Assembly (NCBI RefSeq): GCF_019891175.1
Contig: NZ_CP072600.1
Span: 5,270,001-5,334,000 of the forward strand
Direction: 5' to 3'
Length of the DNA: 64,000 bases
From: Leptothermofonsia sichuanensis E412
GTDB lineage: Bacteria; Cyanobacteriota; Cyanobacteriia; Leptolyngbyales; Leptolyngbyaceae
Shown here: in pieces, positions 1 to 64,000 of the stretch
How positions within the stretch are numbered: position 1 is the first letter of the stretch
Layout of the letters: every line of letters starts with the position of its first letter
Made by a program: the position numbers and the translations under genes
The notes under the pieces: generated by a model
Databases searched by the model: none
What the model was told of the DNA's origin: nothing
What the model saw: only the letters and a program-made list of their open reading frames with translations

Positions 1-437
1 GGGGTGCCTAATAACGTGACCCCATAGCAGCGGTCTTTATAGCGAATTGGAAAAACGACCGTGCCCTGGATGTTGTAACTCTGGGCTACCCTGCGCCACT
101 CCCCCGCCCGGATCTCTTCCCGTAGATCGGGAACGGCCAGGGGGCGCTGCTGAATAACAACTTGCTCTAAAATGTCACCGGGATTGAGGGCAAACCGTTG
201 TTTAAGCAGCCCCACCTCTCCTGAAGGCGTAGTTCCCCCTTTCCCATAGAGCCGATGCTCCAGTCGGTCATAAAGCCCGATCCAGATCAGGTCATAGTCA
301 AATTCTGCCCGGAGATGATTTAAAACGGTATCGATCAGAACGTCGGAATTTTCTTCTTCCCGCAGGGTTTGCAGAACACGTCCCAGGGAGACTAACTGTT
401 TATCATATTGGGCGTTTGGCTCTTTCTGTTGAACCAT
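1..437 (-). CDS. GAF domain protein, 3' end outside the window
   Basis: The frame is open from an ATG at 435-437 to the window edge, about 145 codons, so the C-terminus is missing. The N-terminus reads MVQQKEPNAQYDKQLVSLGR and continues into a helix and then a GAF fold: a strand DLIWIGLYD near residue 50, the loop RPLAVPDLREE near 105 and VVFPIRYKDRCYGV near 130. GAF domains bind small ligands or chromophores, or act as dimer modules in signalling proteins. No output domain is visible in this part, and there is no Cys in a bilin-type position. It is divergent from pyrD, with about 170 bp of shared upstream DNA. The GAF call is good; the full architecture cannot be known from this window. Confidence 0.75.
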   Translation of the reverse strand, partial: MVQQKEPNAQYDKQLVSLGRVLQTLREEENSDVLIDTVLNHLRAEFDYDLIWIGLYDRLEHRLYGKGGTTPSGEVGLLKQRFALNPGDILEQVVIQQRPLAVPDLREEIRAGEWRRVAQSYNIQGTVVFPIRYKDRCYGVTLLGT

Positions 438-610
438 GTGATAAGAGCGGCAGATAGGCTAATACAACTAGAGTAATGAGCAGAACCGATCCGGTGCAAA
501 GAGATACAAAGTAAAAATTTACACAGTAACCACCTGGGTAAAGCAAATTGTTCGATAGCCTTACCTTCAGATAGGATTGCTTCCATCCTAGTTGGTTTCT
601 AATCGTTCAG
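438..610. promoter_or_regulatory. Divergent intergenic region GAF gene / pyrD
   Basis: About 170 bp separate two divergent starts, so both promoters should lie here. The stretch is AT-rich around 505-560. I cannot name a specific transcription-factor site or place the start points with confidence. Confidence 0.4.
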
Positions 611-1825
611 ATGGATATTTATCGGGCTGCTATTCGTCCAATTCTATTCTCCGGATTCAATACCGATCCGGAGTGGCTTCACCAACAATCGTTAACGATC
701 CTGGGCTGGCTTGATCGCAATCGCGATCGCCTCCCCAATCCCTGGATCTGCAACCAGCTACGGCAGACGTACAGATGTTCCGATTCCCGTCTGGCACAAA
801 CCCTCTGGGGACTCCATTTCCCCAACCCAATTGGACTGGCTGCCGGGTTTGATAAAGATGGAGTTGCCTCTGGCATCTGGGCTGACCTGGGATTTGGGTT
901 TGCCGAATTGGGCACCGTCACCCTGAAAGCGCAACCGGGTAACCCCCGTCCCCGTTTGTTTCGTCTGCCCCTGGATCGAGCGGCACTCAACCGGATGGGA
1001 TTTAACAATCAGGGAGCAGAGGCGATGGCAGCAAGGTTGAAGGCACGGTGGGGAAACCGGGTAGAGAACCGGGAACCGGGAACCGATGGCTCCTCCCCAA
1101 CCGCCGACTTCTCTTCCCTCTCTCCTCTCTCCTCTCTCCTCTCTCCTCTCTCCTCTCCCCTTGGCATCAACCTGGGCAAATCTAAAGTTACCCCTCTGGA
1201 GGAAGCCGCGGCAGATTATCTGGGTAGTTTTAAGCAGCTAAAAGACTGGGGTGATTATTTCGTGGTCAACGTGAGTTCGCCCAACACACCAGGATTGCGA
1301 TCGCTGCAAGCCACTGAAAACCTGGAACCCATCTTAAGCACACTCCAGACAGAAAACCAGGGACAGAAACCTCTGCTGCTCAAGATTGCACCCGATTTAG
1401 CCTGGGAGGAAATTGCAGCCGTTCTTGACCTGGCCCAGAAATACCATCTGGCGGGCATTATCGCCACCAACACCACCATTGCCCGGGATGGACTCAAAAC
1501 TGCCATCCTGAAAGCAACAGGCAACCCTATCCAGGAGGAACCTGGTGGCATCAGTGGCGCACCCCTGCGCCAGCGCTCTACAGAAGTCATTCGCTTTATC
1601 TATCAGAAAACCCGGGGTCAACTACCAATCATCGGCGTTGGGGGCATTTTTACGCCCGCAGATGCCTGGGAAAAAATCACGGCTGGTGCCAGCCTGATCC
1701 AGGTCTACACGGGCTGGATTTATGAAGGACCCTGGATGGTGCGGGAAATTCTGACAGGACTGTTGCAGAAACTGGAGGAACGAGGCATGGGCGCGATCGC
1801 AGAAGCGGTTGGGAAGGAGGCGTAA
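611..1825 (+). CDS. pyrD: Dihydroorotate dehydrogenase (quinone), class 2, with repeat-derived insertion
   Basis: PyrD oxidises dihydroorotate to orotate in pyrimidine synthesis, passing electrons from FMN to quinone at the membrane. Visible family signatures are [12 protein letters not shown] (FMN binding, residues about 76-87), [27 protein letters not shown] (with the catalytic Ser region), KIAPDL, IATNTT and IGVGGI plus QVYTG near the C-terminus. The protein is 404 aa, while class 2 enzymes are usually about 340-370. The excess is a Ser/Pro/Leu-rich stretch at about residues 151-184, encoded by GGGAACC-type and CTCTCCT-type repeats and placed just before GINLGKSK. Function is secure, and the insertion is the odd feature. 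Confidence 0.95.
1109..1160 (+). repeat. Heptanucleotide tandem array (CTCTCCT)n inside pyrD
   Basis: At least five consecutive copies of the 7-mer CTCTCCT (with a few edge variants) lie within the pyrD reading frame. They are preceded at about 1063-1085 by GGGAACC-type repeats. Because 7 is not a multiple of 3, gain or loss of one unit would shift the frame. Confidence 0.9.
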
Positions 1826-1885
1826 GGAAGGAGAGGGGAGAAGGGAGGAGGGAGGAGAGAGAAGGGAGGAGAGAGAAGGGAAGAG
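1823..1885. repeat. Purine-rich heptamer-type repeat tract downstream of pyrD
   Basis: The tract is made of GGAGAGA/GGGAGGA units right after the pyrD stop. It is the complement of the motif found inside pyrD and belongs to the same low-complexity family seen at 4577, 46852 and 52893. Confidence 0.85.
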
Positions 1886-1942
1886 TTGTTGATTGTGGGT
1901 GGTTAGTTGCTTCTCACCTCCTATCCCCTCTCCCCTTACCCT

Positions 1943-3871
1943 TCACTGCGCCAGCTTAACAAAGACCCCTCCCCGCTGTACGCCTGACTGACTGCCATAG
2001 CTACTTACGGTTAAGGATTCCAGATGCCTGAACAGGGGTTGCGCGGAGAGTTCAACCAGTTTCAGGAGAGGGAAGCGTTCTTCCAGCCAGGGTTGGCTGG
2101 CTGCCCAATCGATGTAGAGATAGCCGTTGTTGGGCTGGAGGAGGGGGGCGATCGCCTGTTGAAAGCGGGCATCTCTGGCTAAGGAAGCTTCTGGAGCTTT
2201 CAGCACCTGCCCCATTGAGGCAATGGAATTGGTGAAGACTTCGTAGTTGCCAACCGTCCCATGAACGCCTCTGACCTCTGCCTGCAATGCCAGGGTTGAG
2301 GTGTCTCTGGCAGCCGAACCTGTGGTCAGACGGGTCCAGGCATATACGGTTTGTTCACCCAGCTTAAGGGGACCCACACTCAAACCCTGCTTGCGAGCAA
2401 TTTCGTCCAGATGCTCAATTCCCTGCTTTGCCAGACCTGTATCAGAACGCTGGGCAACAAATATCCAGGTATCATCCGCTGAAACAGGCGTCGTCCTATC
2501 TTTGGTCTTTGCCTGTCCTGCTGGGAGTGCGTGGGAATCTGGAATCAGCCCCAAAGCATACTCACCCTTGACCCAGCTAAACACATCTTTCGGCAGGTCT
2601 ATCTGCCAGCGTTGTTGAAGATCGGCTAAGGGCTGATTCACAAGTTGAGCTACTGTTTCGTAGCTCTTCAGGTCGGCTGAAAGCCCTGACCAGAGGCGGT
2701 CGAGATTAAGCCCAGATGCCGAGAATCTAATGCCAGCAGGGATGTATTGTAAAGCGCCGACTGGTTGGGCTAAGGTCGCTGAAACCTGGGTCTTTTGATT
2801 GCCTGACAGTGCGGTTTCTGCCAGAAGCCCCTGCCGATCAAGTTCCAGGGCGATCGCCATGGTCTGGTAAGCGGGCGGCAATCCTGATTTACCGGAACCC
2901 GACTGAGCAGAATCGAACGGACTGGATTCCGATGGGACAGCGCCAGTTCTGGCTGTTTTTTTACCCGACATAGTTGTCTCCTCAGCCAGCCAGGCAGAAA
3001 GCCCGGGCAAATTGATGAAAGCCAGCCCAATCCGCGGCTGAGTCAGGGTATCGAGTGCCTGTTCATAAAAACTTGCACTGGTCAGGCTCAGATCGCTCGC
3101 CTGCACATTATTAATCGCATCTCGCAGAACTTTAGGATGACTGGCAAACAGGATGAAGCGATCGCCCACCGCCGCACTGGCGAGGGAAGCAGAGACAGGA
3201 GAGGCGGGAGAAGGGAGGGGTGAGGAGAGCGGGGTGGTTTTGCATTTTGCGTTTTGGGTTGGCTGGCTGCCCTTGCCCTTCTGCTCTCCTGTTTCCTCGC
3301 GTGGCTCCTGACTCGCGGATTCTTCTGCGCCACTACCATAGATTAGCTTGACGCCCTTATATTGCTCAAACACCAGATCCGTGCCACCGATTGCCCGTTT
3401 CTGCCAGAAAAGTTGGAGAAACTCACGGGAACGCTCTGGCGCTTTCGTGGCGATCGCCAGCAGGTATCCAGGCTGGCGTCCGTTGGCTGCATCTCGGTCA
3501 ATATCCAGGGTCGTGACGGCCAAGGTTATTTCATTGCCCAACCAGGGTTTGACATCCTGTTCATAACTCAACCCGGTGGTTGCCAGCAGCCCCTGTTTGA
3601 TCTGATTCAACTCTGCCCGTACCCGTCGCCGGTCGCCGGGATTCGCTACCACCAGCCGAAATGCCTCCAACTGATCCGGGTTGACCATCAGCGATGCCAT
3701 CGCGGGTGCCTGTTTGGGCACAAACATGGCCGCCGCTGGTGTCGCGCCTTCCCCTGTGTTCAGCAAATTCAACGGGCTTTGAGAGAACAGCCAGAAAAAG
3801 CCACCCACCGCAACGAGCAGTAGTACAACCACCACACTGGTCAGAATTGAGTAAAACGAACGGAGCTTCAT
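1943..3871 (-). CDS. DUF3352 family envelope protein
   Basis: This is a 642-aa protein with one N-terminal membrane anchor or uncleaved signal (residues about 10-30, rich in V and L), followed by a long periplasmic region. The body matches cyanobacterial DUF3352 proteins: the start AAMFVPKQAPAMASL, then LLAIATKAPERSREFL, FILFASHPKVLRDAI and a C-terminal GYLYIDWAASQPWLEE segment. Function is unknown. Residues about 188-231 are a Glu/Lys/Pro/Ser-rich insertion encoded by the same low-complexity repeats that interrupt pyrD, so the real length is nearer 600. It stands alone on the minus strand, facing pyrD tail to tail. I am sure of the family and unsure of any role. Confidence 0.8.
   Translation of the reverse strand: MKLRSFYSILTSVVVVLLLVAVGGFFWLFSQSPLNLLNTGEGATPAAAMFVPKQAPAMASLMVNPDQLEAFRLVVANPGDRRRVRAELNQIKQGLLATTGLSYEQDVKPWLGNEITLAVTTLDIDRDAANGRQPGYLLAIATKAPERSREFLQLFWQKRAIGGTDLVFEQYKGVKLIYGSGAEESASQEPREETGEQKGKGSQPTQNAKCKTTPLSSPLPSPASPVSASLASAAVGDRFILFASHPKVLRDAINNVQASDLSLTSASFYEQALDTLTQPRIGLAFINLPGLSAWLAEETTMSGKKTARTGAVPSESSPFDSAQSGSGKSGLPPAYQTMAIALELDRQGLLAETALSGNQKTQVSATLAQPVGALQYIPAGIRFSASGLNLDRLWSGLSADLKSYETVAQLVNQPLADLQQRWQIDLPKDVFSWVKGEYALGLIPDSHALPAGQAKTKDRTTPVSADDTWIFVAQRSDTGLAKQGIEHLDEIARKQGLSVGPLKLGEQTVYAWTRLTTGSAARDTSTLALQAEVRGVHGTVGNYEVFTNSIASMGQVLKAPEASLARDARFQQAIAPLLQPNNGYLYIDWAASQPWLEERFPLLKLVELSAQPLFRHLESLTVSSYGSQSGVQRGGVFVKLAQ
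3180..3310. repeat. In-frame low-complexity repeat insertion in the DUF3352 gene
   Basis: GGAGAGG/GGAGAAGGGAG-type units and a TTTTGCATTTTGCG tract interrupt an otherwise well-behaved coding sequence. The frame is kept. Confidence 0.75.
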
Positions 3872-4311
3872 GGAAAATTAGACGCCACTTTCAGCGAACG
3901 AGCAAAACAGTCCAGCAACAACCCATTATTTCAGGACAGTGTCCCCTGAACACATTAAAGATGTTGACTGGCAGGCAGGAGCACAGGAAATTGAGCAAAC
4001 TTAACATTTCACCCCGACCATTCCAGCCCGCAAAATGGGTGAAACCACCTCCAGATTTGTGGGCATGATGGATAAAGCTTCACTGGATAGTGTTCCAGGG
4101 ATTTCCTGAAGTCCACGAATCCATTGATGTCGTCCAGCCGTATAGTCTTTGTACTTTTGCACTTTGCACTTTTGTAATAGCCTCCTGAAGCCTGTCCGCA
4201 ACCTTCCTGGGTTTAGCTCCGGGCTTTAGCGGTTGAGGCTTTTCGGATAGGCTTTTAGACTGATAGGCTCAGGGTGTGAAGCGATCGCCGAGTTATCACA
4301 AGAACTTTCCA
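3872..4311. other. Intergenic region, divergent promoters plus a MITE-like repeat
   Basis: No credible gene. It holds the upstream region of the minus-strand DUF3352 gene, and at 4186-4258 a MITE-like element described separately. A HIP1 site (GCGATCGC) lies at 4281, just ahead of the next gene. Confidence 0.5.
4186..4258. repeat. MITE-like repeat with TTTTCGGATAGGCTTTTA end
   Basis: One end reads AAGCCTGTCCG and the other TTTTCGGATAGGCTTTTA, an imperfect inverted repeat. The same pair of ends bounds the element at 45214-45286, so this is a dispersed family. Confidence 0.65.
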
Positions 4312-4590
4312 ATGTCCAAACCTAACGCGGATCAATCTGATTTGCCCGATCAGGAATCTTTAGAGTCCATGAATATTGACCAGTGGATTGAAAATTTGCG
4401 TCGGGCTGACCGTTCTTTCTATAACATGATGGCGTTGGAAGTATGGTCTATTGCTAAAACAATGGATGGATTGATTCCAGGTTTCTGGAATCGTTTCATG
4501 ACCAATCGCCAAACGGCACTGAAACAGTTTATGCAACAGAAAAACCTGCACCATTCCAGGGAGGTATCGAATGGGGAGAGTGAAGAGTGA
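4312..4590 (+). CDS. Small conserved cyanobacterial protein of unknown function
   Basis: I place the start at the ATG 4312 (MSKPNADQ...), giving 92 aa; an upstream GTG at 4276 is also in frame but reads through a HIP1 site. The core is helical and well formed: IDQWIENLRRADRSFYNMMA, then LEVWSIAKTMDGLIPGFW, which has the composition of a real, conserved small soluble protein. The last residues (NGESEE) come from the AGTGAGG-type tandem repeat that begins at 4577, so the natural C-terminus may have been replaced. No known domain is recognised. Its neighbour downstream, same strand, is a pilus/secretion ATPase, 250 bp away. Confidence 0.65.
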   Translation: MSKPNADQSDLPDQESLESMNIDQWIENLRRADRSFYNMMALEVWSIAKTMDGLIPGFWNRFMTNRQTALKQFMQQKNLHHSREVSNGESEE

Positions 4591-4620
4591 AGAGTGAGGA
4601 GTGAGGAGTGAGGAGTGAGA
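4577..4620. repeat. AGTGAGG heptamer tandem array
   Basis: Five to six copies of a GAGTGAG/AGTGAAG 7-mer cover the stop codon of the preceding small gene and run into the intergenic region. Confidence 0.85.
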
Positions 4621-4844
4621 AGTCCTGGAAAAAGTCGATGTAGCCATCAGCACTTTATTTCTCTGTTCTCCAACGCTTACACTACTCTACTGGAGTCTCG
4701 GATTCATTGGGTAGTTTTTCCTGTTACCGCTGCTAAATTTATAGCCTGCTGACTGGTAGAAAACCCGTAGCCCCTTCTTGTAATGGTGCCTGACTTGCTC
4801 TACTGCGAACATCCACAGGCATACTACTGTTTGCTCCTCGTATT

Positions 4845-6545
4845 ATGAAATCTACCGCATCTGCCCTTTCTGTCTGGCAAAAACTGAAGAAACGCGAGAT
4901 TACCTGCGAAGCAGCACTCAATCTCCTGGTTGACCAGGATGGAATGGTTACCCTTGGGCTACTGGATGCCGAAGTGAGTTATCGGTTTCTGAGGGAATTT
5001 CCCGATCGCTCCACCCTGCCGCCCCTGCTTCCTCTACTGTTGTGGCGCAACTGTTTTTACCTGGGTAGTCCGGTAACGGTTGCACCAGAGGTAATTCGTC
5101 AGCTCAGCGATCGCACCTTCACTGAAATTAAAATCATCCCCATTTCTGACAAAAGTTACCGGGCCTGGCACCGCGCCCAGAACCTGAATTGTAACCAGAT
5201 CAGTGCCCAACCCTTCATCAACCCACTGACTGGAGAACTGGAGCAGGAAGATATTGGTGAAGTCACGAAAGAACTGCTGTCCAAAGCAGCCGATCAGATC
5301 GGGCGGATTAAAACCATCATCTCTGGCGCTCTCCGCAACCGGGCCAGTGATATTCACCTGGAACCAACCCTGGAAGGGCTGCGAGTTCGCTACCGGATCG
5401 ATGGCATTCTGCGAGATATCACAACCCTGCCGCCAGAAATTAGCCGACGGGCGATCGTGGCCCTGAAAGTCATGGCTGATATGGACATTGCTGAAAGTCG
5501 CCGCCCTCAAGATGCCCGCCTGGGTGAGAGCTACGCCAGCGGCCAGTCCACCGATCTGGGACTGGACATGCGGGTCAGCACCCTGCCCTGTGTCGGTGGC
5601 GAAAAAGCCGTAATCCGGCTTCTGCCCCGGCAAAACCCCTTCTCCAGCATGGATGAGCTGGGTTTCTCCAAACACACCCTGGAGATTTACAAAGGCTGGC
5701 TTCAGCAGCCCCAGGGCATGGTCATCTTTACAGGACCAACTGGCTCTGGCAAAACCAGTACCCTCTATACCAGTTTGCAAACTGTGGCGACGGAATATGT
5801 CAATGTGGTGACCGTAGAAGACCCGGTGGAATACATCCTGCCCCGCATTACCCAAACCCAGGTGCATGAACCAGCTGGCATGACCTTTGCGGCTGGACTG
5901 CGTGCGATTCTGCGGCAAGACCCGGACATCATCATGCTGGGCGAAATCCGCGACCATGAGACAGCAGAAACCGCTGTTCGGGCAGCACTCACCGGGCACC
6001 TGGTTCTGACGACCCTGCACACCAATGATGCCGTAAGCGCCATCCCCCGGCTGAAGGATATTGGCCCCGACCCCGGCTTAATCAGCGATGCTCTATTGGG
6101 AATTGTCGCCCAGCGTCTGGTGCGCAAGATCTGCCCCCATTGTGCCGAACCTTACCAGCCGACAGAAGCAGATTTGAAGGTATTGGGCATTGAATGGGAG
6201 CAGGCAAATACTGGACAGTGGCGACGGGGCAAAGGCTGCTCTCGCTGCTTCAATTCGGGTTTTTTAGGACGGGAGGCAATCATCGAACTGCTGAATGTGG
6301 ATGATACCATCCGTCACATTATCTATGAAGGCACCATGACCCAACTTCATCGCTATCTGAATGAGAGTGGGTTTGACTCCTTCCGGGTTGCCGCGATTGA
6401 AAAGGTGACAACGGGGATTACTACTGTCCAGGAAGTCTTGCGGGTACTGCCCTACAGTGCCATGCGACGGAAGTATCTGGAAGAAAGCCGCAGTGGTCAC
6501 GATGAGACCCGCAGCAGCCACATCAAGCTGATCAATGCGACCTAG
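4845..6545 (+). CDS. GspE/PilB-type secretion or pilus assembly ATPase
   Basis: Hexameric ATPase family that powers type IV pilus extension or type II secretion from the cytoplasmic face of the inner membrane. The 566-aa protein shows the family order: an N-terminal region (about 1-130) shorter and more divergent than in main PilB proteins, then DIHLEP, RYRIDGIL, Walker A GPTGSGKTS at about 297-305, Asp box DPVEY, Walker B IIMLGEIRD at about 362, and the His box TGHLVLTTLHTN. C430-x2-C and a later CSRC form the usual tetracysteine zinc site. It is probably a paralogue of the principal PilB, as no pilC or pilT lies nearby. Its TAG stop coincides with the first bases of a dispersed repeat. Confidence 0.88.
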   Translation: MKSTASALSVWQKLKKREITCEAALNLLVDQDGMVTLGLLDAEVSYRFLREFPDRSTLPPLLPLLLWRNCFYLGSPVTVAPEVIRQLSDRTFTEIKIIPISDKSYRAWHRAQNLNCNQISAQPFINPLTGELEQEDIGEVTKELLSKAADQIGRIKTIISGALRNRASDIHLEPTLEGLRVRYRIDGILRDITTLPPEISRRAIVALKVMADMDIAESRRPQDARLGESYASGQSTDLGLDMRVSTLPCVGGEKAVIRLLPRQNPFSSMDELGFSKHTLEIYKGWLQQPQGMVIFTGPTGSGKTSTLYTSLQTVATEYVNVVTVEDPVEYILPRITQTQVHEPAGMTFAAGLRAILRQDPDIIMLGEIRDHETAETAVRAALTGHLVLTTLHTNDAVSAIPRLKDIGPDPGLISDALLGIVAQRLVRKICPHCAEPYQPTEADLKVLGIEWEQANTGQWRRGKGCSRCFNSGFLGREAIIELLNVDDTIRHIIYEGTMTQLHRYLNESGFDSFRVAAIEKVTTGITTVQEVLRVLPYSAMRRKYLEESRSGHDETRSSHIKLINAT

Positions 6546-6622
6546 TGCATTGCAGCAGACGTTTTTCACCACAAAGGCACGAAGGGACACAAAGTTTCTT
6601 CGTGCCTTTGTGGCTTTGTGGT
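6543..6622 (+). repeat. Dispersed palindromic repeat, copy A (TAGTGCATTG family)
   Basis: An 80-bp element starts TAGTGCATTGC and contains a strong inverted repeat, CACAAAGGCACGAAG against CTTCGTGCCTTTGTG. A second copy in opposite window orientation lies at 13990-14070. The hairpin may end transcription of the upstream gene. Confidence 0.85.
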
Positions 6623-6671
6623 TCAATTTAAAACTGATGGGTTATCTTCGCTAACCTGATGGATTCAGGTT

Positions 6672-6989
6672 TCAATTCGTACTCGCCAGGACTGCCTGTA
6701 AACGGTTTCTGAATTCTCCTTTAGGATGACCACCCTTAACTTCTCCTATAATTTTGAAATTATCCCCCTCCGGTTCATCGCAAATCAGGTAAGTGGGCCA
6801 GCCCATCCCTTCCTTATCTGGATACTGGGCTAACAAAATTTTGCGGTACTTTCGGTAAGCTGAAGTGTCTTGCATTTTGACGTCAATGAACTGAAGCCCA
6901 AGTTCCTCCACCACCTTCTGGTCATAAAAGGACATTTTGTGGCAGATTCCACAATCTTCTGAAGAGAACTTAATGACTGCTCGATTCAT
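6672..6989 (-). CDS. Thioredoxin-like protein with CGIC motif
   Basis: A 105-aa thioredoxin-fold protein: strand MNRAVIKFSS, then C13-G-I-C16 as the redox pair at the start of helix 1, a second strand QFIDVKMQD, and the cis-Pro region MGWPTYLI near residue 76. No signal peptide is visible, so it should act in the cytoplasm. The active-site dipeptide Gly-Ile differs from thioredoxin's Gly-Pro, and such small cyanobacterial Trx-like proteins have no assigned partner. It is monocistronic, converging on the secretion ATPase gene. Fold and motif are clear; the substrate is unknown. Confidence 0.8.
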   Translation of the reverse strand: MNRAVIKFSSEDCGICHKMSFYDQKVVEELGLQFIDVKMQDTSAYRKYRKILLAQYPDKEGMGWPTYLICDEPEGDNFKIIGEVKGGHPKGEFRNRLQAVLASTN

Positions 6990-7231
6990 AGGGTTAACTA
7001 TCTCCAGGGGAGTTCATTTCAGATGTTAACTATAGCGGTTCCTGGCAATCTGTGGGACAGCCTGATTTAAGGAGGGAAAGTTTGCCTGGAGCATTTGCAG
7101 CCACTTTCCTGAAGCAGCCAGAATCTCGAATTCAGAAGTCACGAAGAGCAGCCGGATTTATACCAGCTTCTACTCGGAGCCAGTGGGTCATCTGCAAACA
7201 AAAACAACAGGTTTGAAATGCCATCCCATTG

Positions 7232-7265
7232 TAAAAAGACGCTAGAAAGTATCTTTGCTAGCGTC
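7232..7265 (-). terminator. Intrinsic terminator, minus strand
   Basis: Stem GACGCTAG/CTAGCGTC (7258-7265 and 7238-7245), extended by a bulged AAAG/CTTT, is followed on the minus strand by TTTTT at 7237-7233. Confidence 0.75.
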
Positions 7266-7342
7266 TGGATGGAAAAGGCATGAAATAATTGCTGAAATTT
7301 CCAGAGAAACAGAAGTTCGGTTACTCCGAAAACTGCCATTTG
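7232..7342 (-). ncRNA. Candidate small RNA with its own promoter and terminator
   Basis: On the minus strand, a TATACT hexamer at 7354-7349 could drive a transcript starting near 7342. It would open with a small hairpin (TTCGG-AGTAA-CCGAA), pass through an unstructured pyrimidine-rich stretch, and end in a stem GACGCTAG/CTAGCGTC extended by AAAG/CTTT and followed directly by TTTTT. That is a textbook intrinsic terminator, with no convincing protein gene upstream of it. The -35 region is weak. No known cyanobacterial sRNA family is recognised. Confidence 0.45.
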
Positions 7343-7558
7343 TAATTTAGTATAGATTCTCTGGAGAAGTAGCCAGTAAGATGCGGAAAAATCTGCTTAA
7401 AACTCCGCAAAATAGCTGATTTCAGGTTTTATCATACGCTCCAATGACTTCTCTTCCTCTGGTGCTTGTTTTACCCTGTTAGCAGGACATCCCATCTACA
7501 GCACTTATCACAGTAGCCATTAAAATGAGTTAGACAAGCTGTTTGCAGGAGTTCGCCC

Positions 7559-10156
7559 GTGGAATCCCGTTATCATCCCGCTGAGATTGAGGAAAAGTGG
7601 CAAAAGACCTGGGCCGATCAGGGTCTGCATCAGACGGTCGAGAACGCCAACCAGCCCAAGTTTTATGCGCTATCCATGTTTCCCTATCCATCGGGCAACC
7701 TGCACATGGGGCATGTCCGCGTCTATACCATAGTGGATGTAATTGCGCGGGTCCGCCGGATGCAGGGCTACCGGGTTCTTAACCCAATGGGATGGGATGC
7801 CTTTGGCTTGCCTGCCGAAAATGCCGCGATCGAACGGGGCATTCCGCCTGCCACCTGGACCTATCAGAACATTGACCAAATGCGGCAACAGCTTGATCAG
7901 TTGGGCATCTCCTTTGACTGGGAGCGGGAGGTCACTACCTGTTCACCGGACTACTACCAGTGGACCCAGTGGATTTTCTTGCAATTTTTCAAGGCAGGTC
8001 TGGCTTATCAGAAGGAAGCCACGGTCAACTGGGACCCGATTGATCAGACAGTGCTGGCAAACGAACAGGTGGATAGTGAAGGTAAATCGTGGCGATCGGG
8101 GGCGAAGGTAGAACGCAAACAGTTGCGCCAGTGGTTCCTAAAGATTACGGACTATGCCGAACAGTTACTGAATGACCTGGACAAGCTCACTGGCTGGCCC
8201 GAAAAAGTGCGGTTAATGCAGGCAAACTGGATTGGCAAATCCACTGGAGCACAGGTCAGCTTTAAAGCAAACACGGGTGATGAAATCGTTGTTTTTACCA
8301 CCCGTCCCGATACTCTCTGGGGGGCTACCTTTATGGTGCTGTCGCCAGAGCATCCCCTGGTGGAGAAGTTGACAACCAAAAAACAGGCAAAACGGATTCA
8401 GCGGTATCAGGCAGAAGCTGCCAGCAAGAGCGATATAGATCGCACTGCTGAAGGACGGGAAAAAACGGGCGTCTGGACAGGGAGCTATGCCATTAATCCA
8501 GTAAACGATGAGAAAATTCCCATCTGGATTGCTGACTATGTGCTAATGGACTACGGTACAGGGGCAATTATGGCGGTGCCTGCCCATGATCAGCGGGATT
8601 TTGAGTTTGCCAAAACTTTTGACCTGCCGATTAAAGTCGTGGTGCAACCTCCAGGGGAGGAGCTTTCTGCTGAAACCATGACTGCTGCCCATGCTGGGGA
8701 TGGGGTCATGGTCAATTCTGGCCCCCTGGATGGGATACCCGCTGGCAAAGAGAACGGTCAGAGTGTGGAAGCTGCGATTGCCTGGTTGGAGCAGCATGGC
8801 AAAGGCCGGGGGATGGCCAATTATCGTCTGCGGGACTGGTTAATTTCTCGCCAGCGTTACTGGGGTGCCCCCATCCCCATCATCCATTGTCCTCAATGTG
8901 GTGCGGTTCCCGTTCCCGATGAAGATTTACCTGTGAAGTTGCCGGAAGACGTTGAGTTTTCTGGCAGAGGACCGTCCCCCCTGGCAAAACTGGATAGCTG
9001 GATAAATGTTCCCTGTCCCACCTGTGGTACGCCAGCAAAGCGGGAAACCGACACAATGGATACGTTTATCGATTCCTCCTGGTACTTTTTGCGCTACCCC
9101 GATGCCAGAAATCAGCAGCAGGCGTTTGATCCCCGTAAGACCAATGACTGGATGCCTGTGGATCAGTATGTAGGTGGGATTGAACACGCCATTTTGCATC
9201 TGCTCTATTCCCGCTTTTTTACCAAGGTGCTGCGCGATCGCGGGCTGCTCAACTTTGATGAACCCTTCCAGCGGTTGTTGACCCAGGGAATGGTGCAGGG
9301 CAGAACCTATAAAAATCCCCGCACGGGCAAGTACGTGGTGCCGATGGACATTACAGACTTTGCCAATCCAGTAGACCCGGAGACGGGCGAAGCTCTGGAA
9401 GTCGTGTACGAAAAAATGTCCAAATCCAAGTACAACGGAGTGGCACCGGGGGATGTGATCGGCAAGTACGGTGCTGATACGGCCCGCATGTTCATCCTGT
9501 TCAAAGCTCCACCCGAAAAGGATCTGGAGTGGGACGAGGCGGATGTGGAAGGGCAGTTTCGCTTTCTGAACCGGGTCTGGCGGTTAGTCACCGACTTTGC
9601 TGGAGCGGGTTCATCCCAACCAGCCCTTGGGACAAAAGCCAACCAGAAAAAGTCAGAATCCTTAACTAAAGATGAGAAGAACCTGCGACGGGCAATCCAC
9701 ACGGCGATTCAGGCGGTAACTGAAGACCTGGACGGCGAGTACCAGTTCAACACGGCAGTCTCAGAGTTGATGAAGTTGAGCAATGCACTGACCGATGCTG
9801 CCTGCAAAGATTCACCTGTTTATGCAGAGGGGATTGAGTCACTGTTAATCTTGCTGGCTCCCTTTGCTCCCCACATTGCAGAAGAACTCTGGTCAGGATT
9901 GGGGCATGAGGATTCAATCCACCGCCAGTCCTGGTTAACGGTAGATCCGGATGCGCTGGTGGCGGATGAAATTACCCTCGTCATTCAGATCAACGGTAAA
10001 ACGCGGGGAGCGCTTCAGGCACCGGCCCAACTGAGCAAAGAAGAGTTGGAACAGTTTGCCCGGGAATCGGACATTGCCCAGCGGTACATGGAAGGGAAGA
10101 CGATTAAGAAGGCAATCGTTGTTCCTGGTAAATTAGTCAACTTTGTAGTTGGCTAA
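7559..10156 (+). CDS. leuS: Leucyl-tRNA synthetase
   Basis: Charges tRNA-Leu with leucine in the cytoplasm. The 865-aa class I synthetase has the HIGH-type motif HMGH at about 49-52, the editing (CP1) domain at about 220-420 with the threonine-rich [14 protein letters not shown], a zinc-like insertion with CPQCG and CPTCG, and KMSKS at about 620. The anticodon-binding helical domain and the C-terminal tail follow. Length is as usual for bacterial LeuRS. The start is GTG at 7559, decided by AGGAG six bases upstream. It stands alone, with an intergenic region rich in repeats behind it. Confidence 0.97.
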
Positions 10157-10185
10157 AAGTGAAAGACGCAATCTCTGTGTCTGGC

Positions 10186-10322
10186 CTCAGATCCCTGGTA
10201 TAGCCCTTTTCAAGGGTGTGAGGTACCTCACTCAATTAAGAAACGCTATATCTGGTTGAGTTTAGCTAAGGTTGAATCATACTTCCAGACACCGGGGATC
10301 TTGACCACCTACGAAGTTGCCC
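10186..10322. repeat. CCGGTGTCTGG-family repeat interrupted by a MITE
   Basis: The flanks read CAGATCCCTGGTA and, after the inserted MITE, TCTGG; further on come CCAGACACCGGGGATCTTG and GAAGTTGCCCA. Two uninterrupted relatives at 48666-48765 and 62757-62852 read CAGATC(T/C)CCGGTGTCTGG followed by CACCGGGGATC and a GGCTTCCA(A/G)GTTGC tail. Here the matching site has been split by the MITE. Confidence 0.75.
10199..10250. mobile_element. MITE-1: minimal IS630-related MITE with TA duplication
   Basis: A 48-bp element (10201-10248) is flanked by TA on both sides. It starts TAGCCCTTTTCAAGGG and ends AAGAAACGCTA, and its halves meet at GAGGTAC. It is the smallest member of the family also seen at 15693 and 29277. 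Confidence 0.85.
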
Positions 10323-10327
10323 ATTGA

Positions 10328-11488
10328 ATGAGGCACCAACCACCGATGACACTACTGACCCAACCCTCCCCTGCGGAAACACCCCAAACCCCTACTATTC
10401 CTCTCCTTGGTCAATCTCTGGCAGAGTTAACCGAGTGGGTGCAGCAGCAGGGACAGCCAGCGTACCGGGGCAAACAACTGCATGACTGGATTTACCAGAA
10501 AGGAGTGAGATCGCTCTCCGATATCTCCGTTTTTCCCAAACAGTGGCGATCAGAGTTGGAATCTGTACTTGTGGGGCGATCGACCCTGCACTATCGCTCC
10601 CCCGCCCCCGATGGCACCGTCAAATTCCTGCTCCGCCTCGCCGATGGCAACATTATTGAAACCGTTGGCATTCCAACCTTCAGAGAGGAGACGAGAGACA
10701 ACAGGCGGGCCTTCACCAAAAATCATCCTTCTCCCTCCTCCCCCCTCTCTCATCCCTCCCTCTCCCGCCTCACCGTCTGCGTCTCCTCCCAGGTTGGTTG
10801 CCCAATGGCATGTGATTTTTGTGCCACCGGCAAAGGAGGCTTTCTGCGGAATCTGGCAACCCACGAAATTGTGGATCAGGTGCTGACTGTGCAGGAAGAC
10901 TTTCAACAGCGGGTCAGTAACATTGTCTTTATGGGCATGGGCGAACCTCTGCTGAATACAGATCACGTACTGTCAGCCGTTCGGTGTCTGAACCAGGATA
11001 TTGGGATCGGGCAACGCCAGATCACCATTTCAACTGTAGGCATTCCCGGACATATCCGCCGGCTGGCAGCGTATAACCTGCAAGCGACGCTGGCGGTGAG
11101 TTTGCATGCCTCTAATCAGGAAATTCGGGAACAACTCATTCCCAGTGCCCGCCGTTATCCCCTGGAAGCCCTGTTAGAGGAATGCCGGGATTATGTGCGG
11201 CTTACTGGTCGCCGGGTCAGCTTTGAATACATTCTGCTGGCAGGGCTGAATGACTGCCCTGAACACGCGATTGAACTGGCAGGACATTTGCGCGGCTTCC
11301 AGAGCCACGTCAATTTGATTCCCTACAATCCTATCAAGGAAGTAGACTACAAACGCCCGGATAGTCGCCGTATTCAAGCCTTTGTCAATGCCCTCAAAGC
11401 CCATCATATTGCTGTCAGTGTCCGCCGCTCTCGCGGACTTCAAGCAGATGCCGCCTGTGGCCAACTCCGCGCTTCTGAAATGAAGTAA
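10328..11488 (+). CDS. rlmN: Dual-specificity 23S rRNA/tRNA adenine-C2 methyltransferase
   Basis: Radical-SAM enzyme that methylates A2503 of 23S rRNA and A37 of some tRNAs. The iron-sulfur cysteines are C158, C162 and C165 (CPMACDFC), followed by GKGGFLRN, then [15 protein letters not shown] and VSLHA. The conserved cysteine near the C-terminus in DAACGQL is the methyl-carrying residue of the family. Residues about 118-148 are an extra Ser/Pro-rich stretch, encoded by repeat-like CTCCCTC sequence, that splits ETVGIPT from [10 protein letters not shown]; in relatives only a few residues join these blocks. Start is ATG 10328, with a second in-frame ATG at 10346 as an alternative. Confidence 0.95.
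10677..10770. repeat. In-frame low-complexity repeat insertion in rlmN
   Basis: GAGAGGAGACGAGAGACAA and CTCCCTCCTCC-type units are inserted between two conserved blocks of the rlmN product. The reading frame is kept. Confidence 0.75.
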
Positions 11489-11602
11489 AGGAAGGTTTTA
11501 CTGTCCAGTCCATTCATTTCCCGGCTCAGGGCATTGTGGATTTTGGATATGAATTGAGGATTATGTGAACTGAAGACGAATAGCACTGACATAAGGGGTG
11601 AA

Positions 11603-11635
11603 AGATCTCCAACTTCTTCGAGAAGTTGGAGATCT
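11603..11635. repeat. 33-bp palindrome, copy 1 (AGATCTCCAACTTCTTCG family)
   Basis: A perfect palindrome centred at 11619, preceded by GACATAAGGGGTGAA. Other copies lie at 12489-12521 and 21380-21412. It could act as a bidirectional terminator-like hairpin, but no T-run follows. Confidence 0.85.
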
Positions 11636-11743
11636 GGACGTTCATCTTTGACTTAACCCAGTGCCATTCAACTGAAGATTTGCAATTCATACGGTTGTTC
11701 AGCAGGATCCGGCTCAGAGACTCCATAGAAAGGGGGTGCGTCG

Positions 11744-11977
11744 CTATCGGGCAGCAATGCCTGGCGCATAGGCCTCGATCACCCTGGCAGTCTGGGCACA
11801 GGTAATCATCAAATAGTCACAGGTGGGGCATTGGGTTCTGATCAGTTGCTCTGCTTCAAGGTGATGGCGCTCAGCACAACTGCCACAGTTAGGGCAACAA
11901 ATGTTAATGATGGTAATTCCATCAGCCGGATAGTTGTTAAGCATTTTTGGGTTAATCAGATTTTGAAGCGTAGTCAT
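11744..11977 (-). CDS. Small zinc-ribbon protein
   Basis: A 77-aa protein with start chosen at ATG 11977 (MTTLQNLINPKML...); an upstream start at 12028 adds a hydrophobic-like leader that looks non-native. Two CPNC/CPTC-type pairs (CCPNCGSCAERHH and TQCPTCDY) form a rubredoxin-like or zinc-ribbon knuckle, followed by LMITCAQTARVIEAYAPG. Cyanobacterial relatives are often labelled as PriA helicase because of the zinc site, but there is no helicase domain here. Role unknown; zinc binding is inferred from the cysteine spacing. It is monocistronic. Confidence 0.7.
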   Translation of the reverse strand: MTTLQNLINPKMLNNYPADGITIINICCPNCGSCAERHHLEAEQLIRTQCPTCDYLMITCAQTARVIEAYAPGIAAR

Positions 11978-12394
11978 GAGAAAAATCACCAGTTTGAAAT
12001 CAGAGGGATTGAAAGCAACAAATAACAAAAAGTATCAAAAGTAACGAATCAGACACAATAATGAAGGAGATTATTGCCCTGGATTGGATCTCTATTATGT
12101 CGGTATTAATCTGGATTGGCAATAAAACTTTTGATAGAAAGTGTTTGTTTTGTATGAATTCTTATGAGGGATCAACGGATTTTATTTCCCATCTACTTTT
12201 CAGTTGTTTGACAAACTGAATGGGTTTGGACGGCATTGTATCGATGGTTACAAAGTAGCCTTTCACGTCTTAAGATCTTATTAATTTTCTTCTTGATATT
12301 GTGCGCCTGATATTTTGCTACTACGTTGAGTTTGCCTTGATGATTGGAGAAACATCTAATAGAAGTTCCCCCGAAAACCAATGGGGTATTCATG

Positions 12395-12451
12395 TATGGG
12401 AGGGAGTGTGAGGTACAGAGAGGGTACTCCGCACCCTGGAAAAGGGATATA
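12395..12451. repeat. Decayed MITE of the TGAGGTAC family
   Basis: It keeps GTGTGAGGTACAGAG, the central ACTCCGCACCCT and an AAAAGGGATATA end, all matching the MITE at 29277-29372. The other end is degraded. Confidence 0.65.
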
Positions 12452-12488
12452 CAGGAATAACACTGAATTCAGCCAGATGCGATCGCCC

Positions 12489-12521
12489 AGATCTTCAATT
12501 TCTCGAAGAAGTTGGAGATCT
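12489..12521. repeat. 33-bp palindrome, copy 2
   Basis: In reverse orientation it reads AGATCTCCAACTTCTTCG, followed by a slightly diverged second arm. The adjacent CTCACCCCTCAGGTCAG matches the flank of copy 1 in complement. Confidence 0.8.
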
Positions 12522-12599
12522 CTCACCCCTCAGGTCAGGGCCATTCGATTATGTATTCCTTAAATCCGTAATGTCAGATTTTCAACAACCAATGATGGT

Positions 12600-13817
12600 T
12601 TAACCCGGATCGCCTTTTGCACAGGTTTGAAAAAGCTCGACCAGTTTCTGAGCTTCGGTTGCGGCATCATGATATCTGGCCACCAGTTCAGCGCCGTTTT
12701 TGCCCATGCGCTCCAGTTCTTCTACAGGCGTTTGTAATGCCATTCGCATCGCATTTGCCAGCGCATCAACAGAGCCAGAAGGCACTAACCAGCCGCACTT
12801 TCCCGGTTCCACCAGTTCTGGAATCCCGGCAATGTAGGTGCTGATGACCGGGCGGCAGAGTGCCAGAGATTCCATAATCCCAACGGGTAAACCTTCTGCA
12901 AAACTGGGGAGCACCATCACCTGAGCCTTGATGAGCTGTTGCTGAACGTCTGCATTGGTTGCCCAGCCTGTAATCTCAACCTGATCTTGCAAACCGAGTT
13001 GGGCAATCATGGCTTCAATTTGTCCCCGCAGGGGACCATCTCCCACCAGAATCAATTTGAATGAGTGTCCCTCACGGGCAAGTTGGCTGGCAGCTTCAAT
13101 CAGCATCAGGTGCCCTTTCTGCTCACTCAACCGGGCAACACAAACAAACCGGGGTTGGGGTGGAATGGGAATGGCCGGTTGAGCCAGAAATGTCTGGTCT
13201 ACGCCACAGCGAATGACCTGAATCTTGGACCACTGCCTGTAGTCACACCAGCGAAAAAGCTGACTTTTGCCAAAGGAACAGACCGCGACAACAAATGCTG
13301 CCCGGTTGATTTTCTCTGTCAGGGCGATCGCGGCTGGCTTATCAAACTCTTCGGGCCCATGAACCGTGAAACTGTAGGATGGTCCTCCCAGGACATGGCA
13401 TAGCATGGCTACGGTGGTGGAGTTGGTGCCAAAGTGAGCATGAACATGGTTCACCTTTGCCCCGGCAAACCACTTCAGCAAAACGCAGGCTTCTGCTAAG
13501 TAAGCCAGGTGAATTATCATCCCCCGGTCTGACTTCCAACCGACTTTGAACACCAGTTGTACCGCCTTCAAAAACGGTTGCGGTCTGGTCAATCCAATCT
13601 GGATCAGGCTAACCAGCAGCCTGGCTACTCCACCTCCCAGGACAAAGCGTGTTTTCTCAAACTCCTGCCGATCCGCCCCATCTACCAGTTCTGCATCCAG
13701 CGATCGAATGGAAAATCGGCTCACTGCAACCCCACAGGCTTCCACAGCAAGGATTTCTCGACGGATAAAACTGTGGCTGACCTTGGGGTACTGGTTGACC
13801 AGATAGGCAATATGCAT
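12600..13817 (-). CDS. Glycosyltransferase family 4 (colanic-acid WcaL-like)
   Basis: Predicted cytoplasmic, retaining GT-B glycosyltransferase of 405 aa that adds a sugar to a lipid- or polysaccharide-linked acceptor. The N-domain starts MHIAYLVNQYPKVSHSFIRR, typical of the WcaL/AmsK branch, with HVHAHFGTNS and VHGPEEF. The C-domain has FVCVARLSEQKGH, LILVGDGPLR and the nucleotide-sugar motif FAEGLPVGIMESLA with the E-x7-E glutamates. No other polysaccharide genes adjoin it, so donor and product cannot be named. It is a lone gene whose start at 13817 follows an intergenic hairpin. Confidence 0.85.
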   Translation of the reverse strand: MHIAYLVNQYPKVSHSFIRREILAVEACGVAVSRFSIRSLDAELVDGADRQEFEKTRFVLGGGVARLLVSLIQIGLTRPQPFLKAVQLVFKVGWKSDRGMIIHLAYLAEACVLLKWFAGAKVNHVHAHFGTNSTTVAMLCHVLGGPSYSFTVHGPEEFDKPAAIALTEKINRAAFVVAVCSFGKSQLFRWCDYRQWSKIQVIRCGVDQTFLAQPAIPIPPQPRFVCVARLSEQKGHLMLIEAASQLAREGHSFKLILVGDGPLRGQIEAMIAQLGLQDQVEITGWATNADVQQQLIKAQVMVLPSFAEGLPVGIMESLALCRPVISTYIAGIPELVEPGKCGWLVPSGSVDALANAMRMALQTPVEELERMGKNGAELVARYHDAATEAQKLVELFQTCAKGDPG

Positions 13818-13897
13818 GGCGATCCCGGAGAGTAAGGGGGACGTTGGTAGTATTCACCAGAAATTCCTGACAGGTGACAGGGCATCCCAAAAACACA

Positions 13898-13938
13898 AGC
13901 CAGAATACCCGGTGGAAATCCTACAAGGTATTCTGGCT
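13898..13938. promoter_or_regulatory. 12-bp perfect hairpin upstream of the glycosyltransferase gene
   Basis: AGCCAGAATACC and GGTATTCTGGCT are separated by 17 nt. There is no T-run on either strand, so it is not a classical terminator. It lies in the 5' region of the minus-strand glycosyltransferase gene. Confidence 0.5.
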
Positions 13939-13989
13939 CAAGTCCGCCCTGTTATGTGCAGAACGACTTACCCTCACCGATGCTTCATA

Positions 13990-14070
13990 TTCACAAAGCC
14001 ACAAAGCGCACGAAGAAACGCTGTGTCCCTTCGTGCCTTTGTGGTGAAAAACTTCTGCCGCAATGCACTA
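13990..14070 (-). repeat. Dispersed palindromic repeat, copy B (TAGTGCATTG family)
   Basis: Read on the minus strand it begins TAGTGCATTGC, continues GTTTTTCACCACAAAGG and ends with GCTTTGTGGCTTTGTG, matching copy A at 6543-6622. Its first three bases are the stop codon of hemC. Confidence 0.85.
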
Positions 14071-15048
14071 GCCTCTCTGAACTGTTGCCAGGATTTCATC
14101 TAGAATTTCCTGTGCTCCCTGCTGACGAAGCCGTTGAGCCAGTTCTGTACCCAGCCTTTCAGCCTCGATCGCTGGTCCTGTAATGCGATCTTTGACCAGC
14201 CTTTGCCCGTCTAAACTGGCAACAATCCCTATCAGAGTAAGGGTATCCCCATCCAGAGTTGTATTGACCCCAATCGGTACCTGACAGCCCCCTTCCAGTT
14301 CTCGCAGGAAAGCCCTTTCTGCATAGCAGCGGTGGGTAGTTGGCAGGTGTTCCAGGGCTTTCAGTAACTCCAACACCTCCGTATCATCGGCACGGCACTC
14401 AATTCCCAGGGCACCCTGACCGACCGCATGGAGGGAAACTTCTGCGGGAATCACCTGATGAATCCGATCTGCCATTTCCAGGCGTTGCAAACCTGCCACT
14501 GCCAGAATCAGGGCATCATACTCACCCGCATCCAGCTTGGCAAGACGGGTATTGAGGTTACCCCGCACGTCCTTAAAGCTGAGGTGGGGATAATGATGAC
14601 GCAATTGTGCCAGCCTCCGGAGGGAAGAGGTACCAATTACGGCTCCTTCTGGCAACGTATCTAATTGCTTATCTCGATGGCTTGCGTGGACAACCAGGGC
14701 ATCAGCCGGGTTTTCCCGTTCAGTCACACAACCCAACACCAGACCTTCAGGCAATCGGGTCGGTAGATCTTTAAGGGAATGAACGGCAAAATCAATGTCG
14801 CCATTCAGCATCCCTATTTCCAATTCTTTGGTAAACAACCCCTTATCACCGATTTTTGCCAGGGCAACATCCAGGATTTTATCGCCGTGGGTACTCATGG
14901 TTTGCACTTCAAAAGTGCGATCGGGAAATGCCTTCTGCAAGTGCTCCTGGACCCAATAAGTCTGAACCAATGCCAGTTGGCTTTTGCGGGAACCAATGCG
15001 AATAGTGCGACTGGAGCTGGAAACAGTCGGCGATGCAGACAGTGTCAT
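14068..15048 (-). CDS. hemC: Porphobilinogen deaminase (hydroxymethylbilane synthase)
   Basis: Polymerises four porphobilinogen units into hydroxymethylbilane, the common route to haem, chlorophyll and bilins. The 326-aa protein has [11 protein letters not shown], the flexible-loop region [27 protein letters not shown], the conserved VRGNLNTRL and the dipyrromethane-cofactor cysteine C255 in LEGGCQVP. Length is normal. The first 13 residues are Ser/Thr-rich and variable. It stands alone; its TAG stop overlaps the start of repeat copy B, whose hairpin may serve as the 3' end of the transcript. Confidence 0.96.
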
Positions 15049-15159
15049 AAATTCAGGGATTGAAACGGGTTTTAAGTCACTCTTTTCACATTACCGCAGT
15101 GTGTAGCCCTATCTGCATCGGGTTTACGAATTAAGTATTACAGATGATTAAGGTCTGCC

Positions 15160-15187
15160 AAAAAAAATCCCCAGCCTGTGCCGGGGA
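15160..15187 (-). terminator. Intrinsic terminator after the 45-aa gene
   Basis: On the minus strand TCCCC-GGCACAGGCT-GGGGA is followed by a run of T. It lies eight bases beyond the TGA at 15194-15196. Confidence 0.75.
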
Positions 15188-15193
15188 CTTAGA

Positions 15194-15331
15194 TCAGGGT
15201 GCATCTACCACTTCACTCTTCTTCCAGATGGGTAATGCTTCAGGAAGGCTTACTGCAAATTCATCTGAGTTTACAGTGTCTTCATCAAGCCTGGGGGTTG
15301 TGCTGAACAGTTGTATGAATTCGAACGACAT
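15194..15331 (-). CDS. Putative 45-aa protein with repeat-derived N-terminus
   Basis: A short frame runs from ATG 15331 to TGA 15194. The C-terminal part (RLDEDTVNSDEFAVSLPEAL followed by PIWKKSEVVDAP) has the composition of a real, acidic small protein, and a strong terminator follows immediately. The first 12-13 residues (MSFEFIQLFSTTP) are encoded by a dispersed repeat whose copy at 21270-21352 would read similarly in this frame. An in-frame TGA sits two codons upstream of the ATG. So either a repeat replaced the original 5' end, leaving a pseudogene, or it supplies the start. No family recognised. Confidence 0.45.
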   Translation of the reverse strand: MSFEFIQLFSTTPRLDEDTVNSDEFAVSLPEALPIWKKSEVVDAP

Positions 15332-15376
15332 TTCAATTCATACAACGCTCAATTCATAGCCAAAATCAGCAACGCC
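15293..15376. repeat. ATGAATTGGAACGAAG family repeat, copy a
   Basis: A diverged copy: GTATGAATTCGAACGAC, ATTTCAATTCATACAACG, CTCAATTCATA and CAAAATCAGCAACGCC. Fuller copies lie at 20756-20837 and 21270-21352. The GTATGAATT/AATTCATAC arms form a hairpin. Confidence 0.8.
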
Positions 15377-15412
15377 AGCCTACAGATGGTATCCAGTATC
15401 CAGGTAACTCCG

Positions 15413-15661
15413 TCAAGAGCCTTGCTCCTGTTGCAGCACTTTCTTTTTGGAGTCGCCCCAGTAGGCGCTATAAGTCCAAACTTCGCTGTTGCCTTTTGTT
15501 TCCATTGACCAGCGGTAAATCGCAGACTTTGGGTCTACTCCGATCTCAATCAACTTTGCACCCATGTAGTATTCCATCTGACGTCTGGTCATGTCCCTGG
15601 AACCACTGGATCCATTCTTGTCAACCGTGCGAGAGAGATGTGCCTGAGTATGTTTTGCCAT
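15413..15661 (-). CDS. Hypothetical 82-aa protein
   Basis: A basic, tryptophan-containing small soluble protein, MAKHTQAHLSRTVDKNGSSG..., with helix DMTRRQMEYYMGAKLIEIG and then SAIYRWSMET and VWTYSAYWGD. There is no signal peptide, no membrane segment and no motif I can name. Its composition and regular codon use argue that it is real. The next gene on the same strand is the 45-aa frame 80 bp downstream, separated by a repeat copy; the terminator at 15160 could serve both. Function unknown. Confidence 0.6.
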   Translation of the reverse strand: MAKHTQAHLSRTVDKNGSSGSRDMTRRQMEYYMGAKLIEIGVDPKSAIYRWSMETKGNSEVWTYSAYWGDSKKKVLQQEQGS

Positions 15662-15692
15662 GAGGTTTCAAATAGTTAACTCACCCATAGCA

Positions 15693-15787
15693 TATAGTGT
15701 TTCTCAATTGAATGAGGTACGAGGATGTGAGGCATAGTGGGGTGCTCCGCACCCTCACTGTACCTCACACCCTTGAAAAGGGCTATA
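15693..15787. mobile_element. MITE-2 of the TGAGGTAC family
   Basis: A 95-bp element including TA on both sides. Left end TATAGTGTTTCTCAATTG then TGAGGTAC; central GGTGCTCCGCACCC; right end CTGTACCTCACACCC followed by AAAGGGCTATA. Compared with MITE-3 it is in inverse orientation. Confidence 0.85.
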
Positions 15788-15821
15788 AAAGCTTTCTTTT
15801 CAGCAACGCCTCTTTTCTGCA

Positions 15822-16517
15822 CTAACGCAATGCCAATCCAGAGTTCAGCGTTAATGTCAGGTCGGTTCTAGGGTAAATCACCACAACTTCTTTGCGGCGT
15901 TTGCCCAGGAGTAGCCCGCCCAACGCCCCTGCACCCGCCCCGGCTAAGATCTTACCGAAGGTAATACGGCGTCTGCCGGTGGTGCCAGACAGAATTGTGG
16001 CAGCACCCGCTCCGACAGCCGCTCCTGTGGCGATCGCAGTCCCATTGGTTTGATTGACTTCCTCAATCCGGGTCACCACTCTGGAATCAGCGTTGATCGG
16101 GTATGCGGCACCACCTGGCAGGATTAAGGTTTCGGAAACAAACCGGGAACCATAGCCGGATGGCACCAGTTTGCCCCGAATTTCGCTACCAGCAGGCACC
16201 AGCATCATACCTGCGGTATTGCGAATATTACTTGCCACTCTCAACGTGAGGGGGGAGGTCTCATTGGGGGCAACTACAACTTTGTCAGCTCCGTCATAGC
16301 GAACCGGAATGCGAGTGCCAGCAGGAATTGTCTGGGCTGTGTAGGGATATTGACCTGATGGATATTGACCCGGTGGCGGGAATAGTTGAGCGACAGTGGA
16401 GGAAGCCGGGGCAGCAGAAGCGGATGTTGGAATAGTGAAGGGCGCGATCGCGCTGGATACCATTCCAAGCGCAACAACCAGGGCAGGACCAGTCTGCCAG
16501 CGATCAAGATTTAACAT
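15822..16517 (-). CDS. Secreted TrbI/VirB10-like protein with glycine-zipper segment
   Basis: A 231-aa exported protein with signal peptide (residues about 1-36, ending ASAAPA) and then a Pro/Gly/Tyr-rich spacer. The folded part has TIPAGTRIPVRY and MMLVPAGSEIRGKLVP, the short beta motif used in VirB10/TrbI-type proteins. It is followed by a glycine-rich, membrane-compatible stretch (ATGAAVGAGAATIL, KILAGAGAGALGGLLLG). Cyanobacterial relatives are often called conjugal transfer TrbI, yet no conjugation gene is nearby, so an envelope role is more likely. Its ATG overlaps the menH stop by 7 bp, so it is translated from the yebC-menH transcript. Confidence 0.7.
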   Translation of the reverse strand: MLNLDRWQTGPALVVALGMVSSAIAPFTIPTSASAAPASSTVAQLFPPPGQYPSGQYPYTAQTIPAGTRIPVRYDGADKVVVAPNETSPLTLRVASNIRNTAGMMLVPAGSEIRGKLVPSGYGSRFVSETLILPGGAAYPINADSRVVTRIEEVNQTNGTAIATGAAVGAGAATILSGTTGRRRITFGKILAGAGAGALGGLLLGKRRKEVVVIYPRTDLTLTLNSGLALR

Positions 16518-17362
16518 AGTTCTTTACCAAGCAATACGGGGGGTAATGCCTCTTTAGAAGGCTGTTTGGGGGGAAAAGTTCCGTAAAAATCGCGTATGTG
16601 TCTGGTAAAACCAGTAGGGCACTCCAGGTGGACTACATGGCTGCATCCTGGAATAATTTCTAGTTGGGCGGTTGGGCAATGGGTCGCCATTTCCTGGTTA
16701 ATCCTGCAAAATTTGCGATCGCCTTCTCCCACCAGCAGCAACAGGGGTTGACGATGGGACTTCAGCCGTTCCCACAAAGAAGGTTGGTTGCCCGTACCCA
16801 GAGAGCGGAGAGACTTTGCCAGTTCGTCGGGGCGGTTCTGCCATCGCCGCTCCAGCATTGCCCCAAATGCTGCATGTTGCTGTAATGACTGGAACAGAGG
16901 TTGCCCATACCAGCCAGTCAAAAACGCAGGAAAATCTGCTGCCAATTGATCTGCCAGAGCGCGATCGCGCTGCAACCGTGCCTGTTGTTCTGGCTCTGTT
17001 TTTAGCCCAGGAGAAGCCGACTCCAAAATGACTTTAGGAAATCGATGGGCAAAATGGATCGCCAGATACAGTGCCAACCGCCCCCCCATTGAGTATCCAA
17101 CCAGCAGGCAGGTGGGAATTCTGTGTTCATCTAACCAATCGACCAGGGCATTAGCGGTGTCAGGCATCCTGTAGAGATCGTCCCCGCCCTCCACCGCTGT
17201 CTGACCGTGACCGGGCAAATCCAATGCAATACAACAAAACTGGTCCGACAACTGAGCCATGACCGGCTCAAAATCTCGGCTACTCCCCAAAAAACCATGC
17301 AGAAATAAAACTACGGGTAAGCCGGGATCCCCCTGAATTAGGGCATGGAAATGATAGGGCAT
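16511..17362 (-). CDS. menH: 2-succinyl-6-hydroxy-2,4-cyclohexadiene-1-carboxylate synthase
   Basis: Alpha/beta-hydrolase-fold lyase of the menaquinone/phylloquinone pathway, which supplies the photosystem I quinone in cyanobacteria. Signatures are FLHGFLGSSRDFEP (oxyanion region), LDLPGHGQT, the nucleophile elbow GYSMGGRLAL (Ser near residue 91), ESASPGLK, and a late His in SHVVHLE. I choose ATG 17362 (MPYHFHAL), which is 4 bases after the yebC stop; a TTG at 17374 would overlap yebC. Related hydrolases are easily confused, but the HGFLGS and SASPGL signatures favour MenH. Confidence 0.88.
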   Translation of the reverse strand: MPYHFHALIQGDPGLPVVLFLHGFLGSSRDFEPVMAQLSDQFCCIALDLPGHGQTAVEGGDDLYRMPDTANALVDWLDEHRIPTCLLVGYSMGGRLALYLAIHFAHRFPKVILESASPGLKTEPEQQARLQRDRALADQLAADFPAFLTGWYGQPLFQSLQQHAAFGAMLERRWQNRPDELAKSLRSLGTGNQPSLWERLKSHRQPLLLLVGEGDRKFCRINQEMATHCPTAQLEIIPGCSHVVHLECPTGFTRHIRDFYGTFPPKQPSKEALPPVLLGKELC

Positions 17363-17366
17363 CGGG

Positions 17367-18176
17367 TTACACAATACTGAGCGCCATCAGTTCATCACTC
17401 ATCTCAAAATTAGCCGTGACGTTCTGGACATCATCCAGGTCCTCCAGGGCATCCATCAGTTTCATCAGAGAGCGGGCCTGGTCCGAATCACTGATTTCAA
17501 CGGTGTTGTTGGGAATCCAGCGGAGTTCTACGCGGCTGACGTTATAGCCCCTGTCTTTAAGGGTCTGGCTCAGGGTTTCCAGGTTGGCGGGATCGGTCAG
17601 GGCTTCAGCCGCCATCCCCTGTTCTCCTTCCAGCAGTTCGTAGGTATCGGCTCCCCCTTCTAAAAATGCCTCCAGAAGATCTTCTTCATTGACCTCGATA
17701 GTGGGTTCATTGCGACGTTTGCGCCCACTTTCCTGGGGGGTAAAGGACACTTCAACAACGCCCTTTTGGTCAAACATCCATCCAACACAGCCAGTCTCTC
17801 CCAGGTTGCCACCATTTTTGCTGAAGGCCACCCGCAGATCGGCAGCGGTGCGATTGCGGTTATCGGTCAGGGCTTCGATTAAAACAGCAACGCCACCGGG
17901 ACCGTAACCCTCGTAGCGAATGGCTTCCAGGGCAGCATTATCAAGACCCAGTTTACCGGACCCTTTCGCGATCGCCCGCTCAATGTTGTCATTCGGAATT
18001 CCGGCGGCCTTTGCCTTTTCGATCGCCGTTCGCAGTTGAAAGTTGCCATCCGGGTCAGCCCCATTACGAGCGGCAACAATAATTTCTCGTGCAATCTTAG
18101 TGAAAACCTTGCCTTTAACCGCATCTACCCGCGCTTTCTGGCGCTTAATATTCGCCCACTTACTGTGTCCTGCCAT
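17367..18176 (-). CDS. yebC: YebC/PmpR family transcription or translation regulator
   Basis: A 269-aa cytoplasmic protein of the universal YebC family. It has the diagnostic MAGHSKWANIKRQKARVD start, FTKIAREIIVAARNG, NFQLRTAIEKAKA, then IPNDNIERAI and KNGGNLGETGCV. Members bind DNA as regulators or, in recent work, help ribosomes through proline-rich stretches. Compared with the usual length of about 240-250 aa, there is a short extra acidic loop around residues 140-160. It heads a tight three-gene minus-strand cluster with menH and the TrbI-like gene. That linkage looks like shared transcription rather than shared function. Confidence 0.92.
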   Translation of the reverse strand: MAGHSKWANIKRQKARVDAVKGKVFTKIAREIIVAARNGADPDGNFQLRTAIEKAKAAGIPNDNIERAIAKGSGKLGLDNAALEAIRYEGYGPGGVAVLIEALTDNRNRTAADLRVAFSKNGGNLGETGCVGWMFDQKGVVEVSFTPQESGRKRRNEPTIEVNEEDLLEAFLEGGADTYELLEGEQGMAAEALTDPANLETLSQTLKDRGYNVSRVELRWIPNNTVEISDSDQARSLMKLMDALEDLDDVQNVTANFEMSDELMALSIV

Positions 18177-18300
18177 ACCCTAACGATAGTCACATCAATC
18201 CTGGATTCCCGCTGGCTGCTCACCTGGCTGAGAATTCCTTTTAGAGAATCACTTTTTAGAGAATCACTATTTATTAGGATAGTCAAAGTTGGCGTTTTCC

Positions 18301-18879
18301 CTACTGAAAAGTCCGCAGTATTCCATCCCCAACCAGGATGGGAACACGGGTTGTTTCGAGATAGGCGGCAATCCCGTACTGGTAACTTGTTTCAGAAAGG
18401 GCACTCCTGGGTTTGATTGCCACAGTCAGGAGGCTACCTGACGGCAGAGACGGATTAAACCCAACCCAAAGGACGCCTGTTTCATCGACCCAGGTTCCCG
18501 CCAGGGCGATCGCCGGTCCCTGCTGCTCCACCGTTCCCATAAACACCCGGATACTCGATGGATCGAGGGGCAGCGGGAGCATCTGGCTGGGCTGACCAGG
18601 TTGGGTGAACACAAACGAGAGTGTTTCAAATCGCCTGTCTGCCCGTTGGGGCAGGGTCATGGTGAAGTAAACGGTGCCATTGTGGGCAATCACATTCACC
18701 TTTTGAGGATGGGATTGAGTCAACTGGACCGTTGGATGGTTCCTTCGGTTAAGGGTGTGAATGGTGTCCAGGCGGTTGCCTGTAATCCAGGACCCTGTGC
18801 GCTGTTCAAGGGTTACTGCCCGTGGCTGCCAAAGGACACTGGTTACAGTAAACAGCAGAATGAAAAGCCGCGATCGCAT
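18301..18879 (-). CDS. DUF2808 secreted protein
   Basis: A 192-aa exported protein: signal peptide at residues 1-21 (MRSRLFILLFTVTSVLW...), then a beta-rich domain with VYFTMTLPQRADRRFETLSF, the strongly conserved FMGTVEQQGPAIALAG block, and a late TSYQYGIAAYLET segment. This is the cyanobacterial DUF2808 family, found in the cell envelope, with no assigned activity. It is monocistronic on the minus strand. A terminator at 18914-18950 separates it from the upstream RTX/CHRD gene, so it has its own promoter. Confidence 0.85.
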   Translation of the reverse strand: MRSRLFILLFTVTSVLWQPRAVTLEQRTGSWITGNRLDTIHTLNRRNHPTVQLTQSHPQKVNVIAHNGTVYFTMTLPQRADRRFETLSFVFTQPGQPSQMLPLPLDPSSIRVFMGTVEQQGPAIALAGTWVDETGVLWVGFNPSLPSGSLLTVAIKPRSALSETSYQYGIAAYLETTRVPILVGDGILRTFQ

Positions 18880-18913
18880 CCATCACCTCCAAAGAAATAA
18901 ATAGCTCCACATC

Positions 18914-18950
18914 AAAAAAGCCTGTAGAAGAAGCCTATTCTCCTACAGGC
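18914..18950 (-). terminator. Intrinsic terminator of the RTX/CHRD gene
   Basis: On the minus strand the stem GCCTGTAG/CTACAGGC (18950-18943 and 18927-18920) is followed by TTTTTT. It lies about 120 bp past the stop of the gene at 19074. Confidence 0.8.
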
Positions 18951-18993
18951 AACCGACTCACTCAGCAGGAGAAAATACGGGGGGTTGCTGAGT

Positions 18994-19078
18994 AATAGGG
19001 GACAGGGAACAGGGACAGCTACAAAGCATCAACTCAATACCCTGCACCCGATATCCTGTACCCGATACCCGGATCAAG
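18994..19078. repeat. GGGAACA / TACCCGATA low-complexity repeats
   Basis: GGGGACAGGGAACAGGGACAG is followed by ACCCTGCACCCGATATCCTG and a further TACCCGATACCCGG. The same word types occur near 31105 and inside ligA. Confidence 0.7.
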
Positions 19079-20465
19079 CAAACTGCACCACATTCCGATT
19101 CAGGTTGAGCCGGTTTTCCCCGGTTGGGAAGCCTGCTCTCCCATCACCATCACCGTCAATATTGGTATGAATGTTGACGTAGAAATTACCTGCCAGCAAT
19201 GCTGCCTGTTCCGCTGGTGTGAGCTTAAATTCCCCGTTGATAGTGCCAGACTTGGCATCAATTGGCGTATTTTCAAAGAAGCGCACCACGGTCGCATCGG
19301 CAAAGTTACCGCGACTGTCCCCGGCAGGACTAAAGTGCAGGTGAGTTCCAGAAATGGGATTCCCCTCCACATCTTTGGGCACCCTTAAGAACCCTTCAAC
19401 TAGGGCTTGCGGGTTTGAGCCATTGAGAATTTTCGCGTTTGGATCAATCGTTGTTTCGCCCTGGCTGAAGAGGGGAAACCCATCGAAGTTTTCATAGGTC
19501 CCATTGATGCGCAGGACTCCATTCTTTAAGGCGGTTGTCAGTTGAGATGTTCCAGAACTGTCAGTTGGGAAGGGAAACTCGGTGCCGCCTCCCCCCCTGG
19601 CTGTATTGAACTTAAAACCGTCATCACCCACATAGAGGAAGTTATCTCCAGAATTCCCAATCAGGCGATCGCGTCCCCGGGTGCCTGTCAGTTGTCCACT
19701 GCCCCGCTGGGTTTTGAAACCCAATTTTTTGTGGTTGAGGAGGCTGGCTTCTGCCTGGGCAGAGTTTTTGACAAAGTGTTTCTCGGAAATATCGCTAGAC
19801 TTCACAAATGCCAGAGATGCGAGAATGTGCCCTGTCTTTTTGTCGATAATCAATGTATTTGTAACAGCATCCAGCGGTTGCTCCAGCCCCCCTTTACCAG
19901 GATTTTTCCCCTGGGCAATCACAATGTCTTTAGGATGAATCCCATGAAGTGCAAAGCGATCGCTGGCCGGATCGAAATCAAAAATTCGGTTGGTTGTTTC
20001 CTTGCCCAGAATGATAGTATCTCTGCCAGTCCCGGTGGTAATGGTATTAAATCCACGACCAGTGCCTCGAATAATATCGCTATCTCCTGAACCAATCACC
20101 ACATTATTGCCCCCTCTAGGGTTGAGATAGTCCCCCCTGGTACCCAGGTTGTCTACAAATGAGGCATCACGGACTACTTTTTTAGGATCCAGGCTTCTGG
20201 GCGAATCCACCTGATCCAACCCAATGTGAAGCTCAAACTTGCCTACGACCGGACCATGATTATGGTCATCAGGCGTTGATGTGAGCGGCTGTTTCTCATC
20301 CGGTGCCAGAACATCATTCAGTGACTTTTCCAGTTCCGACTCTTGCAAAGAAGAGCCAACAGAGGGAGCTGTCGAATGGTCTGCATGGGATGGGGTGAGT
20401 AAGGGATTGGCAACTGTGGTATGAGACTGATGGGTCAGATTGTGTTCGTGATCAAGTCCTGCCAT
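19074..20465 (-). CDS. RTX-like calcium-binding protein with C-terminal CHRD domain
   Basis: A 463-aa protein without a classical signal peptide. The N-terminus is His/Asp-rich (HEHNLTHQSHTT). Residues about 120-170 carry RTX-like nonapeptides (GGNNVVIGSGDSDIIRGTG, TITTGTGRDTIILG), a second set follows at about 265-285 (TGTRGRDRLIGNSGDNFLYV), and the last 150 residues form a CHRD domain: LHFSPAGDSRGNFADATVV, FKLTPAEQAALLAGNFYVNI and GRAGFPTGENRLNLN. RTX proteins without signal peptides normally leave by type I secretion, so this is probably extracellular or surface-bound. A strong terminator follows. The CHRD call is firm; function is not known. Confidence 0.82.
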   Translation of the reverse strand: MAGLDHEHNLTHQSHTTVANPLLTPSHADHSTAPSVGSSLQESELEKSLNDVLAPDEKQPLTSTPDDHNHGPVVGKFELHIGLDQVDSPRSLDPKKVVRDASFVDNLGTRGDYLNPRGGNNVVIGSGDSDIIRGTGRGFNTITTGTGRDTIILGKETTNRIFDFDPASDRFALHGIHPKDIVIAQGKNPGKGGLEQPLDAVTNTLIIDKKTGHILASLAFVKSSDISEKHFVKNSAQAEASLLNHKKLGFKTQRGSGQLTGTRGRDRLIGNSGDNFLYVGDDGFKFNTARGGGGTEFPFPTDSSGTSQLTTALKNGVLRINGTYENFDGFPLFSQGETTIDPNAKILNGSNPQALVEGFLRVPKDVEGNPISGTHLHFSPAGDSRGNFADATVVRFFENTPIDAKSGTINGEFKLTPAEQAALLAGNFYVNIHTNIDGDGDGRAGFPTGENRLNLNRNVVQFA

Positions 20466-20617
20466 AACAAACTCCTTGAAATTGGAAAAACAACAAGTAA
20501 TGAAGACCAGATTTTATGAAGCACTCAAGCTGGTAGAGGCAAAGGGTAATCTGGATCACCAGCTATGGATGTATCAGGCTGGATGTATTAGAAAATGTAA
20601 AGGAATGCCAGATGACA

Positions 20618-20696
20618 ATATGAATTGAGATCTGTTCAATTCATGCAATTTCTAATTCATCCCTGGAATTAATTCATTTCTGGAATCAGCAATGCC
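20618..20696. repeat. ATGAATTG family repeat, partial copy d
   Basis: ATATGAATTGAGATCTG with TTCAATTCATGCAATT, then TCTGGAATCAGCAATGCC. A diverged relative of the copies at 20756 and 21270. Confidence 0.6.
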
Positions 20697-20755
20697 AACT
20701 GTAAAGCCATTACAATCAGCGGAAAGATGAAAATCAAGATGATCCAGATTTACGG

Positions 20756-20837
20756 TGGATGGTACTGAATAGGAGTATGAATTGGAACGAAGTTTCAATT
20801 CATACAACACTTAATTCATAACCAAAATTAGCAATCC
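20756..20837. repeat. ATGAATTGGAACGAAG family repeat, copy b
   Basis: GGTACTGAATAGGAGTATGA leads into the ATTGGAACGAAGTTTCAATT hairpin, followed by CAACACTTAATTCATAACC and AAAATTAGCAATCCC. Confidence 0.85.
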
Positions 20838-21269
20838 CTTAGGGTAAAAGGAAAAGCCGGAGTGAAACTAAGCTAAACCCTGTCCATAGACAGTTTTGCA
20901 GGTTCTCTCAGAAGAATCTTCAAGTTACCAGTCGGACATAGGTTAAAGATGGTCTTCAAAGATGAATTATCGTGCTTTGCTACCTGGGACAAACATCCGT
21001 TAAAAAGCAACCCTGATTGAAGTGGATTGGTGCGATCGCACGAATTGCTTACCCTTCAAACAGTAATGCAGGATCATTTGCAATAGCACTGCTAACTGGA
21101 CCAATTTAAAAACTGACCCAAATTAACTGGAACTCTAACTATTATCAGGTTCTAATTAACTCATTTCAGTGGTCACCGTATTCATAGCGGTAGCCATCCA
21201 GGCAGAAAAACCTATATCATTCTGGATTTTGGATTGGCATTGTTGCATGAAAGTGAAAGATGGTCGAAT

Positions 21270-21352
21270 GGGGTGGTGCTGAATAGCAGTATGAATTGGA
21301 ACGAAGTTTCAATTCATACAACGCTCAATTCATACCCGAAATCAGCAACGCC
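21270..21352. repeat. ATGAATTGGAACGAAG family repeat, copy c
   Basis: GGGGTGGTGCTGAATAGCAG leads into the same hairpin as copy b, then CAACGCTCAATTCATACCC and GAAATCAGCAACGCC. Nearly identical to copy b across the hairpin. Confidence 0.85.
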
Positions 21353-21379
21353 TCGAATGGCGATGACATAAGGAGTTAA

Positions 21380-21412
21380 AGATCTCTAACTTCTTGAAGA
21401 AGTTGGAGATCT
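21380..21412. repeat. 33-bp palindrome, copy 3
   Basis: AGATCTCTAACTTCTTGAAG with the complementary second arm, preceded by GACATAAGGAGTTAA as at copy 1. Confidence 0.85.
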
Positions 21413-21516
21413 GAGCCAGCGCATTTGGCTGAATTCAGTGGTGACATTCAAACATGGTCAATTTTATCTATTGACTGATTCAGCGGACTGCCATAAAAAC
21501 TCTCTAGAAAGCCACC

Positions 21517-21549
21517 TATAGGGTTTCTCAATTGAGTGAGATACGGGGA
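21517..21549. repeat. Orphan MITE end
   Basis: TATAGGGTTTCTCAATTGAG followed by TGAGATACGGGG matches one end of the TGAGGTAC MITE family. No second end is found nearby. Confidence 0.6.
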
Positions 21550-22063
21550 TGGGCGACGCTGAAGAGAAATATCTGGAGCAGGGAAGATATAAACTTTTAC
21601 AAGCACGCTTGCATTTTGCTTGAATCTACGGGGAACAATAGATAAACTAGATCCACTTTAATGCTCTGTTATTTCCCATCATTGGGTCGAGTTATTCGGT
21701 GTGGCCCAAAGTCCATACTGACTGTTCCCATGGGTTAAAACCTGTCCCTGAGCCTGAAGCACCTGCGGATGTGCTTTGGATTCTATCTACACACCCTTGT
21801 TGCCAAAGCCCCCTGCTCCAATTGTTGCCGAAGCCCCCCTCTCCAGCCAGAAAATTTTGGGATAGGTTTCTACTAAAATCCGACACCAGGCTGTCGATTG
21901 CTTCCAGCACCAGCGTTGCTGATTCTGGATAGGAATCAAACATTAGATGAATGGAAGACTTTCAATGTATCCAGCTATTCAGCAACACTGTACCTGACAC
22001 CTTACGAATGAGTCACCGGACTGGCGCTACAGCATACTGGTTTAAATATCTCTTCCCTGTTTC

Positions 22064-24787
22064 ATGCATCCATTTTCTTCCTCTATCTCACCAGACTTTT
22101 TGTTGCATCAGGCTCCAATTGGCATTCTGCACCTTGGTCTGGAAGGAGGCATTTCCAGCGCAAATCCGGTATTCTGCAAGTTAACGGGTTATACAGAGAC
22201 CCAACTTCGCCATCTAGACAACCGGGCAATTTCCCATCCAGAAGATTTTGCCATCGAGATGCGAATGCTCCATCAGATGATGGAAGAGACGCTGCACCAC
22301 TACACCATACAGAAGCGCTATCGCTGTTGTGATGGCACATTTGTTTGGACTGAGGTTAAGGTCTGTCTGGTTGAAAATGGGGAAACGGGGGAAGGAAGGC
22401 TCCTGGCTTTTGTGACTGATTTGAGCGATCGCCGGCTGGCAGAACAGGAAATTCATCAACGCCGTGAGCGAGAAACTCTGCTGAATGATATTTCTGCCCA
22501 GATCCGTTCCACCCTGGATTTACAAACCATTTTGCGCGTTGCCGTTCAGCGTCTACGCCAGGCTCTCGAAACCGATCGAGTTCTGGCTTACCAACTCTTT
22601 CCTGACAATAGCGGCATCTGTCTGGCAGAAGATGTCTCTGCTCCCTACCCTGCGATGTTGGGGCTGACTCTGCCATCAGAATGTATTCCCCCTGCCTATC
22701 TCGACGCCTATCGCCAGGGGCGACTATGGAGCACGCCAGATGTTCACAATGCCCAACTGGCGGACTGCTATCAGGGTATGTTAACGCAGTTCCGGGTTCG
22801 CGGCATGATTGCCTCGGCGATTGTCAGTATGGATGACGCATTGGAACCCCAACATCGCACTCTGTGGGGCTTGCTGGTGGCTCACCACTGTCGGGGTCCC
22901 CGCTCGTGGACACAGGATGAGCAGCAGCTTGTACGGGCCGTTGCCAACCAGATCGCCATGGCTCTGGAGCAGACTCGCCTACTGCATCAACTTCAGCTCT
23001 ATACCCACGAACTGGAAGAACGGGTTAACCAGCGGACCCAATCCCTTCAGCGATCGCTTCAATTTGAGCAGTTGATCCGTAGTTTGACGGAAACCATGCG
23101 GAAGGATCTGGACGAAGACCAGATGTTGAAAGCGGCTGTTCAAGGTCTGGTCAACACTCTCAATCTGGATGGTTGCATTTCCAGTCTGTTTAATGCTTCG
23201 ACCAGTTGTTTAGAGGTTCGTTATGAATTCTTCAAGGAAGCCATTCATCCATGGCAGCCCCTCATCAACCAGTCCTTTCCACTCACCGACTGGTCTGAAG
23301 AGTGCTGTCAGCATTTGCTGAACCGTAAAACTTACATGGCCCAGGTTCCCATTGCCCCTCCTGCCGCGCAACAGCATATCGACCCCACGCTAGAGCGATT
23401 TAGCGAGACGTTATCGGCAGGTCAGCCCCTATCTCAGATTCTGACTACAGTCATGAGTCCCATCATCGATGATCAGGGATTAATTGGTGTACTGACTATT
23501 TTTCAACTCCAGCCCCGGCAGTTTGAACCGGATGAAATTAACCTGATTGAACAGGTTGCCAGTCAATGCGCGATCGCGCTGCGTCAGGCTCACCTTTCTC
23601 GTCAGGAACATGAACAACGGCTCAGTGCCGAATATTTCCGCTCTTTCCTGGATAAATCCACGGATATTTTTGTTGAATACGACTCACAACTCCGCTACAT
23701 CTCGATTAACCCCGCAGGGTGCGCTCTTTTAGGGCTACCGGCAGCGGCGATTATTGGCAAAACCAATCGAGAATTACTGGGTTCCTTTGCAGATGAGCTA
23801 GATCCACTGATTCAGCAGGCATTTGATACCAGGGAAAAGGTCTTTGTTGACCATGAAATGACCTTTCCCCACAGCGGTGTACGTGTTTTTGAAACGACCT
23901 ATGCTCCCATTACCAGCCGCTCAGGAATGGTTCAACGGGTGATTGGAGTGTGGCGAGATGTGACCGAGTTTAAGCACCAGTGGCAACTGCTAGAAACCCG
24001 TAACCACCAGCTTGCAGAAACCACCCGGCTTAAGGAAGAATTTGTCGCCACTACCAGTCATGAACTACGAACCCCACTTACGGCCATCCTGGGGTTTTCG
24101 AATGTGTTGCTACAGGAGTTTTTTGGAGAACTCAACCCCAAACAAAAAGACTACCTGGAACGAATTCACGCCAGTGGTCAACATCTCCTGGATCTAATCA
24201 ATGATATCCTCGATCTTTCCCGTCTGGAAGCCGATCGCCTGGAACTGGATCTGCAAACCATCTTTGTCCCTGATGTTTGTGAAGGGGTGATTGGGCTGAT
24301 CCAGGAGCGGGCAGTGAACCAGGGTCTGGAGGTCAGGGTTGACATTGACCCCAGGGTTGACTGGATGGTTGCCGATCCCAGACGGCTTAAACAAATGCTG
24401 CTCAATCTACTAACCAATGCAGTCAAATTTACTCCAGCGGGCAGCATTGGGTTGACGGTCTATACTCAACCCTTACTCACCACTTCCAGAAACACTGCTG
24501 GCTCCATCGACTCCAGCCATCGATTTCCGGCCTCTCCGCTGTCAGGGGTGATTCACTTCCAGGTATGGGATACAGGAATTGGCATTACCGAAGACGATCA
24601 GCAACGTCTTTTTGCCCCTTTTTCCCAAATTGACAGTTCCCTCTCCCGTAAGCATCAGGGAACTGGGCTGGGGTTGGTAATTACCCGTAAACTGGCAGAA
24701 CTGCATGGCGGTACTGTTCAGTTAGAGTCCACTCCAGACCAGGGCACCAGGTTTACTATTTCTCTACCCTTAAGAGCAGGGAATTAG
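22064..24787 (+). CDS. PAS-GAF-GAF-PAS sensor histidine kinase, possible cyanobacteriochrome
   Basis: A 907-aa soluble sensor kinase. PAS 1 is at about 10-125; GAF 1 (150-310) resembles bilin-binding GAF domains, with YRQGRLWSTPDV, LADCYQGML at C235-Y236 and LWGLLVAHHCRGPRSW. GAF 2 (350-515) lacks a bilin cysteine in that place, and PAS 2 is at about 525-640. HisKA has SHELRTP with phospho-acceptor H666, and HATPase_c has N-box NLLTNAVKFTP, DTGIGIT and GTGLGLVI. There are no membrane segments and no receiver domain. The standard bilin motif is Cys-His; here it is Cys-Tyr, so chromophore binding is a prediction. No partner regulator is adjacent. Confidence 0.88.
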   Translation: MHPFSSSISPDFLLHQAPIGILHLGLEGGISSANPVFCKLTGYTETQLRHLDNRAISHPEDFAIEMRMLHQMMEETLHHYTIQKRYRCCDGTFVWTEVKVCLVENGETGEGRLLAFVTDLSDRRLAEQEIHQRRERETLLNDISAQIRSTLDLQTILRVAVQRLRQALETDRVLAYQLFPDNSGICLAEDVSAPYPAMLGLTLPSECIPPAYLDAYRQGRLWSTPDVHNAQLADCYQGMLTQFRVRGMIASAIVSMDDALEPQHRTLWGLLVAHHCRGPRSWTQDEQQLVRAVANQIAMALEQTRLLHQLQLYTHELEERVNQRTQSLQRSLQFEQLIRSLTETMRKDLDEDQMLKAAVQGLVNTLNLDGCISSLFNASTSCLEVRYEFFKEAIHPWQPLINQSFPLTDWSEECCQHLLNRKTYMAQVPIAPPAAQQHIDPTLERFSETLSAGQPLSQILTTVMSPIIDDQGLIGVLTIFQLQPRQFEPDEINLIEQVASQCAIALRQAHLSRQEHEQRLSAEYFRSFLDKSTDIFVEYDSQLRYISINPAGCALLGLPAAAIIGKTNRELLGSFADELDPLIQQAFDTREKVFVDHEMTFPHSGVRVFETTYAPITSRSGMVQRVIGVWRDVTEFKHQWQLLETRNHQLAETTRLKEEFVATTSHELRTPLTAILGFSNVLLQEFFGELNPKQKDYLERIHASGQHLLDLINDILDLSRLEADRLELDLQTIFVPDVCEGVIGLIQERAVNQGLEVRVDIDPRVDWMVADPRRLKQMLLNLLTNAVKFTPAGSIGLTVYTQPLLTTSRNTAGSIDSSHRFPASPLSGVIHFQVWDTGIGITEDDQQRLFAPFSQIDSSLSRKHQGTGLGLVITRKLAELHGGTVQLESTPDQGTRFTISLPLRAGN

Positions 24788-24859
24788 AAAAGGGGTGGCT
24801 CCTGACCCCTCTCGCTACCCTGTAACCTGCCGCTACCCTGTAACCTGATTAGCCGGTCC

Positions 24860-25666
24860 CTATTTCCAAACCACTGTCAAAAGGCATAACAACAGGGACT
24901 CTGTCCACTCAACCGTGGCTCCATAGGTATCACCAGTGTGCCCACCCAGTTTGTGATTAAACCAGGCTCCGGTGAGGAGGGCGATCGCCCCCCCGCCAAT
25001 TGCCATTGTGCCCGCCGCAACCCATTGCTGGGGATTTAGAAATAAATGCAACCCACTCAGCCCCAGAAGCAGCCATAAACTGGGAACCGCCTCTAAAGTG
25101 GAATTGATCGCGGCTTTATGAAGTGCCCCTTTACCATTGGGTCTGAGATAGGGATAGCGAGCGATCGCCACCAACTGTCCCCATCGTGCCCAACTGGTCA
25201 CAGCCAGCAATGCCAGCCAGCGATCGGAGTCCAGACTGGCCAGCGCAGTCGTCTTGAGCAGCAGGATTAACCCCGCGGCCATGACCCCAAATGCCCCGGT
25301 GTGACTGTCCGCCATCACAGACAGGCGCCGCCGCGGGTCAGGCACTGCCAGTCCATCAGCAGAATCCATCGCACCGTCCAGGTGAAGTCCACCCGTGATG
25401 CCAACCCAGGCAGCAATCACCAGAGTACTCCGTACCAGAGTCGGCATTCCCAACCAGGTCAGCCCCCAGTCCAACAGCCCCAGCACCCCACCGATTAACA
25501 GCCCCACCACCGAAATCCAGCGCGCAATGCCGTTAAACTCCAGTCTCCAATGCTGGGGGATAGGGATACAGGTGTAGAACGCGATCGCCCCCAGCAGCGT
25601 AGAAACCGATAGTTCCAGAGTACTTTTGGCGGCATTTGTTATTTTTCTGCAAAAGCGATTTATCAT
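24860..25666 (-). CDS. cobS: Adenosylcobinamide-GDP ribazoletransferase (cobalamin synthase)
   Basis: Integral-membrane enzyme of the last steps of cobalamin assembly, joining the lower ligand to adenosylcobinamide-GDP. The 268-aa protein has several hydrophobic segments and the family motifs FYTCIPIPQHW near 33, GGLHLDGAMDSADGLA at about 92-107 and the conserved FGVMAAGLILLLK. Asp residues in the HLDGxxD motif are metal-binding in this family. It stands alone, and no B12-riboswitch core is visible upstream. Function is secure. Confidence 0.93.
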   Translation of the reverse strand: MINRFCRKITNAAKSTLELSVSTLLGAIAFYTCIPIPQHWRLEFNGIARWISVVGLLIGGVLGLLDWGLTWLGMPTLVRSTLVIAAWVGITGGLHLDGAMDSADGLAVPDPRRRLSVMADSHTGAFGVMAAGLILLLKTTALASLDSDRWLALLAVTSWARWGQLVAIARYPYLRPNGKGALHKAAINSTLEAVPSLWLLLGLSGLHLFLNPQQWVAAGTMAIGGGAIALLTGAWFNHKLGGHTGDTYGATVEWTESLLLCLLTVVWK

Positions 25667-26367
25667 TTGTCATGGAACTTTAATTGATTTCAGCCCACTC
25701 ATGGGTTTCTCTGGTGCCCCCTGTCGGGATACTCTGAAAGAAGCGCTCTGGCTTAAAGTCCATCTGAAAACTCGAACCACTAAAGGACGGTAATCAATCC
25801 CAACAGGTTTTAGATAGGCTTTAAGTATCCCTCTGTTCGCATTTTGGATAGATGAAATCAGTAAATTCCATCAGGAGGCAGCCAGAAAACTTGAGATAAA
25901 ATTGTTTCGTATATCACTAATCCGTAGAACCACCTTGTCCGTAGAACCACCTTAAAAGGTTGCCTGAAAAGTCTTCCAGTTTACAGGGTGTAAGCTCCCT
26001 GGCTTCGATTGGGTATCAGCCCCCTGTCCTTCATCAGGCGTCAACCCTTTAGCGTTTTGGAGATTTGCTTTGGGCATTTGCTTTTTAGCCCTTGCAGATC
26101 GCCTCCACGCTGTCCCATTCTGGGGGCACTTTACGGAGGACATCGTATGAGCTTAACTTATGCGCTCAATGAGCAGTTCCTCATAGGATTATGCCGTTAC
26201 GATCTTTGCCCCTTCAAATCCACTCATTTCGTCTGCTTTTAACAAGTGTGCTGTTTTATTAATATTTTTCTTTCACGCTCTTAGATTTTTTTAGAGTTCA
26301 CGTCTGCCCTGAGGCTAAAGGTTAGCGTTGCAGTCGCAGGCATCCCTAGACTAGAGGCGTTCTCTCC
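25667..26367. other. Intergenic region of 0.7 kb between cobS and the next gene
   Basis: No supported gene. A 16-mer is duplicated in tandem near 25920-25954 (TCCGTAGAACCACCTT twice). Overlapping short open frames on both strands near 26000-26240 lack ribosome-binding sites and have shadow-like composition. Confidence 0.45.
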
Positions 26368-26826
26368 ATGAGTCATGATCCAATTTCTCGCAGCAAGCGA
26401 ATGCCTGCTCCCTGTATTGTTGACACCGGTACCGTAATTAACAAACAGGATATGCAGCGCGTACTCGCTGATCTGAGCCGTGTTCGCTACCAGCACAGGC
26501 AAGACGGCATCCTCATTAATGAAGGGGAGGGATATGTCCTGGAAGTCTTTGCCGATCCCCAGCGCTCGACGTTGATTGCGAATCATGGCGTTTACATCAA
26601 TGTCTCTAGCTTTGATTACCTGGAATTGAGCCAGTCGGAGGATCTGGAACCTGTTTTTGACCTGATTCAAGACGATCGCCAGCTTCGGCTGATCCCACTT
26701 TCCAACCCTTTACAAGAGCAAAACACCCACCGCCTCAATGTGGCGGCACTGGAAGCGGTTTTGGCTGAAGTCTTGTCTGCCAACTGGGATGTGCAGATTG
26801 ATGATGAAGAGCATTTCTCCTTTTAG
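26368..26826 (+). CDS. Conserved cyanobacterial protein of unknown function
   Basis: A 152-aa soluble protein, MSHDPISRSKRMPAPCIVD..., with an alternating strand/helix pattern: VRYQHRQDGILINEGEGYVL, then LEVFADPQRSTLIANHGVYI and FDYLELSQSEDLEPVFDLI, ending in an acidic tail (DVQIDDEEHFSF). No named domain is recognised and there is no signal peptide. It lies 21 bp upstream of tgt on the same strand and is probably co-transcribed with it, which might hint at tRNA or translation but proves nothing. Confidence 0.7.
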   Translation: MSHDPISRSKRMPAPCIVDTGTVINKQDMQRVLADLSRVRYQHRQDGILINEGEGYVLEVFADPQRSTLIANHGVYINVSSFDYLELSQSEDLEPVFDLIQDDRQLRLIPLSNPLQEQNTHRLNVAALEAVLAEVLSANWDVQIDDEEHFSF

Positions 26827-27948
<1,122 letters not shown>

Positions 27949-28071
27949 AGCATCGGTTTTGTAACTAGATCATGTTAAGAAAGATAACGTGATGAGGCAA
28001 GGTTTTTAAGGGACACAGCATGTTACGATATATGGCAAATCTGAGACCCGTACTGAAGAGGTTATTGATTC

Positions 28072-28209
28072 ATGGAAGCTGCGCTGCTGTTAGCAAAATT
28101 GCCTGAGGCATATTCAGTTTTTGATCCCCTGGTTGACGTAATGCCTGTTATTCCAGTTTTCTTCTTGCTGCTAGCATTTGTTTGGCAAGCGGCTGTTGGT
28201 TTTAGATAA
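28072..28209 (+). CDS. psbK: Photosystem II reaction centre protein K
   Basis: A 45-residue protein: [20 protein letters not shown] then [19 protein letters not shown] and AAVGFR. The mature PsbK begins after the short presequence, at the KLPEAY region. One membrane helix packs beside CP43 in photosystem II. Near identity to known PsbK makes the call certain. It is monocistronic, with a strong terminator 30 bp downstream. Confidence 0.98.
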
Positions 28210-28238
28210 GTGTATTGGTACAAAAAGAGGTTTCTATT

Positions 28239-28265
28239 GAGCAGGCGATCGTCTGCTCTTTTTTA
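28239..28265 (+). terminator. Intrinsic terminator of psbK
   Basis: GAGCAG-GCGATCGT-CTGCTC is followed by TTTTTT. The loop is itself a HIP1-like palindrome. Confidence 0.85.
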
Positions 28266-28384
28266 CTTTTTTCCCTTTTTTATAAGGGGGCAGGGGACGA
28301 AGTAAACGCCGTATAAACCAGACATCTGAAAACCTGTAGATTTTCCTGGATGTGTTAGCGCCATTTAGAAGATGCACGCTCTCT

Positions 28385-28412
28385 GCCAGGCTCTTGCCTG
28401 GCAACGAGGCTA
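28385..28412. repeat. CCAGGC-type palindromic repeat
   Basis: GCCAGGCTCTTGCCTGGC followed by AACGAGGCTAT. Similar CAGGCTCTGCCTG/AACGAG units occur at 37050, 43424 and 45291. Confidence 0.6.
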
Positions 28413-28493
28413 TGAGCACACGCCAATCACGTACATTTTTCTGGAAAAATTGCAAATTTTAACTTGAACGGAGTTTAAATTAAACCCCTCTGA

Positions 28494-28895
28494 TCAAACC
28501 GCTCTGATCACAGATCGGTTTTTGCGGGATTCTAATAATTCTCTGGTTCGTTGCATAATTGAGTCTAAACCGATATCCTTTACCAGAAAAAAGTCTGCCT
28601 CTGGAAATAGACGAGCACTTTCCATATCGACAAAGGCAGAAACAATTACCAGAATGGGGCAAGCTTTCAGGCTCCGCTTCAGGTGCCGGATAATTGCATA
28701 TCCATTCAAGTCATTAATTGCGTCTGGACTGGAGGACAGGTAGAAGTCAATTAGCGCCAGATCGTACTGCTGGGCTTCATTCATAAAATCAGCAGGGTTT
28801 TCATAGGTTTTTACTTCAAACCCATGTCGGCTAAAAAACCGCTTCACAGCAACATTCCAGGACTGATCGTCGTCCAAGACAGCAATTTTGTACAC
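28494..28895 (-). CDS. Stand-alone response regulator receiver
   Basis: A 133-aa CheY-like single domain. The acidic pocket is D8/D9/D10 (VLDDD), the phospho-acceptor is D50 in LALIDFYLSS, and the conserved Lys is in FFLVKDIG near residue 104. The usual Thr/Ser position reads VIVSAF, with Ser present. No DNA-binding or enzymatic output domain follows, so it should work by protein contact or in a phosphorelay. No histidine kinase adjoins it. Cyanobacteria have many such orphan receivers; the partner cannot be inferred. Confidence 0.85.
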   Translation of the reverse strand: MYKIAVLDDDQSWNVAVKRFFSRHGFEVKTYENPADFMNEAQQYDLALIDFYLSSSPDAINDLNGYAIIRHLKRSLKACPILVIVSAFVDMESARLFPEADFFLVKDIGLDSIMQRTRELLESRKNRSVIRAV

Positions 28896-29367
28896 AGTAA
28901 CGACCTCCCCTCAAACAGAATTAATTCGATTGAGGATGATGAAGATGATAATTGAGTTGAAGCGATTCTGCTGACTTTGTGACAGAGAATTCCACAATCA
29001 CCCACTCTCACAAAGCCTCTTCCTCTCACCAATGATTTGGAACTGCCATATAGGGTCTTCTTTCTGGATGAGGTACATCTTATCTGTTAACTCAAGGGTT
29101 CTAACTCAAGAGTTCTCCAGCTATGCATGTCCCTCACTGGATTCAAAAACACTATAAAACAGATTGTAATACGCTGGCAGAGTCGTGGGAGGTTTCACTT
29201 CGTGTAACTTTGCGATCGCATCTCCATGCCAGTCCAGATCAGCCTCCCAACAGATTAAGAATTTCAACCGCCGCTATATAGCCCTTTTCAAGGGTGTGAG
29301 GTACAGTGAGGGTGCTCCGTGCCCTCACTGTACCTCACACCCCCGTACCTCACTCAACTGAGAAACG
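28896..29367. other. Intergenic region with MITE-3 and an orphan MITE end
   Basis: No gene. An orphan end TATAGGGTCTTC...TGAGGTACATC lies at 29049-29079, and the full MITE-3 at 29277-29372. Confidence 0.55.
29049..29079. repeat. Orphan MITE end
   Basis: TATAGGGTCTTCTTTCTGG then ATGAGGTACATC, a degraded single end of the TGAGGTAC MITE family. Confidence 0.55.
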
Positions 29368-29372
29368 CTATA
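29277..29372. mobile_element. MITE-3: best-preserved member of the IS630-related family
   Basis: A 96-bp element including the TA pairs. Left end TATAGCCCTTTTCAAGGG with GTGTGAGGTAC; a nearly perfect inner palindrome around AGTGAGGGTGCTCCGTGCCC; right end TACCTCACTCAACTGAG followed by AAACGCTATA. The two ends differ from each other in the same way as the two ends of the deleted IS at 35268-35705. Its right end supplies the stop codon of the kinase gene. Confidence 0.88.
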
Positions 29373-30909
29373 GAGGCGGATATGAGTCATTTTCCAGCTC
29401 TTCAGAGACTTTGGGTTTGAGTTTTTCCAATTCTGCTTTTAACAGGTCTTTGCTGAAGGTTGGTTTGCCCACAGACACCAGAGAATGAGTGGTGATTGCC
29501 CATTGCTTTAACTGGGAGCACTGGGAGGCGTTAATGCCAACGGCGATCGTGTGCGCACAAGGCTCAGGATTTTCCAGCGCAAACAGGAGAACCTGGTATT
29601 GCCCTTTCTCCGCCAGCAGGCGGAGCATTTCCTCCCCGTAGGAGGTTTTGAGATCCAGATAGCAGGGCATCCACCGGGGTCCCTGGTCTTGCCCCTGGAC
29701 ACGACTACAAACAGCAGTAATCCACAGCAGCATGGGATGGGGCTGCATGGCGCAGAGAAAATTTTTGTAAATCTTGTTATAGAGCCGATTAACTTGAAGG
29801 TTCTGGATCTCTTTTTGAGGCAGCATTACCCAGATAGCGGGCATTGCCCCCTTACTGGTGGTAATTTTCTGAGCAAAGACGATTTGAGCGACAGGCTTGC
29901 TGGCGGGCCAGGTGATTGACCGGCAAATTTCATCAACAAAAGGGAGAGTTCTATCAGAGGTTTCCGGGAAATCTAATTTCTTGGGAAGCACTCCACTGAT
30001 GCGAGCGCTAATATCTCGACTCGCGCTGTAGCGCTGGTCCAGAGGCTCCAAGGCTCTCAAGACCTCAGATATCGACTGGGGACGAGACTGGGGAGATTTT
30101 TCTAAACAGCTCATCACCAAGTTTTCCAGAGCCTTGGGGATTTTCAGGCTGGGATTTGCAGTTGAGAAACTGCGCGGCGGCTGAGAGTGATGCGCTCGAT
30201 ACCAGGCACCAAAGGAGTGGGTTTCAGCCTGGAGGGGAATCTTGCCGGTCAACATTTCAAACATCATGACACCCAGGCTATAGATGTCGGAGCGGGCGTC
30301 CAGTTCCCGACCTTCCATCTGCTCAGGCGAAGAATAAGCCAGCGTTCCCATGAAAGAGTTGGTCTGTCCACTATCTTCCTGAATTAGCTTGGCAATGCCA
30401 AAATCCAGGATCTTGACCAGTTCTCCGAAGCTGGCATCCTGGCTGACCAGAATGTTGCTGGGTTTAATATCCCGATGGATGATGGGACAAATTCTATTGT
30501 CAATCTTCAATCCTTGATGGGCAACCTGCAACCCCAGACAAATCTGGCGAGACAGGCTGAGGAATCGGAGCAGCGGAATCGGATGGGCGTTAATAATTTC
30601 GCTCAGACTTTGCCCTTTCAAATATTCCATCACGTAGAAAGGAATATCTTCATCATCTACACCATAGTCAGTGACACGGACGATGTGAATTGTTTTTTGA
30701 CCCAGTTGAGCGCAGGTGCGGGCTTCAGCTTTGAAGCGATCGCGCATTTTCTTATTCAGCAAGGCATGGGATAGGAATTTAACCGCAATGACTCCACCCA
30801 GGAGGACATCCTCTGCCTGGTAAACTCTTCCCATTGCTCCTTTGCCAACCAGTTCTACAATCTGGTAACGGTTTGAGAGCAGCCGTCCAATATAGGGATC
30901 TGTTGTCAT
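29368..30909 (-). CDS. Serine/threonine protein kinase with C-terminal cyanobacterial extension
   Basis: A 513-aa Hanks-type kinase. The glycine loop is VGKGAMGRVY (22-30), with Lys44 in AVKFL, catalytic HRDIKPSN at 145-152, DFG at 169-171, SPEQ and SDIYSLGVMMFEML. The kinase domain ends near 290. The remaining 220 residues form a soluble domain (FVDEICRSITWPASKP, IWVMLPQKEIQNLQ, LLALENPEP-like segments) with no transmembrane helix, so the enzyme should be cytoplasmic. The last codons (SYPPL, then TAG) overlap MITE-3, so the natural C-terminus may be cut or altered. The catalytic set is complete; targets are unknown. Confidence 0.9.
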   Translation of the reverse strand: MTTDPYIGRLLSNRYQIVELVGKGAMGRVYQAEDVLLGGVIAVKFLSHALLNKKMRDRFKAEARTCAQLGQKTIHIVRVTDYGVDDEDIPFYVMEYLKGQSLSEIINAHPIPLLRFLSLSRQICLGLQVAHQGLKIDNRICPIIHRDIKPSNILVSQDASFGELVKILDFGIAKLIQEDSGQTNSFMGTLAYSSPEQMEGRELDARSDIYSLGVMMFEMLTGKIPLQAETHSFGAWYRAHHSQPPRSFSTANPSLKIPKALENLVMSCLEKSPQSRPQSISEVLRALEPLDQRYSASRDISARISGVLPKKLDFPETSDRTLPFVDEICRSITWPASKPVAQIVFAQKITTSKGAMPAIWVMLPQKEIQNLQVNRLYNKIYKNFLCAMQPHPMLLWITAVCSRVQGQDQGPRWMPCYLDLKTSYGEEMLRLLAEKGQYQVLLFALENPEPCAHTIAVGINASQCSQLKQWAITTHSLVSVGKPTFSKDLLKAELEKLKPKVSEELENDSYPPL

Positions 30910-31355
30910 ACAATCACTGCAAGAAAAATCCCACTCTGGCTTTCCAGAAAGTATCCCCTGTGCGCATCACGGAGGAACCTGCACAACAGGTAGAACGCCA
31001 GGTTGACTCTCGTAGTAAATACACGTTTACTCCTAGTAATCCCGTAAAGTTATTGTAGCGATCTGCGAACCCCGAATTTGTTTGCAGGCAATGATCTGAA
31101 GCTAATGGATATAGGGCAGGGAACAGGGAACGGGGTGCAGGGAACAGGAAACAGGGAACAGGGAACAGGGAAAGAAGGATAACGGAGTCAGGGGCGGAAC
31201 GTTCTAATTTATCCTGACCTGGATGGCTACCGCTACAGTGTCTGTCAGGTATAGGGTCTGTCAGGGACGATGCAGATATAATTTCCGGGGTGTTTACACC
31301 CAAACAGTCCCTACTCAATCATTTCCAATCTCACAAATGTAAAACCAGGACACCC
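30910..31355. other. Intergenic region with GGGAACA repeats
   Basis: No gene. A GGGAACA-type 7-mer array lies at about 31107-31168. The region upstream of the kinase start (30910-31060) should hold its promoter. Confidence 0.5.
31107..31168. repeat. GGGAACA heptamer array
   Basis: Repeated CAGGGAACAGGGAACGGGG and ACAGGGAACAGGGAACAGGG units, the second heptamer type of this window. Confidence 0.85.
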
Positions 31356-31802
31356 CTAATCTGGCTGGCGTTCAAGGATGGCTTCCATCGTACTGGTCAG
31401 GTAGTGCCCCGCCATAATGCCACTGGAAAAATAGTAGGTATCATCGTTCTGGCGGTACAGGGTTTCAAAACCACTGCGCCGCTGGCGATCGCCCAAAACC
31501 CAGTAACGTTGGACAATGGATTCGGGGGCAACCCAGCCTTCACCCTCAACTCGACCCAACAGGCTGTGCTGGAGGACAAACGTGTATTGGCGTTCTCCTG
31601 CATCCATACGCCCACGGTACTGGAGCGAAATTTCTTCTCGCTCAGTTCCTGGAAAAACTAGTTTTGTCACCAGTGTGAACCAGTCATCCCGACTCCAACC
31701 CACCAGTGTTTTACCTTTAACGGTGATGGGGGCACCGTTACGCTCCAGCCAGCTACCCTGAAGAGTCCAGCGTCCTGCCTGCATTAAAAAGGTGTGAGCC
31801 AC
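31356..31802 (-). CDS. Conserved cyanobacterial protein of unknown function
   Basis: A 148-aa beta-rich soluble protein, MAHTFLMQAGRWTLQGSW..., with alternating strands LVTKLVFPGTEREEISLQYR, RQYTFVLQHSLLGRVEGEGW, IVQRYWVLGDRQRRSGFETL and YYFSSGIMAGHYLTST. The pattern suggests a small lipocalin- or calycin-like barrel, but that is inference only. No signal peptide is seen. It lies 67 bp downstream of anmK on the same strand, so may share its transcript. No named family recognised. Confidence 0.7.
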   Translation of the reverse strand: MAHTFLMQAGRWTLQGSWLERNGAPITVKGKTLVGWSRDDWFTLVTKLVFPGTEREEISLQYRGRMDAGERQYTFVLQHSLLGRVEGEGWVAPESIVQRYWVLGDRQRRSGFETLYRQNDDTYYFSSGIMAGHYLTSTMEAILERQPD

Positions 31803-31868
31803 AGCCCTATCCCTTGCGACGATTGCGTTTCGCTATGCCAGCGGTAACTCATGCTATCACGCAGTGGG

Positions 31869-33119
31869 TCAAATCACCTGGTAAATTTCCCCTAAAAGGA
31901 CGGCTTGCTTTGCCCCAGTCACTTCAGGGAGATTGCCAGGAATGCCTTTTTGCCGCCAGTAGGCAAGTACAGCAAAGGTAATTGCCTCCTTAAAATCGGC
32001 GTTCAATCCAACGTCGTCGGTTGTCAGCACGGAAGAGGTTTCCAGATGAGTCTGCAACCGCCTCTTCAAGTATAGATTCTTGCTGCCCCCGCCACATAGC
32101 AAAACCTGATCGGGCATTTGGGGTAGAAAGCGCCGGTAATTGAGGGCGATAGAAGCAGCCGTCAGTTCAGTCAGGGTTGCCAGCGTGTCGGCAGGCGTCA
32201 GGGAATGCTGGTCTGCATCCGCCAGGCACTGTTCTAAATAGGCGGGACCGAATAATTCTCTTCCGGTTGACTTTGGGGGAGGGATCTGGAAAAACGGTTG
32301 TTCTAACCAGTGATTGACCAATTCCTGACAGGGGGTTCCGCTGGCTGCCCAGGCTCCGTCTCTGTCATAGGTTTTTGTCCCACCGGAAAGACGCTGAACG
32401 GCCAGATCAAGCAAAACATTGCCGGGTCCAGTGTCCCACCCACGGATGGAAGGGGGGTGGGGTGATGTCTGGCACCTGGCGGGCAGGTAGGTGAGGTTTC
32501 CAATTCCACCGATGTTCTGGACGCAACGGTTCAGGGTTGGATGGGAAAGAAGCGCGACATCCAGGGCAGAAACCAGAGGTGCCCCCTGTCCGCCAGCGGC
32601 AATGTCCGCCGCACGGAAGTTACTGATTGTGGTAATGCCGGTCAGGTGGGCAATGGCAGCGCCACGTCCGAGCTGAAGCGAGTAACCGAGGGGAAGGGGA
32701 TGGGAAGGGGGGAGAGATCTAGCTGGTTCGGGGTTGGATGGCGGAGTTTTCCCTGTTTCACCACTCCCCGACTCCTGCGCTTCTCTATTTCCCGGCTTCT
32801 CCACTCCGTCTGGAGGTCGATGGAAGACCGTTTGCCCGTGGGAACCGATCGCAACCGCTGGAGGATGTCCAGACTGGATTCTAAGAGCTGCCCGGGCAAA
32901 TTGGTGGGCGATCGCGTCGTCCAGGGCAGCGAACTCTGCCATTGATAGGGGAGTACCGGCACACACAGCCAGAATTTGCTCACGCAGGGCAGCCGGATAG
33001 GGATAAGTTTCTCCTGCTAAAAGGTTAACTTGCAGCCGTCCATCAGTATCCGAAATTTCAACCAGTGCAGCATCAATTCCGTCCACAGAAGTGCCACTGA
33101 TCAGTCCAATGAAGCGCAT
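31869..33119 (-). CDS. anmK: Anhydro-N-acetylmuramic acid kinase with repeat-derived insertion
   Basis: Phosphorylates and opens 1,6-anhydro-MurNAc during peptidoglycan recycling, giving MurNAc-6-phosphate. The ASKHA-fold protein shows [19 protein letters not shown] at the start, [60 protein letters not shown] and [11 protein letters not shown] choose ATG 33119 (MRFIGLISG) over 33137. Between HRPP and GYSLQLGRG sits a segment of about 40 residues rich in Glu, Gly, Pro and Ser ([15 protein letters not shown]...), encoded by low-complexity repeats and absent from normal AnmK. Function is secure. Confidence 0.93.
32690..32820. repeat. In-frame low-complexity repeat insertion in anmK
   Basis: GAGGGGAAGGGGATGGGAAG and GGGGGGAGAG units, then CTGTTTCACCACTCCCCGAC and CTCTATTTCCCGGCTTCTCC tracts. 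It interrupts two conserved blocks while keeping the frame. Confidence 0.75.
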
Positions 33120-33170
33120 TTGGTAGTTATACAGCACAGGGGAAAGGAGACAGGGAATGAAGAACGAGTC

Positions 33171-33932
33171 CTACTCTACTTTGCCAATCCTGGTGTGGAG
33201 TTGCCATCGAACCAGTAGAGGGGTTGCAGAATCTTCCCAGGCTGCTTCTAAGTCATTCAAAGCAGATGCGATCGCAGCCTGTCCTTTCTGTTGGGAAAAC
33301 AAGTGAACAGCAGACCAGGTGCCCAGATAGCCAATCAAGTGATGGGCTGTCCAATCAGCAACCATGACAAAGGGCGGAGATGCTACCTCCTCAAAAGGGA
33401 AGGGGATCGTTTGATAGCGTTGATTGACCAGATCCCGCTCTGGAGTCCAGAATGGCTCAATTAATTCAAAGAAATGCTGCAAAGCCTGATGAATGGGTTG
33501 ACTGGCATCAGGAATTTCAAAAAAACCATAGCACCAGACTGCAATAATTCCGGTTGGCTTAACAACCCGCCTCACCTCCTGATAGAAAGACTCCAGATCA
33601 AACCAGTGGAGAGCCTGACCTACAGTCACCAGATCAACCGAGTGATCCGCCAGATTGGTTTTTTCTGCTGGGGCAACCTGATAATGAATGCGTTCATGCT
33701 GGAATGCCTGTTCAATTTGCTGGAAACTGGCATCCGTGGCATAGACTTGTTGAACATAATTTGTCAGGGCAAGAGCAACCTGACCATTGCCTGTTGCACA
33801 GTCCCAGGCAATGGTGCCGTCTGGAATCAGACTGATGAGGTATTCAAACAGGGATGGCGGGTAATGGGGACGATAGCGGGCATAGCCCCGCGCCAGTTGG
33901 GAAAAACAATCCTTAAATGGCATTATTGTCAT
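33171..33932 (-). CDS. Class I SAM-dependent methyltransferase
   Basis: A 253-aa Rossmann-fold methyltransferase (Methyltransf_11/25 type). Motif I reads IAWDCATGNGQVALAL near residue 38, the acidic end of strand 2 is YATDAS, and a motif II-like VDLVTVGQALHWFD follows. The HWFD motif after motif II is usual in a group of bacterial and fungal small-molecule methyltransferases acting on carboxyl or trans-aconitate-like substrates. Its ATG overlaps the end of the upstream gene by 4 bp (ATGA type at 33929-33932), so the two are translated together. The substrate is unknown. Confidence 0.82.
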   Translation of the reverse strand: MTIMPFKDCFSQLARGYARYRPHYPPSLFEYLISLIPDGTIAWDCATGNGQVALALTNYVQQVYATDASFQQIEQAFQHERIHYQVAPAEKTNLADHSVDLVTVGQALHWFDLESFYQEVRRVVKPTGIIAVWCYGFFEIPDASQPIHQALQHFFELIEPFWTPERDLVNQRYQTIPFPFEEVASPPFVMVADWTAHHLIGYLGTWSAVHLFSQQKGQAAIASALNDLEAAWEDSATPLLVRWQLHTRIGKVE

Positions 33933-34372
33933 TTTATTTGCCGGGTTTTGCCTGTTGGCTTGCGGTGCACGGGCTGAATAAACTGTGAATTGGCCCGAAC
34001 CAGACAGATCTGCTCCTTACTCCCCACATTGACCTTCAGCCAGGGCTTATTGTTAAGGTCATACATGAGTGCAAACCCAGCCGGAGCAGTGTTTGAAGTT
34101 AGTACTGTTTTCTTTTTGAAGCGGCGCACAATGGGCCACTGACCTATATTGGCAGGGGGCAGGATGGCCGCAGGGTCATACCAGTTGGCAGGCATGGCTG
34201 GAGACCAGCGGCAATTCAGTCCTCTTGGATCAGGGTCAACGACTACCCAAAAGCGATGCCCTGTGCGGGTTGCATAGTCACCCATTGAGTTGGGTTTCGG
34301 TAAATCAGGAGCAGCCTGAGCAACAGCGGGAATCAAGGATAACACAATCGCAAACAATGGTTTCTGGAGCAT
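33929..34372 (-). CDS. Small secreted protein of unknown function
   Basis: A 147-aa protein with a clear signal peptide, MLQKPLFAIVLSLIPAVAQA then APDLPKP. The mature part is Trp- and Pro-rich with two cysteines (RGLNCRWS and KEQICLVR), a pattern met in short cyanobacterial periplasmic proteins with an SH3-like fold: FKKKTVLTSNTAPAGFALMY then PWLKVNVGSKEQICLVRANS. A disulfide between the two cysteines is plausible. Translationally coupled to the following methyltransferase by a 4-bp overlap. Function unknown. Confidence 0.7.
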   Translation of the reverse strand: MLQKPLFAIVLSLIPAVAQAAPDLPKPNSMGDYATRTGHRFWVVVDPDPRGLNCRWSPAMPANWYDPAAILPPANIGQWPIVRRFKKKTVLTSNTAPAGFALMYDLNNKPWLKVNVGSKEQICLVRANSQFIQPVHRKPTGKTRQIK

Positions 34373-34488
34373 GATGATCGGTAGACTATGCCACTTACCA
34401 GACTTTTCTGAACATCTCCAGTTTAGGACGTTTCAGGCAGTACAGATGTTCCTGACTGGTGCGACAATGCAGGGGCAATCTGTGGAAT

Positions 34489-34953
34489 CTACTGTTTCCT
34501 ATTGGAGGACTTCCAGGTACACCCCCGGTATTTGCCGATAATTTCAGTCGTCTCTGTGGCAGGACCGGGTGCAGGTCTCTTCTTCCAAACATTGCCACGA
34601 TACTTTCCAGAAATTTCAATCTCCTCATTGGCTTGCGCGTCTGCTGTCGGGAAAGATTGAAGTTTGTAAATCGTTCCCCGATAGGTCAAGGGCTGGTCCT
34701 GTATTGGTTGAGAGGAAGATGGCTTAACCAGGAGGTCTAAAGCGTTGCCCAGAGAACTGGACGGGCTTATCTCCTCAGCTTCCTGGGGCATACTTCTGGA
34801 CCGATTTTGCTCAAGTAACCACCAGATAACGCCCAATCCAACAACCAGGAGCAATAACAAGACCTGCCAGGGGGCAGCAAATAACTCAAAAACCAGCCAG
34901 AGGGTAACGGTAATTCCTATTAGAATCCCTACCAGGGTTAAAAGATCGTCCAT
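34489..34953 (-). CDS. DUF4278 membrane protein
   Basis: A 154-aa protein with two hydrophobic segments at residues about 5-25 and 29-48 (WQVLLLLLVVGLGVIWWLL), followed by a cytoplasmic or periplasmic tail. The tail carries three copies of the DUF4278 signature Y-R-G-x-x-(W/Y): LTYRGTIYKL, ISGKYRGNVWKK and IIGKYRGCTWK. DUF4278 is a short cyanobacterial motif of unknown role. The gene is upstream of, and on the same strand as, the small secreted protein gene, about 115 bp away. Confidence 0.78.
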   Translation of the reverse strand: MDDLLTLVGILIGITVTLWLVFELFAAPWQVLLLLLVVGLGVIWWLLEQNRSRSMPQEAEEISPSSSLGNALDLLVKPSSSQPIQDQPLTYRGTIYKLQSFPTADAQANEEIEISGKYRGNVWKKRPAPGPATETTEIIGKYRGCTWKSSNRKQ

Positions 34954-35267
34954 TGAACTTGCCTCAACCGATCATCCAAAAACGCTTTCTCAGGATCGTG
35001 GATTCAATCAACCGAAAATTTGGAACTTTACCACAGAGGTGCAGGGAACACAGCGCAACTCCTTTATAGCCTCCGTGTCTCTGAAGTTTCAGGTTATAAA
35101 ATCTTCTTTCCTTACACTACAAGCACAACTCAGAGCACTAACTAAAGTTTAGCTCGATACCAATCCGCCGCTGCCCTTTTACAAACGTTCATTCTTAATC
35201 CGCTGACTTTGCGTATCAGAACCCCAGCCTGGGTGGACAGATGATGGGAATTGCTGAAGGTCTTTAT
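34954..35267. other. Intergenic region with GGATCGTGGATTCAAT repeat
   Basis: No gene. It holds copy A of a repeat family of about 125 bp (34992-35115) and 150 bp of unassigned sequence up to the IS630-type element. Confidence 0.5.
34992..35115. repeat. GGATCGTGGATTCAAT / CCACAGAG family repeat, copy A
   Basis: AGGATCGTGGATTCAATC, then TTTACCACAGAGGTG, CCTCCGTGTCTCTG, GAAGTTTCAGGTTATAAAA and TTCCTTAC. Copy B at 55743-55870 has the same order, and shorter pieces lie at 41031-41095 and 56422-56464. Confidence 0.85.
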
Positions 35268-35705
35268 TACTGCCCTTTTCAGTGGGGTGAAGAGCTTTTT
35301 TTCTTACGTGTCAGATTCAAACGCTGTATTACGCGACACATCGTCGGTTCACTCACCCTGACCTTCAGTTGTTGGTTCAACGCATCACAGAGTTCGCCTA
35401 AAGTCATGTCGCTTTTGGCTTCGACCAGGGATTGGACAACCTGTACCTGTTCTGCATTCAGGGTTCTCGGACGTCCTGGCCTGGGTTTTGGGTCAAGCGC
35501 ACCCGTCTCTCGATATTGCTTCAGCAACTTGGTGACAAAACTCGGAGCCACCCGAAACCGCTTGGCCAAATGACGTTGCGAAATCGGCTCATTCTCATAG
35601 GTTTCAATGATTTTCTGGCGCAGGTCAACAGAGTAAGCTTTCATCAATTTGTCACATCTTTATTTACGTTTTTAAGCGTACCTCATAGTTTTGAAAAATG
35701 CTATA
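35268..35705 (-). mobile_element. Internally deleted IS630-type element
   Basis: A 438-bp element bounded by TACTGCCCTTTTCAGTGGGG at the left and an end reading (inward, minus strand) TATAGCATTTTTCAAAAC then TATGAGGTACGC at the right. The only gene is the helix-turn-helix part of an IS630-family transposase, and the catalytic DDE half is missing. Both ends resemble the two ends of the MITEs at 10199, 15693 and 29277, each with its matching side. It looks like an intermediate between a full IS and the MITEs. Confidence 0.7.
35279..35647 (-). pseudogene. IS630-family transposase, N-terminal half only
   Basis: 122 residues, MMKAYSVDLRQKIIETYENE..., hold the helix-turn-helix (SQRHLAKRFRVAPSFVTKLL), then PRPGRPRTLNAEQ and a second winged-helix-like part ending QRLNLTRKKK. 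In complete IS630 transposases a catalytic DDE domain follows, often through a frameshift at the AAAAAAA run present here. In this copy the frame ends 6 codons later, inside the left terminal repeat. It may still bind the element's ends but cannot catalyse transposition. Confidence 0.85.
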
Positions 35706-35870
35706 TTGTTAGACGCCCATCAAGCGATTAAATGTGACGGTCAGAAAAGCGATCGCTCAACATCATTTTTCATCCCTAAGAGTAGTACATTTGAAGGTAC
35801 AGAAAGGCGATTATCTGGCAGGCATTTTTTGCTCAGGCCTGAATTTTATTTAAATTTCTATCCCTCTTCA

Positions 35871-36809
35871 ATGGATACTGAGAATACTGATAACAGTACT
35901 ACTAACAGCACTACTGCTTTATCTACAGTGCCTGAATTTCTTTTATTTTTGCAGCATGGTTGGGCAGATGATAACTGTGCCATGCTCTCTCTGGGGCAGA
36001 GTTTGACCACCGCTCAGGCATCAATCATCACGCCCCGATTGGACTACCTTCAAACCTGGCTCAGAATTGCTCCATTAATCGACAAGGTTGAGAAGATAGC
36101 GACTGAAGAGATAGCCCGTTATCCAGATATCCCCATCAGAATTGTTGGACATTCGATGGGGGGGTTGATCTGGTTAGAAGTATTGAACCGTCATCCAGAG
36201 TGGTGGTCCAGAGTGGAGGCTCTGGTTCTGGTTGCCTCTCCCGTGGGTGGAGCAGACCTGGGACGTATCATTGATCCCTTGAGGTTGGGGATTGGGATTG
36301 CCCGTGATTTGGGAGTAAATCGCCGGGCGATCGCCGAAAAGATAGCCGCAACCATTCCAACCTTAGTGATTGCTGGAGACTTTGATGGTGGTAGCGACGG
36401 GACGGTGCCCATTGAATCCACACGCTTTGCCAATGCCCGGTTTATGCAACTGCAAAGACTATCCCATGCAGTTCTACGGAACCACCCCCTGGTAGCAACT
36501 ACCATTCGCCAATTCTGGTTAAACGCCGGGGAGTGCCAGATGATTGAATATGACAGCATTGTCCGTCGCTTGCAGGCTGTTCCAGGCATCACCGACGGTC
36601 ACTGGCGGGATTCATGTAAAGCTCGGCCAATCATGCAGCTAAATACGGGGGGAACCATCCTGACCTGGCGCAATCTTGTGGGCATTGATCATGTCTATGT
36701 ATCTTCTTCCCAAAACCAATTTCTGTATGCCGGTTTTGTAGGCTGGAATCACCAGAAGTATCTGTACCAGGCATTAGAAGAAATTCGAGCAATGTATGCT
36801 ATCCCCTGA
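35871..36809 (+). CDS. Alpha/beta hydrolase, lipase-like
   Basis: A 312-aa protein starting at ATG 35871 (MDTENTDNS...). The open frame extends upstream to 35691, but that part lies in the IS630-type element end and a low-complexity stretch. The fold is lipase-like: FLQHGWADDN near the start, nucleophile elbow GHSMGGLIWLEVL, LVASPVGGADLG, the Asp in VIAGDFDGGSDGTVP, and His in LSHAVLRNHP. The DGTVP motif is shared with serine lipases and GPI-inositol deacylase-like esterases. No signal peptide is seen, so it is probably cytoplasmic. A C-terminal 80-residue extension follows the hydrolase core. Substrate unknown. Confidence 0.78.
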   Translation: MDTENTDNSTTNSTTALSTVPEFLLFLQHGWADDNCAMLSLGQSLTTAQASIITPRLDYLQTWLRIAPLIDKVEKIATEEIARYPDIPIRIVGHSMGGLIWLEVLNRHPEWWSRVEALVLVASPVGGADLGRIIDPLRLGIGIARDLGVNRRAIAEKIAATIPTLVIAGDFDGGSDGTVPIESTRFANARFMQLQRLSHAVLRNHPLVATTIRQFWLNAGECQMIEYDSIVRRLQAVPGITDGHWRDSCKARPIMQLNTGGTILTWRNLVGIDHVYVSSSQNQFLYAGFVGWNHQKYLYQALEEIRAMYAIP

Positions 36810-37511
36810 CCCCAGCAGGAGACAGGGGACAGAGAACCAAAAATGACAGGATTTTGATGGCTACCGCTGTAAAAGCAAGTCACCAGGAACAGTAACGCGA
36901 TGTGCAACCATTGGCAGAAACCCCTGAGTTCTCGTTCAGAGAAGCTCAAATTTGGGGCTTTCCCTCGTTACGATGCGCTGCCTTGTAACAGAAACAGAAG
37001 GCGCTGCCTCCAGGTTTAGCATGAGGCAGCCCCCTCACCAGGGCATTTTCAGGCTCTGCCTGGAAACGAGAGGATTTTTTCCTGAATAAAGTTGTACATC
37101 ACATTAGCAAGGGAAGTGAAGAATTATTAAGAGAAAACCGCTGTGCAGGTGCCCCTTTCCCTGCCTGAAATTCTCTAGATTTCAGAGGGTAATTGTGATC
37201 CTCCGGATTGATTTTAGAAGAAGCTTTAAAGAGATCGCGGCTTTCTTGAATTTTCAGTAACGATCTGGTGAAGGAGCCGTGTATTTCAGTAGACCATGCC
37301 ATGATTCAGTAAGAAATTGATAAAGTTTATTTTACTTTGTCAGTGCATTTACCGAATTTTACGAAAAGCCCCAGGTCGAGATTGTAGAGTGTAGTAAGCA
37401 GCCTGTCATGACCTCCGATGCAAAACGATACGAATAAATGGCGCTACTGCACCTGAAAAAGGGCAATCTAGATCTCAGAGTTTTAGCGATCGCGCGTCTG
37501 CCTCATGCACC
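36810..37511. other. 0.7 kb intergenic region upstream of the CHAT gene
   Basis: No supported gene; a minus-strand open frame of 67 codons near 37099-37302 has no ribosome-binding site. A palindromic CAGGCTCTGCCTG unit lies at 37050-37062, followed by AAACGAGAGG and a T-run. The CHAT gene promoter should lie in the last 200 bp, where there is a HIP1-like palindrome near 37487. Confidence 0.5.
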
Positions 37512-40500
37512 ATGTTTTTGGTCAACAGGAGCGAGGTAGAAATCGCCTGGAAAGCGAGTGAAAAGCTGGTAAAGCAATATTCTCGGAGTGTAGCGGTGAC
37601 CCAGGAATTTCACATTTCTGTGACTCCAATTGGGAATGATGAATATCTGGTGCGAACGGAACGGGTTGCACCAGGGGTACCGCTGGCAGAAGAACAGGTC
37701 AGATGGCCCGTCAATGATTGGCTGGAGCGTGCATCATTATTAATGAACGATCCGCTGACCGGATTGCTGCGGGGAGATGCTATTCCTTCCTTCCCAGAAT
37801 CTTTACAAGAAACTTTCAATCACGGTTCAAATCCTTCATCTCAACGTGCAATCAACCTGATTTCCCTGGGGCAACATCTCTACAATGCACTCTTTCAGGG
37901 AACCATTCGTGATAGCTGGATGACTGCCCAGGGGATTGCTCAGCACCGGCAGGAAATTCTGCGCTTACGGCTGGGGCTGAAAGATCATCGTTTACCTCGC
38001 CTGCCCTGGGAGGTACTTCATGCTGGCGATCGCCCCCTGGCGACCGGAACAGATGTCCTGTTCTCCCGCTACAACTCCAGCTTTTCAGCCATTTCCTCAT
38101 TCCAGTTTCAGCCCGTGCCCGTTGTTGAACCAGGGCAGGCACTCAAAATTTTGCTGGTGTTAGCCGCTCCCAGTGACCAGGAGGTTCTGGCACTGAAGCA
38201 GGAAGCCCTGCACCTGCAAGAAGAGTTGCAGGATCTTCAGAACGGGGGGCGGAATGGTCGGTTCCCTGATATCCAGCTCACGATTTTGGAACAGCCGGGA
38301 CGGGAACAACTGACCCAGGCGTTAGAGCATAACCACTACCAGGTCCTGCACTATGCAGGGCATAGCAATTTGGGCAGTGATGGTGGCAAGCTCTACCTGG
38401 TCAGCAACAAAACTGGACTGACGGAATCTGTCAGTGGGGATGATCTGGCTGGACTGCTGGTCAATAATGGCATTCGGATGGCGGTCTTTAACTCTTGCCG
38501 GGGTGCCTATACTGCGACGGCTGAGTCCAGTGCAGCGGTTGGGGAAGGGAACCTGGCAGAGGCACTGGTCAAGCGAGGTATTCCGGCTGTTCTGGCAATG
38601 GCAGAGCGCATTCCCGATGATGTGGCACTCAATTTGAGTCGATTATTTTACCGGAATCTGAAACAACTTTACCCGATTGATCTGAGCCTCAGTCGTGCCC
38701 GTCAGGGTTTGCTCTCGTCCTACGGGTCTGACCAGATGTACTGGGCATTGCCCATCCTTTATTTACAGCCTGAGTTTAATGGTTATCTGCAACCTCCATT
38801 GGAGGGCACAGATAGCCTCCTGTCTATTGCATCAGTTGATGATACCTCTGAAGAACCTGGCCTGACTGAATATGCCTGGAATGAAGATATCCCTTCATCA
38901 GCCGCATCCAGGGATAATGAGAGCGCCCTGCTGGATGAGGAGGCAGTCCCCGACGCTGAAGCATTCGATGCCGAGGAATTTGATGCCGAGGAATTTGATG
39001 CTGGAGAGTGGAGCGAGGCGCTGAGTGAAGATGAGCTGGATAAGGAATATCTGAATAAGCTGTATCTGGACAAAGAAAATAGTTCAGAGGACTTTGCCTT
39101 CAAAAAGGGATCTGCTCCAGGACTGAGTTTAACCCGATTAGGAACTGAAGCCTTTGAAACTGAGGCACTCGATAGGACATTTGCGCCTGAGGATTTCAAG
39201 TCTGAGGATTTCGAGCCTGAGGATTTCGAGTCTGAGGGGTTTGAGTCTGGGGAACTGGATCCCTTTGATGATGACTCCCTGCCAGACCCGGACGATCTGG
39301 AATTTGATGATCCTGAGTCCCAGCCTGAACTGGAAATAGCCCAGCTTGTGCAGCAGCTTTCCCAAAACTCCTTCAGAGCCACTGGACAGGATCAGGCGCT
39401 TCCGACTCCCCCATCTGAACCTCTGCTGCCGCTGGAGGAGAGAACCATCCGGGCGGCAGATTCTCCCGTTTCCCCTGACCTACCCCATGTATCCCGTGAT
39501 GCTGCGCCGAAGGTAACTTCCAATCCCAGGCGGATAGCCGCCACTATGGAAACGGAAGCACCGACTCTGATTGAGCAGGCAGACGATGGATCCGTTTATC
39601 TGGAACTGGAACGGCTGTGGGCAGAAACTGGCAAACCAACAGAGGCGATCGCCGTCTGCAATCGGGCAATTCAAGCAAATCCGACGAATTCCGAGGCCTA
39701 TGATCGTCTGGGACTGACCCTCTATGGGCAGGGCTATCTGTCTGAAGCGATCGCGGCTTACCAGCAGGCACTTCGGATTAATCCCTCCCTGGCAGAAGCC
39801 CACAACCATTTGGGTCTGGCGCTTTACCAGCAGGGCAACGTCAGAGAAGCGATTCGAGCATACAGTCGCGCAATTCAACTCAACCCGATGCTGAAGGAGG
39901 CTCGTCAGAATCTGGATGTTGCGCTCCGTAAGCAAGGGGTTCGTCTGTCCCCAGAGCAGTTGAACCTTGACTCTGAGCCAGTAGAGCTTTGCTCTCCGAT
40001 GGTAGAGAGCCGTCCTCCTGGCGTAGAACCTGACAGCAGGAGGGGTGGAAACAGTACCAGTGTGGAAATGGCTCTACCGTTGCCATCCCCCGCCATACCA
40101 TTTCAACAGATGCTGGACTTTCCCCGCACGTCCTATGCCCGTGCCAGAGCAGCTTCTCTGGGGCAATCTACCCGATCGCTACTCTGGGCAGGAGCAGGAG
40201 CCGTGAGTATAACGGCGATCGTCATGGGTATCTGGTTTTCCCGTCATTACATCGATAGTTCATGGTTTCGCCCACCGCTGTTCCAATCCCCGGCCACTAA
40301 GGTTGGAGATGGGAATGAGCAAACCGAGAGTACAGCCACCGTTGTAGAGCTTGCAACCAGACAATTGAATCGAGGAGACATCCTGGGAGCCGAAGCGTCC
40401 ATTCAAACGCTACTTGATCGGGGTGCCCTGGCTCAGGCAGTCGCAGCAATGACACCAGTCCTTCAGGCAAAACCCGATAATCCAACACTGAATTACTGGA

Positions 40501-40973
40501 TGGGGCGTGCTGTATGGCAGTACGCCATGACCGGCAACCCGGACTATAGCATTGAAGATGCACGGCGCTATTGGGAAGCTTCTAACCGACGAGAACCCAC
40601 GCCCCAACGGCAGAATGCACTGGGCTTCGCTTACTATGCGGCTGGCGACCTGGATCGCGCCAGACATGCATGGCTACGTGCTCTGGAACTGGATGGAGAA
40701 GGCTCTGCCAGGCAAAGCGGAGCTAAACCATCCAACGCTCGTTCTTCCTACGAGGCGCTGACTGCTCGTGCTGGAGTGGCGCTGGTACTGATTAAGCAGG
40801 CAGAAAACCAACCTCCTGAAGAGCGCAACCGCAACCGCAATCAAGCCGCTCAGCTCCGGCAAAAAATTTTGACTGATGACCCGGATCGTTTTCAACCAGA
40901 GGCTCTCAGTAAAAATTGGATGTGGCCAGACCAGGCTGTAGAAGATTGGAAAACACTGTTGAATCTTAAGTAA
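37512..40973 (+). CDS. CHAT domain caspase-like protease with acidic repeats, TPRs and membrane anchor
   Basis: A 1153-aa protein. The N-terminal 430 residues form a CHAT (caspase HetF-associated with TPR) domain with the His of HYAGHS (H284; H280 precedes it) and catalytic Cys C329 in FNSCRGAY. Residues about 440-640 are a very acidic, low-complexity linker with tandem EEFDAEEFDA and EDFESEDF-like repeats. Three TPRs follow at about 695-813 (AYDRLGLTLYGQGYLSEAI, AHNHLGLALYQQGNVREAI), a transmembrane helix at about 890-911 (LLWAGAGAVSITAIVMGIWF), then a second helical-repeat region to the end. Downstream lie an HlyD adaptor and an outer-membrane barrel on the same strand. The protease is inferred to be inner-membrane anchored. 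Confidence 0.88.
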   Translation: MFLVNRSEVEIAWKASEKLVKQYSRSVAVTQEFHISVTPIGNDEYLVRTERVAPGVPLAEEQVRWPVNDWLERASLLMNDPLTGLLRGDAIPSFPESLQETFNHGSNPSSQRAINLISLGQHLYNALFQGTIRDSWMTAQGIAQHRQEILRLRLGLKDHRLPRLPWEVLHAGDRPLATGTDVLFSRYNSSFSAISSFQFQPVPVVEPGQALKILLVLAAPSDQEVLALKQEALHLQEELQDLQNGGRNGRFPDIQLTILEQPGREQLTQALEHNHYQVLHYAGHSNLGSDGGKLYLVSNKTGLTESVSGDDLAGLLVNNGIRMAVFNSCRGAYTATAESSAAVGEGNLAEALVKRGIPAVLAMAERIPDDVALNLSRLFYRNLKQLYPIDLSLSRARQGLLSSYGSDQMYWALPILYLQPEFNGYLQPPLEGTDSLLSIASVDDTSEEPGLTEYAWNEDIPSSAASRDNESALLDEEAVPDAEAFDAEEFDAEEFDAGEWSEALSEDELDKEYLNKLYLDKENSSEDFAFKKGSAPGLSLTRLGTEAFETEALDRTFAPEDFKSEDFEPEDFESEGFESGELDPFDDDSLPDPDDLEFDDPESQPELEIAQLVQQLSQNSFRATGQDQALPTPPSEPLLPLEERTIRAADSPVSPDLPHVSRDAAPKVTSNPRRIAATMETEAPTLIEQADDGSVYLELERLWAETGKPTEAIAVCNRAIQANPTNSEAYDRLGLTLYGQGYLSEAIAAYQQALRINPSLAEAHNHLGLALYQQGNVREAIRAYSRAIQLNPMLKEARQNLDVALRKQGVRLSPEQLNLDSEPVELCSPMVESRPPGVEPDSRRGGNSTSVEMALPLPSPAIPFQQMLDFPRTSYARARAASLGQSTRSLLWAGAGAVSITAIVMGIWFSRHYIDSSWFRPPLFQSPATKVGDGNEQTESTATVVELATRQLNRGDILGAEASIQTLLDRGALAQAVAAMTPVLQAKPDNPTLNYWMGRAVWQYAMTGNPDYSIEDARRYWEASNRREPTPQRQNALGFAYYAAGDLDRARHAWLRALELDGEGSARQSGAKPSNARSSYEALTARAGVALVLIKQAENQPPEERNRNRNQAAQLRQKILTDDPDRFQPEALSKNWMWPDQAVEDWKTLLNLK
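38938..39265 (+). repeat. In-frame acidic tandem repeats within the CHAT gene
   Basis: Two arrays: GCCGAGGAATTTGAT units at about 38960-39005, and GAGGATTTC(A/G)AG(T/C)CT 15-mers at about 39188-39245. They encode Asp/Glu/Phe-rich pentapeptides. Units of 15 bp keep the frame. Confidence 0.85.
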
Positions 40974-41030
40974 TTGAATCTTAAGTAAGGGAATTGGCAC
41001 TCTACCCCATAGACATAACGGGCATAGAGC

Positions 41031-41095
41031 AAGTTTTCTGGGTCCTCTGGGCCTCTGGGGTGAAATTTCAGGTTACAAAATCCTCATTCCTGAGT
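41031..41095. repeat. CCACAGAG family repeat, partial copy C
   Basis: CCTCTGGGCCTCTGGGGTG followed by AAATTTCAGGTTACAAAATC and CTCATTCCTGAG, matching the right half of copies A and B. Confidence 0.75.
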
Positions 41096-41226
41096 ATGGA
41101 TGCATTCCATCGGGTTGAGTTTGGTCTTGCTGGCAGGGCAATTTCTATCAATTGTTCGGATCAGGACAGGAAACCATTGAAGCTTAATTTACAGCAGTTG
41201 CTGGTTGTCTATTCTTAAAAATAACT

Positions 41227-42432
41227 ATGTCTGGTTCATCTGCTATGTCTGACCCCCGTAGAATGCGCAGTCAAGCTGAAATGTTTGCACTCCCTGGATT
41301 GTCAGGTTCATCTGCTGCGCCACCACTGGCGTTGCCAGGTTCGCCTGAGACGGATACAGACCTGCCACTGCTCCAGAATGAGGAATTTTTGCCGCCCATC
41401 AGCCGCTGGACCATTCTGGGAGGGTATTTGATGGCAGCAACGATGGGTGGAGTCTTTCTATTAGCGGCTGTGATGCGTTACAACGTTACGGTGCAGGCTT
41501 CTGCCAGTGTGCGACCGGCAGGTGAAGTGAGGGTTTTGCAGGCAGCGGTTGATGGCACCGTCAGCGCAGTGAATGTGCAACCCAACCAGGAACTCAAAGC
41601 AGGGGATGTCATTGTTGAAATCTCAGCATTTGATCGCAATCGTTTGCGGACCCTCCAGGCACGCAGAAATACCTTAAACAAATATATTCGACAGCATGAA
41701 GAAAACCTGACAACCACCAACCGTCAGATCCAGGCAACGGAGAATGAAATTCTGGCAAAAGCAAAGGTGACGCCTTTGCCTGCACCGGCAACTCCCAACC
41801 AGGACGGCACTCCACTTACATCAGAAACCCTGGTTGATGCAGCTCTGGAGACACTGGGCAAAAATGGGGCAACCTTATCGACTAAACGCGATCGCCTGAT
41901 GCAGCAGCGCATTGCTTTACAAAACCAGATCCAATACGACCGGGAAACCCTGCAAGAGGTGACGGCTGAAATTAATAAGCAGATTGTGTCAGCACCTGTT
42001 GATGGCAAGCTACTAAAACTGGAAGTTAACAATCCAGGTCAACCATTGCGGGTTGGCGATCCGATTGCCCAGATTGTGCCCCAAAATGCCCCTTTAGTCG
42101 TTAAAGGGCAGGTGGAAACTCAGGATATCAGTAAAGTCGCTGTCGGACAGTTGGTGCACATGCGCGTCACTGCCTATCCCTATCCAGACTATGGGGTGTT
42201 GCAGGGTAAAGTGAAGGCGATCGCCCCCGACGTTACCACGCTGCGAGATGGCAACAATGCGGGCTTATCCTACTACGAAGTGACGATTCAGCCAGACCAG
42301 GCTTTTCTAACCAGGGACAATCGCCAGTACCCCATTCAGGCAGGGATGGAAGTCAGGGCGGATATTATTTCACGACAGGAAACGCTGTTACAGTTTTTGC
42401 TGCGTAAGGCAAGGTTGTGGACAGATTTGTGA
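41227..42432 (+). CDS. HlyD-family periplasmic adaptor (membrane fusion protein)
   Basis: A 401-aa protein: a proline-rich cytoplasmic N-terminus, a transmembrane helix at about residues 59-80 (ILGGYLMAATMGGVFLLAAV), a biotinyl-lipoyl-like half (VLQAAVDGTVSAVNVQPNQE), a coiled-coil hairpin at about 135-255 and the closing lipoyl half VSAPVDGKLLKLEV, then a beta-barrel domain. HlyD proteins bridge inner-membrane transporters to outer-membrane channels. No ABC or RND transporter is adjacent. It lies between the CHAT gene (253 bp upstream) and an outer-membrane barrel gene (69 bp downstream), so it may serve these partners. Confidence 0.87.
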   Translation: MSGSSAMSDPRRMRSQAEMFALPGLSGSSAAPPLALPGSPETDTDLPLLQNEEFLPPISRWTILGGYLMAATMGGVFLLAAVMRYNVTVQASASVRPAGEVRVLQAAVDGTVSAVNVQPNQELKAGDVIVEISAFDRNRLRTLQARRNTLNKYIRQHEENLTTTNRQIQATENEILAKAKVTPLPAPATPNQDGTPLTSETLVDAALETLGKNGATLSTKRDRLMQQRIALQNQIQYDRETLQEVTAEINKQIVSAPVDGKLLKLEVNNPGQPLRVGDPIAQIVPQNAPLVVKGQVETQDISKVAVGQLVHMRVTAYPYPDYGVLQGKVKAIAPDVTTLRDGNNAGLSYYEVTIQPDQAFLTRDNRQYPIQAGMEVRADIISRQETLLQFLLRKARLWTDL

Positions 42433-42501
42433 GCATTTTCCCATCTGTCCTGTATAACGGTGGGGTAAATACTGTTCCCCGTCGTTTAATAGACAACTGT
42501 T

Positions 42502-43119
42502 ATGAACAAAAGTTCCTTGCAGCTTCTAATTGGGGCTACCAGTCTTGGGATGGCTCTTTTCCTGGTGAAAGCATTCCCTGTCAGTGCTCAGCCCAGGGGG
42601 TTGAGTGGTCACTATCTGGGAGTCACGGTTGACGCCAGCGATGCTCTGGGGTTGGGGCAGGATTATTTGCTACAGTCAGGTGCTTCTCCCCAGTGGTTGG
42701 TGGATAGAGCACTGGCGGGGGCTCAGCCAACTGCCTCACCGGGCAGAGCCTCCCCGGTGGAGGCTCTGGATGGCAAAGCGTTTCAAGGACGTATTGATTT
42801 GAATAACACCCCGTTCTCAATTCGGGGCAAAGTTTCGCTGGATTCAGAAACCAGTATTATGCAGCCAATGGTTTCCTACGACCTGGCGATCGCCCGCAAT
42901 GCCAACCTCTATGCAGGGGCAGGCTATTCCTTCATCAACGCCAAAGGTAAACCCCAATCCCCTGATCACCAAAATTCCTTTTTTATCACTGCCGGTGCTG
43001 AAGCGGCTGTCAACGATACAGTAGTCATTTATGGCGATGCTCAGTATCCGCTGAATCAGGCAGAGTTCAATCTTGCTTCACCAGTTAAAGTGCAGGTGGG
43101 AATTGGGTTTCGGTTTTGA
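42502..43119 (+). CDS. Outer-membrane beta-barrel protein
   Basis: A 205-aa protein with signal peptide (1-29, ending VSAQ) and an alternating beta pattern in the mature part. It ends in VQVGIGFRF, the C-terminal aromatic residue used by the Bam machinery. LYAGAGYSFINAKGK and QNSFFITAGAEAAVNDT are typical opacity/OmpW-size strands, predicting about eight strands. The segment ASPGRASPVEALDG is encoded by a palindromic repeat type also found between genes here (GGCAGAGCC/GGCTCT), so part of one external loop may be repeat-derived. Probably co-transcribed with the HlyD gene. Confidence 0.75.
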   Translation: MNKSSLQLLIGATSLGMALFLVKAFPVSAQPRGLSGHYLGVTVDASDALGLGQDYLLQSGASPQWLVDRALAGAQPTASPGRASPVEALDGKAFQGRIDLNNTPFSIRGKVSLDSETSIMQPMVSYDLAIARNANLYAGAGYSFINAKGKPQSPDHQNSFFITAGAEAAVNDTVVIYGDAQYPLNQAEFNLASPVKVQVGIGFRF

Positions 43120-43193
43120 GCCGTGGAACGCACTCACTGCTGGAACATTGCCTCAGATCAGGTGGTCCTGCCAGTACTCGGTGGTAAGACAAC

Positions 43194-43400
43194 ATGCAGC
43201 AACCTGTGCCGGGTACACAAGCTGAACCCGAATGGATGGATCTGTTTACGCGCAGCATCCAGGTCTGGCATTTCGATACCTTGCAAGTGTTGCCTCACTG
43301 GCGAACGGCTTTCCCGCAGTTGGTCAGCTACAACCGCTTTGTGGAGTTAATGCCCTGGAGTCTGATGCTGCTGTGCTGTTTTCTGCTCAGGTTTACTTAA
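43194..43400 (+). pseudogene. IS982-type transposase fragment
   Basis: About 68 residues (MQQPVPGTQAEPEWM...) ending FPQLVSYNRFVELMPWSLML then LCCFLLRFT. The FPxLxSYxRFVxLMP block resembles the N-terminal part of IS982-family transposases. No catalytic domain follows; palindromic repeats lie immediately downstream. A remnant. Confidence 0.5.
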
Positions 43401-43591
43401 GGCAGAGCCTCTGAACCTCCATTCCAGGCTGGAAGCCTGGAACGAGGGTTGGTTATAAATTTTTCCAGCAGAAGTGACAGAAGAGGGAAAATCCGTTCCT
43501 GTTCGGCCAGTATTTGTAAGCCTGCAAGGATCATCTCGTCCAGGGAGGTGTACTTTTCAGGAGCAATTTGACGATCGGCAAACTGCTGCAA
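43397..43591 (-). pseudogene. Possible degraded ParD/CopG-type antitoxin fragment
   Basis: The frame contains DRQIAPEKYTSLDEMILAGL then QILAEQERI, resembling the ribbon-helix-helix part of ParD-like antitoxins (one strand then ExxLxxGLxLLxExE). The open frame extends upstream to about 43640 without an ATG, the C-terminus runs into a palindromic repeat, and no toxin partner is visible. I treat it as a remnant. Confidence 0.35.
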
Positions 43592-43863
43592 ATCCGGTGG
43601 CAGGGGTAGGGTCGTGCTCGTATCTTCAGAAGACGAATACCTGTAAGTTTAGCTTAGCCAGGCAGTGGCGACAGCCTGTGCCTTTGCACCCATCGGCGTG
43701 GTTGGCAAAAATGTCTGGAGGAGCATTGTGCTGAATTAAAGGGACACCGGGTAGTGTGGCGGAAAGATGCTGATCCCTATCGAGTGAGGTGGGTGCAGTC
43801 CAGGCGGTGGTTACGCGAAGTATGATCAACATGGGCAGAGGACTTAGCAAGGAGGGCAAGCGG
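43401..43863. other. Junk-like interval with repeat and gene remnants
   Basis: Contains the CCAGGC palindrome (43424-43440), the antitoxin-like remnant and a stretch at 43650-43825 with partly open frames on both strands (for example VVWRKDADPYRVRWVQSRRW on the plus strand, ending in TGA) but no start. I cannot assign it to a family. Confidence 0.45.
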
Positions 43864-44454
43864 ATGTCCAGCGTCACGAAACCACGCATGACATTTGAAG
43901 AGTACCTGACCTACGACGATGGCACAGACCATCGGTATGAATGGATTGATGGAGTATTGGTCGAAATGCCAACGGAGTCTGAGTTGAATGCATGGCTGTC
44001 GTTGGCATTGCAACTCTATTTCATCCGCGCAGGGTTAGTGAAACCCAGACTGACCCATCGATACAATTGTGAAATTGAAGTTCCCGTTCTGAAGCCGAAG
44101 CAGGCACGCAATCGGTTTCCTGATTTTGTGATTTTAAGGCCAGAGCACATTGAGTTAACCCAAAAACGGTTGACAATTCGGTTAGACATGCCTGCTCCAC
44201 TGTTTGTCATGGAGGTGGTTAGTCCGGGTCAAACGAACCGTATCCGTGATTATGAGGACAAGCGGGAGCAGTACCAGGCACGAGGGATTGAAGAGTATTG
44301 GCTGCTTGACCCGGAACAGCAGGTTGTTACAGTATTGTCACTGGTCGATCGCGGGTATCAGGAAAGCCAATTTCAGGGAAGCGATCACATCCTTTCCCCC
44401 CTGTTTCCCCTGTTTGCACTGACGGCTGAACAGGTGCTGAACCCAGAGGAATAG
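43864..44454 (+). CDS. Uma2 family (DUF820) PD-(D/E)XK nuclease-like protein
   Basis: A 196-aa protein; the ATG 43864 is chosen because AAGGAGGG lies 8 bases upstream. The Uma2 pattern is clear: MTFEEYLTYDDGTDHRYEWI then DGVLVEMPTES, PDFVIL (the Asp of the nuclease core), FVMEVVSPGQTNRIRDYEDK and YQARGIEEYWLLDPEQQVVT. Uma2 proteins have a restriction-endonuclease-like fold, are hugely multiplied in cyanobacteria and have no proven role. Core residues D, E and K seem present. It sits among insertion-sequence remnants. Confidence 0.88.
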   Translation: MSSVTKPRMTFEEYLTYDDGTDHRYEWIDGVLVEMPTESELNAWLSLALQLYFIRAGLVKPRLTHRYNCEIEVPVLKPKQARNRFPDFVILRPEHIELTQKRLTIRLDMPAPLFVMEVVSPGQTNRIRDYEDKREQYQARGIEEYWLLDPEQQVVTVLSLVDRGYQESQFQGSDHILSPLFPLFALTAEQVLNPEE

Positions 44455-44533
44455 GGCGATCGCGCCCTCGAGCCACGCAGATAGGACGATCGTACTCAGA
44501 TTAGGTCAATCATCTGCAATTGCTTGCAAAGGT

Positions 44534-45213
44534 AAGAGGATGTTTGAAAAGGGTTGAGAGTGTCAGAGTTTATGCCAGGCGCCTGACCATGATTCGGATC
44601 ATGGCGAGGTAAATAAAAGCCTCCGATGACTGGGGCAATTGCTCATAATCTCTGACTAAGCGACGGCAGTTCATCAACCAACCAAAGGTGCGCTCGACCA
44701 CCCAACGCTTGGGCAATAGGACAAACTCCTTAGAGTGTTCTGGACGCAGAACAACGATGACAATCCAACGACAGACATCCATCACCCACTGCATAAAGGG
44801 ATTGCCGTCAAATCCACCATCGACCCAAATCGTATGCAATCGTGCTACCGCTTTGCCCATCTGTTTGGTGCGTTCTAAGACTTGTTTTCCGCTTTCGCGT
44901 TCGCCGACATTGGCCGCAGTGATGAACACCCGCAGCACTAAGTCTAAAGTATCGACGCTCAAAAACCGTTTGCGTCCCTTGATTTGCTTGCCTGCATCGT
45001 ACCCGACGGCCTGATGCACCATCGCTGCCGTTTTGACACTTTGACTATCGATGCTGCCCTCAGAGGGACTGGGATGCCGTTCTTGTTCGATGCGAGTAAA
45101 CTCGTGCAAACGGTCGTGAATCAAAATCCAGGTACCATCTTGGCACCAATTGCGAAAGTAGGTGTAAACCGTTCTGGAGGCTCCGCCTCCCGTATCAGCG
45201 GCAGAGCCGCATT
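44534..45213 (-). mobile_element. Truncated IS5-type insertion sequence
   Basis: The left end (GAGGATGTTTGAAAAGGG near 44538) and transposase C-terminal two thirds are present. The part encoding the N-terminus is cut near 45178 by a palindromic repeat (GAGGCTCCGCCTCCCGTATC) and then by a MITE-like element at 45214-45286. Confidence 0.65.
44570..45178 (-). pseudogene. IS5-family transposase, N-terminally truncated
   Basis: Frame open from about 45178 (RTVYTYFRNWCQDGTW) to the stop at 44570. Conserved blocks: the first Asp in EGSIDSQSVKTA, the second Asp in TIWVDGGFDGNP, and the Glu in WVVERTFGWLMNCRRLVRDYE, so the DDE triad itself is intact. The missing part is the N-terminal DNA-binding region and start codon. 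Composition is like IS5/IS1031-type elements of cyanobacteria. Confidence 0.82.
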
Positions 45214-45286
45214 AAAGCCTGTCCGAAAAGTCCCAATGGACAACACTCAACTCCACACTGAGGAAGTTTTCGGATAGGCTTTTAGA
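45214..45286. repeat. MITE-like repeat with AAAAGCCTATCCGAAAA-type ends
   Basis: TAAAGCCTGTCCGAAAAG at one side and TTTTCGGATAGGCTTTTA at the other, 73 bp in total; same ends as at 4186-4258. Inserted next to the truncated IS5-type element. Confidence 0.75.
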
Positions 45287-45290
45287 GCGG

Positions 45291-45311
45291 TGTCCAGGCA
45301 GAGCCTGGACA
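45291..45311. repeat. CCAGGC-type palindromic repeat
   Basis: TGTCCAGGCAGAGCCTGGACA, a perfect palindrome except for the central base, related to units at 28385, 37050 and 43424. Confidence 0.75.
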
Positions 45312-45315
45312 CCAG

Positions 45316-45477
45316 AGCTAATTCCAAGAAATCGGATTTCTGGTGGAAATTTAACGAAACCTGGGCATCCGGTAGAAGAAATCCGATTTCTGTACCGGCG
45401 TTCTAGCGCATCGGTTCAGAATTCCAAGAAATCGGATTTCTGGTGAGAAATTCAACGAAACCTGGGCATCCGGTAGT
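45316..45477. repeat. Two direct repeats of about 58 bp containing AGAAATCGGATTTCTGG
   Basis: Copy 1 at about 45318-45375 and copy 2 at about 45420-45477 share AATTCCAAGAAATCGG, ATTTCTGGTG, AACGAAACCTGGGCATCCGG and TAG. Each holds a palindrome AGAAATCGGATTTCT. No protein gene. Confidence 0.8.
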
Positions 45478-45524
45478 AGTTGTATGCCCACCTGCGCAAA
45501 TAAAATGCCTGGACAAATAATTTA

Positions 45525-45597
45525 TGGAGATAAGCGGATTCGAACCGCTGACCCCTTCAATGCCATTGAAGTGCTCTACCAACTGAGCTATATCCCC
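45525..45597 (-). tRNA. tRNA-Ala (GGC)
   Basis: A 73-nt cloverleaf on the minus strand. Acceptor stem GGGGATA/TATCTCC, D-arm AGCTCAGTTGGTAGAGC, anticodon arm CTTCA-ATGGCAT-TGAAG with anticodon GGC, T-arm AGCGGTTCGAATCCGCT, discriminator A. CCA is not encoded. GGC-anticodon alanine tRNA is the second alanine isoacceptor of cyanobacteria. Confidence 0.95.
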
Positions 45598-45721
45598 TGG
45601 TGCGTATTTCATGATGCCCTGTAGACTGGTCATTCGTCAAGCAACCGCGTGATAATTTGATGGCAGGTCATTTGTCGTTGAGACCCCTTCTCGACCGATA
45701 ATGACTGTCGTTGCATGACCC

Positions 45722-46822
45722 ATGATGATCAAACCCATGACTGAAATACCCCCCAATGTTCCCCAGCCTGATGCCCAAACAGATATCGATGAAGAAGGGC
45801 TGTTGCGATCGCTCCGGCGCAAGGAAGGCACCTGGGTAGAGTGGGGGCAGGCCTGTCAAACGCTCCAAAAGGCTGGCTATAGTCCCCAAAGGATTTTTGA
45901 AGAGACGGGCTTTGAACCCATTCAGCAAAACCAGATTATTGTCGCGGCTCAGGTTTACCACAGCATCCTCAATGCTGGCGTCTCGGAGGCGGTCAGGCAA
46001 CACTTTGGCTTCAGGGGGAGCGATGTTCTGTATGAACTGCGGGTCCTCACCCAGACTGAACGGGCAGCCATGGCAGAGTTTGCGCTGGAGAAAAGCCTGG
46101 ACATGGATGAGGTCCACGAAGCCGCCAAAGCGGTGAAAGATTTTTCCCGTCTCAGCAACAAACCAGAGGGATTTACTGACCATCCAGGAGACGCGATCGC
46201 CCATCAGGCATGGAAACTGGCACGACAACAGGCAGACTTACAGGAGCGATCGCGCCTGATTGCCAGAGGATTACGGTTTGCCCATAGCAATACTGCCCGC
46301 CAGCAGGTTGAGCAGTTATTGACCGACTTCACGGTCACCCCGGCCACCCCCCCACCCCGCCTGCCGATCTATCGTTTAGAGGCGACAGAAGAACTGCCCC
46401 GGCTGTTGCCCGTTGCAGGCAAACTCCCCCTGACCACCGCCGACTTGCAGGCAGTCCCCTTGGTAGAAGAAATTGAACCATTTCGGATGGTGAAATTTTC
46501 GGGGACAGGGGCATGGGTGCCGGTTCCTGGCTGGCAGGTGATTCTGGCTGCCGAAGATCCGGTAGTCATCCTGTGTGATAGTGAAGCCCTGCCATTGCCT
46601 CCGCCAGCGGGATCGGAAGAGGTTTTAGTCGTTGTAGACCGGGCAGAACGGGAATGGGACTCACGTCGCTACTGTGCAGTTGACCAGGCAGGACAATTGC
46701 AAATTCAGTGGTTTGAACATCCCCCCGAAGCCCCTATTCTGGGACAGGTGATTCTGGTGATGCGGCCCAAGAAGGTGCTGGATGAGGACTATACGAAAGA
46801 AATCTGGCAGATTGATGAGTAG
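45722..46822 (+). CDS. raf1: RuBisCO accumulation factor 1
   Basis: Raf1 is a dimeric assembly chaperone that joins folded Rubisco large subunits into the octameric core before small subunits bind. The 366-aa protein has the N-terminal helical domain (LLRSLRRKEGTWVEWGQACQ then TLQKAGYSPQRIFEETGFEP), the helical core with QHFGFRGSDVLYELRVLT and a C-terminal beta dimerisation domain from about residue 210 (LPIYRLEATEELPRLLPVAG, then GWQVILAAEDPVVILCDSE). Length matches. The start is 45722 or the internal ATG at 45737. It lies beside tRNA-Ala and is not in an rbc operon. Confidence 0.93.
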   Translation: MMIKPMTEIPPNVPQPDAQTDIDEEGLLRSLRRKEGTWVEWGQACQTLQKAGYSPQRIFEETGFEPIQQNQIIVAAQVYHSILNAGVSEAVRQHFGFRGSDVLYELRVLTQTERAAMAEFALEKSLDMDEVHEAAKAVKDFSRLSNKPEGFTDHPGDAIAHQAWKLARQQADLQERSRLIARGLRFAHSNTARQQVEQLLTDFTVTPATPPPRLPIYRLEATEELPRLLPVAGKLPLTTADLQAVPLVEEIEPFRMVKFSGTGAWVPVPGWQVILAAEDPVVILCDSEALPLPPPAGSEEVLVVVDRAEREWDSRRYCAVDQAGQLQIQWFEHPPEAPILGQVILVMRPKKVLDEDYTKEIWQIDE

Positions 46823-47142
46823 GTCAGGTTGGGTTGCAACCCTCTGTGGCAGGAGAGAGGAAAGAGGAGAGAGGAGAGAGAAGAGAGGAAAGAGAAGAGA
46901 GGAAAGAGGAACGGAAGAAGGAGGGATCCGGTACAGTCTGCTGGAAATACGCAGATTGTGACTATAACCAGTGCAAGTTATCTATAATTGCTCTAATATC
47001 ATCACGGCGGTTTTCAGACCATTGCCACCTAGCGAATGTCTGCATTCGACAAAACAGCAGATTTATGGGGCAGACACTAATGAAAATTGCTGGAATGGAC
47101 TCTAATTCCAGTGGTCACTACTAAATTTACCGGATTACCCGA
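46823..47142. other. Intergenic region with heptamer-type repeat tract
   Basis: No real gene; a 96-codon open frame here is driven by the purine repeat. The tract at 46852-46925 is described separately. The rest should contain the promoter of the M16 peptidase gene. Confidence 0.5.
46852..46925. repeat. GGAGAGA/GGAAAGA heptamer array
   Basis: About ten degenerate purine-only 7-mer units (GAGAGGA, AAGAGGA, GAGAGAA). Same family as the tracts after pyrD and trmFO. Confidence 0.88.
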
Positions 47143-48453
47143 TTGAGCCTAGCTAAATTACCCATCGCCTCTACTTCACTTCACTTTCCAGCAAACCTGC
47201 TGCGGCTGGACAATGGGTTAACCCTCATCCACCAGCACATGCCAGCTACGCCTGTGGTCGCCGTTGATGTCTGGGTTAATGCTGGCGCGATCGCGGAACC
47301 CGATGAGTGGTCTGGCATGGCTCACTTCCTGGAGCACATGATTTTTAAGGGAACGGAAGTGCTGCCACCGGGCGTGTTTGATCTGGTGATTGAAAGCCAG
47401 GGGGGGATGACCAATGCCGCGACCAGCCACGACTATGCCCACTTTTTCATTGTCACGGCGGCCCAACAACTGGAGGATGCCCTACCCTACCTGGCAGAAC
47501 TGCTGATGAATGCAGCGATTCCCGATGACGAGTTTGAACGGGAACGGTGTGTTGTGCTGGAAGAAATTCGTCAGGCATACGACAACCCCGACTGGATTGC
47601 ATTTCAGGCATTGACAGAGAGCATTTATCAATGTCATCCCTACGGCAGACCCATTCTGGGCACGGAAGAGACTTTGCTACAGCGATCGCCCGCAGAGATG
47701 CGCCAGTTTCATCGGGCACACTACCAGCCAGAGAACATGACCGTCGTTGTGGTAGGTGATATAACTCAGGATGTGGCGATTGACCTGGTCAGCCAGTCCT
47801 TCCAGGCAAGGTCGGAGCCAGTGGCCTGTCCCCGTTCCGTTTCAGAGGCAGAACCGCCTATCACCGACATTCGCCGCCAGGAACTCTGGCTCCCCCGGCT
47901 GGAGCAGTCACGTTTAATGATGGCCTGGTTGGGACCAGGCATTGACTCTCCGCTTCAGAGCCTGGATGAACAATTGCAGGAGGCTTATGGGCTGGATATT
48001 CTATCTGTCTTACTGGCAGAAGGACGCGCCTCTCGCCTGATCCGGGAACTGCGAGAAGAACGCAACCTAGTCCAGGCAGTGAGCAGTGGGTTTTCCCTGC
48101 AACGGGAGGCTGGACTGTTCACCATCAGCGCCTGGTTAGACGCAGAAAACCTAGAACGGGTGGAGGCCATCATCTGCGATCGCCTCTCCGAACTGGCCGC
48201 AACCCCTGTTTCCGATGCTGAACTCGCTCGCTGCAAACGTCTGCTCTGTAACGACTATGCCTTTTCAACGGAAACCCCCAGTCAACTGGCAGGACTGTAC
48301 GGCTACTACAGCATTCTGGCCAGACCTGAAATTGCCACCACCTATCCTCAACGCATCCAGGCAATTCAGGCAGCGGATCTGCAACGTCTTGCCAGTCACT
48401 ACCTCTCTCCCTATCACTATGCCGTAACCGTGATGAAACCCTTAGAGGAGTAG
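47143..48453 (+). CDS. M16 family zinc metallopeptidase, catalytic type
   Basis: A 436-aa pitrilysin/processing-peptidase-like protein. The inverted zinc motif HFLEH is at H61-x2-E64-H65 in GMAHFLEHMIFKGTE, with the distal Glu in VVLEEIRQAYDNP about 75 residues later. The C-terminal half carries the Arg/Tyr pair region SRLIRELREERNLVQAV. There is no signal peptide, suggesting a cytoplasmic enzyme. Translation appears to start at TTG 47143. The next gene is an M16 paralogue lacking the zinc motif; such pairs form heterodimers in bacteria. Confidence 0.9.
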   Translation: MSLAKLPIASTSLHFPANLLRLDNGLTLIHQHMPATPVVAVDVWVNAGAIAEPDEWSGMAHFLEHMIFKGTEVLPPGVFDLVIESQGGMTNAATSHDYAHFFIVTAAQQLEDALPYLAELLMNAAIPDDEFERERCVVLEEIRQAYDNPDWIAFQALTESIYQCHPYGRPILGTEETLLQRSPAEMRQFHRAHYQPENMTVVVVGDITQDVAIDLVSQSFQARSEPVACPRSVSEAEPPITDIRRQELWLPRLEQSRLMMAWLGPGIDSPLQSLDEQLQEAYGLDILSVLLAEGRASRLIRELREERNLVQAVSSGFSLQREAGLFTISAWLDAENLERVEAIICDRLSELAATPVSDAELARCKRLLCNDYAFSTETPSQLAGLYGYYSILARPEIATTYPQRIQAIQAADLQRLASHYLSPYHYAVTVMKPLEE

Positions 48454-48779
48454 TCGTCCGTCAGGATAGATTTGAGGGATAGCTCAAATCTATAAAAAGC
48501 AATTTCAGGATGTTTTGAGGCAAATCTGCCCCTCAAAACAGGCTTGACAGACCAGTAAAGGAGAGAGGGGTGTTGTGAGTTAAGTGATGGTTGGTTATCT
48601 GGTTGTTGGTGGTAGAGAAAGGACAACTGTTGTTGGTCATTCGTAACGGAATGTGCCACAATCCCCAGATCTCCGGTGTCTGGGAAGATGATGCGGTTAA
48701 TTTGACTGAAGTCAAGGAGACACCGGGGATCCTGGCTTCCAGGTTGCCCATGCGTTAGTACGTAGTTAAGGACATTGGC
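48454..48779. other. Intergenic region between the two M16 genes
   Basis: Holds a hairpin GTTTTGAGG...CCTCAAAAC near 48512-48540, followed by GCTTGACAGACCAG, a flank shared with the hairpin near 62909 (CTTGACAGACCA), and the repeat at 48666-48765. No gene. Confidence 0.55.
48666..48765. repeat. CCGGTGTCTGG-family repeat, intact copy
   Basis: CAGATCTCCGGTGTCTGG, then GACACCGGGGATCCTGGC and TTCCAGGTTGCCCATGCG. Same layout as 62757-62852 and as the copy split by MITE-1 at 10186. Confidence 0.85.
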
Positions 48780-50174
48780 GTGAATCGAAGCTCAACTTAT
48801 TCCCCCCAGGTACGGACTGTTCTGGACAATGGCATGACTGTCTTGACCTGGAAAAACCCCGTCGCTGATATCATTGCCGCTCGCATTTTCATCCGGGCGG
48901 GTAGTCGCTGGGAACAACCCCATGAGGCAGGGTTGTCTCACCTGCTATCGGCGGTGCTGACCAAGGGCACAGGCACCCGGTCTTCGTTGGACATTGCAGA
49001 ACAGGTGGAATCCCTGGGAGCAAGTCTAAGTGCTGATTCCACCACAGACTATTTTCTTCTGAGCTTAAAGACCGTTTCCTCCGATTTTGAAGAGCTGTTG
49101 CATCTGGCAGGGGATTTGTTGCGATCGCCCAGTTTCCCGGCTCAGGAGATTGAACTGGAGCGGCGGCTGGCGATCCAGGCGATCCGCTCTCAACAAGAAC
49201 AACCCTTCACAGTTGCTTTTGACCAGTTGCGCCAGATTATGTATCGGGATCACCCCTATGCCCTGTCTGGATTGGGGACTGAGGAATCGGTTGCCCGCTT
49301 AAGCCGGGAAAATCTGGTGCGCTATCATCAGACTCACTTTCGCCCCGACAATATGGTAGTCAGCCTGTCTGGTCGCATCGATCCAGATACCGCCATTGAG
49401 CTGGTGAACCAGGTCTTTGGCGACTGGCAACCGCCCGCCGAACCCTTGCCCCGGCTGCGTTTGCCTGTGATTGTTCCCAATCCAGTGCAGGCGGCGATCG
49501 CCCAGGAGACGCAACAGTCGATTGTGATGCTGGGTTTCCTGGCTCCAGCCGTCGGAAATATAGAATCAGGGAAGGTGGGGGGATCCGGGGAGAGGCTTCC
49601 TCCCCTTCACACCAATCCCCAACAAACTGCTAACCACCTCATCCCCCATTCCAGCCCCCATCCTGTCCACTCCATCAAAGACTACGTCGCCCTTAAACTA
49701 CTGAACAGCTACCTGGGTAACGGCCTCTCCAGTCGCCTGTTTGTGGAACTGCGAGAAAAGCGAGGACTGGCATACGAAGTGTCTGCCTTTTATCCCACCC
49801 GCCTGGATCCCGCTCAATTTGTTGTCTACATGGGGACAGCGCCAGAGAACACAGAGGTTGCTCTGGAAGGATTAACCACCGAAGTAGAGCGCCTCCGATC
49901 ACACCCCCTCAACCCCGAAGACTTACAGGCTTCTAAAAATAAGATCCTGGGGCAATATGCCCTGGGCAAACAAACCAATGCCCAAATTGCTCAAATTTAT
50001 GGCTGGTACGAGACGCTGGGTTTGGGAATTGAATTTGATACTCATTTCCAGGAAGAGGTTGCCGCCGTTTCAGCCGGGGATGCTCATCAGGCGGCTGTGA
50101 AATACCTGGCAATGCCCTACGTCTCGCTGGTGGGTCCTTCCACCGTTGTCAAGGGGTTAGTCAACCCCCTGTGA
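48780..50174 (+). CDS. M16 family peptidase-like subunit, zinc site lost, repeat insertion
   Basis: A 464-aa M16 protein beginning at GTG 48780. Where the active homologue has HFLEH, this reads GLSHLLSAVLTKGT (H54-L-L-S-A), so the catalytic Glu and second His are gone. The C-terminal Arg/Tyr block SSRLFVELREKRGLAYEVS, used for substrate binding, is well kept. This is the usual regulatory or substrate-holding half of a two-subunit M16 enzyme. Residues about 260-297 (NIESGKVGGSGERLPPLHTN...) are an extra repeat-coded segment between FLAPAV and YVALKLLNSYLG. It should work with the gene product at 47143. Confidence 0.88.
   Translation: MNRSSTYSPQVRTVLDNGMTVLTWKNPVADIIAARIFIRAGSRWEQPHEAGLSHLLSAVLTKGTGTRSSLDIAEQVESLGASLSADSTTDYFLLSLKTVSSDFEELLHLAGDLLRSPSFPAQEIELERRLAIQAIRSQQEQPFTVAFDQLRQIMYRDHPYALSGLGTEESVARLSRENLVRYHQTHFRPDNMVVSLSGRIDPDTAIELVNQVFGDWQPPAEPLPRLRLPVIVPNPVQAAIAQETQQSIVMLGFLAPAVGNIESGKVGGSGERLPPLHTNPQQTANHLIPHSSPHPVHSIKDYVALKLLNSYLGNGLSSRLFVELREKRGLAYEVSAFYPTRLDPAQFVVYMGTAPENTEVALEGLTTEVERLRSHPLNPEDLQASKNKILGQYALGKQTNAQIAQIYGWYETLGLGIEFDTHFQEEVAAVSAGDAHQAAVKYLAMPYVSLVGPSTVVKGLVNPL
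49556..49665. repeat. In-frame low-complexity insertion in the second M16 gene
   Basis: GGGAAGGTGGGGGGATCCGG, GGGGAGAGGCTTCCTCCCC and CCCCATTCCAGCCCCCATCC tracts. It interrupts two conserved blocks without breaking the frame. Confidence 0.7.
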
Positions 50175-50403
50175 AAAATACGGACTAATCCGTAAACTAC
50201 CCCTCGGTAAACATTAGAAGAATTACCGAGTTGTCATCGGGCGAGAAACGATAGCCTGAACTACATCAAGGAGTTGCTCTATCCTGGAGCCAGTTTTGCA
50301 GGTGTCACAGAGCACTTTCAGGATGAATCTCTGTGCAGCAAAAATTAGGCTACCAGGGTTACAGATGCTAAACCACTTGAGCACCATCAGTGAGGCACAC
50401 AGG

Positions 50404-51534
50404 ATGTCCAGCCAAGCAAAGTACCCCACGGATGACACGCCAGAGGGCGGACTCAGTACCGACCATCCAGCCTCTGTGACTCTCCATGAAACGGTCTTTC
50501 CTGCCAGTGATCCCTGCGAAAATTCCCATCCAACGGGTTCTGGACTGGCAAACCCTGAATTAGAGGCGTCTGCTATCCTGGCAGACAGCCTTCTGAAACA
50601 GGGACTGGAATACCAGCAGGTGGGTCAATTTGAGGCGGCGATCAAATATTTGCAGGAGGCTTATCGCTCCTATCGTGAGATTGGTAGTGAACAGGGGCAG
50701 ACAAAGGCTTTAAGCAACCTGGGTTTAACCTACTACAGCCTGAAGCACTACTCAAAAGCAATCGAGTATTCCCAACGGAGTCTGGAGTCCGCTCAAAAGC
50801 TGATGGATCTGCGCAGCATCGTCAAAATTCTGAGCACGCTGGGGAATGCCTACCGCCATTTGAAAGATCAGGAAAAAGCGATTGAATGCCAGCAGCAGAG
50901 TCTGGCGATCGCTCAGGAAATTCAGGATCGTCGGGGTGAAATGGCCGCACTGAACAATCTGGGGCTGGCTTACAAGGCACTGGGGCAACACGAAACCGCC
51001 ATTTGCTATGAAGAGCGAAGCCTGGAAATTGTCCGGGAATTGGGCGACGACCAGATTGAAGAACAGATTTTAAAAAATCTGGGCAATGCCTGCTATGCCC
51101 TGGGAGATTACAACCGGGCGATCGCTTACTATCAGCAACGCCTGGTACTGGCACGGGAAATTCGCGATCGCCGCACAGAAGGGCAAATTCTGCGCAACCT
51201 GGGAAATAGCTGCTACGCCTTAGGAGACTATTTGCAGGCAATTGAATACGGTCGTCAGTGGTTAGCCGTATCCCGTGAACTTCAAGATCGTCGCGGCGAG
51301 GAACAGGCATTGGGGAGTATTGGGGTTGCCTATGATGCCCTGGGCAACTACGTGAAGGCCATCGATTACTATGAACAACGCCTTGAAATTGCCCGCATGA
51401 TTGAGGATCACCGGCTGGAAGAGCAGGTCTTGGGTAGCCTTAAAGTGGCTTACTATGCCATGGGAGAATATTCCAGAGCCTCTGACTATTCCGAACAGCG
51501 TCAGGCGATTTTGCAGCTATCGCTATCGCCATGA
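50404..51534 (+). CDS. Tetratricopeptide repeat protein, LGN/Rapsyn type
   Basis: A 376-aa protein from ATG 50404 (MSSQAKYPTDD...); the frame opens at 50296, but the upstream part lacks TPR character. After an unstructured 60 residues come about eight TPRs of 40 residues each: EAAIKYLQEAYRSYREIGSE, ALSNLGLTYYSLKHYSKAIE, ILSTLGNAYRHLKDQEKAIE, ALNNLGLAYKALGQHETAI, ILKNLGNACYALGDYNRAI, ILRNLGNSCYALGDYLQAI and so on. The 40-residue period with a longer second helix (LEIVRELGDDQIEE) is that of LGN/Rapsyn-type scaffolds. No catalytic domain. A protein-binding scaffold; partner unknown. Confidence 0.85.
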   Translation: MSSQAKYPTDDTPEGGLSTDHPASVTLHETVFPASDPCENSHPTGSGLANPELEASAILADSLLKQGLEYQQVGQFEAAIKYLQEAYRSYREIGSEQGQTKALSNLGLTYYSLKHYSKAIEYSQRSLESAQKLMDLRSIVKILSTLGNAYRHLKDQEKAIECQQQSLAIAQEIQDRRGEMAALNNLGLAYKALGQHETAICYEERSLEIVRELGDDQIEEQILKNLGNACYALGDYNRAIAYYQQRLVLAREIRDRRTEGQILRNLGNSCYALGDYLQAIEYGRQWLAVSRELQDRRGEEQALGSIGVAYDALGNYVKAIDYYEQRLEIARMIEDHRLEEQVLGSLKVAYYAMGEYSRASDYSEQRQAILQLSLSP

Positions 51535-51538
51535 ATTC

Positions 51539-52894
51539 CTATGCCGCCTGCACACGGGAGAGCCAATGCAACAGTTCCATCAGCGCGCGATCTCGGTAAG
51601 CTCCGTAGCGTTCCTGCTTACTCCGGATGCGCTGGGGTAGCTCTGGGAGGATGCCAAAGTTGGGTGGCATGGGCTGGAAGTGTTTCGGTGAGGCAGAACT
51701 GATAAAGTCGAACAGGGCACCCATCATTGTGGCAGGCGGAAGGGTGATCGGGGAACGTCCCAGGGCAAGGCGGGCAGCGTTGGTACCCGCCAGCCAGCCG
51801 CCAGCGGCAGCCGCGGTATAGCCCTCCGTACCCACCAGTTGACCGGCTGCCAGTAAGGTAGGGCGAGTTTTGAACTGTAGGGTGGGACTTAACAATTCGG
51901 GGGCATTGATGAAGGTGTTGCGGTGCATCACTCCCATCCGCACAAATTCGGCACTTTCCAGTCCGGGAATCAGGCGAAAGACCCGCTTCTGTTCCCCCCA
52001 GCGGAGATTGGTTTGAAAACCGACCATATTCCAGAGTTGCCCTGCCCGGTCTTCCTGGCGCAATTGCACTACCGCATAGGGGCGTTTGGAGCGGTTCTCC
52101 GGAGCGCGAAAGTCTCCTGACCGTGGGTCAAAGATGCCCACGGGCTTGAGTGGACCGTAGCGCATGGTATCTTTTCCCCGCCGGGCCATCTCCTCAATCG
52201 GCAGACACCCTTCAAAAAACCTGGCCGTTTCCTGCTCAAAATCTTTGAGTTCCGCCTGTTCGGCGGTGCAGAGCTGTTGCCAGAAGTGGAGATACTGGTC
52301 CTTGTCCAGGGGACAGTTGAGGTAGGCGGCTTCCCCGCGATCATAGCGGGAGGCACGGAACGCCACTTCAAAGTTAATGGATTCCCCCATGACAATGGGG
52401 CTGGCCGCATCAAAGAAGCTCATATATTCCAGTCCGGTAAAGCGGCGCAGATCTTCTGCCAGGGCAGGACTGGTCAGGGGGCCAGTAGTCAGAACAACAA
52501 TTCCGTCGGTGGGAATCCGGCAAATTTCTTCCCGACGCAGATCAATCAGTGGGTGATGGGCAAGGGTTTCTGTCAGATCCTGGCTGAAAAGAGCGCGATC
52601 GACTGCCAGGGCACCGCCAGCAGGAACCTGATGGGTATCTGCTTTGCCAATAATGATGGAACCCAGACGCCGCAGTTCTTCATGCAACAGTCCAGCGGCG
52701 CGATCGCTGGATTGCGCCCCGAAGGAATTACTGCACACCAGTTCTGCCAGGTATTCACTGTGGTGAGCCGGACTGAGCCGCCTGGGGCGCATCTCATACA
52801 GGATCACCGGCACCCCAGCCTGAGCAATTTGCCACGCTGCTTCAGTGCCAGCCAGGCCACCACCGATGACTTGAATAGGAGGAAGGTTTGACAT
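51539..52894 (-). CDS. trmFO: Methylenetetrahydrofolate-tRNA-(uracil-54-C5)-methyltransferase
   Basis: FAD- and folate-dependent enzyme that makes ribothymidine at position 54 of tRNA. The dinucleotide-binding motif [15 protein letters not shown] is at residues 8-22, followed by [20 protein letters not shown], the catalytic-Cys region [18 protein letters not shown], and the C-terminal [20 protein letters not shown] block. Length 451 is normal. The gene converges with the TPR gene (4 bp apart) and is preceded by a heptamer tract. Confidence 0.95.
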
Positions 52895-52978
52895 GAGGGG
52901 GAAAGGGAGGAGGGGGGAGCCAGGGGCGGAGGAGCAGAGGAGAGAAGGAGCAGAGGAGGTAGAGCAGCAGAGAAGTTC
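52893..52978. repeat. GGAGAGAAGGAG-type purine repeat tract
   Basis: GGGGGAAAGGGAGGAGGGGG and GGAGGAGCAGAGGAGAGAAG with GAGCAGAGGAGGTAGAGCAG, between trmFO and the molybdoenzyme gene. Same family as the tracts at 1823 and 46852. Confidence 0.8.
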
Positions 52979-52981
52979 ATC

Positions 52982-55228
52982 TCACACCTCAGCCTTCTCC
53001 AACTGCACCAGAGCATTGTAGTCAGGAACGCCGCCAATGGGCGATCGCCGGGTCCGATCCAGCAAACAGTTGGCTTCGGGCCAGTGAACTTGCAGATTTC
53101 CAGGTTTTACACGGGCAATAAAAGCGCTTCCCCGATACTCGCCATAGTCATTCTTCAACACTACGGCATCACCGTTGGAGAGCGCGAGGCGATCGGCATC
53201 CTCCTGACTGATCAGGACGGCCTCTCGCATAGCGCCGGTAATCTGGTCTTTTCGCTCCTGCACCATGCTGTTGAATTGTTTCCCCCGCCGGGTGGTGAGC
53301 AGAAAGTAGCCCGCCGGGATGGGGCGATCGGGAAGTTCCAACGGGGTGAAGTGGGCTTTGCCGTCCGGTGTGGCAAACTGCCAGCCAAAGCAAAGATGGG
53401 AACCACCGTACTGGAACTGGTCACCCGCTTCCTTCAGGTGCTGAATGCCCGCATAGAAGGGGACAAGCCGGGCAATTTCTTCCCGGATGGCAGCAGTACT
53501 CTCAAAGTGGAGCGGCGAAGGAGCACCCGGCTCTCCCAGGTCTGGCCGGACTCGTTGAGCCAGTTCCATAAACACTTCCCACTCCGGGCGTGCTTCCCCA
53601 ATTCTGGGACCAGGAATTTCCGGGCTGAAGATAATTCGCCGTTCAGTACTGGTTTCAGTGACACCGCCAGGAACCTCATATCGAGTGGTAGCCGGTAGAA
53701 TGACAACCGTCTCACCAGGGTCAGTCAGCATTGGTTTGGAGCAGACAATGTCCATATGAACCCGCAGGGGCACACGCGCCAGGCCAGTTTCTACATAGTC
53801 CGGGTCGGGCAACACCTCCTGAAAATTACCGCCAACGCTGAACAGGACATCCATTTCTCCCCGATGAGCCGCATCGATCATCTCCGGAGCCGTCAGCCCC
53901 GGACTGGAAGGAACTTCAAATCCCCACTGCTGACTTAACCGGGTAGCCGTTTCTGGTGTAATTGGCTTTCCCCCTGGAAAAGCCGTGGCATAACAGCCCA
54001 TTTCTGCTCCACCCTGGACGCCAGAGTGGCCCCGAATCGGCATTAGCCCACACCCTTCTCGACCGACAAAGCCTTTGCTCAGAGCCAGATTAATGATGGC
54101 GCGAACATTGTCTTCCCCACATTCATGCTGGGTGATCCCCATGCTCCAGACAAAAACAGCGGTTTTGGCAGCGGCAACCATGCGAGCAAAGGTCAACATC
54201 TCCTGCCGGGAAGTTCCTGAAACCCGCTCCAGTTCTTCCCAGGACTGGGAGTCCAGAGCCGTCTTTAGCTGGTCGAAAGAGGTTGTGTATTGCTGGATGA
54301 AGCGGCGATCGCACCAGTCCTGCTCAACCATCCACTTCAATACACCATTCAGAAAGGCAATATCGCCGCCCACATTGACCAGAAAAAAGTCTTCGGCAAA
54401 TTTGGTTCCAAACAGAGCACTCTCCACCACCGAAGGCACCCAGTAGCGCTCCATCCCCGGTTCTCGATAGTTATTGATGACGACAATTCGGGTCCCTGCC
54501 TTTTTTGCCAGGTGAAGATACTTGACGGTAACAGGCTGGTTATTTGCCACATTAGAGCCAATAAAGACCAGCAGATCCGTTCCAATCCAGTCTTTATAGG
54601 AGCAGGTTGTCGCACCTGCACCAATCGTGGTTTTCAGGGCGGCTGTGCTGGGAGAGTGGCAGATACGCGCCGCATTGTCGATTGAATTGGTGCCCATAGC
54701 ACGCACGGCTTTTTGGGCAGCGTAATAAGTCTCATTCACCGTTCCCCGACTGGTAATGTAAAAGCCAAGCCGGTCTGGGGTGGTTGCACGAATGTGGCTG
54801 GCAATCAGATCCAGAGCCTCGTCCCAGCAGACTCGACGAAACCCTCGTTCCCCCTTCTGACGCATCATTGGGTAGGGCAGGCGACCCAGATCGCGAAGCT
54901 CCTGCCCGGTTTTAGATTGCAGCCGGGTAACGTCTTCCAACAGCCTGGAATCGAGAGCAGCCATTGTGTTCAGATGCAGCAGACGCAGGCGTACATTACA
55001 GACATGAATGCCATCCTGGGTCCAGTCCTTCATCCCTGTAGTACCGAGGGCACAGCCATCACAAACACCCTGATTGAGAATCCGCCAGGCATAGGGAAGT
55101 TGCCTCCGGTTCTCCCAGATCGCCCGGAATACTTCCCAGTAGTTATTGGGATACTGTTCGCCAATACCAAAGGGTTTCCAGCTTGCCCAGTGTTGGGGCG
55201 TCCAGCCCTTTTCAGGTTTGCGCAGCAT
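52982..55228 (-). CDS. FdhF/YdeP family molybdopterin oxidoreductase
   Basis: A 748-aa DMSO-reductase-superfamily protein. The N-terminus has GVCDGCALGTTGMKDW, a shortened cysteine set instead of the four-cysteine 4Fe-4S box, as in YdeP. Further blocks: RVCWDEALDLIASHIRAT, NSIDNAARICHSPSTAALK, DLLVFIGSNVANNQPV, GITQHECGEDNVRAIINLAL, MPIRGHSGVQGGAEMG, and the C-terminal molydopterin-binding part GYFLLTTRRGKQFNSMV. No twin-arginine signal, so cytoplasmic. YdeP-type enzymes are linked to acid or organic-acid tolerance elsewhere; the substrate is unproven. No partner subunit genes are near. Confidence 0.88.
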   Translation of the reverse strand: MLRKPEKGWTPQHWASWKPFGIGEQYPNNYWEVFRAIWENRRQLPYAWRILNQGVCDGCALGTTGMKDWTQDGIHVCNVRLRLLHLNTMAALDSRLLEDVTRLQSKTGQELRDLGRLPYPMMRQKGERGFRRVCWDEALDLIASHIRATTPDRLGFYITSRGTVNETYYAAQKAVRAMGTNSIDNAARICHSPSTAALKTTIGAGATTCSYKDWIGTDLLVFIGSNVANNQPVTVKYLHLAKKAGTRIVVINNYREPGMERYWVPSVVESALFGTKFAEDFFLVNVGGDIAFLNGVLKWMVEQDWCDRRFIQQYTTSFDQLKTALDSQSWEELERVSGTSRQEMLTFARMVAAAKTAVFVWSMGITQHECGEDNVRAIINLALSKGFVGREGCGLMPIRGHSGVQGGAEMGCYATAFPGGKPITPETATRLSQQWGFEVPSSPGLTAPEMIDAAHRGEMDVLFSVGGNFQEVLPDPDYVETGLARVPLRVHMDIVCSKPMLTDPGETVVILPATTRYEVPGGVTETSTERRIIFSPEIPGPRIGEARPEWEVFMELAQRVRPDLGEPGAPSPLHFESTAAIREEIARLVPFYAGIQHLKEAGDQFQYGGSHLCFGWQFATPDGKAHFTPLELPDRPIPAGYFLLTTRRGKQFNSMVQERKDQITGAMREAVLISQEDADRLALSNGDAVVLKNDYGEYRGSAFIARVKPGNLQVHWPEANCLLDRTRRSPIGGVPDYNALVQLEKAEV

Positions 55229-55390
55229 GATGAACAGGGAGAGGCAGGAGATAACAGGTCTTAATTGCTTACATCACTACGTTATCTGACGATATGGCAT
55301 ACTGTTTGAATTGTGAGCAAGAATTCCGGCGAAATTTTTCCCACAAAGCCTCTCACACTCAAAATAGATTTAATAAAAAGAATTAATAAA

Positions 55391-55416
55391 AAGAAGGGGT
55401 ACTCAGTCGTACCCCT
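55391..55416 (-). terminator. Intrinsic terminator downstream of the 47-aa gene
   Basis: On the minus strand AGGGGTAC-GACTGA-GTACCCCT is followed by TCTTTTTATT. The stem is 8 bp and perfect. Confidence 0.85.
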
Positions 55417-55514
55417 CTCAGCCAGCCAGGGAAACCTTAACCTGGAGAGGAAACGTGAAGCAACACGGCTTCGGTACTCAGTCGTACCCCTCTCAACCAG
55501 TCAGGGAAACCCTA
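55398..55514. repeat. Two direct repeats of about 43 bp, one forming the terminator
   Basis: Copy A 55398-55440 and copy B 55473-55514 share GGTACTCAGTCGTACCCCTC, TCA(G/A)CCAG(C/T)CAGGG and AAACC(T/C)TAAC. Copy B overlaps the stop codon of the 47-aa gene. The unit spacing is 75 bp. Confidence 0.85.
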
Positions 55515-55655
55515 ACTTGAAGTGAGTCGGACGTGATCCATAACTTGACGCTTACGGTCAGGAGACATAATCGAAGTTGGACGCTTGATGAAGTCTCCAG
55601 TGCTGCGAGCCAGATGCTCCATCACTCGCTTTTTGCGCTCATCTTCGGTTGCCAT
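55512..55655 (-). CDS. Putative 47-aa basic protein
   Basis: Frame from ATG 55655 to TAG 55512: MATEDERKKRVMEHLARSTG, then DFIKRPTSIMSPDRKRQVMD and HVRLTSS. The protein is charged, helical and looks designed rather than random; the duplicated RKKRVMEHL and RKRQVMDHV words suggest an internal repeat. A purine-rich ribosome-binding stretch (AAGAGAGAT) precedes the ATG, and a strong terminator lies 96 bp downstream. I know no named family. Its short, basic, terminator-backed form fits a real small protein. Confidence 0.6.
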   Translation of the reverse strand: MATEDERKKRVMEHLARSTGDFIKRPTSIMSPDRKRQVMDHVRLTSS

Positions 55656-55742
55656 AATCGATCTCTCTTAAGGTAAGGATACATCTCCTTATTGTTACAA
55701 AACTTTATTGTGATTTGCCAGATTTGCCCCACTACGCTGCTA

Positions 55743-55870
55743 AGGATCGTGGATTCAATAAACTGAAAACTTAAGGTTTACCACAGAGACACAGAGGGCC
55801 CAGAGGAATTGCTCTGTGTTCTCCGTGCCTCTGTGGTGAAGTTTCAGGTTATAAAACCCTCGTTCCTAAG
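55743..55870. repeat. GGATCGTGGATTCAAT / CCACAGAG family repeat, copy B
   Basis: AGGATCGTGGATTCAATA, TTTACCACAGAGACACAGAG, CTCTGTGTTCTCCGTGCCTC and GTGGTGAAGTTTCAGGTTAT with a TTCCTAAG end. The CCACAGAG.../...CTCTGTGG arms form a hairpin. Confidence 0.85.
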
Positions 55871-55950
55871 GGTTTGTCAACTTTGTAGTTGTAAGTTTGA
55901 ATGAGAGAAAGCCCCTGTCCTCTGTCCCCTGCCACAAACCACGATTAGGA

Positions 55951-56328
55951 TCACAGAATGCTATTACTCTCCGGGGCTTGAACTTCTGGGGGCTTCAGAT
56001 CTGCCACGACTTCATAGACAAACACATCGGGGGTGTGGGCAAACAGGGGAGCCATTTTCTTTAGAATTGCCTGATAGGTTTCGCTTTCGTTATCCGTCAT
56101 GTCTTCAACACTTTCCCAGAAGATGACGGAAATTCCCTTATCACTGCCAGGATCCCGCAGCAAGTAAGCGCCCTTGAACCCGTGGGTGTAAGTAGAAACG
56201 GCTTGCTCATAGAGATATTGGGCTTCTGCAAACTTGCCCGGTTTAAATTCGCCGATCGCCACATGGGCATACTGGCGCTTCAGGAAATCATGAAACTCAC
56301 TCATGCTGACCTCGTGATTTGATTGCAT
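55951..56328 (-). CDS. Dimeric alpha/beta-barrel (ABM-like) protein
   Basis: A 125-aa small protein with the ferredoxin-like pattern of the antibiotic-biosynthesis-monooxygenase fold: strand YAHVAIGEFKPGKFAEAQYL, helix LYEQAVSTYTHGFKGAYLLR, strand KGISVIFWESVEDM, a helix and a last strand VFVYEVVADL. There is no signal peptide. Such proteins are homodimeric, and their roles range from heme degradation to stress; no diagnostic residues point to one. Start is at 56328, or ATG 56304 (MSEFHDFL), which gives a more usual N-terminus. Monocistronic. Confidence 0.72.
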   Translation of the reverse strand: MQSNHEVSMSEFHDFLKRQYAHVAIGEFKPGKFAEAQYLYEQAVSTYTHGFKGAYLLRDPGSDKGISVIFWESVEDMTDNESETYQAILKKMAPLFAHTPDVFVYEVVADLKPPEVQAPESNSIL

Positions 56329-56421
56329 GGTTGCTCATCACTATACCGTCAGCGACGAGTACCGCTACACCTATTTGCCATCAGTATTTTTTTTGCATTG
56401 CGGATTCCAGGAATGAATTTT

Positions 56422-56464
56422 GGGATAGTGGATTCAATCCACGCAAACCTGAGGGTTTTACCCC
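56422..56464. repeat. GGATTCAAT family repeat, partial copy D
   Basis: GGGATAGTGGATTCAATCCA with CGCAAACCTGAGGGTTTTACC, matching the left part of copies A and B. Confidence 0.6.
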
Positions 56465-56504
56465 ATTCCAGACACTGGGAGTCTGGGGACTGTTGCAGAC
56501 GGTG

Positions 56505-58682
<2,178 letters not shown>

Positions 58683-58858
58683 TCAGACCCAGTTTAACGA
58701 TTAGGGCAAAAGATAGGGAGATCGGAGGAGTTCAACTTCACCCACTCCTGACTTCTGACCGCTCTCTTCTTCCATTCTCCCTTCCCCATCCAAAACCGAA
58801 AAGATCGAGTATCCTGCCATGTAGTAGTTAGGATCTGCCCCTTGAGCACGGGTTTGTC

Positions 58859-59161
58859 ATGAAAGTCTGGATTACCTGCTTTATTGTGTTATTCGGCACA
58901 GCGGAACTGCTGCAATGGGTCAGGCAGTTTTCGTTGCCATTGCCAGTTTTTATTTTGGGAGGGGTCTTTCTGGCGATCGCCTCCAATTACGACAAGCTCT
59001 CTAATCTGCCTTTTCACCCAGACGATGAGACACCTGAACCGTCTCAAGCAGAGGTTTCTCCTGCTCAAATGCCTCGACCGATTCAGGTGCCTCCCCCTAA
59101 GAAACAGCCCATCCAGCCCATTTCATTTGAAATCCGTAAACCCTTTCAGCCTGGCGACTGA
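58859..59161 (+). CDS. Small membrane protein of unknown function
   Basis: 100 aa, MKVWITCFIVLFGTAELLQW..., with two hydrophobic segments (residues about 4-18 and 27-43, VFILGGVFLAIASNYDKL) and then a Pro/Gln-rich cytoplasmic tail ending ISFEIRKPFQPGD. The conserved ASNYDKL after the second segment and the proline-rich tail are seen in a cyanobacterial hypothetical family. No function is assigned. Divergent from ligA, sharing about 180 bp upstream. Confidence 0.7.
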   Translation: MKVWITCFIVLFGTAELLQWVRQFSLPLPVFILGGVFLAIASNYDKLSNLPFHPDDETPEPSQAEVSPAQMPRPIQVPPPKKQPIQPISFEIRKPFQPGD

Positions 59162-59221
59162 TCAGCCAATTTCTGCGTTCTGCCTTCTCTGCCTTCTGCT
59201 TTCTGCCCCCAGTACCCGCTC

Positions 59222-59425
59222 TCACGCAGGTTGGAGTTCCTTGATCCCCGTGGCTGACGCATAAGAATCAGGAGTTTTAGCCTGACGGACAATGTAGGCA
59301 ACATGCATCGGATAGCCTTGAGAATAAATGACATCAATATATTTAAGCGCAACTTCCCGATTTCTACAGTCACGAAGGACACGCTCCTGTCCATTGGGAT
59401 ACCGAATGCAAATTTGCCAGACCAT
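59222..59425 (-). CDS. Small conserved hypothetical protein
   Basis: 67 aa, MVWQICIRYPNGQERVLRDC..., with RNREVALKYIDVIYSQGYPM and HVAYIVRQAK. A strong ribosome-binding site AGGTGAGG sits 5 bases before the ATG. The strand-helix-strand pattern suggests a compact alpha/beta domain. It faces the gene at 58859 tail to tail. I recognise no family. Confidence 0.65.
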   Translation of the reverse strand: MVWQICIRYPNGQERVLRDCRNREVALKYIDVIYSQGYPMHVAYIVRQAKTPDSYASATGIKELQPA

Positions 59426-59936
59426 ATTTACCTCACCTGAATGGTTTGGGAAGTGAGAATGATCACTTCATTGAACATTCACAATCACATCCTAGAATTC
59501 ACATTGAAACTTTGCACTCCGTAAATCTTATGAATTGCATAATTGGGGCAGTTACCGTATCTGCACACTCTGTCCAATCCATTTATTCCTAAGTCCACTT
59601 ATTCCTAAGTCATTTATTGCTAAGTCCCGGAACATGTTCAAATTGCTTGAATAGTTCAGTAATTCCAATCATCAGACAGACACTGTTCTGTAATTTATTC
59701 CCAGGTCAATCCGTAGAATTTCAGAGTTTTGTTTAATCGTGCAGATCTAAATCCAGGTCAACCTCTGTAGAGATGCTGACCTGAATTCCCACGCCAGGAG
59801 TTAGATTTTATAGCAACGGTAACAGCGAGCAGGTTGCTGATTGTTGGGTGCCTGCTTTATGCTTGAACACTGTTGTTAAATTCTTTGAAAGACTTAAATT
59901 AGAGATTGCGTTATATCCACCAGGAGAAAATCTGAC
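59426..59936. other. 0.5 kb intergenic region upstream of the reductase gene
   Basis: No gene. Three near-copies of TTATTCCTAAGTC lie in tandem at about 59581-59627, and a hairpin CAGGTCAAC...GCTGACCTG near 59755-59785 sits about 150 bp before the next start. The region is AT-rich and should hold the promoter. Confidence 0.5.
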
Positions 59937-61064
59937 ATGATGTTTGATTGTATTGTCGTAGGAGCAGGTCCTGCCGGGGCGAGTGCGGCTTATCATCTGG
60001 CAAAGCAGGGACGCTCCGTGCTGATCTTGGAGAAGCAATCTCTCCCTCGATACAAACCTTGCAGTGGTGGGGTTTCTCCAGCGATCGCCCAGTGGTTTGA
60101 CTTTGACTTCTCTCCTGCCATTGATCTCAAAGTTGAGCATGTTCGCTACACCTGGAAGCTGGAAGATCCCGTAAATGCACGGCTGCAAACCTCAGAACCC
60201 ATGTGGATGGTACGACGGGATGTTTTTGACCACTTTCTGGTCCAGCAAGCCCAGAAACAGGGCGCTGAACTCCGGGACAACACAGAGGCAACCGGGATTG
60301 AGTTTAAGAGTGACCACTGGCAAGTCAACACAGTCAACAGTCCAGTCACTGGTCGCTACCTGATTGCCGCAGATGGAGCAAAAGGACCAACCCGCCAATG
60401 GCTTGGTTTCAAAGCCTCAAAGCCACGACTGGGTGCCTCCCTGGAAACGACTTTGACGGATGTAGATCCTGCCAATGTGCACTTTGAATTTGGCATGGTC
60501 AAAAACGGCTACATCTGGAACTTCCCCAAGTCCACTGGATACTCCCTCGGTGTTGCCACCTTCCGGGGAGGTGAGCCATCAGATCTGCAAAAATTACTGA
60601 CTGAATATGCTCAGAAGTTTGGGTTGGATGTGCAGGCGTGTCAACCCACACTGCATCCAATTTGTCTCTGGGATGGCAATCAGAAACTACACACCGAGAA
60701 TGCACTCCTTGCCGGGGAAGCCGCCTGTGTCGCCGATCCCTTTACCGCCGAGGGAATTCGGCCCTCTATTTTTACTGGCGTAAAGGCCGCGGAGGCGATT
60801 AATCAGGCTCTGGCGGGCAATGCCAATGCTCTGGAAGCCTATACCCAGGTGGTTAATGATGAGTGGGGCACTGACATGGTCTGGGCGCAGCGCCTGGCTG
60901 GGCTATTCTACCGGGTTCCCGGCATTGGCTACAAGATGGGAGTCAAACGCCCCGCGGCCACTGAACGCATTGGTCAGATTCTCTGTGGAGAACTGCGCTA
61001 TGCCGATGTAGCCAATGCGGCCATTAAAAAACTGAGCGGTAGTTTCATCCCCGGCATGGGCTAG
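59937..61064 (+). CDS. Geranylgeranyl reductase family flavoprotein
   Basis: A 375-aa FAD-dependent protein of the family that includes ChlP and archaeal lipid reductases. The ADP-binding motif VVGAGPAGASAAYHLAK is at about residues 7-23, followed by PRYKPCSGGVSP, the motif YLIAADGAKGPTRQWLG and the FAD-contact block ALLAGEAACVADPFTAEGIR near 250. It is shorter than true ChlP and diverges in the C-terminus, so it is probably a paralogue saturating another isoprenoid. AGGAG lies 10 bases before the ATG. A VanZ-type membrane gene follows 32 bp later, probably co-transcribed. Confidence 0.85.
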   Translation: MMFDCIVVGAGPAGASAAYHLAKQGRSVLILEKQSLPRYKPCSGGVSPAIAQWFDFDFSPAIDLKVEHVRYTWKLEDPVNARLQTSEPMWMVRRDVFDHFLVQQAQKQGAELRDNTEATGIEFKSDHWQVNTVNSPVTGRYLIAADGAKGPTRQWLGFKASKPRLGASLETTLTDVDPANVHFEFGMVKNGYIWNFPKSTGYSLGVATFRGGEPSDLQKLLTEYAQKFGLDVQACQPTLHPICLWDGNQKLHTENALLAGEAACVADPFTAEGIRPSIFTGVKAAEAINQALAGNANALEAYTQVVNDEWGTDMVWAQRLAGLFYRVPGIGYKMGVKRPAATERIGQILCGELRYADVANAAIKKLSGSFIPGMG

Positions 61065-61090
61065 AACACGGGCTAAAACATGGGCTAAAA
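61055..61090 (+). repeat. Three tandem 12-mers carrying in-frame stop codons
   Basis: CATGGGCTAGAA, CACGGGCTAAAA and CATGGGCTAAAA. The first contains the stop codon of the reductase gene; the second and third bring further stops (TAA) just before the next start. Confidence 0.8.
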
Positions 61091-61096
61091 CATTTG

Positions 61097-62629
61097 ATGC
61101 AAGATTCGAGTCACTCTTTTTCCCTTACAGGGAGGGCTGAACTGAGTGCATGGATTACCCGATGCAGCCTGAAGATTACTATTTTGGGGATGCTGCTGGT
61201 GGTGTTATGCACCCTCTATCCATTCCGATTTTCACTGGAAGGAAATCTGGTTGAGGCGATCGCCCAGGATTTCTGGCACCAGACCACCCCCCTTGACGTG
61301 CTGGTAAATATGCCCCTGTTTCTGCCATTAGGCTTTGGCCTGGCGGGGATCCTCCGCAAAAGCAGGCTGGGGGTGAGTGCCCAACTTTTAACTATTCTGG
61401 GAGTCAGTGCCGGGCTATCCTTTACTGTTGAGTTTTTGCAACTGTTCCTGCCTTCAAGGGCGGCAACCATTGCGGATATTGTGACCAATGGGTTGGGAGG
61501 TGTGCTGGGGGCTATTGCCTTTCGCCAGTGGGGAGAAGGGATTTATCTCTACCTGCTAAAGCTGAAAATCCAGGGCAGGATAGTATTTACCAGACTGACG
61601 GTGAAGATGCTGATGGGCGCTTTCCTGAGCTACATGGTTCTGGCATTTGGCGCAATGACCCTGCTCCAGGCGACAACCCTCTCTTCCTGGAACCCTTCCT
61701 TTCCACTCCTGCTCAGCCACAATCTGGTTGGTAACTATCCCTGGAAGGGGACCATTTCCCAGGTTCAGATTGCAGACAGAGCCGTTTACCAGAAGGAAGC
61801 GCGGCAGATTCTGGCGGGTGAGATGTCTCCCCGGCTGAAGGGGGCACTGCTGGCTGATTATCCCTTGCAGGGAAAAGAGGCCTATCGCGATCGCACAGGG
61901 CAATCCCCTGATCTGATCTGGCACGGTAAGCCCACCGCCCAACCGCTGAATCACATTGGAGCAATGCTGGACCGCGATCGCTGGCTGGAAACAACGGCTC
62001 CCGTCACGTCTTTGATCCAGCGAATCCGACGTACTTCCCAGTTCACCCTGCTGCTGACGATTGCCCCTGCCAGCGTTGAATATGCCATTCGGGGAGGGGC
62101 ACCCATCCTGGCTATCGCCCGTGAATCAGGGGATTACAATTTTGTCCTGGGACAGCGAGGACAACTCCTGGTTTTCTGGCTCAAAACGGCTCTGAGCGAA
62201 ACCAGCCATGATTTCTACCAGCCAGATGGCTTTGCAGGTGGGTTGATCACCCATACCGGCCCCCAGCGGTTGCTCATTTCCTACTCCGGGTCAGTGCTGC
62301 GGATATATAGCAATCGCTCAACCGACCAATACACCTTTTCCCTCCTTTCAACGAATACCAGGGTAATTTCCCTGGGACTGCTCTTCACCCCACTGGGAAT
62401 TCTCCTGTCTTTAATTGCCAGAAAAATGCAGGGAAGGCGAATTCTCTGGACAGGCCTGGTCTGCGGTGGAATTTTGCTGCCACCGATACTTCTGGAACTT
62501 TGCTTAATTGGCGTGACCCACCGAAATATCAGTTGGGAAAATCTGTTGCTGGGAATACTGATTGTAGCCAGTGCTTTGCTGGTGTTTCAGGGAACTCGTG
62601 GGCTGTTCCCAGGGGGTTACAATTCGTAA
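61097..62629 (+). CDS. VanZ-like membrane protein with LamG-type extracellular domain
   Basis: A 510-aa protein starting at ATG 61097. The first 170 residues form a VanZ-like domain of four or five membrane helices (PLDVLVNMPLFLPLGFGLAG, then TVEFLQLFLPSRAATIADIV and TNGLGGVLGA). A helix near 190 leads to a concanavalin/LamG-type beta domain at about 200-410 (HIGAMLDRDRWLETTAPVTS, then FTLLLTIAPASV and FNFVLGQRGQLLVFW-like strands). Three more helices end the protein (LGLLFTPLGILLSLIARK, LLPPILLELCLIG). VanZ proteins are linked to envelope and sugar-phosphate traits; this fusion has been seen in other cyanobacteria, but its function is unknown. Confidence 0.82.
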   Translation: MQDSSHSFSLTGRAELSAWITRCSLKITILGMLLVVLCTLYPFRFSLEGNLVEAIAQDFWHQTTPLDVLVNMPLFLPLGFGLAGILRKSRLGVSAQLLTILGVSAGLSFTVEFLQLFLPSRAATIADIVTNGLGGVLGAIAFRQWGEGIYLYLLKLKIQGRIVFTRLTVKMLMGAFLSYMVLAFGAMTLLQATTLSSWNPSFPLLLSHNLVGNYPWKGTISQVQIADRAVYQKEARQILAGEMSPRLKGALLADYPLQGKEAYRDRTGQSPDLIWHGKPTAQPLNHIGAMLDRDRWLETTAPVTSLIQRIRRTSQFTLLLTIAPASVEYAIRGGAPILAIARESGDYNFVLGQRGQLLVFWLKTALSETSHDFYQPDGFAGGLITHTGPQRLLISYSGSVLRIYSNRSTDQYTFSLLSTNTRVISLGLLFTPLGILLSLIARKMQGRRILWTGLVCGGILLPPILLELCLIGVTHRNISWENLLLGILIVASALLVFQGTRGLFPGGYNS

Positions 62630-62756
62630 CTTTTCAGATCTCTTGTAGAACTGAAACCCGCAGGACATTTTTTTACATTTTGCCTGCTAATAATCCCTCA
62701 CAACCATCATCTCGCTCCTGTATTCTGTTGCTAGTGACGCGAAGTGCGACAACCTT

Positions 62757-62852
62757 CAGATCCCCGGTGTCTGGGGAGATCAGCCAGTCATTCGCTTAAA
62801 CTCCACGAAACACCAGGGATCTTGGCTTCCAAGTTGCACATGGCGTTAGTGG
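62757..62852. repeat. CCGGTGTCTGG-family repeat, intact copy
   Basis: CAGATCCCCGGTGTCTGGGG, then CACCAGGGATCTTGGCTTCC and AAGTTGCACATGGCGTTAG. Same layout as at 48666. Confidence 0.85.
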
Positions 62853-62908
62853 TTTGTCAACTATTTTGTCAACAATGTAGTTGTGAGTCTGGGATCAGGA
62901 AGAGGTTA

Positions 62909-62939
62909 TTATTTTGTGGGTTGAAAACCCACAAAATAA
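62909..62939. repeat. 14-bp perfect inverted repeat
   Basis: TTATTTTGTGGGTT, loop GAA, AACCCACAAAATAA. The following TCTTGACAGACCA is shared with the hairpin near 48540. No T-run follows, so it is not a standard terminator. Confidence 0.75.
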
Positions 62940-63004
62940 CTCTTGACAGACCACCAGGGTTGAGCAAGCCATTTCTTTTGGGATTGAGTAAGGTACTCTA
63001 AATC

Positions 63005-64000
63005 ATGCTTCAAATCATTCAAGCGCCTCAGGGACCGATTCTGGTGAAGCAGCAGTTTCTGATAACGGGGGTGGCATCCCCTAACTATGCAGGAAGAACC
63101 CTGACCCTGACGATAGACAATCAGTACACCACAACGGGACCCAGAATAGCTGCCGATGGCACCTGGCAACTCAACTTTTTGTTTCAGCAAGCAGGTTCAC
63201 GTCGGCTGCGGATAGCAATTGATAATGTCAGCGTTGAGATCCCTCTGGAGGTTGTTACCACGCTACCCCGGTTACAGTTTACCCAGTTTCCTACCCGGGC
63301 AGCGGTTGGGCAGACCATTACCTTTGCCGGCGAGGCAAAAAATTATGCCAGCGGCACAACGCTGGTGTTGCGGGTGGACGGGCGGTTTGAGATTGCGCGT
63401 CCTGTCGTCCAGTCAGAGCGATGGCAGGCTCCTGTCTCGTTTAATCAATCGGGCACACGGCTGGTGGAAATTATTGGCTCAGGGCAGGACCGGGCACAAA
63501 TTACGCTTGTGGTTGATCCCGCTCCTCCCAGACCCCCCCGTTTGAGTTTTACCAACCCGCCGCAGCGGATTACGGCTGAACAGGCTGTCAGAATTACGGG
63601 AGGTGCGATCGACTATGCCAACGGTGAACAACTCCTGCTACGGGCAGATCAGTTATTTACCTTAGCCCGCCCCCAGGTTATGAATCAACAATGGGAAGCT
63701 CAGATTTTCTTTCATCAACCAGGCAAGCGTCTGATTGAAATCATTGGTTCAGAGCAGGACAGGGCGCAGGTGGTGATTGAGGTTCAGGCGGCCCCTGCCG
63801 GGCAACTGCAAGTTCAGGCACGCACGACCTGGTCAGCGGAGCCTACCCCATCCGAGGTTCCCAATCTGCTATCCCCTAAGGGCATTACCATTCATCACAC
63901 TGCTCTCAGCGGCGCACTGGGTGTCAGTGCCACCCTGGCTCAGGAAATCGCGCGAATGCGTTTCATCTGGAGCAGCCATGTCAACGGTAATGGCTGGATT
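63005..64000 (+). CDS. Ig-like repeat protein leading into an amidase (PGRP) domain, cut by window end
   Basis: 332 residues are visible from ATG 63005, with no stop before the edge. Three related beta-sandwich units of about 85 residues: FLITGVASPNYAGRTLTLTI, ITFAGEAKNYASGTTLVLRV and VRITGGAIDYANGEQLLLRA mark their starts, each closing with a (S/K)RL(R/V)EIIGSxQDRAQ-like strand. From about residue 290 the sequence becomes PKGITIHHTALSG, the zinc-His start of an N-acetylmuramoyl-L-alanine amidase/PGRP domain, then IARMRFIWSSHVNGNGWI. No signal peptide at this start. A peptidoglycan-cleaving enzyme with cell-wall or carbohydrate-binding repeats is likely. Confidence 0.8.
   Translation, partial: MLQIIQAPQGPILVKQQFLITGVASPNYAGRTLTLTIDNQYTTTGPRIAADGTWQLNFLFQQAGSRRLRIAIDNVSVEIPLEVVTTLPRLQFTQFPTRAAVGQTITFAGEAKNYASGTTLVLRVDGRFEIARPVVQSERWQAPVSFNQSGTRLVEIIGSGQDRAQITLVVDPAPPRPPRLSFTNPPQRITAEQAVRITGGAIDYANGEQLLLRADQLFTLARPQVMNQQWEAQIFFHQPGKRLIEIIGSEQDRAQVVIEVQAAPAGQLQVQARTTWSAEPTPSEVPNLLSPKGITIHHTALSGALGVSATLAQEIARMRFIWSSHVNGNGWI

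What the first reader, a model, noticed from the sequence alone, without database searches (positions are those of the whole stretch)
35268..35705. IS630-type element and MITEs share both asymmetric ends
The right end of the element, read inward, is TATAGC-A-TTT-T-TCA, then a variable stretch, then TGAGGTACGC. The right ends of the MITEs at 10199, 15693 and 29277 give TATAG(C/T)GTTTCT(C/T)A...TGAGGTAC; MITE-3 aligns without gaps at about 21 of 30 positions. The left end TACTGCCCTTTTCAGTGGGG matches the other, different MITE end (TATAGCCCTTTTCAAGGG) at about 20 of 28. The side-specific correspondence argues that the MITEs arose from this IS lineage. The element at 35.3 kb has lost its DDE half and looks like an intermediate. 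A full-length relative elsewhere in the genome would be the mobilising source.
Basis: partly seen in the sequence, partly recalled or inferred. Interest (0 to 1): 0.72.

Follow-up and report, generated by a model that had tools for sequence, protein, structure and literature searches.

The report
IS630 remnant and its orphaned MITEs
A cyanobacterial chromosome carries many tiny jumping-DNA copies whose ends match a common family of transposons (IS630), next to one broken transposon of that family; the supposed second matching end of the broken transposon is really a piece of its gene, so the pattern is a fairly ordinary case of leftover parasites whose engine was not found.

Summary
The right end of the element (35705 inward, TATAGCATTTTTCAAAACTATGAGGTAC) is a genuine IS630-type terminus, and the MITEs carry the same kind of end. 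The left end (35268-35295) is not a terminus: on the other strand it is the start of the DDE-domain frame (ALHPTEKGS), directly after the A7 frameshift run and homologous to that place in relatives. The element is a 5' remnant cut off about nine codons into OrfB, not a two-ended deletion derivative. The side-specific match fails: the right end is 22/28 to MITE C and 21/28 to MITE G, and 18 relatives with both ends show no such preference. The wider claim survives in weaker form. The MITEs (147 C ends in this genome, 16 in another genus) have IS630-type ends; one insertion shows a clean 2-bp TA duplication and two more are consistent with it. A complete 1,020-bp IS630 element with both ends of this type exists in another cyanobacterium (26/28 and 23/28 to the G end). 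No complete element with the C end was found in 388 genomes, nor a partner among the IS630 loci scanned here. Best reading: IS630-family MITEs, probably orphaned in this genome, beside one decayed relative.

The parts
35678..35705 (-). OrfA-proximal terminal repeat of the IS630 remnant, TATAGCATTTTTCAAAACTATGAGGTAC, with TA at its outer edge
   Evidence: 26.3 bits on end profile; 22/28 to MITE C and 21/28 to MITE G
35279..35647 (-). OrfA of an IS630-type transposase (HTH DNA-binding half, 122 aa)
   Evidence: PF13565 E 1.4e-14, PF01710 E 1.8e-6; relatives in other genomes 38-75% identical
35296..35302 (-). A7 run (T7 on + strand) where the frame changes between OrfA and OrfB in most relatives read
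10199..10250 (+). 52-bp MITE, C end fused to G end without the central hairpin
15693..15787 (-). 95-bp MITE (C end at 15787, G end at 15693)
29277..29372 (+). 96-bp MITE with central hairpin; its G end supplies the stop codon of the kinase ORF 29368-30909
12407..12451 (-). decayed MITE copy: C end (23/28 to MITE C) plus part of the central hairpin
21517..21544 (+). lone MITE G end (26/28), no partner seen in the 161 bases read
29049..29156 (.). 108-bp MITE-like element of the same end type, probably a different subfamily (ends 18/28 and 22/28 to MITE G)

Best explanation
The feature at 35.3 kb is the 5' remnant of an IS630-family (Tc1/mariner-like) insertion sequence: one true terminal repeat, the whole HTH frame, the A7 frameshift run and nine codons of the DDE frame, then a break. 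The MITEs are non-autonomous IS630-type elements. They end in TATAGC..TTnTCA.....TGAGGTAC repeats of the same subgroup and insert at TA with a 2-bp duplication (one clean empty site, two supporting). They were presumably cut and pasted in trans by an OrfA-OrfB frameshift transposase of this subgroup (inferred). In this genome no complete transposase with such ends was found, so the MITEs are probably orphaned. The remnant is a sibling of the lost source, not its demonstrated parent and not a deletion intermediate.
For: The frame after the A7 run reads ALHPTEKGS, homologous to the OrfB starts of 28 of 35 relatives' loci; coding profile 21.5 bits against end profile 14.2. Eighteen relatives with both ends are about 1,016-1,041 bp long and follow one end consensus, TAnAGCnnTTTnCAnnCTAGTGAGGTAC; MITE C and G ends score 25.5 and 34.5 bits on the end profile. 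L307 in G321: complete 1,020-bp element, ends 23/28 and 26/28 to MITE G, DDE_3 domain E 9.5e-32. Four G192 copies: end 26/28 to MITE G next to OrfB. Empty sites: the G013 insertion L193 gives flank-TA-flank against several uninterrupted copies of another repeat; L157 agrees but for one base. Copy numbers: 147 C ends in G000 and 16 in G013, reversed-pattern control 0.
Against: The left segment's 20/28 match to the MITE C end is more than random sequence usually gives, so a dual role is not excluded by statistics alone. The coding profile was built from segments chosen for likeness to the window peptide, and the end profile held three spurious ends. The only clean empty site is in G013; the one G000 case (L077) is weak, with about 10 of 15 bases matching on the left. 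The HTH match of L307 is below Pfam's cut-off (31.9 against 33.7 bits). No complete IS carrying the C end was found. Mobilisation in trans is inferred. Not every IS630 copy of the genome was scanned.
Confidence: 0.84

Rival explanations
1. One reading: the 35.3-kb element is an internally deleted IS630 that kept both asymmetric ends and is the intermediate from which the MITEs arose.
For: 20/28 match of 35268-35295 to the MITE C end, rare by chance. The right end matches MITE C at 22/28, above the 46 relatives' ends compared (at most 21), though L307 equals it (22).
Against: The left segment is OrfB coding DNA in the right place and frame and scores low as an end. No side preference in 18 relatives. 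The element is single copy, so there is no sign that it moved.
Confidence: 0.06
2. The MITEs are moved by the resident multi-copy IS630 family of this genome (L033/L129 type, ends TACAGCGGTTCTCAGATGAATAAGCCAC and TACAGCCGTTATTGATTGAGTAAGCCAC).
For: It is the only resident IS630 family found with MITE-like ends (20/28 and 19/28 to MITE G). Ten copies score identically and two compared copies are 100% identical over 1,044 bp, which suggests recent activity.
Against: The inner motif is TAAGCCAC instead of TGAGGTAC; OrfA is only 44-45% like the remnant; other lineages match far better (L307, 26/28).
Confidence: 0.12
3. The shared ends are convergence or chance.
For: IS630-type ends are short and share a loose core (TAYAGC).
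Against: Reversed-pattern controls are 0 against 285, 147 and 121 matches in this genome; TA duplication; a complete IS with near-identical ends.
Confidence: 0.02

Closest known systems
IS630/Tc1/mariner family, e.g. ISY100 of Synechocystis PCC 6803 (PMC2170065, abstract and passages seen)
   Same: HTH plus DDE transposase, terminal repeats bound by the N-terminal HTH half, insertion at TA with TA duplication
   Different: The remnant has lost the DDE half and the distal end; most relatives read change frame at an A-run between OrfA and OrfB, while that paper describes a single transposase gene
Cyanobacterial MITEs: Nezha (only citations of it seen) and the MITEs of Anabaena sp. 90 (PMC3542288, passages seen)
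   Same: Small, multi-copy, hairpin-forming; the Anabaena sp. 90 MITEs also showed no evident similarity to the repeats of ISs in their own genome
   Different: Here an IS630-type source is indicated by end sequence and TA duplication in other genomes; Nezha was not compared letter by letter
Complete IS630 element L307 in an unnamed cyanobacterium (G321:C133)
   Same: Both ends of the MITE type (26/28 and 23/28 to the G end), HTH-like OrfA and DDE_3 domain
   Different: Does not carry the C end (22/28 and 19/28); lies in a genome of another family of the class

Membership tests
IS630 insertion sequence (the element at 35.3 kb) | IS630-type HTH DNA-binding half | tested here: met
   PF13565 and PF01710 above cut-off
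IS630 insertion sequence (the element at 35.3 kb) | DDE_3 catalytic domain | tested here: not met
   recognisable homology stops about nine codons into OrfB; not among the Pfam matches of the ORF
IS630 insertion sequence (the element at 35.3 kb) | two terminal repeats | tested here: not met
   one real end (26.3 bits); the other is coding DNA. It is a remnant of the family, not a complete member
IS630-derived MITE (the short repeats) | terminal repeats of an IS630 subgroup | tested here: met
   25.5 and 34.5 bits on the profile of relatives' ends; L307 26/28
IS630-derived MITE (the short repeats) | 2-bp TA target duplication | tested here: met
   one clean empty site (L193, G013), one off by a base (L157, G013), one weak (L077, G000), out of 60 insertions tried; the others had no uninterrupted counterpart among the loci held
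IS630-derived MITE (the short repeats) | many dispersed copies | tested here: met
   147 C ends and 121 G ends in the genome within 3 mismatches
IS630-derived MITE (the short repeats) | cognate complete IS in the same genome | tested here: inconclusive
   none among the own-genome IS630 loci scanned (best 20/28); large families were sampled by representatives, not scanned copy by copy
IS630-derived MITE (the short repeats) | movement in trans by the transposase | not testable with these tools
   needs an assay

The most novel reading that the evidence does not exclude
The MITE is a modular element built from one widespread IS630-type end (G) and one lineage-restricted end (C), with an internal hairpin that is an inverted copy of the inner C end. 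Four positions (24, 58, 73, 86) switch together between two subfamilies, and hybrid copies exist, as if paired ends and hairpin arms were re-matched during replication or followed a change in transposase specificity; another genus carries the same C end with a different G end.
Probability: 0.15. Interest if true: 0.5.

Novelty: new member of a known kind. Interest (0 to 1): 0.3.

Why it matters
It links a high-copy cyanobacterial MITE family to a definite transposase subgroup and gives a concrete complete candidate (L307) whose transposase could be tested on the MITE ends. It also shows how a coding segment of a truncated transposase can be mistaken for a second transposon end.

Tried and rejected
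A complete IS with the C end: of 388 class genomes 5 had a match (147, 16, 1, 1, 1 matches). The loci of the three genomes with one match (L148 of G037, L189 of G374, L190 of G233) showed no transposase-like reading frame beside such ends, judged by eye from the translations. Plasmids: no match to the MITE; OrfA relatives in 28 records, all below 60% identity; one weak DNA match. Viral contigs: no exact match to the C-end pattern. Rfam at gathering cut-offs: 2 matches in the window, neither over a MITE. Empty sites in the same-genus genome G001: homologous stretches found but too diverged or broken at contig ends for an exact junction. Covariation of the central hairpin as proof of selected structure: 94.5% of cells paired and 20 cells changed on both sides against 10.5 in shuffles, but 17 of the 20 come from one pair (24-58), and the number of pairs with two-sided change is not above shuffles (228 of 500), so it is weak. 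IS630 loci of G013 and G037 (18 loci; G002 had no match): none with an end of 22/28 or better.

Slips and rows dropped: one of the five sequences (L193) was given wrong coordinates and is not used. Of 48 distinct MITE copies of 92-96 bp listed, 45 were aligned (L061, L076 and L203 left out as irregular). In one search, 46 ends were used: from the list I removed three spurious ends (L109 distal, L110 distal, the first L111) and duplicates (L082, L083, L085, L087), and added L101 distal. In one search, 28 of 35 loci gave a usable OrfB start; L087, L091, L108, L109, L114, L115 and L116 did not. In one search six G013 copies are counted twice, once from each end. A lone end in L133 that one search lists is a half MITE, not an IS end.

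Full report
Setting. The window is positions 5,270,001-5,334,000 of a single-contig 6.43-Mb genome. The six OrfA relatives with named records are all cyanobacteria; that the genome is a cyanobacterium too is inferred. The 438-bp feature has one copy in the genome.

The element. On the minus strand an ORF of 122 codons matches IS630-type HTH domains (HTH_32 E 1.4e-14, HTH_Tnp_IS630 E 1.8e-6). Within the genome the next relatives are 44-45% identical. Of 144 genomes searched, the window's own included, 40 have a match at E 1e-20 or better. Most relatives read OrfA, change frame at an A-run and continue into OrfB with a conserved start such as TLHPTEKESERVQ (L094) or TFHASEKDTERVQ (L102). The window has the same run (T7 at 35296-35302) and in the next frame ALHPTEKGS, then no recognisable homology. 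The peptide is 7 of 9 identical to L094 and L098, and the DNA is 20 of 26 identical to L090. A profile of OrfB starts (25 distinct segments from 28 of 35 loci) gives the segment 21.5 bits, the best place in the window by 9.8 bits. A profile of 48 transposon ends, three of them spurious, gives it 14.2 bits, against 26.3 for the right end. Against this stands its 20/28 match to the MITE C end, which simulated sequence reaches 0.025 times per window; I take this as coincidence found by searching for likeness.

The right end. Eighteen relatives with both ends are about 1,016-1,041 bp long and follow one consensus, TAnAGCnnTTTnCAnnCTAGTGAGGTAC. Ends of one element agree at 17-24 of 28 positions; ends of different elements agree at 17.1 on average, and 12% of 1,017 pairs reach 21 or more. 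The window end matches MITE C at 22 and MITE G at 21. For C, the 46 other ends of that comparison reach at most 21, but L307, found later, also reaches 22. For G, 12 of 46 ends reach 21 or more, up to 24, and L307 reaches 26. So membership of the subgroup is clear, a specific parent-child link is not.

The MITEs. The C end occurs 147 times in this genome with up to 3 mismatches (reversed control 0), 16 times in G013 of another genus, once in G037 and once each, at 3 mismatches, in two more of 388 genomes. A general end pattern gives 285 matches here and 32 in G013, control 0. Of 75 rows read from loci, 54 are from this genome: 43 paired (one of 52 bp, 42 of 81-96 bp) and 11 without a second end by the script's rule; two G013 copies are also 52 bp, as is the window copy at 10199, which is not among those rows. 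The long form carries a central hairpin that is an inverted copy of the inner C end (MITE-3 folds as DNA at -30 kcal/mol, z -8.5). In G013 the C end is the same but the G end differs (TATAGCAGTTTTCACCTGAGTGAAGTAC). Four positions (24, 58, 73, 86) tend to change together (GCCG 17 copies, ATTA 17, other combinations 11 of 45). All ten G013 copies aligned are ATTA, so relatedness explains part of this.

Insertion. Sixty insertions were tested by joining flanks with one TA. A 52-bp copy of G013 (L193) lies in another dispersed repeat whose uninterrupted copies match the joined flanks across the junction. A 95-bp copy of G013 (L157) lies in the same repeat and agrees but for one base. One G000 copy (L077) has an uninterrupted counterpart (seen in L131 and L036), but its left arm is short and poorly matched. 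The other insertions had no counterpart among the loci held. This fits the 2-bp TA duplication of the IS630/Tc1/mariner family, as shown in vitro for ISY100 (PMC2170065, abstract and passages).

The source. No IS630 locus scanned in this genome has MITE-type ends of its own; the best is the resident L033/L129 family at 20/28, while several loci merely have a MITE nearby. The genome gave 150 scored DDE_3 matches, 149 over the cut-off; large identical families were sampled by representatives and some singletons fetched. The G end, in contrast, occurs within 3 mismatches in 55 of 388 genomes. Fifty loci were examined (30 from that search and 20 fetched stretches). One, L307 in G321, is a complete 1,020-bp element flanked by these ends (23/28 and 26/28 to G), with an OrfA 52% identical to the window OrfA over 115 residues and a DDE_3 domain (E 9.5e-32); its HTH match is just below Pfam's cut-off. 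In G192, four fetched contig ends carry the end TATAGCGTTTCTCAATCTAGTGAGGTAC (26/28) next to OrfB, and L285 and L286 show the same arrangement with a related end. Twenty-one of the 50 loci show a pair of ends 94-149 bp apart without a transposase match; 25 have no second end at the threshold used, among them L268 with the exact G end. MITEs of this general type thus seem frequent in cyanobacteria.

Mechanism. Shown: end class, truncation of the local element, copy number, and in one clean case TA duplication. Inferred: cut-and-paste in trans by a subgroup transposase now missing or undetected here. In print: six full-text searches of the open library showed no description of this family in their listings, but I saw only citations of the Nezha paper and did not look it up, and Elhai et al. 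2008 is not held, so I make no claim of absence. Papers seen: PMC2170065 abstract and passages; PMC3542288, PMC10969869, PMC11448079, PMC3733652 and PMC2246112 passages only.

The TA-duplication claim was lowered from three sites to one clean and two supporting, and the best explanation from 0.85 to 0.84; counts of paired loci, element lengths and identity ranges were corrected, and L307's 22/28 match to C was added.

Noticed in passing
window 29368-30909 and 29277-29372: The G end of MITE-3 provides the TAG stop codon of a Ser/Thr protein kinase ORF (PF00069), so the insertion may have changed the C terminus.
   Followed up: partly
window 15294-15376, 20756-20838, 21270-21352: An 83-bp dispersed repeat (GTATGAATTGGAACGAAGTTTCAATTCATAC...AGCAACGCC), also at more than 20 places in the same-genus genome G001 and a target of MITE insertion in G013; perhaps another small mobile element.
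   Followed up: partly
window 15160-15210: Rfam match to NsiR1 (nitrogen stress-induced RNA 1), 56.8 bits.
   Followed up: no
G000 genome-wide: 150 scored DDE_3 (IS630-type) transposase matches in several families, some with dozens of copies of equal score: an IS630-rich genome.
   Followed up: partly
L189, L149, L151: Other cyanobacteria carry IS630-type ends beside unrelated hairpins (by eye; one recalls a GTAG-type REP, from memory), suggesting that such MITEs repeatedly pick up hairpins.
   Followed up: no
window 1108-1161 and 46851-46909: Two CT/GA-rich low-complexity runs in opposite orientation.
   Followed up: no
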